Positions 1 through 28,942 of a stretch of 28,942 nucleotides of DNA are shown in pieces. Numbering within the stretch: the first letter of the stretch is position 1; every line of letters begins with the position of its first letter. The position numbers were made by a program, and so were the translations under genes. The notes below the pieces were generated by a model. The model was not told where the DNA came from. It worked only from the letters and a program-made list of their open reading frames with translations, and made no database searches. The DNA comes from a virus: positions 1-28,942 of IMG/VR virus record IMGVR_UViG_3300032288_002452. One strand, written 5' to 3'.

Positions 1-120
1 TATTTCAACCCCAAACGACAAGAGTATTCAAAACATTGTACATCTTGCGTGGTGAGGGTTTATAAACGAACTAAAATATTATACGATGCTCTCAAATCTG
101 AACTTGAAACAGGAATATAA
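1..120 (+). CDS. Partial C-terminus of small Cys-containing phage protein
   Basis: Codons from base 1 read the last 39 residues of the 82-residue protein encoded in full at 28691-28939, ending in TAA at 118-120. It is truncated only by where the circle was opened. The piece contains a CxxC pair (HCTSC) and a Lys/Arg-rich stretch. See the full-length entry for the description. Confidence 0.9.
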   Translation, partial: YFNPKRQEYSKHCTSCVVRVYKRTKILYDALKSELETGI

Positions 121-123
121 AAA
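1..123. repeat. Terminal direct repeat, left copy
   Basis: Bases 1-123 are identical to 28820-28942. The gene that ends at 120 is the same one that ends at 28939, so the repeat is the overlap of a circular or circularly permuted molecule, not a separate element. The non-redundant length is 28,819 bp. A 123-bp overlap is also the kind of length left by a de Bruijn assembler when it closes a circle, so it need not be a physical terminal repeat in the virion. Confidence 0.97.
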
Positions 124-373
124 CAAAACCATAACTGTAAAACCAAATAACCACACCACCTCCATACATATTAATTTGTGGAATCTAAACGATACAATGG
201 CTCAATGGTTAGTTGATAAGGGTTATGGACATATCTTTGAAGAGAAACAAGATGATGGACTTGTGGGGATGAAAACCATATTAGAAAACGAGGGGGAACA
301 TCCAATCGTAATCACCGATACCACAACCGATTGTAATTGTAAGAACAAATCAAGGAGAGGTAAAAAACAATAA
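86..373 (+). CDS. Hypothetical small phage protein, 95 aa
   Basis: I do not recognise this protein. It is 95 residues long, with a beta-rich looking N-terminal half, a central WLVDKGYGHIFE stretch, and a short C-terminal tail with two cysteines (CNCK) followed by a basic SRRGKKQ end. The ATG at 86 lies inside the end of the preceding gene, a 35-nt overlap in another frame, which suggests translational coupling. A shorter start at the internal ATG at codon 38 is possible but would lose a coherent N-terminus. It sits between the small CxxC protein and the fibre cassette, so a minor virion or assembly role is possible, but only by position. Confidence 0.7.
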   Translation: MLSNLNLKQEYKNKTITVKPNNHTTSIHINLWNLNDTMAQWLVDKGYGHIFEEKQDDGLVGMKTILENEGEHPIVITDTTTDCNCKNKSRRGKKQ

Positions 374-382
374 CCCCAAAAA

Positions 383-394
383 ATATTTATATAA
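383..394 (+). promoter_or_regulatory. TATA-like box before the fibre cassette
   Basis: ATATTTATATAA ends 6 nt before the ATG at 401. It is one of a recurrent family of boxes found just upstream of genes that follow an intergenic gap. It could be a -10-like promoter element or an A/U-rich translation-initiation element. Confidence 0.35.
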
Positions 395-400
395 AAAATT

Positions 401-997
401 ATGAGTACATACAATCCACTATCTGATAGGTTTTTAACAATAGCAAATGTTAAAACAAGAAATGGACAAAAGGATGTAAGACTGGTGTTGGATGTTAATC
501 TAAATGTATTTTTTACATTGGATGATGATGGTAATTTCAAAGCCATTGAATTTCAACCACCAACCTTATCATTTTATATGGAGGGGAATACATCCGCAAC
601 AACAATCACAAGTGCAAATACTTGGTTTAATTTCGCATCAAATGTTGCGCCCATCCTCCAATACCAATCACAACTAAATAATGGATTACACCTCAATCTT
701 GCAACAGGTAAGATAGAATATACTGGGGAAACAAGATGGTTCTCAATACAAGGACATATTGAAGTAGCATCGGGGAACAACCAAGAGATTGATATTGCAT
801 TATTTAAGAATGGAACAATCACCCCAGGTTCAATAACAAAAGTAGTAACAACAAGTGGGGGTAAAACATCAACAACACCAGGACTATCAATAGTTCAATT
901 AAGTAATGGAGATATATGTGATATTAGAGTTAATAATACAAGTGGTAGCACAAACATAACTGTTAAATCATTAAATGTTATAATACAAGCAATATGA
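401..997 (+). CDS. Fibre paralogue 1: shared N-terminal module plus jelly-roll-like C-domain
   Basis: This 198-residue protein is probably a virion fibre or receptor-binding subunit. Residues 4-50 (YNPLSDRFLTIANVK onward, with NGQKDVR and LDDDGNF) form a module shared with the genes at 4634, 7545 and 8530; I count 25 identities in 46 positions against the 4634 product. The remainder, from about residue 60, has the alternating pattern of a C1q/TNF-like jelly roll, including ALFKNGT, SIVQLSNGD and a strand-like final segment. That fold is common in trimeric phage fibres. Its stop overlaps the start of the SHAEG protein (ATGA at 994-997), so the two are probably translated together. The fold is inferred from pattern only. 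Confidence 0.72.
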   Translation: MSTYNPLSDRFLTIANVKTRNGQKDVRLVLDVNLNVFFTLDDDGNFKAIEFQPPTLSFYMEGNTSATTITSANTWFNFASNVAPILQYQSQLNNGLHLNLATGKIEYTGETRWFSIQGHIEVASGNNQEIDIALFKNGTITPGSITKVVTTSGGKTSTTPGLSIVQLSNGDICDIRVNNTSGSTNITVKSLNVIIQAI

Positions 998-3927
998 GTT
1001 TAAGAATACAAAATAGTAGGCAACTATTAAAAAGAACCAATGTCAGTGGGGCAACCCCAACTGTAAATACAGGTTCAACACAACATACAGATGGAACTTG
1101 GACAGTAGATGAAATATATGCTGGTGAGTTATATTGGAATATGGAGGATAAATACCTCTATTTAGGTTGGGAAGACATTAGTGGTAATACTGGTGTTGAT
1201 ATAATTTATCCAGGTGGTTCATTCTTTACTGGGGGTAGTGGTAATTGTATTGCCGACTTTTATGTAACAAATATATTTGGATGTTCCCCAATCACAATAC
1301 ACGACAATCTTCAAAATCCTACTTCAACAGCAACTGGTTTATTAAGTAATGCTTTTGGACTTAATAATATTGCAAGTGGGGACTATAGCCACGCACAAGG
1401 TGTTGATAACGCTGCAACTGGTTATTCATCGCATGTTGAGGGTGTAGATAGTGTAGCTTGGGGTGATTATTCACACGCTGAAGGATTAACTAATATGGCA
1501 AGTGGTACAAGTTCTCATGCTGAAGGTGTTTTAACTAAAGCTATTGGTGATAGTTCTCACTCTGAGGGTGTAGAGACAACAGCTAATGGTTATGCTTCCC
1601 ATGCTGAGGGTAGTATTACTTTTTCCATTGGTGGTGCTTCTCACGCAGAAGGATATTTGAGTCAATCAGTTGGTGATTATTCCCACGCTGAGGGTGGTTG
1701 GGATACTTTTCCTTTTCCTTTTCCTTATACAGTTACAGGTAATACAGCTTTTGGTAATGGCTCTCATGCTGAGGGACAAAACACACAAGCCATTGGTATA
1801 TTATCCCACACAGAGGGATTAGCAACAATAACCATTGGATTATACTCCCATGCTGAGGGTAGAGAGACAATTGCTAGTGGACAATCTAGTCACGCTGAGG
1901 GTTATTTAAGCCAAGCCATTGGAGAATACTCCCACGCTGAAGGTGTTGCTTCAATTGCCCAAGGACAATATTCACACGCTGAAGGAAATAGTTCTTTTGC
2001 TTCAGGGATTGGAGCACATGCTGAAGGGAATAGTACACTGGCTACACAAGACTATGCACATTCTGAAGGAGATTCTACATTTGCTTTAGGCACAGCTTCT
2101 CATTCTGAAGGGGGTGCTACAATAGCTTCAGGCCCAAATTCCCACGCTGAGGGTAGTACCACAGTAGCAAGTGGTGATTCATCCCACGCTGAAGGTATAT
2201 CAACACAAGCTATTGGTGATTATAGTCATAGTGAGGGTGAACAGACAATTGCTAGTGGTTATTCATCTCACGCTGAGGGTTATCAAACTCAAGCTAATAA
2301 GGATTGGAGTCACGCAGAAGGTGTTCAAACAATTGCCAGTGGTGAATTTTCCCATGCTGAAGGTAGATTAAATATTGCATTAGGTGATGGTTCTCATGCT
2401 GAAGGGAATGGAACTACAGCTTCAACTTTTTATTCACATTCAGAAGGATTTGGAACAATAGCAAGTGGCGACTCTTCTCATGCTGAGGGTTTAACTACAA
2501 AAGCAATTGGTAGTGCTTCTCACGCAGAAGGTAGTGCAACACAAGCAATTGGTGGTGCTTCCCACGCTGAGGGTAGTGGAACAAAAGCATCAGGTTCATC
2601 ATCACATTCAGAAGGTATAAGTACTGAAGCCAATGGTGATTATTCACATAGTGAAGGAACTGGTTGTGCAGCTAATGGTTATGCTTCCCATGCTGAAGGT
2701 AATGATACTATAGCTGATGGTGTTGGTTCTCACGCTGAAGGATTAAATACTACATCAATAGGAAGTAATTCTCACTCAGAAGGATATTTGAATCAAGCGA
2801 TTGGGGATTATAGTCACGCAGAAGGTTCATTAGATGATGGAACATTTGTTTATGTCCCAACTGGTAATACTGCATTTGGTGGTGGTTCTCACGCTGAAGG
2901 ACAAAATACTTATGCTATTGGTAGATTATCACATACTGAGGGATTAAATACAAAAACATATGGATTATACTCCCATGCTGAAGGTACTGGAACAATAGCT
3001 AGTGGTACATCATCCCACGCAGAAGGTTCTTTTACACAAGCCCTTGGTGAATTTAGTCATAGTGAAGGAAGAAATACCCAAGCAATTGGAGAGGCATCTC
3101 ACGCTGAAGGTTATTTTACCGATGCTAATGGTGATTACTCACACTCAGAAGGACAATTCACAACAACAAATGGAACTGGTTCACATGCAGAAGGAATTGG
3201 TAATACAACAAATGGAGATAATTCACACGCTGAGGGTAGAAATAATATAACCAATGCTGACTATTCGCATGTTGAAGGTGAGGAATGTACAACATTCGCT
3301 AATTCATCCCACGCTGAAGGTTATCAAACTCAAACGAGTGGAACATCATCACACGCAGAAGGTAGTAATACAATTGCTGTAGGAACTTATTCACACGCTG
3401 AGGGGGTACAATCCCAATCAATAGGTATAGGTTCTCACGCAGAAGGTTTTGATACAGAAGCAATTGGGGATTATTCACATACAGCAGGAGAGGGAACAAT
3501 ATCAAACGCATCATATCAATCTGTTGTTGGTAGATTTAATGTTACAGGTTCTTGTCAGGGTGCATTGATTGTTGGTAATGGTACTTCAAATGTTGCGAGA
3601 AGCAATCTTATGGTGGCTTGTGGTAATGAAGTAACTATCAATGGAACATTATCTGCCACCACAATATCCGCAACAACATATCAAGGTATAGGGATGAAAT
3701 CCAATACAGTTGGAGGTGCATCATTTACAGGAACACCATTGACTTATGATGTGGTATTTACAACACCATACCCAAATACAAATTATTCAATCAGTATAAC
3801 TGGGGGTATTGATAGAACATTTACTTTTGAAAGTAAAGCAACAACTGGATTCAGGATAAACTCAAATGCCAATACATCATTTACAGCTAATGTTGATTGG
3901 ATAACTAAAACACACGGAGAAGCATAA
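994..3927 (+). CDS. Giant SHAEG-repeat tail fibre/adhesin, 977 aa
   Basis: Probable trimeric fibre or adhesin. Residues 1-130 form a non-repetitive N-terminus with an LYWNMEDKYLYLGWEDISG motif. From about residue 132 to 845 there are some 49 tandem units of about 14 residues, each starting SHAEG or a variant (SHSEG, SHTEG, AHAEG, SHVEG). This is the YadA-head-like pattern in which each unit adds a beta-roll coil. Units 8 and 34 carry longer insertions ending TGNTAFG. The C-terminal 130 residues hold a cap (VVGRFN, ALIVGNGT, NLMVACGNEV) and then a beta-rich tip preceded by a NGTLSATTISATTY segment that recurs in the next protein. The gene overlaps both neighbours by 1-4 nt. No catalytic motif is visible. 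The fibre role rests on the repeat architecture and the neighbouring fibre genes. Confidence 0.85.
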   Translation: MSLRIQNSRQLLKRTNVSGATPTVNTGSTQHTDGTWTVDEIYAGELYWNMEDKYLYLGWEDISGNTGVDIIYPGGSFFTGGSGNCIADFYVTNIFGCSPITIHDNLQNPTSTATGLLSNAFGLNNIASGDYSHAQGVDNAATGYSSHVEGVDSVAWGDYSHAEGLTNMASGTSSHAEGVLTKAIGDSSHSEGVETTANGYASHAEGSITFSIGGASHAEGYLSQSVGDYSHAEGGWDTFPFPFPYTVTGNTAFGNGSHAEGQNTQAIGILSHTEGLATITIGLYSHAEGRETIASGQSSHAEGYLSQAIGEYSHAEGVASIAQGQYSHAEGNSSFASGIGAHAEGNSTLATQDYAHSEGDSTFALGTASHSEGGATIASGPNSHAEGSTTVASGDSSHAEGISTQAIGDYSHSEGEQTIASGYSSHAEGYQTQANKDWSHAEGVQTIASGEFSHAEGRLNIALGDGSHAEGNGTTASTFYSHSEGFGTIASGDSSHAEGLTTKAIGSASHAEGSATQAIGGASHAEGSGTKASGSSSHSEGISTEANGDYSHSEGTGCAANGYASHAEGNDTIADGVGSHAEGLNTTSIGSNSHSEGYLNQAIGDYSHAEGSLDDGTFVYVPTGNTAFGGGSHAEGQNTYAIGRLSHTEGLNTKTYGLYSHAEGTGTIASGTSSHAEGSFTQALGEFSHSEGRNTQAIGEASHAEGYFTDANGDYSHSEGQFTTTNGTGSHAEGIGNTTNGDNSHAEGRNNITNADYSHVEGEECTTFANSSHAEGYQTQTSGTSSHAEGSNTIAVGTYSHAEGVQSQSIGIGSHAEGFDTEAIGDYSHTAGEGTISNASYQSVVGRFNVTGSCQGALIVGNGTSNVARSNLMVACGNEVTINGTLSATTISATTYQGIGMKSNTVGGASFTGTPLTYDVVFTTPYPNTNYSISITGGIDRTFTFESKATTGFRINSNANTSFTANVDWITKTHGEA
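1387..3490 (+). repeat. About 49 tandem 42-bp units encoding SHAEG repeats
   Basis: The DNA encodes consecutive 14-residue units with the core TC(A/T)-CA(C/T)-GC(A/T)-GA(A/G)-GG. Protein conservation is high but third positions vary widely, so most units are not recent slippage products. A higher-order duplication is visible: the block around 1650-1960 and the block around 2775-3085 match unit for unit at an offset of 1125 bp (375 codons). Confidence 0.93.
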
Positions 3928-4544
3928 TGTATATTAATGAAAACATTCGTTCAGAAAATGGTTTAACCGCCACCACAATAAGTGCATCCACTTATCTAAA
4001 TTTCCCTTTCAAGTATGAAGATATTACAAGTGAATTTGTTTCGTTTCTACCTTTCACTTATTCATTACAAAATCAAGCTGTTACAATAAATATAATGTAT
4101 TGGATACCAGTATATATTGAAAGAAATCTAAATATTATATCCGTTAGTATTTTTATTGGAACTTTATCAGCTGGTGCAGCTGTAGTGGGGTTATATGATA
4201 GTGATGCTGTTGGAGCACCAAATAATCTTTTATTCCAAACCACAGCATTTAATAATGGGGTTACCTCAACACAAACATATACTTTACCAACACCTCAAAG
4301 TATAAATGCTGGATTATATTACATAGGGTTTAATTCAAGTTCAACAGCCAATTATCGTTCAGTTGCTGCAACATCATATGTAAATATATCAAGTTTGGCT
4401 AATGCGAATGTTGCCCCATATAGTAGAATATCTAAAACATTTAATTACACAGGTACATTACCAGCCACTTTTGCTGGTGTTGGAGGTGCAGCAAGTAAAG
4501 GTGCGGTAGTTAATCCCCATATATTATTTGGTATATCGTATTAA
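3927..4544 (+). CDS. Fibre tip/adhesin-associated protein, 205 aa
   Basis: I do not recognise the fold of this 205-residue protein. Residues 12-24 (NGLTATTISASTY) closely match the segment just before the C-terminal tip of the preceding SHAEG protein (NGTLSATTISATTY), pointing to a shared docking or trimerisation element. The rest is rich in Thr, Ser, Asn, Ala and Tyr and strand-like, ending in a Gly/Ala segment (GVGGAASKGAVVNPHILFGISY). The ATG shares its A with the preceding TAA, so translation is coupled. A receptor-binding or tip role is inferred from this coupling and the shared motif. Two hairpins close the unit downstream. Confidence 0.65.
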   Translation: MYINENIRSENGLTATTISASTYLNFPFKYEDITSEFVSFLPFTYSLQNQAVTINIMYWIPVYIERNLNIISVSIFIGTLSAGAAVVGLYDSDAVGAPNNLLFQTTAFNNGVTSTQTYTLPTPQSINAGLYYIGFNSSSTANYRSVAATSYVNISSLANANVAPYSRISKTFNYTGTLPATFAGVGGAASKGAVVNPHILFGISY

Positions 4545-4582
4545 TTAGATAGTTAAAATAAGGGAGGTATTATTATCTAATT
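4543..4582 (+). promoter_or_regulatory. Inverted repeat immediately before terminator
   Basis: AATTAGATAGT (4543-4553) pairs with ATTATCTAATT (4572-4582), with one G-U pair and an 18-nt loop containing AAGGGAGG. The hairpin abuts the terminator hairpin at 4583, giving two stacked stem-loops at the 3' end of the fibre mRNA. A role in 3'-end stability or termination is likely; the purine-rich loop has no start codon nearby. Confidence 0.55.
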
Positions 4583-4612
4583 TGGGGGTGTGTAGTAACA
4601 TCCCCATTTTTT
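4583..4612 (+). terminator. Rho-independent terminator after fibre cassette
   Basis: TGGGGGTGT (4583-4591) pairs with ACATCCCCA (4598-4606) around a 6-nt loop, with one G-U pair, followed by six T (4607-4612). It closes the 401-4544 unit. Confidence 0.85.
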
Positions 4613-4614
4613 AT

Positions 4615-4627
4615 ATATTTATAATAA
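4615..4627 (+). promoter_or_regulatory. TATA-like box directly after terminator
   Basis: ATATTTATAATAA starts 3 nt after the terminator T-run and ends 6 nt before the ATG at 4634. Transcription of the next unit has to restart or read through here, which makes this one of the better candidates for a phage promoter box. Confidence 0.4.
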
Positions 4628-4633
4628 AAAATT

Positions 4634-5113
4634 ATGTACAATCCAAACAACTCCAAATACCTGACAGTTGCCCACGCCAAAAGTAATAATGGACAGAGGG
4701 ATGTTAGGATTATCTTAGATATTGATACCAATATCTTTTACACCTTGGATGATGATAAAAACTTTATCCAAATAGGTAGTTCAACTGGTGGTGGTTCAAT
4801 CATCGGTGGTAGTGTTATAAATAATAATCTTATATTGAACATATCAGATGGTTCAACAATCACAATCCCCAATATCTGTGAATGTTGTGTAATCCCACCA
4901 CCTACACCAACCCCAATTAAATTTGGGGCAGTAAGATGTTCAATGACTCCATATCATTTTTGTAATTATACTTATGATGATGGGGAAGTTTGGATGCGAT
5001 TAAAAATAAATACAAACAACATAAACGAGATTGAATATTATAATCCAAAGTTAGGACATAACCCTGCGGATTATTTAGACAGATATATCAATCCATTAAA
5101 CTATATAAATTAA
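4634..5113 (+). CDS. Fibre paralogue 2: shared N-module, Pro linker, distinct C-domain
   Basis: This 159-residue protein carries the shared N-terminal fibre module (residues 1-47, with NGQRDVRIILDI and LDDDKNF). After it come a Gly/Ser stretch (about 50-60), a CECC cysteine cluster, a PPPTPTP linker, and a C-terminal domain of about 65 residues (GAVRCSMTPYHFCNYTYDDGEVWMRL) with aromatic residues and cysteines that matches none of the other paralogues. It is the only one of the four lacking an obvious jelly-roll or beta-fibre C-terminus. The gene ends one base before the terminase small-subunit start. It is likely a minor virion decoration or adapter sharing an attachment site with the other paralogues. 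Function beyond the shared module is unknown. Confidence 0.68.
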   Translation: MYNPNNSKYLTVAHAKSNNGQRDVRIILDIDTNIFYTLDDDKNFIQIGSSTGGGSIIGGSVINNNLILNISDGSTITIPNICECCVIPPPTPTPIKFGAVRCSMTPYHFCNYTYDDGEVWMRLKINTNNINEIEYYNPKLGHNPADYLDRYINPLNYIN

Positions 5114-5114
5114 T

Positions 5115-5492
5115 ATGAGTGGATATAATCAAAAAAATGTTAGAGATAGATTACTCAAGGCATTTTTAGAATGTAGGGGTATTATCGCCTGTGCATCCAA
5201 GAAAGTAGGTGTAAGCAGACAAACATTTAATTACTGGATGAGGAATGATGAAGACTTCGCAGCAAAGGTGGAAGAAATACAAGAGGAACAAATTGACTTT
5301 GTTGAAAACCAATTATTAAAGGGTGTTGAAAAAGGTAATGATAAACTTATCCAGTTCTACCTCAGAACAAAAGGCAAGAAGAGGGGATATGGTGAAAGTA
5401 CAGACTTCACCACTAAGGGTGAAGCAATATCCCAACCAATAATCAATATCAGTGTAGTTAATCCACGAACAGATGGACTTGAAGGTAACTAA
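5115..5492 (+). CDS. terS: Terminase small subunit
   Basis: The small terminase subunit binds packaging sites on the DNA concatemer and delivers the large subunit. The 125-residue product has an N-terminal helix-turn-helix (about 20-43: CASKKVGVSRQTFNYWM), a Glu-rich helix (about 48-72), and the typical KGVEKGNDKLIQFYL(R)TKGKKRGYG segment (about 74-97) of the PBSX-like small terminases. The last 20 nt overlap the large subunit gene in a different frame, the usual coupling for this pair. Size and layout fit the family. The packaging site itself cannot be located from sequence. Confidence 0.85.
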   Translation: MSGYNQKNVRDRLLKAFLECRGIIACASKKVGVSRQTFNYWMRNDEDFAAKVEEIQEEQIDFVENQLLKGVEKGNDKLIQFYLRTKGKKRGYGESTDFTTKGEAISQPIINISVVNPRTDGLEGN

Positions 5493-6636
5493 TGTATTTC
5501 AACGCAATTATGAAACATTGAGTAATGATAAAAGGTTCATTGTCAATGTAGGGGGAACTCGTTCATCTAAGACATATTCACTATGTCAGATGATAATTGT
5601 GTATTGTTTATCAACACCAAATAAAATTGTGTCAATCATTCGTAAAACATTTCCATCCCTTCGTGCAACTGTAATGAGGGATATGATTTTTATTATGAAA
5701 GATATGGGTATATATGATGATAGAAACCACAATAAGACTGAGAATATTTATACCTTCCCAAATGGAACTATAATGGAGTTCTTCTCGGTGGATGATGAAC
5801 AAAAGATTAGGGGTAGAAGGAGGGATGTATTGTGGATGAATGAAGCCAATGAAATTAATTTTGATGAATTTCAACAATTAAACTTTAGGACAACCGATAA
5901 ATTGTTCTTAGACTTCAATCCCTCGGATAACTATCACTGGATATATGACTTATATCCTAAGTCTGAGACAATTAAAATACATTCAACATATAAAGACAAC
6001 CCATTCTTGGAAAAGTCTCTTATAAAGGAAATTGAGGACTTGATGAATGTTGATGAAAACTACTATAAGATATATGCACTAGGGGAAAACGCAATACCCA
6101 AGTCATCAATATACACCCACCAAAAATTAACAAGTACATTCCCAGATAAATTTGACAATGAATGTATTGGTTGTGACTTTGGATATAATCACCCTACCGC
6201 AATTATATATGTTGGGATGGTTGATAATAAGTTATATGTTAAAGAAATGTTATATGAAAGTTATTTAACCACCAATGATATGATGTTAAAATTAAATGAT
6301 ATGGGGGTTAGTAAAAATATACCAATCTTATGTGACTACTCACGCCCCGAAATTATCCAAGAAATGAAGCGTGGTGGATACAACGCAATGAATGCGGATA
6401 AAAGTGTTAAGGAGGGAATTGATGCCGTTAAATCGTCAGAATTATACATCCACAATGAAAGTCTAAATACCTGGAAGGAGGTGAATAATTATAAATGGAA
6501 GACAAGTGGGGATAAGATATTGGATGAACCTGTAAAGATATTTGATGATGCTTGTGATGCACTTAGATATGGGGTTATGTATCTTAAAAAGTTCCACACC
6601 AGGAGTTCCCCATCATTTTCTTTCTTTACTTTATAA
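5473..6636 (+). CDS. terL: Terminase large subunit (ATPase-nuclease)
   Basis: DNA packaging motor that docks on the portal, hydrolyses ATP and cuts the concatemer. In 387 residues it has a Walker A motif GGTRSSKT (27-34), a Walker B region DVLWMNEANE (118-127), and a coupling motif LDFNPSD (146-152). The C-terminal RNase H-like nuclease has acidic residues at D235 (IGCDFGYNHP), D288 (ILCDYS) and D359/D362 (FDDACDALRYG). This is the arrangement of the PBSX/Terminase_3 group, slightly short for it. The ATG at 5473 overlaps terS by 20 nt; a nearby ATG at 5492 is out of frame. It lies between fibre genes rather than beside the portal, which is about 16 kb away. Confidence 0.95.
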   Translation: MDLKVTNVFQRNYETLSNDKRFIVNVGGTRSSKTYSLCQMIIVYCLSTPNKIVSIIRKTFPSLRATVMRDMIFIMKDMGIYDDRNHNKTENIYTFPNGTIMEFFSVDDEQKIRGRRRDVLWMNEANEINFDEFQQLNFRTTDKLFLDFNPSDNYHWIYDLYPKSETIKIHSTYKDNPFLEKSLIKEIEDLMNVDENYYKIYALGENAIPKSSIYTHQKLTSTFPDKFDNECIGCDFGYNHPTAIIYVGMVDNKLYVKEMLYESYLTTNDMMLKLNDMGVSKNIPILCDYSRPEIIQEMKRGGYNAMNADKSVKEGIDAVKSSELYIHNESLNTWKEVNNYKWKTSGDKILDEPVKIFDDACDALRYGVMYLKKFHTRSSPSFSFFTL

Positions 6637-6652
6637 ACATAACATCAAAAAT

Positions 6653-6664
6653 ATATTTATATAA
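6653..6664 (+). promoter_or_regulatory. TATA-like box before 6666 gene
   Basis: ATATTTATATAA ends one base before the ATG at 6666. If it is a -10 element, the transcript would start at or near the ATG, giving a leaderless mRNA. Confidence 0.35.
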
Positions 6665-6665
6665 A

Positions 6666-7127
6666 ATGCCAACACAACAATCATATAACCAAATCATAGA
6701 TTATCTGAGGAACTTCGCAGATATACATTTTCAAGTACAATATTTTGATAATGGATTTTTATCCAAATTAAATACTGCTGCTACTTCAACCAATAACTTC
6801 CCATTGTTATTCGTTGTTCCTCAATCCCACACCAATACATTACACCTACCTCAAACATATACAGTTAGGGTTTATTCGTTAGATGTATTACAAAAGGATG
6901 GTAGCAATCAAACGGATGTAATATCTGACACAATCCAAATATTGAATGACTTGGTTAAATGGATTTTGGGGGATGATACACAGAGTGATAACATTGACTT
7001 GGTTAATCAAAGTCCAGTTGCTATACCATACACCAACACTACTGTTGAATATTGTGGTGGGTGGTTTATGGATTTACAATTAACAGTTAGATTGGTTGAT
7101 GGAATTTGCGATATACCAGCACAATAA
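6666..7127 (+). CDS. Putative tail-completion/tail-terminator-like protein, 153 aa
   Basis: This 153-residue protein looks like a small virion assembly protein. An N-terminal helix (SYNQIIDYLRNFADIHFQVQYF) is followed by a PLLFVVPQS strand, a TYTVRVYSLDVLQ strand, a helical stretch (TDVISDTIQILNDLVKWIL), and C-terminal strands ending WFMDLQLTVRLVDGICDIP. Alternating helix and strand with a final beta hairpin is how tail-terminator and tail-completion proteins are built, and the size fits. I cannot assign it from a specific motif, so this is an inference from fold pattern and position after the terminase. Confidence 0.55.
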   Translation: MPTQQSYNQIIDYLRNFADIHFQVQYFDNGFLSKLNTAATSTNNFPLLFVVPQSHTNTLHLPQTYTVRVYSLDVLQKDGSNQTDVISDTIQILNDLVKWILGDDTQSDNIDLVNQSPVAIPYTNTTVEYCGGWFMDLQLTVRLVDGICDIPAQ

Positions 7128-7138
7128 AAAAATAACTT

Positions 7139-7561
7139 ATGACAACATATAAAATATCAAAAGATTACTGGAGTACTCTCCAAAATTTCAATACCTTACA
7201 AGAGTGTGAGGATTGGGTATTAATTACATTGGGGACAGGATATACAATCATAATATCCCCCGAACAATTACCTCCAACTACACCTGAACAAAGATTACAG
7301 GATGATTTACAATTTGGACATTATCTAATCAATGAATTTTTAATGGACAATAGATTGATTACCCCAGCGGTTACTCCATCTGAAAGTCTTCAACTATTAG
7401 CTGAGTTCGATAACATTGAGAAACTTGCAAGATTGGGGGATATAACATCTGTTAGCATTTTGTTAAACGCAATTCAAACTGATGTTAGATTATTCACCCA
7501 AGAAAGAAAAGATAAATACATAAACGAAATAAATTCACACTTAAATGCCGCTACAATATAA
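7139..7561 (+). CDS. Hypothetical phage protein, possibly fibre-associated, 140 aa
   Basis: I do not recognise a named family for this 140-residue protein. The N-terminal 50 residues are strand-like (YWSTLQNFNTLQECEDWVL, then GYTIIISPEQLPP). The rest is helical: FGHYLINEFLMDNRLI, a loop TPAVTPSES, then LQLLAEFDNIEKLARLGDITSVSILLNAIQ and a charged C-terminus. Its last 17 nt overlap the start of fibre paralogue 3, so the two are probably coupled. A chaperone or assembly factor for the adjoining fibres would fit the position, but no motif shows it. Confidence 0.6.
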   Translation: MTTYKISKDYWSTLQNFNTLQECEDWVLITLGTGYTIIISPEQLPPTTPEQRLQDDLQFGHYLINEFLMDNRLITPAVTPSESLQLLAEFDNIEKLARLGDITSVSILLNAIQTDVRLFTQERKDKYINEINSHLNAATI

Positions 7562-8522
7562 CCCAACAGATAGTCGTTTTTTGACTGTTGCACAATCAAG
7601 GACAAACAATGGACAGAAAGACATCCGTATTATTTTAGATATACCCACCAATGATTTTTATTCGTTGGATGATGATGGTAACTTCAACATAATCGGAGGT
7701 GGCGGAGGAAGCCAAGGTTTAGATAGTGTATTAGCTATTGATAATAGAAGTGGGTTTAATAATATCTTTTTTTCTGAACCACAATATGGATTAAATTTCT
7801 TTAATGGTTCATTATTTAAGGAAGGAACTAATGACGCAGGACTTGGTGGTGCTAATGGTGTTGCTCAAATATGTTCTGTTGGATATGAACTTAAATGGGA
7901 AGCAGGTAGATTATATGTTATGGAACAAGGTGGTATCACAATCCGTCAGAGTTTATGTAATCTAAGTAATCTCCCAACTCTAACTGATGACAATACTAAA
8001 GGTTATGTTGTTGGTAGTCTTTGGACAATGGATAATGGGGACATCTATAAATGTATTAGTGATACAACAGGTGGAGCTGTTTGGACTAGAATAAGTAATT
8101 ATTGGGATGGTGAATTAGAAATTGAAATAAAAAATACTAATATTTTAACTTGCGGAACAAATCCAATTCAGTTATTACCCGCACCAGGAGTTGGATTTTA
8201 TCTTACTTATGAAATGGATTTGAAAAAACCTGCATCAACTTCTATTGCTAATGCTAATGGTATTGATTATTTCTATATTGGTACAGATACATACGAGGGG
8301 AATATACTTCAAGTCTCAGATTATAATAGTCCTGCTAATGTTGTATTTCAATATGAAAGTAGAAATGGTATGAATACAGCAAATATCCCTGGTGGTATCA
8401 TCCCAGTTTATCCTATAACTACTAATGAAAACATAATATTTACAACATACAACGGGGTTAATCCATCAGCAGCAACAGGTAGTATATTTTTGACTATCCG
8501 TTATAAAATAAACAAATTTTAA
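7545..8522 (+). CDS. Fibre paralogue 3: shared N-module plus large beta-rich C-domain, 325 aa
   Basis: Probable fibre or receptor-binding protein of 325 residues. Residues 1-55 are the shared module, identical to paralogue 4 at 53 of 55 positions, ending in a GGGGG hinge. The middle contains KGYVVGSLWTMDNGDIYKCI and GGAVWTRIS, a motif common in phage fibres and lectin-like modules. The C-terminal half (YFYIGTDTYEGNILQVSD onward) is beta-rich and ends SIFLTIRYKINKF. The start overlaps the upstream gene by 17 nt, and only 7 nt separate its stop from the next paralogue. The unrelated C-terminus behind a constant N-terminus suggests a common docking site and different targets. Confidence 0.75.
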   Translation: MPLQYNPTDSRFLTVAQSRTNNGQKDIRIILDIPTNDFYSLDDDGNFNIIGGGGGSQGLDSVLAIDNRSGFNNIFFSEPQYGLNFFNGSLFKEGTNDAGLGGANGVAQICSVGYELKWEAGRLYVMEQGGITIRQSLCNLSNLPTLTDDNTKGYVVGSLWTMDNGDIYKCISDTTGGAVWTRISNYWDGELEIEIKNTNILTCGTNPIQLLPAPGVGFYLTYEMDLKKPASTSIANANGIDYFYIGTDTYEGNILQVSDYNSPANVVFQYESRNGMNTANIPGGIIPVYPITTNENIIFTTYNGVNPSAATGSIFLTIRYKINKF

Positions 8523-8529
8523 TTAAATT

Positions 8530-9378
8530 ATGCCATTACAATATAATCCAACAGAAAGTCGTTTTTTGACAGTAGCTCAATCCAGAACGAATAACGGACA
8601 GAAAGACATCCGTATTATTTTAGACATACCAACCAATGATTTTTATTCGTTAGATGACGATGGAAACTTTAACCTAATTGGAGGTGGGGGTGGTACTCAA
8701 AACTTATCACAAGTATTGAACCAAGGTAATTCAACAGGGGGCAACACCATATTATCCCCAGATACATTAAGTGAATTGGGTATTATTGATGGACAAACAT
8801 ATTTACTTTCTTCTGATGGAATCAATTTGTTTACTACCTATTTACAAATATTCCCAACAAGTGCATCTATAATAAGTTTAGATGGTTCTACTAACGATAA
8901 TTCATTAATTCAAAACACACAAAATTCAATAACTGAATATGTTGAATATAGTAATGGTGTTAGTAAAAACTCACTTGAAATTAGTCAAGGTGTAACAAAA
9001 ATAAAACACGATACAGCTGGCTCACAAATACAAGAAATCTATGTTGATGCTGCTAGTTTTAATGCACAATATAATGATGGTATTAATACTATATATTTGG
9101 AGGGTGGTTTATTAAATGGTGTTATGCAAGGTTGGACTGATGGAACAACATATGATACTTTTATTAGAACTAAATTTAATTCAATTGAATTATCAGTTGA
9201 TTTTGGTGGAAATAATTTTGCTTTTCAAGTTGATGCTAATGGGTTTTTTCCAAAGAACCTACCAGCATTCCAAGATGATGCAGCAGCTAGTGGATTAACT
9301 GCTGGTTATATGTATCAAACAACAGGAACGGGTGCTGCTCCATTAGATGTTGCGGGTATCGTAATGATTAAACAATAA
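8530..9378 (+). CDS. Fibre paralogue 4: shared N-module plus distinct C-domain, 282 aa
   Basis: This 282-residue protein repeats the N-terminal module and poly-Gly hinge of the preceding gene almost unchanged, but its C-terminus is unrelated to it. The shaft contains regular beta-strand segments (LDGSTNDNSLIQNTQNS, LEISQGVTKIKHD). The extreme C-terminus (FQDDAAASGLTAGYMYQTTG, then a short hydrophobic AGIVMIKQ end) is a tail-fibre terminal motif widespread in phages. Over the first 55 codons it differs from its neighbour at 23 bases, 21 of them silent, so the duplication is old and the protein sequence is held constant. Probably a second receptor-binding or structural fibre. Confidence 0.76.
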   Translation: MPLQYNPTESRFLTVAQSRTNNGQKDIRIILDIPTNDFYSLDDDGNFNLIGGGGGTQNLSQVLNQGNSTGGNTILSPDTLSELGIIDGQTYLLSSDGINLFTTYLQIFPTSASIISLDGSTNDNSLIQNTQNSITEYVEYSNGVSKNSLEISQGVTKIKHDTAGSQIQEIYVDAASFNAQYNDGINTIYLEGGLLNGVMQGWTDGTTYDTFIRTKFNSIELSVDFGGNNFAFQVDANGFFPKNLPAFQDDAAASGLTAGYMYQTTGTGAAPLDVAGIVMIKQ

Positions 9379-9398
9379 ACTAACAAAACAATAATAGT

Positions 9399-9572
9399 AT
9401 GCCGTGTTATAAGTGTGAGAATGGTAAATACAAATATGGAACAAGAGGGGATTGTAACTTCGATACCCTCACCAAATGTAAGGATGCTGAGATGGCAATC
9501 CTTATTGATAAAATCAATGCGATAAGAACTAAGATAAGTAAAAACAATAAAGATTATGGCAAACCTGAATGA
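9399..9572 (+). CDS. Small four-cysteine protein, 57 aa
   Basis: This short reading frame starts at ATG 9399 and ends at TGA 9570-9572. The product begins MPCYKCENGKYKYG and has cysteines at positions 3, 6, 19 and 27, with CxxC first, which could bind one zinc ion. A charged helix follows (DAEMAILIDKINAIRTKI). It overlaps the next gene by 17 nt, as many genes here do, and fills an otherwise empty stretch of 177 nt, which supports it being real. Function is unknown; it lies between fibre and neck genes. Confidence 0.72.
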   Translation: MPCYKCENGKYKYGTRGDCNFDTLTKCKDAEMAILIDKINAIRTKISKNNKDYGKPE

Positions 9573-9867
9573 GATTAAATTGAGGATGGAGGAAGACATT
9601 AAGACTGCTTTTCAATATGTTATTGAACAAGAGGGATTGGTGGATACAGGCTTACTCCGTGATACAATTGAAGTCAATATATCAGATGATTTTGAAATAG
9701 AAGTAAATGCCCAAGAATACTATACATATTTGGATGAGGGGACAAAATATATTCAACCCTACAATATAACCGATAAGGTATTGGAAAGTCCCTACTTCCA
9801 AAGAGTATTAGAGTATTATGAAGAAGCATTTGCTCAAATAATAGAAGACAAATTAAATAACGAATAA
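9556..9867 (+). CDS. HK97-gp10-like head-tail completion protein
   Basis: A neck or tail-completion protein of 103 residues. The signature is GLVDTGLLRDTIEVNI (about 27-42), followed by a strand and then AQEYYTYLDEGTKYIQPYNI (about 53-72). This VDTG...L and YY.YLDEGT pattern marks the HK97 gp10-like family, which helps join the head connector to the tail. The C-terminal 30 residues form an acidic amphipathic helix (YFQRVLEYYEEAFAQII). It overlaps the upstream small gene by 17 nt and the next gene by one base. Length is within the family's range. Confidence 0.78.
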   Translation: MANLNEIKLRMEEDIKTAFQYVIEQEGLVDTGLLRDTIEVNISDDFEIEVNAQEYYTYLDEGTKYIQPYNITDKVLESPYFQRVLEYYEEAFAQIIEDKLNNE

Positions 9868-11648
9868 TGGCACTATCAATCATAAATACACCCCTTAAAA
9901 TTGCCCCAGTATATAATCCAAATTATTTTATTGTGGATAGTACTAATAAGGGTAATGATAATTTTGAATATCTTTTTGATGTTTATGAAAGTAATGGATT
10001 AACATTGGGGGATAGATTAATTAGAGTTAGAGTTCCACAAGAACCAATATCAGGTTGGGGTGTATATAACCCATCAAAAATACTTCAGACTCAGATAGAG
10101 AATGTATTTAATAAGGACTTAACTGGGTGTACCCCACAAGACTACCTTGAGTACTCAATCTTTGCTGGTGAAGCTTATACCTTTGACTGGCCCTTTACAT
10201 CTGTATTCGGATTAAATGTTAGTGGTACAACTTGTTTATTAAATTTGCTATTGACTGGAACAACACAACACTACTACCAAGTTGGGGATTTTATATCTTT
10301 AACTGGTTCAACAATACCTCAATACAATGGTACTTGGGAAATACTACAAGTTCCCAACAATCAACAAGTGGTATTGAATGTTTGTGTATCATCATTATTA
10401 TCAACAACTGGTAGTACAAGATTATTCAATGACGAACAAACTTTCTTTAGTGGACTAACATCCTTTACTGAGTACTATGCACATAATGCTGCGATAGGTA
10501 CTTATGACTTTATCCCCTATCGTGTTGAACCATTTGTTAGGGATACATATTATCCTTCAATTAGTGGAACATCATTGTGGTACACCAATTGTCCTGATGG
10601 ATATAAGACAAGAATTACAAATAGGGGAACATTTGGTTATTTCCACAATATTTATACTGGTGTTACATACCCCGAAGTAAATGCGTTAAAAATAGTTACA
10701 GACAATGGTGGTGAATATTGGATAGATTTGGGTTGTAAGAAAGAATTTATTGATGTTGGGGTATTCCCTTGGAATCTGAATAATACTGATGCAGGCGACA
10801 TAACAATCATATCTGGCTCATTACCAATCATCAATTCAAATACACAATCATATACAGCTTGTTTAATAGATACAGGTAGTACTCAAATTACATTAGCTTG
10901 GGATTATCCTGCTGGTAGTACAGCTGGAGCACCAGTAATTGTTCCAATGGCTGGTGTTTATAATGGTGCAAACTACTTTGTGTTTGTTGACGGTATTGAT
11001 ACATTTTATTTATGGTATGATACCCCTAATCTTAATTGGCAAGTATCTAATGCTTTAGGTGGAGGTAATGATTATCTTGTATCTGTTAGTCAAGGAACAC
11101 CACCAACTTGTCCTCCTAGTGGTGAATTTTCTGTTGAATGGTTAAATGGTAGTAATCCACTATTCACAGCATTCAAGTTAAATAATTGTCGTCCATTATG
11201 TCTTAATCAACCATTCACATTCAACATATATGAATATTGCAATAAGTGGGATAACTACGAATTTGTATTTATGGATAGAAAAAATAGTTGGGTGCCAATG
11301 AATTTTGAATTAGTCCAAAGAAAAAATGTTGGATTAGATAGGAAGACATTCAAAAAAGGTTTGGAGTATAACTATGGATATTTGGATAGGGGTGAAACTG
11401 TTGTTCAGAACATCATCACATATAACTATACAATCACTTCAAATTGGTTCGATGAAGCAACATCATTATACTTTGAGGAACTTATGACATCCCCAGAAGT
11501 ATATTGGAACTACGAGGGAACTGGTGAGTTTATACCTATCAATTTAACAATTACCAATGAAGAAATTAAAAACAAAAGGAACACAAGGTTGATACAATAT
11601 ACTTTACAATTCCAATATTCAAATAACCCAATCGGTATGTTGGGATAA
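9867..11648 (+). CDS. Large tail/baseplate structural protein, 593 aa
   Basis: A 593-residue virion protein, probably a distal tail or baseplate component. It begins SIINTPLKIAPVYNPNYFIVDSTN, continues with strand-rich segments (FEYLFDVYESNGL, RLIRVRVPQEP), and has many Thr/Gly/Tyr-rich beta stretches. A C-terminal domain (from about 460) is rich in aromatics: CNKWDNYEFVFMDRKNSW and FELVQRKNVGLDRKTFKKGL, then LQFQYSNNP at the end. The ATG shares its A with the previous stop. No enzymatic motif is visible. The family is not named with certainty; the role rests on size, composition and placement before the tape measure. A terminator follows. Confidence 0.68.
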   Translation: MALSIINTPLKIAPVYNPNYFIVDSTNKGNDNFEYLFDVYESNGLTLGDRLIRVRVPQEPISGWGVYNPSKILQTQIENVFNKDLTGCTPQDYLEYSIFAGEAYTFDWPFTSVFGLNVSGTTCLLNLLLTGTTQHYYQVGDFISLTGSTIPQYNGTWEILQVPNNQQVVLNVCVSSLLSTTGSTRLFNDEQTFFSGLTSFTEYYAHNAAIGTYDFIPYRVEPFVRDTYYPSISGTSLWYTNCPDGYKTRITNRGTFGYFHNIYTGVTYPEVNALKIVTDNGGEYWIDLGCKKEFIDVGVFPWNLNNTDAGDITIISGSLPIINSNTQSYTACLIDTGSTQITLAWDYPAGSTAGAPVIVPMAGVYNGANYFVFVDGIDTFYLWYDTPNLNWQVSNALGGGNDYLVSVSQGTPPTCPPSGEFSVEWLNGSNPLFTAFKLNNCRPLCLNQPFTFNIYEYCNKWDNYEFVFMDRKNSWVPMNFELVQRKNVGLDRKTFKKGLEYNYGYLDRGETVVQNIITYNYTITSNWFDEATSLYFEELMTSPEVYWNYEGTGEFIPINLTITNEEIKNKRNTRLIQYTLQFQYSNNPIGMLG

Positions 11649-11673
11649 TGTAAATACATAACCCTTTCTCATT

Positions 11674-11717
11674 CCCTGCATCCCCTGATATTCAAGGTGT
11701 GGGGTTTTGTTTTTTTA
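11674..11717 (+). terminator. Probable terminator before second tail gene
   Basis: CCCTGCATC (11674-11682) pairs with GGTGTGGGG (11696-11704), with three G-U pairs and a 13-nt loop. A T-rich tail follows (11705-11717, interrupted by one G). Less tidy than the other terminators, but correctly placed after 11648. Confidence 0.6.
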
Positions 11718-11741
11718 ATAAACACATCACGATAATAATAT

Positions 11742-11754
11742 CTATATATAAAAA
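11742..11754 (+). promoter_or_regulatory. TATA-like box before 11756 gene
   Basis: CTATATATAAAAA lies 24 nt after the terminator T-run and one base before the ATG at 11756. It marks 11756 as the true start instead of the in-frame ATG at 11699, which lies inside the terminator. Confidence 0.4.
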
Positions 11755-11755
11755 T

Positions 11756-14700
11756 ATGATTGAAACTAAAATATACTTGAGAGATAAAGGGTACTTGGAC
11801 ACATTTAACGATATTCAAGTACCCCTTAACTTTTCATTAGCGGATGTATCAGATATAAGTACAAGGAACTCTTCTTTTTCAAAAACCATTGTACTACCAG
11901 GTTCAAAGAATAACCACAGATTATTGGGGGAGTTGTTTGAAATCAATCTAAACTTCATTGATGCTGACTTCCAAATCAATAGAAAGATTGAGGCTGTTAT
12001 CTTTCAAAATGATGTACCCGTAATTAGTGGTTATTTCAAGTTGTTAAAGGTTAATAAGTTATCTCCATCCGATATATCACACGATGAAAATATTGAGTAT
12101 GAAGCGGTAGTATTTAGCAATCAGGCGGGTATATTCGATGTAATTAAAGACAATTATATCCAAGATGTAGATTTATCTCAATATAACCACATCCTTAGTT
12201 TCTCAGCTATCACAGGGACATCCCTAAATACATATATTGATGGGTATAAATATATTCACCACTATACAAGTGCAGATTTTTATAAGGTATCTGATTTCCG
12301 TCCATCCTTTTATGTTAAGACATTGTGGGATAGTATATTCCTAAATGCGGGATATACATATACATCTGACTTTTTGAACTCAGAACCATTCACCAAATTA
12401 CTTATCCCCACAAATGTTAAGGACTTGTTAATATCTGACGAGGAGGTGTTAAGAAGAAGCTGTAGAGTTTCATTCAGCAGTGGGTATTCAGTTAATAATG
12501 TAAATACATTCACCAAGACGAATATAGTTGGGTTTTATAGTAGTCCAATACAAACTGGATTTTTACCAGGTATTATAAATGCAAGTGCAAGACGAACTAA
12601 TAACGCTTGTAACATAACAAGTACTGCGGTTCAACCTAATTTTAATGAAAATGTCCAATTAAAATTTAATGATGATACAACTGGGGAGAATTTTGATGGT
12701 AGTTATGATAACTATAACACCACCACTTTTAGATATACAGCTGAAAAGACTGGACAATTTGAAGTTGAATTAAATTTAGCTGGTACAATGAATTTAACTG
12801 TACCTGCTACAACATTTTTTTTAGATATTTATGATGCTGATGATAGATGGTACACTCAAAAAGGTTTACCTAAATTTGATATAGTCGCATATTTTATTAA
12901 AAGAAATCCAAATCTTACTATATTACAGGGACAAATTACAGCATTGAATGTTGCATCATTCTCTTATCCAATAGGTACATCAGCAACAACATTTGGTGGT
13001 GTGACATATCCAACAATCCCAAGTGGAACAACAACATATAATTATTCATTTCGTCCAGAAAAGTTTATAGTTGATTTGAATGTTGGTGAGGAACTAATTG
13101 TCACTTTCAAAGTAATCACTTATGCGAATGTTGCATATAGAATATCCCCATCAACAGCTCAGCAACCAATAACATATAACTTTACAATCAATAGTTATAA
13201 TGTTAATAATAGTTTTTTAAGGGTTACTGGTGTTAAAAATAATCTTAGTAGTGGGGATGATGTTGTATTAAATGATTTAGTTCCAAAGAATATCAAACAG
13301 GTGGATTTTATTAAGTCCATTGTCAATATGTTCAACCTATACCTTATCCCCGATAATACCAATGATAAAAATATTATTGTTAAAACGAGGGATGAATTTT
13401 ATGAAGATTTCCAAACAGAATATGTTGATTGGACTGACAAGTTTGATTACTCACAAGAATATACAATCACCCTATTATCTGAGTTACAGAATAAGACATT
13501 AAACTATACCTATAAACAATCCTCAGACGAGGTGAATAAAAGGTATAGGGAACAAGTTGGTTTGGACTATGGACAATACCTATTGAATTTTGATAATGAC
13601 TTTTTAACTGGGGAACAAAAAATTGAATTGATATTTGAACCAACTCCATTAGTAAAGACATTACTACCTTTAGGTTTTGAAGGGGATAGCTTCATCGTTC
13701 CTTATCTTTTATATGGAAAGGAAACCGCACCAAAAATACTTTATGATGGAGGACAAATACAAGTGGCGGATTATACCATAAAAGATGTTGATGCTTCAGG
13801 TATCACCACAAACTATGTATTGAACTATTATAACTATGCTGGACATTTTGATAACCCAATCACACCATCTTTTGACTTGGATTGGAATATCAACGAACTA
13901 TATTTCTATAATGAGGTATTACCTAATGTAACAACCGACAATCTATATAACCTCTATTGGTATGATTATGTTAATCTAATTGCACAATCAAAGTTATTAA
14001 CAGCATACTTCAACTTGGATGAATATGATATATCATCATTAAACTTTGCTAAGCTTATTTGGATTAGGGATAGTTACTACATCCTTAATAAAATAATTGA
14101 CTATGACGCAACATCTAATGGTTTGACTAAGGTAGAGTTAATTAAAGCAATAAAGTCCCCCAAATTCAATCGTGGTGGCAGACAGATAGTACCAGGTTAT
14201 TTATCTGAAGTACAAACTGCTAATCCAGTTAGATTTGTTAAGAATGATATATTCGCTGCGAACATAATTGATGGTATTACTGGTAATCACAACTATGGTG
14301 CAATGACATCAATGATGGGTAGGGACAATGTTATTTTAACATATACCCAAAATTCAAATATAAATGGGGATGATAATGTAATTGGAACTACATCCAAAAA
14401 TGTTGAAGTAAAAGGTAGTGGGAATTTTGTTGGTGGCAATAGTCAAAGTGCATATGTATTAGGTAATGACAATAAATTAGATGGGGGAAACCAAAACATA
14501 TCCCTAATCAATTGTAATAATATCCGTATATTGTCAAACATTAGTAATGTCAATATAACGAATGGTTCAAATATGATTATAGATACCCCCAATATAACTC
14601 TAACCAGTCCATACTTCTTTGTTCAGGAGGGTATGATTGTTAATAATTCAACAATTATTGATGGTGGGTTGGATGAAATATTTACAGCTAAAGTATCCCA

Positions 14701-14830
14701 AGAGTACGAAGAACAATTAATAGACAATGGGTTGGATTTAGTCTTTGATGAAAACTGGGCTAAAGCTGACTTGGTGGAGGGGAATATTGAAGGTATTAGA
14801 ATAAATTATCAATCTTATCTAAATTATTAA
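11756..14830 (+). CDS. Large tail/baseplate protein with C-terminal beta-helix-like region, 1024 aa
   Basis: A very large tail-tip or baseplate protein. The N-terminus (KIYLRDKGYLDTFNDIQVPL, then FSKTIVLPGSKNNHRLL) is followed by a hub-like middle (about 540-700: FIKSIVNMFNLYLIPDN, WTDKFDYSQEYTI). Near the C-terminus, residues 843-970 contain short Asn/Gly-rich coils (NGDDNVIG, KGSGNFVGG, VLGNDNKLDGG, ISLINCNNIRIL, NVNITNGSNMIID), which look like a beta-helix or beta-roll. The last 55 residues form a charged cap. I chose ATG 11756 because the in-frame ATG at 11699 lies inside a terminator and adds a Phe-rich extension. The hub or adhesin role is inferred. Confidence 0.72.
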   Translation: MIETKIYLRDKGYLDTFNDIQVPLNFSLADVSDISTRNSSFSKTIVLPGSKNNHRLLGELFEINLNFIDADFQINRKIEAVIFQNDVPVISGYFKLLKVNKLSPSDISHDENIEYEAVVFSNQAGIFDVIKDNYIQDVDLSQYNHILSFSAITGTSLNTYIDGYKYIHHYTSADFYKVSDFRPSFYVKTLWDSIFLNAGYTYTSDFLNSEPFTKLLIPTNVKDLLISDEEVLRRSCRVSFSSGYSVNNVNTFTKTNIVGFYSSPIQTGFLPGIINASARRTNNACNITSTAVQPNFNENVQLKFNDDTTGENFDGSYDNYNTTTFRYTAEKTGQFEVELNLAGTMNLTVPATTFFLDIYDADDRWYTQKGLPKFDIVAYFIKRNPNLTILQGQITALNVASFSYPIGTSATTFGGVTYPTIPSGTTTYNYSFRPEKFIVDLNVGEELIVTFKVITYANVAYRISPSTAQQPITYNFTINSYNVNNSFLRVTGVKNNLSSGDDVVLNDLVPKNIKQVDFIKSIVNMFNLYLIPDNTNDKNIIVKTRDEFYEDFQTEYVDWTDKFDYSQEYTITLLSELQNKTLNYTYKQSSDEVNKRYREQVGLDYGQYLLNFDNDFLTGEQKIELIFEPTPLVKTLLPLGFEGDSFIVPYLLYGKETAPKILYDGGQIQVADYTIKDVDASGITTNYVLNYYNYAGHFDNPITPSFDLDWNINELYFYNEVLPNVTTDNLYNLYWYDYVNLIAQSKLLTAYFNLDEYDISSLNFAKLIWIRDSYYILNKIIDYDATSNGLTKVELIKAIKSPKFNRGGRQIVPGYLSEVQTANPVRFVKNDIFAANIIDGITGNHNYGAMTSMMGRDNVILTYTQNSNINGDDNVIGTTSKNVEVKGSGNFVGGNSQSAYVLGNDNKLDGGNQNISLINCNNIRILSNISNVNITNGSNMIIDTPNITLTSPYFFVQEGMIVNNSTIIDGGLDEIFTAKVSQEYEEQLIDNGLDLVFDENWAKADLVEGNIEGIRINYQSYLNY

Positions 14831-14833
14831 AAA

Positions 14834-17116
14834 ATGAAAGAAGTAGTAATAGAATTAAAAGTTGAGGGTATTGATGAAGCAACCCAATCAATTGGTGAAT
14901 TAGAACAAAGCATACAAGGGGTTACCCAAGCGGCTAATTCAACTAAAATAAAAATAGGTGATAATATCCCTCAAGATATTAATGACGCATCAGATAGTGT
15001 TGATAATTTTGAAAAAAAATTAGTCAGTACAAGGGATGTTATGAAGGGAAGTCAATCCACCGCAAGATTATTATCAGGTTCAATTCAAGTAGCTAGCGCT
15101 GCATTTGCTACTTTTGGTGTTAAAAGTGAGGAGGTTGAAAAGACATTATTAAAAGTACAAGCAGCTTCCCAACTAGCAGGAGGGATTAGGGATTTAGCCA
15201 GAGGTTTTGGTGGGTTAGGTTCAGCATTCAATGTGGCTAGAACTGCTGCAGCGTCATTTAATGCGACATTATTAGCTAACCCCTATGTTTTAGCTGCAGC
15301 TGCAATCATTGCAGTAGGTACAGCACTTTTTGCTTTATCTGGAGGGTTTTCAAAAGCTGAGGATGATACTGAAGACTTTAATAATGAAATTGAAAATACT
15401 AATGGAATTGTAGATAGTGCAAAACAAAGTTTGGATAATTTTAATGATAGTTTATTCCAATTAGGTGTTAATCAGAAAAAGGTAGGTATTGAGATTGATG
15501 CGGCTATTGAAAAATTAAGATTACAAGGGGCTTCTTTTACACAGATAGCTATTAAGGAAAAAGAATTAGAAGTACAAAGAACAAAAGATTTAGAAGCACA
15601 GAAAAAATTAATTACACAAAGAGTAGATGACTTAAATTTTGAAATTAAGACATCAAGAGAAATATTAAAAATAAAAAAATCTATTAATGATGCTGATACA
15701 CAACAAACAATATCCCAATTAAATGAAGCTATTGAAAATAGAAGAGAAGCTCAAAAAGAATTACAAAATATTGATTTAGAAGAATTAAAAAACAAAAAGG
15801 AGTTAGAAATCGCTGACTTAAAAATAGCTGAGGCGAGACAAAAAGATAGGGATAAAGAAGCTGAAAAAGAGAAAAAAAGGTTAGCAGAAATAAAAGCCGC
15901 ACAAGATACCGCATTAAAAGAAATCCAAGAAAGATATGCTAAAGAAATTGATGATATTAAAGATTTTTCAAATGAAAGAGAAAATTTACTCAAAAAGGAT
16001 TTAGCTAATGGGGTTATAGAACAAGAACAATTTAATGATGCTAGATTACAATTAAATTTAGAAACAAATGAAAAATTAAAAAACCAAAATGAAAATTTTA
16101 TAGTTACAGATGCTGAAAGAAAAGCTATAGGTGCTGATAACGAATTAAAGTTAGACGAAACATTGAGTGATGATAAATTAAAAGTTGTAGGTAGTTATTT
16201 TGACGCTCTACAAGCAATTAATTTAGATGCCGATGGTAAAGAAAAACTTAGGTTAGAAAATTTAAGTAAAGAAGAAAAAAAGATATTTCAACAAAGATTA
16301 GACAATTTCAATAATGAATATATTTTGAAAAAAACAGCCCTATTAAGGGAGGGTAATCTCAAAGAAGGAGAATTAGATTTAGCATTACAAGAAGCTGAAT
16401 TAGAAAATCTAAGAAATCGTATAAGTCTTTATGAGATAGGTAGTGAGGATTATTTCAAACTTTTGGAGGATATAGCTCAAAAGGAAATTGATATTAATAA
16501 GAAAAAGGAAAAAATCATTACTGATGATGCTAAAAAAAGACAAGATGAAATTAACTCATTGCGTGAAGCGGGTTTAGATATTGCAAATCAAAGTGTTAAT
16601 GCTTTTAGTGCTTTAGCTGATGCCCAATTTGCAATTAGAACTAAGAATTTAGAAAAGGGTTCTGCGGCAGAATTAAGAGCGGCTAAGAAAGATTTTGAGG
16701 TTAGGAAAAAACTATCAATAGCTGGGGCTGTTGTATCAGGTATAGAAGGTATTGTTAATGTTTTAACAGCCAAATCAACAATTCCCCAACCTTTTGATGA
16801 TATTTATAGAGGTATAAAAGTAGGTTTATTAGTTGCAACAACTGCAGCCAATATAGCTAAAATATCTGCACAAAAATTTGAAGGTGGTTCAGCTGGGAGT
16901 TCATCCGCACCTCAAATTCCATCAATAAATACTGCTGGTGGATTACAACCAACATCATTTGCTCCTGCTACATTTGGTAGTGGTGTATCACAATCACAAA
17001 CATTCGGAGCACAACAAGGAAGTGGGGGTAATGTATTGAGAGCTTATGTTAGTGAAACAGATTTAACTGAAACCCAAAGAAGGTTGAGAAACATAAGAAG
17101 TGCAGGACAATTATAA
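14834..17116 (+). CDS. Tape measure protein, 760 aa
   Basis: The tape measure sets tail length and probably leaves the tail during DNA injection. Residues 1-110 are polar and helical. A hydrophobic stretch at about 143-172 (LLANPYVLAAAAIIAVGTAL) is followed by a long Lys/Glu-rich coiled coil (about 215-570, with EKEKKRLAEIKAAQD). A second hydrophobic region lies at about 630-690 (IAGAVVSGIEGIVNVL, VGLLVATTAANIAKI). Then come a Gly/Ser/Gln-rich stretch and a C-terminal tail, AYVSETDLTETQRRLR, of the sort seen at the end of Bacteroidota phage tape measures. At roughly 0.15 nm per residue it would fit a siphovirus tail of about 110 nm. It lies upstream of the tail-chaperone gene, the reverse of the usual order. 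Confidence 0.88.
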   Translation: MKEVVIELKVEGIDEATQSIGELEQSIQGVTQAANSTKIKIGDNIPQDINDASDSVDNFEKKLVSTRDVMKGSQSTARLLSGSIQVASAAFATFGVKSEEVEKTLLKVQAASQLAGGIRDLARGFGGLGSAFNVARTAAASFNATLLANPYVLAAAAIIAVGTALFALSGGFSKAEDDTEDFNNEIENTNGIVDSAKQSLDNFNDSLFQLGVNQKKVGIEIDAAIEKLRLQGASFTQIAIKEKELEVQRTKDLEAQKKLITQRVDDLNFEIKTSREILKIKKSINDADTQQTISQLNEAIENRREAQKELQNIDLEELKNKKELEIADLKIAEARQKDRDKEAEKEKKRLAEIKAAQDTALKEIQERYAKEIDDIKDFSNERENLLKKDLANGVIEQEQFNDARLQLNLETNEKLKNQNENFIVTDAERKAIGADNELKLDETLSDDKLKVVGSYFDALQAINLDADGKEKLRLENLSKEEKKIFQQRLDNFNNEYILKKTALLREGNLKEGELDLALQEAELENLRNRISLYEIGSEDYFKLLEDIAQKEIDINKKKEKIITDDAKKRQDEINSLREAGLDIANQSVNAFSALADAQFAIRTKNLEKGSAAELRAAKKDFEVRKKLSIAGAVVSGIEGIVNVLTAKSTIPQPFDDIYRGIKVGLLVATTAANIAKISAQKFEGGSAGSSSAPQIPSINTAGGLQPTSFAPATFGSGVSQSQTFGAQQGSGGNVLRAYVSETDLTETQRRLRNIRSAGQL

Positions 17117-17133
17117 ACACCGATAATTTTTGA

Positions 17134-17148
17134 CTATATATAATAAAA
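17134..17148 (+). promoter_or_regulatory. TATA-like box before tail chaperone
   Basis: CTATATATAATAAAA, four bases before ATG 17153. It is identical over all 15 bases to the box before the amidase gene (26803-26817). Confidence 0.42.
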
Positions 17149-17152
17149 AAAT

Positions 17153-17896
17153 ATGGAAACCTTAACACTTAAAATCCCAACTTCTTGGGATGATATAAAA
17201 TTAGCACAATACCAAGAGTATATTCAATATCTCCAAGACAATGAAAATGAAAGACAATATAAACTTGTATTAAACCTTTTATCCATTTTAACTGATACCG
17301 ATATTGAGGTATTTTACAAATTAAATATGGATACAATATATGAAATCCAAACTAATATCAAATTTATGGAAGAAGAACCAACTGCTAGGTTCAAAAACAT
17401 TATTGAGATTGATGGGGTTAGATATGGATTTCAAAAGGATATGCACAAACTAACATTGGGGGAATGGATTGATATTGAACATTATATTGTTAATGGTGAT
17501 ATAATAAGTAATTTACATTATATCGTTGCTATATTTTATAGAAAGATAGTTAAAGAAGGTGATGAATATTTTGATTATGAAATTGAACCATATACTGATA
17601 TTCAATTGGAGGGTAGAGCCAAGTTATTCAAACACAATACAAATATTCAGGATATATATGGTATCTCGGTTTTTTTTTATCTCATCGTAAGCGAGTTATG
17701 GAACAATATAACCTCCTCTTCAACGGAGATGACGATGGAGGAGAAGATAACGATGATAATAGAGAGAACGAAAAACCCAGAAGTAAGGAAGAAGCTGAAG
17801 CTTTTGCACGAGAAAAGTCTATCAAAAAGTTTAACTGGGAACTCTTATTATATAGACTTAGTGGAGGAGATATCACAAAGTATGACAGAATATTAG
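17153..17896 (+). CDS. Tail assembly chaperone, frame-0 product (G-like)
   Basis: Probable tail assembly chaperone that coats the tape measure during tail building. The frame-0 product is 247 residues: LTLKIPTSWDDIKLAQYQEY at the N-terminus, helical EVFYKLNMDTIYEI, IIEIDGVRYGF and LTLGEWIDIEHYI. A run of nine T (17670-17678) falls at codons 173-176. Downstream of it, frame 0 continues for 72 residues (SELWNNITSSSTEMT onward), while the -1 frame is open for 93 residues and looks more protein-like. This mirrors the lambda G/GT pair. It differs from the usual gene order in lying after, not before, the tape measure. If the frameshift is not real, this is simply an unknown 247-residue tail protein. 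Confidence 0.72.
   Translation: METLTLKIPTSWDDIKLAQYQEYIQYLQDNENERQYKLVLNLLSILTDTDIEVFYKLNMDTIYEIQTNIKFMEEEPTARFKNIIEIDGVRYGFQKDMHKLTLGEWIDIEHYIVNGDIISNLHYIVAIFYRKIVKEGDEYFDYEIEPYTDIQLEGRAKLFKHNTNIQDIYGISVFFYLIVSELWNNITSSSTEMTMEEKITMIIERTKNPEVRKKLKLLHEKSLSKSLTGNSYYIDLVEEISQSMTEY
17670..17678 (+). other. T9 slippery site for -1 frameshift
   Basis: Nine consecutive T, read GTT TTT TTT TAT in frame 0. A slip back by one base leaves near-perfect tRNA re-pairing (TTT to TTT) and enters the open -1 frame at TTA. It is the longest T run inside a plus-strand gene that I noticed. Confidence 0.65.
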
Positions 17897-17958
17897 AAAC
17901 AAATTATATATTTGTCTTAAACCACCTTTCAATGATTAAGGAACTCAAACTTAACTAA
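17677..17958 (+). CDS. -1 frame extension of tail assembly chaperone (T-like)
   Basis: This is a frame extension, not an independent gene. Read in the -1 frame from TTA 17677, it has 93 codons to the TAA at 17956-17958 and would be joined to the first 175 residues of the 17153 gene, giving a fusion of about 268 residues. It has an acidic Asp/Gly/Asn/Glu linker (LFNGDDDGGEDNDDN), then a helical domain with KFNWELLLYRLSGGDITKYD and a final NHLSMIKELKLN. Its codons resemble those of the neighbouring genes, while frame 0 has unusually many ACG and AGC/AAG codons there. An ATG at 17698 could allow separate initiation, but no leader of the kind seen at other starts precedes it. Confidence 0.65.
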   Translation, partial: LSHRKRVMEQYNLLFNGDDDGGEDNDDNRENEKPRSKEEAEAFAREKSIKKFNWELLLYRLSGGDITKYDRILETNYIFVLNHLSMIKELKLN

Positions 17959-17969
17959 TAAACACATTT

Positions 17970-17980
17970 TATATATATTT
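17970..17980 (+). promoter_or_regulatory. TATA-like box before protease gene
   Basis: TATATATATTT ends two bases before the ATG at 17983, in the 24-nt gap after the tail-chaperone extension. Confidence 0.33.
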
Positions 17981-17982
17981 CT

Positions 17983-19620
17983 ATGGAAAGAACTATACCA
18001 ACATATTATATAACTATTGACGAATTGGAAGAAGGTGGTATTGATTTAATATCATTGGTTGAAAACCCAGCAATTATGATTAAAGGTTTGGCTTTTAACA
18101 AGAATGAAAAGGTATTCCAATTCAAATATGATGATGACAAACAGATTATAGCAGGGCCGGCAATTATCCCTGACTTCCCAATATATCGTTATGATAATGA
18201 AATTGGTGAATATTATGTTGTCTTCAAAAGGGAAACCATTGAACAAATGGTGGAGAAGTTTAATAAGAACCCAAAACAATTGCCTATAAACTTGGAACAT
18301 ACATCTGAGATAGTCCCAGCCTTCATTAAAGGTAGTTGGATAATTGAGGATGCCGAAAAAGACAAAAGTAAATTATATGGATTTGATAGCTTGCCTGTTG
18401 GTACTTATTTTATTGAGGTTAAAGTTACGGACAAAGAGTACTGGGAACGAATAAAGAAAGAAGACAAGACTGGTTTTAGTATTGAGGGGATGATGGGTTT
18501 AACCCTATCCAAAATCAAAGAAGAATTAAGGATATACGAGGGTGATGTTAATTCATCTAATGTTCAAAGTTATAGATACAATGATGTTAGTGGTGAGTTG
18601 ATATTAACATTCAATGATGGAAGTCAATACAGATACTTTCAAATTGATTTTACAGATTATGAAAGTATTGTATTAGGTGATGCGGAATGTATTACTGAGG
18701 GTGAGAATGAATTTGGTAGATGGTTTGAAGGTAAAACCCCAAGTGTAGGTGCTGCTGTATGGCAATATCTTATTGATAAGGGTGTTAGATATGAAAAACT
18801 ATCACAAGTTCAACAATTTGAAAGTTATGATGATTATCCTAAAGCAGCTCAAAATAATGCTTGTAAGGTATTAGAGTGGAGGGATAAACACGGAGAGGAT
18901 GAAGTTGATGGAATGACTAGGGTAGGTTGGATTCGTGCTAACCAATTGTGTAAAGGTGAAAAAATATCTGAGGAAACAATTGCTCGTATGAGTGGTTTTC
19001 AAAGACATAAAAACAACTCGGAAATAGCAGAAGAATATAAGGGGACACCCTGGAAAGATAAAGGTTATGTTGCTTGGTTAGGATGGGGTGGTACTGAAGG
19101 AATTGAGTGGGCTTCACGCAAATTAAAGCAAATAAGACAAGAATTAACAATAAACAAAAATCAAAACAATATGAAGAAGAAATTAATTTTTAAGGATTAT
19201 ACCCTAAAAGATGGGGGTATGATAACTATTGATGGTGATATGGAAATTGGTTCATTTGTATATTTCTTAAAAGAGGATGGTACAAGAGAACAAGCACCAG
19301 AAGGTGAATACATCTTAGAGGATGGTTCAACTTTATTTGTTGATGCTGAAGGTTATATCAATGAGGTAAGAACTGCGGCTACAACTGAAGTTACTGAAAG
19401 TAATGAAGAAATGCAGGTAACCCCCGAAGAAATTATGGCGGTGGTTAATCCAATGTTTGACGAAATGAGAGCCATTGTGGCGGAATTACAATCTCGTATT
19501 GAGATGTTGGAGGGTAAGACAGATGCTGCTGCTGACATACTTCAAGTTGAGGACGAAGAGTTTTCAAGAATGAATGAGTTCAAGTTCAGATTGGATAGAT
19601 TACGCTCAAGAGGAGTATAA
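17983..19620 (+). CDS. Prohead protease fused to KTSC, RA-rich and scaffold domains, 545 aa
   Basis: A capsid maturation protease with several appended domains. Residues 20-180 match the XkdF-like phage serine protease pattern: ENPAI, then AGPAIIPDFPIYR (57-69), INLEHT with likely catalytic H106, LPVGTYFIEVKV, and GFSIEG with likely catalytic S166. Residues 192-272 form a KTSC domain (VQSYRYNDVSGEL, ending KGVRYEKL). Residues 280-383 form a small helical domain (RVGWIRANQLCKGEKISEET, AWLGWGGTEGIEWA) also seen elsewhere in phage proteases. The part from M397 has acidic strands and then a predicted coiled coil (about 470-505: MFDEMRAIVAELQSRIEML), as expected of a scaffold. The gene lies directly upstream of the major capsid gene. 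The combined architecture is unusual. Confidence 0.85.
   Translation: MERTIPTYYITIDELEEGGIDLISLVENPAIMIKGLAFNKNEKVFQFKYDDDKQIIAGPAIIPDFPIYRYDNEIGEYYVVFKRETIEQMVEKFNKNPKQLPINLEHTSEIVPAFIKGSWIIEDAEKDKSKLYGFDSLPVGTYFIEVKVTDKEYWERIKKEDKTGFSIEGMMGLTLSKIKEELRIYEGDVNSSNVQSYRYNDVSGELILTFNDGSQYRYFQIDFTDYESIVLGDAECITEGENEFGRWFEGKTPSVGAAVWQYLIDKGVRYEKLSQVQQFESYDDYPKAAQNNACKVLEWRDKHGEDEVDGMTRVGWIRANQLCKGEKISEETIARMSGFQRHKNNSEIAEEYKGTPWKDKGYVAWLGWGGTEGIEWASRKLKQIRQELTINKNQNNMKKKLIFKDYTLKDGGMITIDGDMEIGSFVYFLKEDGTREQAPEGEYILEDGSTLFVDAEGYINEVRTAATTEVTESNEEMQVTPEEIMAVVNPMFDEMRAIVAELQSRIEMLEGKTDAAADILQVEDEEFSRMNEFKFRLDRLRSRGV
19171..19620 (+). CDS. Possible internally initiated scaffold, 149 aa
   Basis: In-frame ATG 19171 (M397 of the protease fusion) is preceded by an A-rich leader (AATAAACAAAAATCAAAAC) like those before true starts in this genome. 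It falls exactly where the third domain ends and the scaffold-like part begins (MKKKLIFKDY). The resulting protein would be acidic with a C-terminal coiled coil. An embedded scaffold sharing the protease C-terminus is known for lambda C/Nu3. No direct evidence of use is visible. Confidence 0.4.
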   Translation: MKKKLIFKDYTLKDGGMITIDGDMEIGSFVYFLKEDGTREQAPEGEYILEDGSTLFVDAEGYINEVRTAATTEVTESNEEMQVTPEEIMAVVNPMFDEMRAIVAELQSRIEMLEGKTDAAADILQVEDEEFSRMNEFKFRLDRLRSRGV

Positions 19621-19642
19621 TACTTAACAAATAAACTAAAAA

Positions 19643-19660
19643 TCTATATATTGTATAGAA
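19643..19660 (+). promoter_or_regulatory. TATA-like box upstream of major capsid gene
   Basis: CTATATATTGTATAG lies about 26-40 nt before the capsid ATG, followed by an A-rich leader (AATAAAAAAAAAAC). It is farther from its start codon than the other boxes, which would give this highly expressed gene a real 5' leader. Confidence 0.4.
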
Positions 19661-19684
19661 TAAAAAAAAAACAAAAATTAGAAT

Positions 19685-20617
19685 ATGAAATCTTTAGGAA
19701 AAAATTTTAAGTTCGCAATCACAGACAATACTACTTATAATGGTAGAGATGCTGTAGATTTTTTCAGCGAAGCTCTTTTGGATGGTACTACAATCAGAAC
19801 ATTTAGAACTATCCCTGGTGTTAAATCAAAAATTAAACTTCCTCAATATGATGCAGGTGAATTAATCAAGGACGCTGGTTGTTCTTGGAGCCCTGCTGGT
19901 GAGGGAACACTTTCTCAAAAAGCATTTGAGGTTTGTGATAAAGAGTTCCAATTGGAACTTTGTGTAACTACATTTGAAGCTAACTTCTTAGGTGAATACC
20001 TTAGAGCTGGTTCTAACACAGGTGAGGTTGCTCCTGAGTTATTCACTAACTATATGTTAGAGCAAGTTAAGAAAAAAGTTCAGAATGACTTGGAACTTGC
20101 TGTATGGCAGGGTGATGCTACTTCTCCAACTTATCCAACTAACATTTGTGATGGTTTGCTTTTACAATTGACTGGTGATGCAACAGTAATTAGTGCTGCT
20201 ACTACATTTGCGATTACATTGTCAAATGTTATCTCGGCAATTACTGAAGTATATGCTGTTATCCCTGAAACAATCATCAATAACCCTGACTTGGTTATCT
20301 ATGTTTCAACTTCAGTTTATAAATTATACCAACAAGCCGTAGCTGCTGCTTCATCTGAAGCTTACTATGTTGGGGCTAAAGAACCTAACTTCTTAGGAAT
20401 ACCTTTAGTATGGAGTCCTGGTTTGCCACCTAACACAATGGTATGTGGTGTTAAATCTAACTTCCTTATCTTAACTGACTTGTTAGATGATTTTGAAACT
20501 GTAACTGTTGTTCCACAATGGAATGTAGCTGCTGTTGATACATTGAGAATTGCTGGTAGATTCAAATTCGGTGTTTCTTATTTGCTTGGTTCAGAAATAG
20601 TATTATTTGTAGGATAA
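19685..20617 (+). CDS. mcp: Major capsid protein (HK97-like fold)
   Basis: The shell protein, 310 residues. The N-terminus (KSLGKNFKFAITDNTTYNG) leads to helix and strand segments: DFFSEALLDGTTIRTFRTIPGVKSKIKLPQY, then a Cys-containing FEVCDKEFQLELCVTTFEANFL. The C-terminal half has LDDFETVTVVPQWN and RFKFGVSYLLGSEIVLFVG, typical of HK97-like capsids of Bacteroidota phages. Codon choice is simpler than in its neighbours, fitting strong expression. It directly follows the protease/scaffold gene. The ATG at 19685 comes after a long poly-A leader and a TATA-like box near 19643. A terminator follows the gene. Confidence 0.9.
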   Translation: MKSLGKNFKFAITDNTTYNGRDAVDFFSEALLDGTTIRTFRTIPGVKSKIKLPQYDAGELIKDAGCSWSPAGEGTLSQKAFEVCDKEFQLELCVTTFEANFLGEYLRAGSNTGEVAPELFTNYMLEQVKKKVQNDLELAVWQGDATSPTYPTNICDGLLLQLTGDATVISAATTFAITLSNVISAITEVYAVIPETIINNPDLVIYVSTSVYKLYQQAVAAASSEAYYVGAKEPNFLGIPLVWSPGLPPNTMVCGVKSNFLILTDLLDDFETVTVVPQWNVAAVDTLRIAGRFKFGVSYLLGSEIVLFVG

Positions 20618-20646
20618 TTTTTCCCATATATATTATTAATTTATAA

Positions 20647-20680
20647 GGGGCTAGAAGTGAAAGAGATGCCCCATTTTTTT
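20647..20680 (+). terminator. Terminator after major capsid gene
   Basis: GGGGC (20647-20651) pairs with GCCCC (20668-20672) around a 16-nt loop, followed by A and seven T (20674-20680). It would reduce read-through from the capsid gene into the tail-tube gene. Confidence 0.72.
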
Positions 20681-20712
20681 AACAATAAACAAAACTCTAA
20701 ATAAAAATAAAA

Positions 20713-21234
20713 ATGGCTGTTTGTAATAGTTTAACAAGTATATTAAAATCTTGTGATAGCAATGCGGGTGGTATTGTAAAGTTTTACATTGCCCCAGCTG
20801 ATTTTGTAACTGCATTTACTGAAACAACTGGTGTTATCACAGCTGCTTCAATGTCTGCGGGAACAGCATTTGTTGAATTTGAATTTAATAGAAACTCTTC
20901 TTCTTATGAGGAAGTTCCAACTATTGATTTGGTTAATGGTTCAACATTCTATAATCAGACAATAACATTGCAGTTGGCAAGACGCGAAGCTGTAAAAAGA
21001 CAATCTTTACTTTTGATAGCATCAGGACAACCTGATTTGACTTGTATTGTAAAGGATAGTAATGGTTTGTATTGGGCATTTGGTTTCCCAGAAGATAAAG
21101 TAAATCTAACCGGTGGTGGTGGAGGTTCAGGAACGGCTAAGGCTGACTTGAATGGTTACACTCTAACATTTACATCTGAGGCAGCATTACCTGCATTGGA
21201 GATAGATGAAGCAGTTGTATTAACTCTAATCTAA
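20713..21234 (+). CDS. Probable major tail tube protein, 173 aa
   Basis: The most likely tail-tube subunit. In 173 residues it has AGTAFVEFEFNRNSSSYEE and the segment TITLQLARREAVKRQSLLLIASGQPDLTCIVKDSNGLYWAFG, which resembles tube proteins of Bacteroidota siphoviruses. A GGGGGSG turn and a final strand pair (NGYTLTFTSEA, then EIDEAVVLTLI) follow, as in tail-tube folds. It lies downstream of the capsid gene after a terminator, with an A/T-only leader of about 30 nt. A virion position is likely; tube rather than some other major structural protein is an inference. Confidence 0.66.
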   Translation: MAVCNSLTSILKSCDSNAGGIVKFYIAPADFVTAFTETTGVITAASMSAGTAFVEFEFNRNSSSYEEVPTIDLVNGSTFYNQTITLQLARREAVKRQSLLLIASGQPDLTCIVKDSNGLYWAFGFPEDKVNLTGGGGGSGTAKADLNGYTLTFTSEAALPALEIDEAVVLTLI

Positions 21235-21286
21235 TATTCCATATTTATTTAATTTGCGCACAATCGTACTTCACCCAAGAAGTAAA

Positions 21287-21313
21287 AACCCCTCTAAAAT
21301 GAGGGGTTTTTTT
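21287..21313. terminator. Bidirectional terminator between converging genes
   Basis: AACCCCTC (21287-21294) pairs with GAGGGGTT (21301-21308) around a 6-nt loop, with seven T on the plus side (21307-21313) and five A on the other (21284-21288). It lies between the plus-strand tail-tube gene and the minus-strand 21312-21614 gene, whose stop codon touches it. Confidence 0.88.
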
Positions 21314-21614
21314 ATTGGAACTCAATGCCATATCTTTCATTTATATTGTAAAAAACATTATTGACATAAGTATCTGAATTGTCAATATGGAGATTATAAA
21401 AATAATCTAACCATTTACCACAATCATCCATATTGTTGAGGTACATTATAAATGCTTTTCTACTGAGGAATAATTGTCCATCAAATTCAATTGTATTTTT
21501 AACAATATCAATTTTAGCTGGCATTTCTTTTTCGTGTTTGGGTTTAAATATTATTACTTTTGATAGGGAGTAATAAAATCCTTTACCTAAACAACATTGA
21601 CATTTTAATTTCAT
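21312..21614 (-). CDS. Hypothetical Cys-containing protein, 100 aa
   Basis: I do not recognise this protein. It begins MKLKCQCCLGKGFYYSL, with cysteines at 5, 7 and 8 and the Gly-Lys-Gly seen in zinc-knuckle-like CxxCxGxG proteins, although only one such motif is present. A DGQLFLSRKAFIMYLNNMDDCGKWLDYFY helical stretch follows. The C-terminus is acidic and aromatic. It is the last gene of the minus-strand island and is separated from the upstream minus gene by a terminator. A regulatory or host-interaction role is possible from its isolation among structural genes, but nothing proves it. Confidence 0.6.
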   Translation of the reverse strand: MKLKCQCCLGKGFYYSLSKVIIFKPKHEKEMPAKIDIVKNTIEFDGQLFLSRKAFIMYLNNMDDCGKWLDYFYNLHIDNSDTYVNNVFYNINERYGIEFQ

Positions 21615-21632
21615 AGTTCAATAATTTTAATT

Positions 21633-21665
21633 AAAAAACCCCTAACTATGGGAGCGTGTTAGGGG
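21633..21665 (-). terminator. Minus-strand terminator
   Basis: CCCCTAAC (21639-21646) and GTTAGGGG (21658-21665) form an 8-bp stem with an 11-nt loop; on the minus strand six T follow (21633-21638). It closes the small membrane-protein gene at 21689-21886 and lies upstream of the next minus gene. Confidence 0.85.
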
Positions 21666-21688
21666 TGATTATAAAAAACAAATACAGC

Positions 21689-21886
21689 TTATAGTATTTC
21701 TTTAGTGTCCTCAATGAATTTAACTTGATGGGATAACAAATTGTAAAATACCATTGAGAATACTAAGCAGGTTGATATTTGTATAAGTATATTAGTATGG
21801 AAGTTATCTACCATAAAAATATTAAAGATGATTGTATAATAAATAGTTAAAATCAACTTTATCAAAAAAATAATTTTAGTTTTCAT
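21689..21886 (-). CDS. Small membrane protein, 65 aa
   Basis: A 65-residue protein with two hydrophobic segments, at about 4-24 (KIIFLIKLILTIYYTIIFNIF) and about 33-50 (ILIQISTCLVFSMVFYNL), separated by a short polar loop. It ends in a charged stretch (KFIEDTKEIL). It is probably an inner-membrane protein. Small membrane proteins of this sort in phages include holin-like, antiholin-like and superinfection-exclusion proteins; nothing here selects between them. A better holin candidate lies at 24635. Its own upstream TATA-like box (21913-21927) and downstream terminator suggest a separate transcript. Confidence 0.6.
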   Translation of the reverse strand: MKTKIIFLIKLILTIYYTIIFNIFMVDNFHTNILIQISTCLVFSMVFYNLLSHQVKFIEDTKEIL

Positions 21887-21912
21887 GCTTGTGTTTGTTT
21901 TAGTTTTATGTT

Positions 21913-21927
21913 CTATATATAAATATC
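21913..21927 (-). promoter_or_regulatory. TATA-like box, minus strand
   Basis: On the minus strand GATATTTATATATAG lies 27 nt before the ATG of the 65-residue membrane protein. Same family as the plus-strand boxes. Confidence 0.33.
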
Positions 21928-21946
21928 ACCAAGTTTTCAAAAGTAC

Positions 21947-22417
21947 CTATTTTAACAAATTTTTAACAATAAATAATTTCTTTATATCGGGGTGTAGTCT
22001 TGGGATAAGATAACCATAAGATTTTGAACCATCACCATCAATAGCACATCCACTCCTAAACATCTCCTCCTTAATCATTTCCCTCAAGTCATCCATCTTT
22101 ATAAACCATCCTTGGTTAAGATGTACGAAGTAATAACAGAACCAATCTGCTTGTGTTGTATTTATACCTGATGACTTACCTCTTGAAGTATGTTCAACAT
22201 AGATATTACCTGTATCGTATTTTTCTGTAATCTGATAGTCTGATTTTATCTCATAACTGACTATATCACCCTTGGGGGTTTTAACCTTAAAGTCGTATTT
22301 GTTATTATCATTCAACTCCTCATCAACTTCGCACCCCAATTTAACCAAATAGTTTAGTACTATTTTTTCAACATCCTGTCCAAGATGTAAATCTTTTCTA
22401 AAATTTCCTGCTCCCAT
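21947..22417 (-). CDS. PD-(D/E)XK nuclease-like protein, 156 aa
   Basis: A probable DNA endonuclease of the PD-(D/E)XK superfamily. The pattern is an N-terminal helix with E17 (GQDVEKIVLNYL), the acidic D42 (NKYDFKV), then E56-x-K58 on the next strand (VSYEIKSDY) and a helix with a conserved-looking TTQADWF (88-93). These fit the D...ExK core. The C-terminus (GYLIPRLHPDIKKLF) has no further recognised motif. Possible roles are Holliday-junction or branched-DNA cleavage before packaging, or attack on host or competing DNA. It is the first gene of the minus-strand island and is transcribed divergently from the portal operon. A phage DNA-processing function is most likely; the exact substrate is unknown. 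Confidence 0.68.
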   Translation of the reverse strand: MGAGNFRKDLHLGQDVEKIVLNYLVKLGCEVDEELNDNNKYDFKVKTPKGDIVSYEIKSDYQITEKYDTGNIYVEHTSRGKSSGINTTQADWFCYYFVHLNQGWFIKMDDLREMIKEEMFRSGCAIDGDGSKSYGYLIPRLHPDIKKLFIVKNLLK

Positions 22418-22420
22418 AAC

Positions 22421-22430
22421 TATAAATAGT
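22421..22430 (-). promoter_or_regulatory. TATA-like box, minus strand
   Basis: On the minus strand ACTATTTATA ends three bases before the ATG of the nuclease-like gene (22417). It belongs to the recurrent box family. Confidence 0.33.
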
Positions 22431-22479
22431 CGGAAGAGAAAAAATTCTGATATAATAAAGATTATTTTAGTTAAATATA

Positions 22480-22502
22480 TGTTAATGTTTTTTTCATTAA
22501 CA
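22480..22502. promoter_or_regulatory. Perfect 8-bp inverted repeat with T7 loop in divergent gap
   Basis: TGTTAATG (22480-22487) and CATTAACA (22495-22502) flank seven T. It lies in the 124-bp gap between the divergent nuclease-like gene and the 22542 gene, just upstream of the latter's TATA-like box. It could be an operator for a dimeric regulator, or a weak hairpin. Confidence 0.45.
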
Positions 22503-22514
22503 GAGGGGTTATAT

Positions 22515-22526
22515 CATATTTATAAC
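22515..22526 (+). promoter_or_regulatory. TATA-like box before 22542 gene
   Basis: CATATTTATAAC ends 15 nt before ATG 22542. It supports this ATG over the in-frame ATG at 22479, which falls next to the inverted repeat. Confidence 0.37.
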
Positions 22527-22541
22527 TATACAAAATCAATT

Positions 22542-22916
22542 ATGATAAATATTGACAAGAATAGCTCAAATATAGTTGTGGCAACATTAACCGAGAAGAG
22601 CACATTACTAAACCCCAACTTTTTGTTTTCATTCAGCAGCACTACTGATGTTAATAATGTGGTGAATTTTATGGCGACTGATTTGTCCCAATATAAATCA
22701 AGGTATAATATCTTTGTTGTATTTGAAACAGGGACTACATTCGTTAATTTAACTGGTGGTACAATCAATCTAACACCTCCAGGTATGTGGGATTATAACA
22801 TATATGAAAGTACTGGTGTTACATTGAGCATATCTGCCACTACGGGCAATATCTTGGAGACAGGTAAGGTTATAGTTAATGGTGAGGATTTAACCATCCC
22901 AGAGGTATATAGATAA
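22542..22916 (+). CDS. Putative small virion protein upstream of portal, 124 aa
   Basis: I cannot name this 124-residue protein. It is beta-rich throughout (INIDKNSSNIVVATLTEKST, NPNFLFSFSS, YNIFVVFETGT), with a GGTINLTPPGMWDYNIYES segment and a final GKVIVNGEDLTIPEVYR strand pair. That layout resembles small structural proteins that sit beside portal genes in Bacteroidota siphoviruses. I chose ATG 22542 (residue 22 of the longer frame) because a TATA-like box and an A-rich leader precede it and the longer version adds a hydrophobic extension beginning at an inverted repeat. The portal gene follows after 18 nt. Confidence 0.62.
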   Translation: MINIDKNSSNIVVATLTEKSTLLNPNFLFSFSSTTDVNNVVNFMATDLSQYKSRYNIFVVFETGTTFVNLTGGTINLTPPGMWDYNIYESTGVTLSISATTGNILETGKVIVNGEDLTIPEVYR

Positions 22917-22934
22917 AAATTAAATATAAAGAAT

Positions 22935-24116
22935 ATGAATTTATTTGGATTTTCTAATAAGAAACAACCCGTTGAAATACAACAACCAATTATTGAGACA
23001 TATAAACACGAGAAGTTTTACTCAGTAAATAGGGAAACAAGTCGTACAGATTATGATTTTTCAATCCCAGCTGTAACGGAATTAATCAATGCAAACTACA
23101 TTTACTTTGGAGTTGATAATCAATATCCAAACTTGTTGAATAATTTATATTATTCATCCCCATTCCACGCATCCATTGTCAATTTCAAGTCATTTAATCT
23201 GATTGGTGCAGGTTATAATGTCCAACCCAATCCTGGTGTCACAGAAGCCGATTTAATCGCAATGAAACAGATGGAGTATTTCTTCAACTCAAATGTATTA
23301 AACCAAATTACATCTGACTTATTAATACATAACCGAATTTGTATTAAGGTTACTTGGAATGTTGAGCATACGAAGATTATACGAATTGATAGGATTGAAC
23401 CATCAAAAATTAGGGCAACCAAGAAGGTGGATGGTAAGATTAAAAAATATGCTTATAATGATGACTGGACTGCATCATTAAGGAGTTCTCAAAACAATTA
23501 TGTATATATCCCAGCTTTTGATATGTATGCTAAGGATGAAACACAACAATTATATGTATGGCAGGGGTATAGTCCAGGGCTTGAATATTATGCTCAACCC
23601 ACTTATGCGAATGCGGTTAATTGGTTATACCTTGATGGACAGATAAGTTACTACCACAAGTCAAATATTGACAATAGTATTAACCCCAGTGTTGTATTAA
23701 AATTCCCTGAGAAGTTCGCTAATCAACAAGATGAACAAAACTTTGTTAGACAATTAAGAGCAAGTTTTACTGGTGCTAGAAATGCTGGTAAAGTATTAAC
23801 ATTTTTTAGTCACGGAAAGGATTTACTACCAGAGGTAGAAGTGTTGGAGGGAAATAAGTTAGGGGATGACTTTGAGGTAACCAATGAGACGATAATTAAA
23901 AATATCGCATTTTCACACACCATCAATCCAATCATTATGGGTATTGCTGTACCTGGTAGTTTAGGTGCTGGAACTGAGATGGAGGTTGCTTATAACATCT
24001 TTCAAAATACTTTTGTAAAACCAAATCAACGAACCCTCAATGAAGTTGTGAATTTCTTTTATGGGATAAACAATATCAAGGGAACATTTACTCTAAATCC
24101 AACTAATATCTTTTAA
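22935..24116 (+). CDS. Portal protein, 393 aa
   Basis: The portal forms the dodecameric channel at one capsid vertex through which the terminase packages DNA. The 393-residue product has a typical N-terminus (MNLFGFSNKKQP), then INANYIYFGVDNQYPNLLNNLYYSSPFHASIV (about 52-83), the IRIDRIEPSKIRATKK strand region, SYYHKSNIDNSINPSVV, and the crown-side HTINPIIMGIAVPGSLGAGTEMEVAYNIF (about 330-358) characteristic of portal proteins. It is short for portals but complete. It is separated from the capsid gene by the minus-strand island, an unusual position, and the head-tail connector gene follows within 3 nt. Confidence 0.88.
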   Translation: MNLFGFSNKKQPVEIQQPIIETYKHEKFYSVNRETSRTDYDFSIPAVTELINANYIYFGVDNQYPNLLNNLYYSSPFHASIVNFKSFNLIGAGYNVQPNPGVTEADLIAMKQMEYFFNSNVLNQITSDLLIHNRICIKVTWNVEHTKIIRIDRIEPSKIRATKKVDGKIKKYAYNDDWTASLRSSQNNYVYIPAFDMYAKDETQQLYVWQGYSPGLEYYAQPTYANAVNWLYLDGQISYYHKSNIDNSINPSVVLKFPEKFANQQDEQNFVRQLRASFTGARNAGKVLTFFSHGKDLLPEVEVLEGNKLGDDFEVTNETIIKNIAFSHTINPIIMGIAVPGSLGAGTEMEVAYNIFQNTFVKPNQRTLNEVVNFFYGINNIKGTFTLNPTNIF

Positions 24117-24118
24117 CT

Positions 24119-24625
24119 ATGAATAACATTTTATTTGTGAGTGAGGCTTACCTAAGAGATAACCTTCCAATCAGTAGAAACCTTGATACCAAGGACATAA
24201 AACCAAACATACAAGCAGCACAAGACTTATATATCCAAGAGATATTAGGTTCTAATTTTTATGAATATCTTTTGAATGTTTTTTCTGCTCAGACATTAAA
24301 TGCTAATGAAGTTATTTTGGTACAAGATTACATTAAACCAGCTGAGGCTTATAGAACATTAGCAATGGCTTTACCCTTCTTAGCATTTCAAGTTAAGAAC
24401 AAAGGCCCCCAATCACAATTCGATGAGTTCGGTACTCCAGCACCTGGTAATGAATTAAGATTTTTAATATCCAATGCGGAGAATAGAGCAGAGTTTTACG
24501 AACAAAGACTAACCAAATACCTTTGTGTTAATAGAAGTTTATTTCCCCAATACCAAACAAACAATGATGGTATTATACACCCCAATGAAAGTCCTAAGTG
24601 GGACGCTGGATTATTATTTTATTAA
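24119..24625 (+). CDS. Head-tail connector protein, 168 aa
   Basis: A neck protein of 168 residues that probably attaches below the portal. It is mainly helical: LFVSEAYLRDNLPI, then KPNIQAAQDLYIQEILGSNFYEYLL (about 28-52), AEAYRTLAMALPFLAFQVKNKG (about 80-101), and NELRFLISNAENRAEFYEQRLTKYL (about 116-140). The IQ.AQDLYI..ILGS.FY pattern is that of connector proteins of Bacteroidota phages (DUF6712-like). A short, polar C-terminus follows. It begins 2 nt after the portal stop, consistent with coupled translation and equal need in the particle. Confidence 0.75.
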   Translation: MNNILFVSEAYLRDNLPISRNLDTKDIKPNIQAAQDLYIQEILGSNFYEYLLNVFSAQTLNANEVILVQDYIKPAEAYRTLAMALPFLAFQVKNKGPQSQFDEFGTPAPGNELRFLISNAENRAEFYEQRLTKYLCVNRSLFPQYQTNNDGIIHPNESPKWDAGLLFY

Positions 24626-24634
24626 ACAAATACA

Positions 24635-25123
24635 ATGAACACGATTAAAGAAACATTATTAGCTACACTATTTTCCTTATTGACATTCTTTGCACCCGCT
24701 GCAGGAATATTATTAGTTGTCCTAAGCTTTGTATTCACCGATACAATACTTGCTTATATGAGGGTAAAGAAACAACAATCAAAGGGATTAAAGATTGAAT
24801 GGACATCAAGGAATTTTATTAGGGGATTTCTTCCCAAAATGTTAGGTTATACCATACTCGTCTTATTATTTTTTATGTTGGATAAATTCCTTCTGAATGA
24901 ATTTGTAAAGTATGTTGTTAGTATTGAATTACTTTCAACCAAGTTAGTGTCCCTAGGGTTAATATATGGAGAATTAACATCAATAGATGAGAACTCAAAA
25001 GTTATTTGGGGTAAAGGTATTATCAAAAGATTGATGGATGTATTCAACTTTGGAAATAAAATCAAAAATAAATTATCAGAAGTAAATCAAGATAAAAAAG
25101 ATGAGAGCAATCAACAGGGGTAA
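24635..25123 (+). CDS. Holin, 162 aa
   Basis: A probable holin that makes the inner-membrane lesion releasing the endolysin. It has two N-terminal hydrophobic stretches (about 8-18 and 22-41: LLVVLSFVFTDTILAYM), then a charged cytoplasmic part (RVKKQQSKGLKIEW), a third segment at about 69-87 (MLGYTILVLLFFMLDKFLL) and a fourth, weaker one at about 100-112. It ends in a Lys/Asp/Glu-rich tail. The LYGELTSIDEN-type motif (YGELTSIDENSKV) is typical of the Phage_holin_4 family. It is not next to the amidase, which lies about 1.7 kb further along the same strand. Its end overlaps the HExxH gene by 23 nt. Confidence 0.75.
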   Translation: MNTIKETLLATLFSLLTFFAPAAGILLVVLSFVFTDTILAYMRVKKQQSKGLKIEWTSRNFIRGFLPKMLGYTILVLLFFMLDKFLLNEFVKYVVSIELLSTKLVSLGLIYGELTSIDENSKVIWGKGIIKRLMDVFNFGNKIKNKLSEVNQDKKDESNQQG

Positions 25124-25517
25124 CTATCAATTATTAATTGGAGATAACTCCATAGAACTTTTTGAATATTTTAAAACAGAAGAATTACACGGATTATCAA
25201 GAGGTGTAGCTGAAGTGTATCCTGATACACCAGATAATGCTTATATATACGGAATGGCTAATTATCATCCTAAAGATATTAATTTAACTAAGGAATTGAA
25301 ACCCTATGTCTTCTTCAATAAGAAGAGGTTGAATGGTACTTATAAGGATGTTACAGGTATGATGCACGAATATCTACATTTGGGTAGATTGTTATTCAAC
25401 GAGATTACTGATGTTAATGAAGAACAAGTAGTTCAATTTATTGAGAATGAAATCAATTGGATAGTTGAAAATGGGGTAATTGGAATATTTGAACAACCCT
25501 CAACAAAATATATGTAA
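25101..25517 (+). CDS. HExxH putative zinc metalloprotease, 138 aa
   Basis: A small putative metalloprotease. The zinc-binding motif is H89-E90-Y-L-H93 (in TGMMHEYLHLGRLLF), and an acidic E115 or E117 (QFIENEINW) about 22-24 residues on could be the third ligand, as in gluzincins. The preceding region has a beta hairpin (VFFNKKRLNGTY). The N-terminal 60 residues (NYQLLIGDNSIELF, RGVAEVYPD) match nothing I know. It overlaps the holin gene by 23 nt, so it is probably translated with it; a lysis or virion-associated role is then plausible. No signal peptide is seen. Alternatively it is a non-catalytic HExxH fold. The terminator at 25523 follows. Confidence 0.62.
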   Translation: MRAINRGNYQLLIGDNSIELFEYFKTEELHGLSRGVAEVYPDTPDNAYIYGMANYHPKDINLTKELKPYVFFNKKRLNGTYKDVTGMMHEYLHLGRLLFNEITDVNEEQVVQFIENEINWIVENGVIGIFEQPSTKYM

Positions 25518-25522
25518 ATTAA

Positions 25523-25557
25523 AAAGCCCAACCGATTAAGTTGGGTTTTATTTTTTT
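25523..25557. terminator. Bidirectional terminator between lysis operon and initiator gene
   Basis: AAAGCCCAAC (25523-25532) pairs with GTTGGGTTTT (25540-25549) around a 7-nt loop, with one G-U pair. It is followed by seven T (25551-25557) on the plus strand and by T-rich sequence on the minus strand. It separates the converging holin/protease and initiator genes. Confidence 0.87.
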
Positions 25558-25580
25558 ATCGCTATCGCTCGGTTGAAGTA

Positions 25581-26297
25581 TTATAATATTCCATACTCTT
25601 CAATTCTATATTTATCAATGTGGTAATATTTTTCAGATTTTAATTTATTGAATAAAATTCTATATTCTACTTTTAGTTCTAACTCCAAGGATTTTTCATC
25701 TTTATAAATATCAAAAAGTTCTTTTAATATATTTACATCCCCATCCTCTTCAACCAAAAAATCATTATTAAGTAAATTATTATTATCTTCTTTAATATTA
25801 TTATTTATATTATTAATAGATGTAGATTTCAACAAACCTATTTGCTGATTTCTACATATAGGTTCGTTGTTTTCTACATATGGTTTGTTGTTTTCTACAT
25901 ATGGTTCGTTGTTTTCAACATATGTATCTATTTGAGGTTTGTTGTTTTCAACATATGTATCTGTTTGGTTAATATCATCATTCAACAATTTTTCAATGTT
26001 AGTATAACATTCATCATCAATTAAAAAATAAGTTATTCTCTTTTCAACCCAAGAGTTAATTAATCCCTCTTCAACCAATAATCCTTTAGCTTTTTCATAA
26101 GAATGTCTTTGAATGAATATAGCTTTCTGAATATCATTATGAGATTTAAAAAAACTTTTACCTTTATAAAATTCTTGTTGTTCAATCAAATATCCTAACA
26201 ATGTTGCTGCTTCCAAACTTTTAAGATTATTGATTAAAATCTTGCTAAGTATTAAATAATTACCTTTCTCCATTATTATCTTTTTCAAATTTTTCAT
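25581..26297 (-). CDS. Putative replication initiator with internal iterons, 238 aa
   Basis: Probable origin-binding replication initiator. Residues 10-92 form a winged-helix-like domain (LEAATLLGYLIEQQEF, KSHNDIQKAIFIQRHSYEKAKGLLVEEGLI with a wing strand after it). Residues 111-150 are a repetitive polar linker (TYVENNKP, PYVENNEP) encoded by the iterons. Then come an Asn-rich stretch, and a C-terminal acidic helical domain (about 186-238: VNILKELFDIYKDEKSLELEL) that could recruit host replication proteins. N-terminal DNA binding, a repeat-bearing linker and a C-terminal helicase-loader domain is the layout of lambda O. No polymerase, primase or helicase is seen elsewhere. The main alternative is a transcription factor with this winged helix. 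Its upstream TATA-like box is at 26310. Confidence 0.68.
   Translation of the reverse strand: MKNLKKIIMEKGNYLILSKILINNLKSLEAATLLGYLIEQQEFYKGKSFFKSHNDIQKAIFIQRHSYEKAKGLLVEEGLINSWVEKRITYFLIDDECYTNIEKLLNDDINQTDTYVENNKPQIDTYVENNEPYVENNKPYVENNEPICRNQQIGLLKSTSINNINNNIKEDNNNLLNNDFLVEEDGDVNILKELFDIYKDEKSLELELKVEYRILFNKLKSEKYYHIDKYRIEEYGIL
25761..25820. other. AT-rich region next to iterons, candidate DNA-unwinding element
   Basis: Sixty bases with only five G or C, about 40 bp from the repeats and within the same gene. On the minus strand it encodes the Asn-rich linker. An AT-rich element flanking iterons is what plasmid and lambda-type origins have for duplex opening. Confidence 0.5.
25861..25956. 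repeat. Four 21-bp direct repeats (candidate iterons)
   Basis: Copies at 25861-25881, 25882-25902, 25903-25923 and 25936-25956, written on the plus strand as GGTT(C/T)GTTGTTTTC(T/A)ACATAT. The first three are contiguous; a 12-bp spacer (GTATCTATTTGA) precedes the fourth and a near-copy of it (GTATCTGTTTGG) follows. A degenerate fifth copy lies at about 25840-25859. The 21-bp period (about two helical turns) and location in the candidate initiator gene suit cooperative binding of one protein. In the minus-strand protein they encode a 7-residue repeat. Confidence 0.8.
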
Positions 26298-26309
26298 ATA
26301 TTTATGGTT

Positions 26310-26321
26310 GTATATAAATAG
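26310..26321 (-). promoter_or_regulatory. TATA-like box, minus strand, before initiator gene
   Basis: On the minus strand CTATTTATATAC ends 12 nt before the initiator ATG (26297). It is shared in form with the plus-strand boxes. Confidence 0.38.
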
Positions 26322-26331
26322 TTTATTTTAG

Positions 26332-26363
26332 TCCTCATCTATTACTGTAGGTGGGGATTTTTT
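26332..26363 (+). terminator. Plus-strand-specific terminator inside minus-strand gene block
   Basis: TCCTCATCTA (26332-26341) pairs with TAGGTGGGGA (26348-26357) around a 6-nt loop, then six T (26358-26363). The stem uses two G-U pairs in plus-strand RNA; in minus-strand RNA those would be A-C mismatches. The direction is therefore plus, although flanking genes are on the minus strand. Confidence 0.7.
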
Positions 26364-26655
26364 ATTGTTGGGTTTTTTTAAGTTTATTTTTATAATAATT
26401 AATTACCATTTGATATCTTGTAGTATCATTAGGAAAAATCTCATCTTGTTGTTGTTCATTTAAGATGGTATAGTTAAAACCTTTATAATTAAAACTCCAA
26501 CTACCATCTCCATTTATGTCTTTGTGTTTATTTTTATAGACATAGGCGAATGATACTCCAATGAGTTCACACAATTTTTGTATAGTTTGTGACGCACCTA
26601 TTAGTTCATCACCACTCAAAAGAATATACTTTATTGATTTTACTGCTTTTTTCAT
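26362..26655 (-). CDS. Small possible DNA-binding protein (NUMOD1-like), 97 aa
   Basis: This 97-residue protein is upstream of the initiator gene on the same strand. Residues 13-55 (LSGDELIGASQTIQKLCELI, then GVSFAYVYKNKHKDINGDGSWSFNYKG) have a strand, a helix-turn-helix-like stretch (TIQKLCELIGVSFAYVYKN) and a Trp-containing strand. That is the layout of NUMOD1-type DNA-binding modules. The C-terminus is acidic then Lys-rich (NYYKNKLKKTQQ). It is a candidate regulator of the divergent promoters that lie behind it, where a palindrome and a tandem repeat are found. The match is by eye and weak; no nuclease domain is present. Confidence 0.55.
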   Translation of the reverse strand: MKKAVKSIKYILLSGDELIGASQTIQKLCELIGVSFAYVYKNKHKDINGDGSWSFNYKGFNYTILNEQQQDEIFPNDTTRYQMVINYYKNKLKKTQQ

Positions 26656-26682
26656 TTTTGTTTTTTTTTAATTTGTTTATTT

Positions 26683-26697
26683 GTATAATAATATATA
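26683..26697 (-). promoter_or_regulatory. TATA-like box, minus strand, before 97-aa gene
   Basis: On the minus strand TATATATTATTATAC lies about 28 nt before the ATG of the 97-residue protein. Confidence 0.3.
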
Positions 26698-26703
26698 CAC
26701 AAT

Positions 26704-26727
26704 AGTAGATAAAAAAGTAGATAAAAA
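26704..26727. repeat. Tandem 12-bp direct repeat in divergent intergenic region
   Basis: AGTAGATAAAAA occurs twice head to tail (26704-26715, 26716-26727). It lies in the 166-bp gap between the divergent small DNA-binding-like gene and the amidase, so it could be a regulator binding site. The gap 26656-26821 otherwise holds the GC-rich palindrome and the two TATA-like boxes; I see no gene in it. Confidence 0.6.
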
Positions 26728-26761
26728 TAAATATTTAACAAAACATTAACTAAATTATAGA

Positions 26762-26778
26762 GTGGGCGATCCGCCCAC
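26762..26778. promoter_or_regulatory. GC-rich palindrome in divergent intergenic region
   Basis: GTGGGCG (26762-26768) and CGCCCAC (26772-26778) are perfect complements around a 3-nt centre. It is a very GC-rich block in AT-rich surroundings, with no T-run on either side, so not a standard terminator. It lies between the tandem 12-bp repeat and the amidase promoter box; operator, packaging or origin element are all possible. Confidence 0.55.
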
Positions 26779-26802
26779 CCAATAAAACCCAAATACAAAA
26801 CT

Positions 26803-26817
26803 CTATATATAATAAAA
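26803..26817 (+). promoter_or_regulatory. TATA-like box before amidase
   Basis: CTATATATAATAAAA, four bases before ATG 26822. It is identical to the box before the tail-chaperone gene (17134-17148), 9.7 kb away. Confidence 0.45.
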
Positions 26818-26821
26818 GCGT

Positions 26822-27661
26822 ATGAAATTAATCACAAAACAAACAACAACAAAAACCAAAAATATCCTATTCAACTTACTAGGGGAATGTGGATATACAT
26901 CAATTGAACAATTCCAAAGATTGAATAGATTGACTGAGGATGGATTATTTGGTATAAACTCATATAATGCTCTATATAACATTATATTGAACCCACAACC
27001 AGTATTATTTGATAATTACTACTACAAACAAGCACATCCAAAAAAACAAATAATACTTCACCATTCAGCAGGATGGGATAATGCAAGAGGTATGTTTAAT
27101 TGGTGGATGAATGATGGTGTATCGCATGTCGCAACAAGTATCGGAATATCAGATGATGGTAAGTTATATAAAGGATTTGATGAACAATATTGGGCATTTT
27201 CAATAGGGTGTGAAACCCAAACATTTATTAAGAATGGTGTTGAACTAAAATATAGAAATGGTAGGATAATTAACAACCAACAATTGGATGAACAAGCTGT
27301 TGCAGTTGAAATATGTAATTGGGGAACACTAACCAAAAAGCTTGATAAATATTATAGTTGGGCAAATGCTGAAGTACCCACTTCAAAAGTGATTGAACTC
27401 AATTATAAAAATCAAAAGTATTTTGAAATATATACAGATAAAGAAATTGAAACAACGAAATATTGGATATTGTTAAACTCAATACGATTCGATATACCGA
27501 TAGATTATTCGTATGATGATATGTTTAATGTATCAAAGAAAGCTTTGTCAGGAGAAGCTGGTATATTCACTCACAATAGTTATAGATTGGATAAGTCAGA
27601 TATATCACCTCAACCAAAAATGTTAGATATGTTAAAAAATCTAATTGATTACACAAAATAA
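26822..27661 (+). CDS. N-acetylmuramoyl-L-alanine amidase endolysin, 279 aa
   Basis: Endolysin that cuts the bond between MurNAc and L-alanine in peptidoglycan. Residues 13-56 resemble a peptidoglycan-binding module (ILFNLLGECGYTSIEQF, RLTEDGLFGINSYNALYNI). The amidase_2 domain starts KKQIILHHSAGWD, with zinc ligand candidate H80 or H81. It continues SHVATSIGISDDGKLYKGF and YWAFSIGC, then AVAVEICNWG with E163, and ends GIFTHNSYRLDKSDISPQP with H251 and D260 as probable ligand and catalytic-region residues. No signal peptide is visible, consistent with release through a holin. It is followed directly by a terminator and lies away from the holin gene, in a separate unit. Confidence 0.9.
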   Translation: MKLITKQTTTKTKNILFNLLGECGYTSIEQFQRLNRLTEDGLFGINSYNALYNIILNPQPVLFDNYYYKQAHPKKQIILHHSAGWDNARGMFNWWMNDGVSHVATSIGISDDGKLYKGFDEQYWAFSIGCETQTFIKNGVELKYRNGRIINNQQLDEQAVAVEICNWGTLTKKLDKYYSWANAEVPTSKVIELNYKNQKYFEIYTDKEIETTKYWILLNSIRFDIPIDYSYDDMFNVSKKALSGEAGIFTHNSYRLDKSDISPQPKMLDMLKNLIDYTK

Positions 27662-27668
27662 AAAAAAT

Positions 27669-27690
27669 ATCCCCTCAATGGGGATTTTTT
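27669..27690 (+). terminator. Terminator after amidase
   Basis: ATCCCC (27669-27674) pairs with GGGGAT (27680-27685) around a 5-nt loop, followed by six T (27685-27690). Confidence 0.85.
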
Positions 27691-27701
27691 ACTTTTATCA
27701 G

Positions 27702-27717
27702 ATATTTATAATAAAAA
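27702..27717 (+). promoter_or_regulatory. TATA-like box after amidase terminator
   Basis: ATATTTATAATAAAAA starts 12 nt after the terminator T-run and ends five bases before ATG 27723. It fixes this ATG as the start, since the in-frame ATG at 27645 lies before the terminator. Confidence 0.42.
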
Positions 27718-27722
27718 ATGAT

Positions 27723-28145
27723 ATGAACGAACAATGGGAAAAAGCTAAGAAGGTATTAGAGAAACAAAATCTACCTGAGAAAATCACACAACAAAATATT
27801 AAGTACCTATCCGCATTGTTGGTTAGGGATTTTGAGGAGTTAATAGACTTTGAGGGAATAATACTCCAAACAAATAAAGAATTGTTAGATGATTTCACAA
27901 GGTTATCCTACTTCCAAATCTTATACTGGAATTACTTTTTGGAGTTGGAACAATACGAACATTGTGAAGTGGTTAAATCATCCATCCAAAACCTAAAGAA
28001 TTTGACTACAAGACTACTTTATAAGAAAATTGATGGTGAGGTTGTCCCCGATGAAGAAGTTGAAGAATACTTGGATATTATCTTACAGGAGGGTATCCTA
28101 AGTGTTAATGAAATCTATAATCTAAACTATTTACACAACCTATAA
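27723..28145 (+). CDS. Hypothetical protein upstream of sigma-like gene, 140 aa
   Basis: I do not recognise this 140-residue, mainly helical, acidic protein. It begins MNEQWEKAKKVLEKQNLPEK, has central helices (YLSALLVRDFEELIDFEG, FTRLSYFQILYWNYFLELEQY) and a charged C-terminus (PDEEVEEYLDIILQEG). The stop codon is immediately followed by the start of the sigma-like gene, with no gap. I chose ATG 27723 because the longer frame, starting at 27645, would begin within the amidase gene and cross a terminator. The all-helical composition and tight coupling to the sigma-like protein suggest a partner or a regulator, but nothing demonstrates it. Confidence 0.68.
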   Translation: MNEQWEKAKKVLEKQNLPEKITQQNIKYLSALLVRDFEELIDFEGIILQTNKELLDDFTRLSYFQILYWNYFLELEQYEHCEVVKSSIQNLKNLTTRLLYKKIDGEVVPDEEVEEYLDIILQEGILSVNEIYNLNYLHNL

Positions 28146-28676
28146 ATGAAAGAACAGATAGACGAATATTTTACTACAAGAATCAATGACTTAAGACAAT
28201 ATTATATTAAGTTTTGTACCCCATCTGAGAAAGAATATTTTGGGGTAATGATTTCAAATCTTTACGAACATATATATAACAACCAAACCAAACTCCAGGA
28301 CATCATTAACAGGGGTGAAATCCACTACTATTGTCTGAGTTATATATACAATCAAAGGAACTGGAACGATACAGACTTTAAAAAATACATTAATATCAAA
28401 GAGAATTATAGTGATGATATTCCCCTATCAAATATCTTAGACGATGAGGATGTATATGAACTAAAAGCCCAACAAGAAATTGATTACACCAACAAACTAA
28501 CCAAGATTAATATTGCATTATCCAAGTTGGAGTTACACGAAAAGATTTTATATGATAAATACTTCAACCAAAAACAATCAATGAGAAAGATAGGTGCAGA
28601 CATTGGGGTATCGCATGTATCAATCCACCACGCAATACAAAACATAAAGAAGAAAATCAAAAACACCCCAATATAA
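28146..28676 (+). CDS. Sigma-70-like transcription factor, 176 aa
   Basis: Probable phage sigma factor or sigma-like regulator. Residues 120-172 look like sigma region 4: KINIALSKLELHEKILYDKYF, then the helix-turn-helix SMRKIGADIGVSHVSIHHAI (about 145-164) and a Lys-rich end. Residues 1-80 are helical (KEQIDEYFTTRINDLRQYYIK) and might stand in for region 2, but the typical -10-binding sequence is not evident. An acidic linker (about 88-112) joins the halves. It directly follows the 27723 gene. If it directs the TATA-like boxes reported in this window, it would be the late-gene switch; a small DNA-binding regulator such as a terminase-like HTH protein is the alternative. Confidence 0.68.
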   Translation: MKEQIDEYFTTRINDLRQYYIKFCTPSEKEYFGVMISNLYEHIYNNQTKLQDIINRGEIHYYCLSYIYNQRNWNDTDFKKYINIKENYSDDIPLSNILDDEDVYELKAQQEIDYTNKLTKINIALSKLELHEKILYDKYFNQKQSMRKIGADIGVSHVSIHHAIQNIKKKIKNTPI

Positions 28677-28678
28677 AA

Positions 28679-28690
28679 ATATATATAACT
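28679..28690 (+). promoter_or_regulatory. TATA-like box before 28691 gene
   Basis: ATATATATAACT directly abuts the ATG at 28691. Same family as the others, with the shortest spacing. Confidence 0.3.
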
Positions 28691-28939
28691 ATGAAAGAAA
28701 CTAATTTCGCACAACAAAGATTGGATAACATTAAGAAGCTAGGGGACTTGTTAATTGCATTGGAGGGAAGAACAAAAGCCACCAGTGATGAACTAACCCT
28801 ATTATTCAATCTACATAACTATTTCAACCCCAAACGACAAGAGTATTCAAAACATTGTACATCTTGCGTGGTGAGGGTTTATAAACGAACTAAAATATTA
28901 TACGATGCTCTCAAATCTGAACTTGAAACAGGAATATAA
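28691..28939 (+). CDS. Small CxxC phage protein, 82 aa
   Basis: I cannot name this 82-residue protein; the last 120 nt are also present as bases 1-120. The N-terminal half is helical (FAQQRLDNIKKLGDLLIALE, then ATSDELTLLFNLHNYF). The C-terminal half has a PKRQEYSKHCTSCVVRVYKR segment with a CxxC pair and many basic residues, ending in an amphipathic helix (ILYDALKSELETG). The basic CxxC stretch could contact nucleic acid or bind metal, with only two cysteines in one monomer. It lies 14 nt after the sigma-like gene and overlaps the next gene by 35 nt. Confidence 0.75.
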   Translation: MKETNFAQQRLDNIKKLGDLLIALEGRTKATSDELTLLFNLHNYFNPKRQEYSKHCTSCVVRVYKRTKILYDALKSELETGI

Positions 28940-28942
28940 AAA
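28820..28942. repeat. Terminal direct repeat, right copy
   Basis: Exact copy of bases 1-123. Joining the two copies restores an intact small gene (28691-28939) followed by the gene starting at window position 86. Confidence 0.97.

Follow-up and report, generated by a model that had tools for sequence, protein, structure and literature searches.

The putative initiator gene and the repeats within it

The window analyzed here is a stretch of 28,942 nucleotides of viral DNA. Near its right end it has a minus-strand gene for a putative replication initiator of 238 residues, and an array of direct repeats (iterons) and an AT-rich element lie inside that gene. The features of the locus are as follows.

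25523–25549, both strands: terminator-like hairpin where the structural genes and the oppositely oriented initiator gene converge
25581–26297, minus: O-like replication initiator gene, 238 aa, so named from a weak match to O-like PHROGs and a predicted fold
25759–25818, no strand: AT-rich element, putative DNA-unwinding element, 4 G/C in 60
25817–25838, plus: possible sixth iteron, inverted and degenerate (16/22), adjoining iteron 5
25839–25860, minus: iteron 5, degenerate and in another codon phase, 17/22 against the consensus (73% identity)
25861–25882, minus: iteron 4
25882–25903, minus: iteron 3
25903–25924, minus: iteron 2
25925–25935, minus: spacer separating iterons 1 and 2
25936–25957, minus: iteron 1, CATATGTTGAAAACAACAAACC, the first on the gene strand
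25956–26297, minus: predicted winged-helix DNA-binding domain segment, residues 1–114 (AlphaFold2)
26362–26655, minus: 97-aa gene that lies upstream of the initiator gene and is adjacent to it in relatives G001 and G030 too

The four best repeats are 22 nt long, are 91–100% identical over that length, and have starts 21, 21, and 33 nt apart. All iteron starts fall between codons 114 and 154 of the gene. With a spacing of about two, and once three, helical turns, the iterons would look out from much the same side of the double helix. Tandem Repeats Finder reported a 33-nt unit of spacer plus iteron at 25903–25967 (2.0 copies, 93%). The AT-rich tract starts 4 nt past the last window repeat, and the segment 25759–25818 is the 60-mer of lowest GC content in the genome; 60-mers with five or fewer G/C are found nowhere else in its 28.9 kb. 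The original prediction, made from the letters alone, had described four direct repeats with a degenerate fifth, a spacer that recurs as a second periodicity, and a 60-bp stretch with five G or C, and all of this was borne out with small adjustments of length and count.

Seven sites genome-wide score at least 17/22 against the iteron consensus. Chance was assessed by simulating the genome 200 times with a first-order Markov model, with a 22-mer partner of at least 20/22 within 120 nt as the criterion; no simulated site had even one such partner, and the real array has three. The iteron array and the AT-rich element are far beyond chance. Dyad symmetry of the iterons, judged by a shuffle test, was not significant in the window (p=0.12); the same test gave p=0.015 in relative G001, and for phage lambda the symmetry was reached in 0 of 1000 shuffles. 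Matches to a sigma-70-like promoter around the initiator gene were no more frequent than in shuffles. DnaA-box consensus matches were absent near the array and occurred only far away, mostly in the repetitive gene at 994–3927. GC skew, which the original prediction had offered as a check, gave no origin signal independent of gene orientation and speaks neither for nor against an origin here.

The two ends of the record are the same 123-bp direct repeat, which gives a genome length of 28,819 bp, and the genome was therefore taken as that of a complete small phage. The gene order across the junction (28146–28676, 28691–28939, 86–373) matches the contiguous start of G001 (44–625, 641–883, 867–1154). 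By terminase large subunit (TerL), the nearest named phages are those of Bacteroides, Parabacteroides, and Phocaeicola, at about 34% identity, and the product of 19685–20617 has matches to Nonlabens phages only; a Bacteroidota host is therefore likely. Elsewhere in the genome, 28146–28676 encodes a 176-aa protein matching phage RNA polymerase sigma factors (PHROG 351, 5.7e-07). The gene at 994–3927 encodes a 977-aa protein with many 14-residue repeats of SHAEG type (42-nt units), and a similar protein is found in relative G024. The products of 401–997, 4634–5113, 7545–8522, and 8530–9378 have a common N-terminal module (YNP..SRFLTVA.S.TNNGQKD.R.ILD...F.LDDDGNF) and differing C-terminal parts, which suggests that they share an attachment module and carry interchangeable parts for the tail or for receptor binding.

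The initiator protein and its relatives

As the original prediction had supposed, the protein appears to begin with a winged helix. AlphaFold2 modeled the N-terminal 114 residues with a mean pLDDT of 79.8 and a pTM of 0.73, as helices and a two-stranded wing, and the fold predicted for the domain (about residues 13–112) is a winged helix similar to that of O-like initiators. In the full-length prediction residues 110–238 are of low confidence, so that the layout is a winged-helix N-terminus, a low-confidence linker encoded by the putative origin, and a short C-terminal part; neither the window initiator nor that of G001 matched a curated C-terminal domain. The best viral structural matches of the N-terminal model include the DNA replication protein of Lactobacillus phage Ld17 (6.9e-05) and a protein of Eggerthella phage PMBT5, two phages that were reached by sequence search also. 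Sequence matches in the PDB were to designed filament proteins, over the Asn/Glu-rich linker, and were set aside as effects of composition.

Direct searches with the window initiator protein in IMG/VR and a phage collection gave no relative, nor did scans of genome contigs; relatives were therefore reached through TerL. The TerL search led to 80 related contigs, of which 42 were searched for an initiator homologue. Two of the 42 have one, a third contig carries the same gene, and most TerL relatives have no detectable homologue of the window initiator. Three of the examined relatives without a window-type initiator instead encode BT4734-like primase-type proteins, and replication modules therefore seem to have been exchanged within the TerL-related group. 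In G001, where TerL is 76% identical, the initiator has 206 aa and is 34% identical to that of the window (E=3.3e-11). In the window, the initiator and its upstream neighbor (25581–26655) are oriented against the structural genes, and in G001 (25240–26341) they share the direction of those genes; the block is an inverted replication cassette relative to G001.

The direct match of the window initiator to O-like PHROGs is weak (E=0.014), and a family search of the genome gave no O-like PHROG match. The G001 initiator matches that of L127 (2e-5), which is encoded two genes upstream of DnaB and has O-like PHROG matches at 6e-10. From L127 the chain extends to gp22 of Flavobacterium phage Fpv5, annotated as a replication initiation protein (2e-23), to a Lactobacillus phage LL-Ku protein annotated as 'replication initiation O-like' and encoded beside a DnaC-like loader, and to an O-like protein of Fusobacterium phage phiBB, encoded beside DnaB. 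The window protein thus appears linked to annotated O-like initiators stepwise, through intermediates only. A profile comparison of lambda O with the window initiator gave E=0.54 in the wrong region and so no detectable sequence homology, and we claim no kinship with lambda O itself; a sequence search found no solved structure of lambda O.

No match to DnaB_C was found in the genome, and no loader, primase, or other replication gene was recognized among 20 proteins scanned against PHROGs, 10 of them also against Pfam, several predicted structural proteins lying outside the scan. Within that scope the initiator is, as first proposed, the only recognizable replication gene, and it may, as was also suggested there, amount to a self-contained minimal replicon.

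The repeats might instead be operators by which a winged-helix regulator acts on the transcription of its own gene or of neighboring ones, the protein being no replication initiator. Matches of the predicted fold in the PDB do include MarR/ArsR-type regulators, and autoregulation is common among initiators. The sites, however, lie in the middle of the gene, rather than at a promoter, and adjoin the genome's AT-richest 60 bp; the homologues are annotated as replication initiators and are encoded near DnaB or DnaC-like loaders; and no other gene of the genome was recognized as serving replication. We consider the operator reading very improbable.

Reading phase of the repeats

The reading phase of the repeats bears on whether they are constrained as DNA or as protein. 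The four best window copies lie in a single phase and encode YVENN[KE]P, their spacings of 21 and 33 being multiples of three, so that the degenerate fifth copy has to carry the phase argument for the window itself. That copy is out of phase and encodes PICRNQQI, where the in-phase copies have PYVENNEP. The G001 initiator gene, which has no trace of the window repeat, contains five iterons of the ACTACAGAAGTCCCAAAT type at exactly 22-nt spacing, and since 22 does not divide by three they drift through all three frames. Their phases are 2, 0, 1, 2, 0 and their peptides LQKSQI, TTEVPN, YHRSPK, LQKSQI, and TTEVPK; the mean DNA identity is 0.90, and the out-of-phase peptides are 0–33% identical. 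Lambda O served as a positive control: its annotated iterons start at codons 117–139, in phases 0, 2, 2, 1 and with spacings of 20/24/23, and an AT-rich tract follows 7 nt after them. Mixed-phase arrays within O-like genes were also found in phiBB, PVP-XSN, and Ab9.

At the level of sequence, the DNA of the repeats is conserved and the peptides are not, and this reading phase is the decisive evidence. The 7-residue peptide repeat of the original prediction holds for the four in-phase copies and fails for the fifth, and the VENNEPY peptide seems to be a side effect of the in-phase spacing. Its further claim, of a necessary double role of the repeats as DNA and as protein, found no support, the out-of-phase copies encoding unrelated peptides. 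The repeats could also be purely a feature of the protein, a disordered linker rich in Asn and Glu in which a segment was duplicated in tandem and in frame, with no DNA function. That would account for the one phase of the four window copies, but it is contradicted by the fifth copy, by the G001 repeats, and by the mixed-phase arrays in lambda, phiBB, PVP-XSN, and Ab9, and it is very improbable.

Iterons are not visible in every relative with an O-like initiator. The expectation that they persist among relatives held for the nearest ones and was not clearly borne out in distant phages such as Fpv5 and Ld17. No clear array was found in the gene in Fpv5, L147, L148, LL-Ku, or Ld17, which are more distant and have O-like initiators, and the comparison of Fpv5, L127, LL-Ku, Ld17, PMBT5, X29, and Ld25A gave either no array, or a weak one, or one that did not clearly exceed codon-shuffled controls or did not clearly look like iterons.

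A putative lambda-type origin and comparison with known systems

The explanation that we favor, with a probability of about 0.9, is that of a phage replication origin of lambda type inside its own initiator gene. It builds on what can be read from the DNA, namely the repeats and their constraint at the DNA level, the adjoining AT-rich element, the chain of homology to O-like proteins, and the terminal repeat. It bears out the core of the original prediction, for which the lambda-like position, spacing, and AT-rich neighbor of the repeats and the predicted winged helix also speak. By analogy with lambda (PMC5043065) and the Stx phages (PMC7466680), we infer that the N-terminal winged helix of the initiator would bind the 22-nt iterons, that the resulting nucleoprotein complex would melt the adjoining 60-bp AT-rich element, and that a replicative helicase, presumably that of the host, would be loaded there and start replication.

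The host helicase is the likely partner because no phage helicase or loader was recognized, and we infer that it is recruited. It is possible, although somewhat short of probable, that this complete 28.8-kb phage is an O-only replicon, in which the single recognizable replication protein both assembles the complex at the origin and brings in the host helicase itself, with no phage loader or helicase involved. The proteins encoded by 26362–26655 and 27645–28145, whose G001 homologues are close to the initiator gene, are candidates for an unrecognized helicase adaptor.

A lambda-type origin within the initiator gene is a known design, of which the window appears to be a well-supported further example; the small twist is that its genome has no recognizable helicase or helicase-loader gene. 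The result provides a well-delimited candidate origin, about 200 bp long, in an uncultured phage whose hosts are probably Bacteroidota, a group in which lambda-type initiation is not known to have been studied experimentally. It also provides a general test for gene-embedded origins, since true iterons are free to shift from one reading frame to another and coding repeats are not. With homologous initiators and unrelated iterons, the window and G001 form a natural pair that would be useful for work on initiator specificity and origin co-evolution. The apparent absence of a loader and helicase raises a testable question on how the host helicase is recruited.

The origins of lambda and SPP1 lie within gene O and gene 38, respectively (PMC5043065, PMC6316719). 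Like the window, oriL of SPP1 combines direct repeats and an AT-rich element within the initiator gene (PMC6316719); unlike it, SPP1 has its own loader (gp39), a DnaB-type helicase (gp40), and a second origin. The O-like initiators of Flavobacterium Fpv, Lactobacillus Ld and LL-Ku, and Fusobacterium phiBB phages (PHROGs 678 and 9773) are connected with the window protein by the sequence chain and by N-terminal structure matches. The Fpv5 protein differs in a C-terminal Phg_2220_C domain that is not recognized in the window protein, and among these O-like genes clear iterons are present in phiBB and not in Fpv5 or LL-Ku.

The origins of the Stx phages P27 and 933W are of lambda type, lie in gene O, and have six iterons, the outer ones weakly bound (PMC7466680). 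They share with the window a lambda-type gene O origin with more than four iterons and differ from it in being close lambda relatives that carry a P gene; the AT-proximal iterons, which are bound most strongly in Stx origins, are the degenerate copies in the window. Compared with lambda itself, the window has an unrelated iteron sequence in possibly five or six copies, its genome is without gene P or another recognized loader, and its host is probably one of the Bacteroidota. The likeness lies in the architecture, with the iterons just after the N-terminal DNA-binding domain (codons 117–139 in lambda, 114–154 in the window), a spacing of about two turns in mixed phases, and an AT-rich element immediately 3' of the array.
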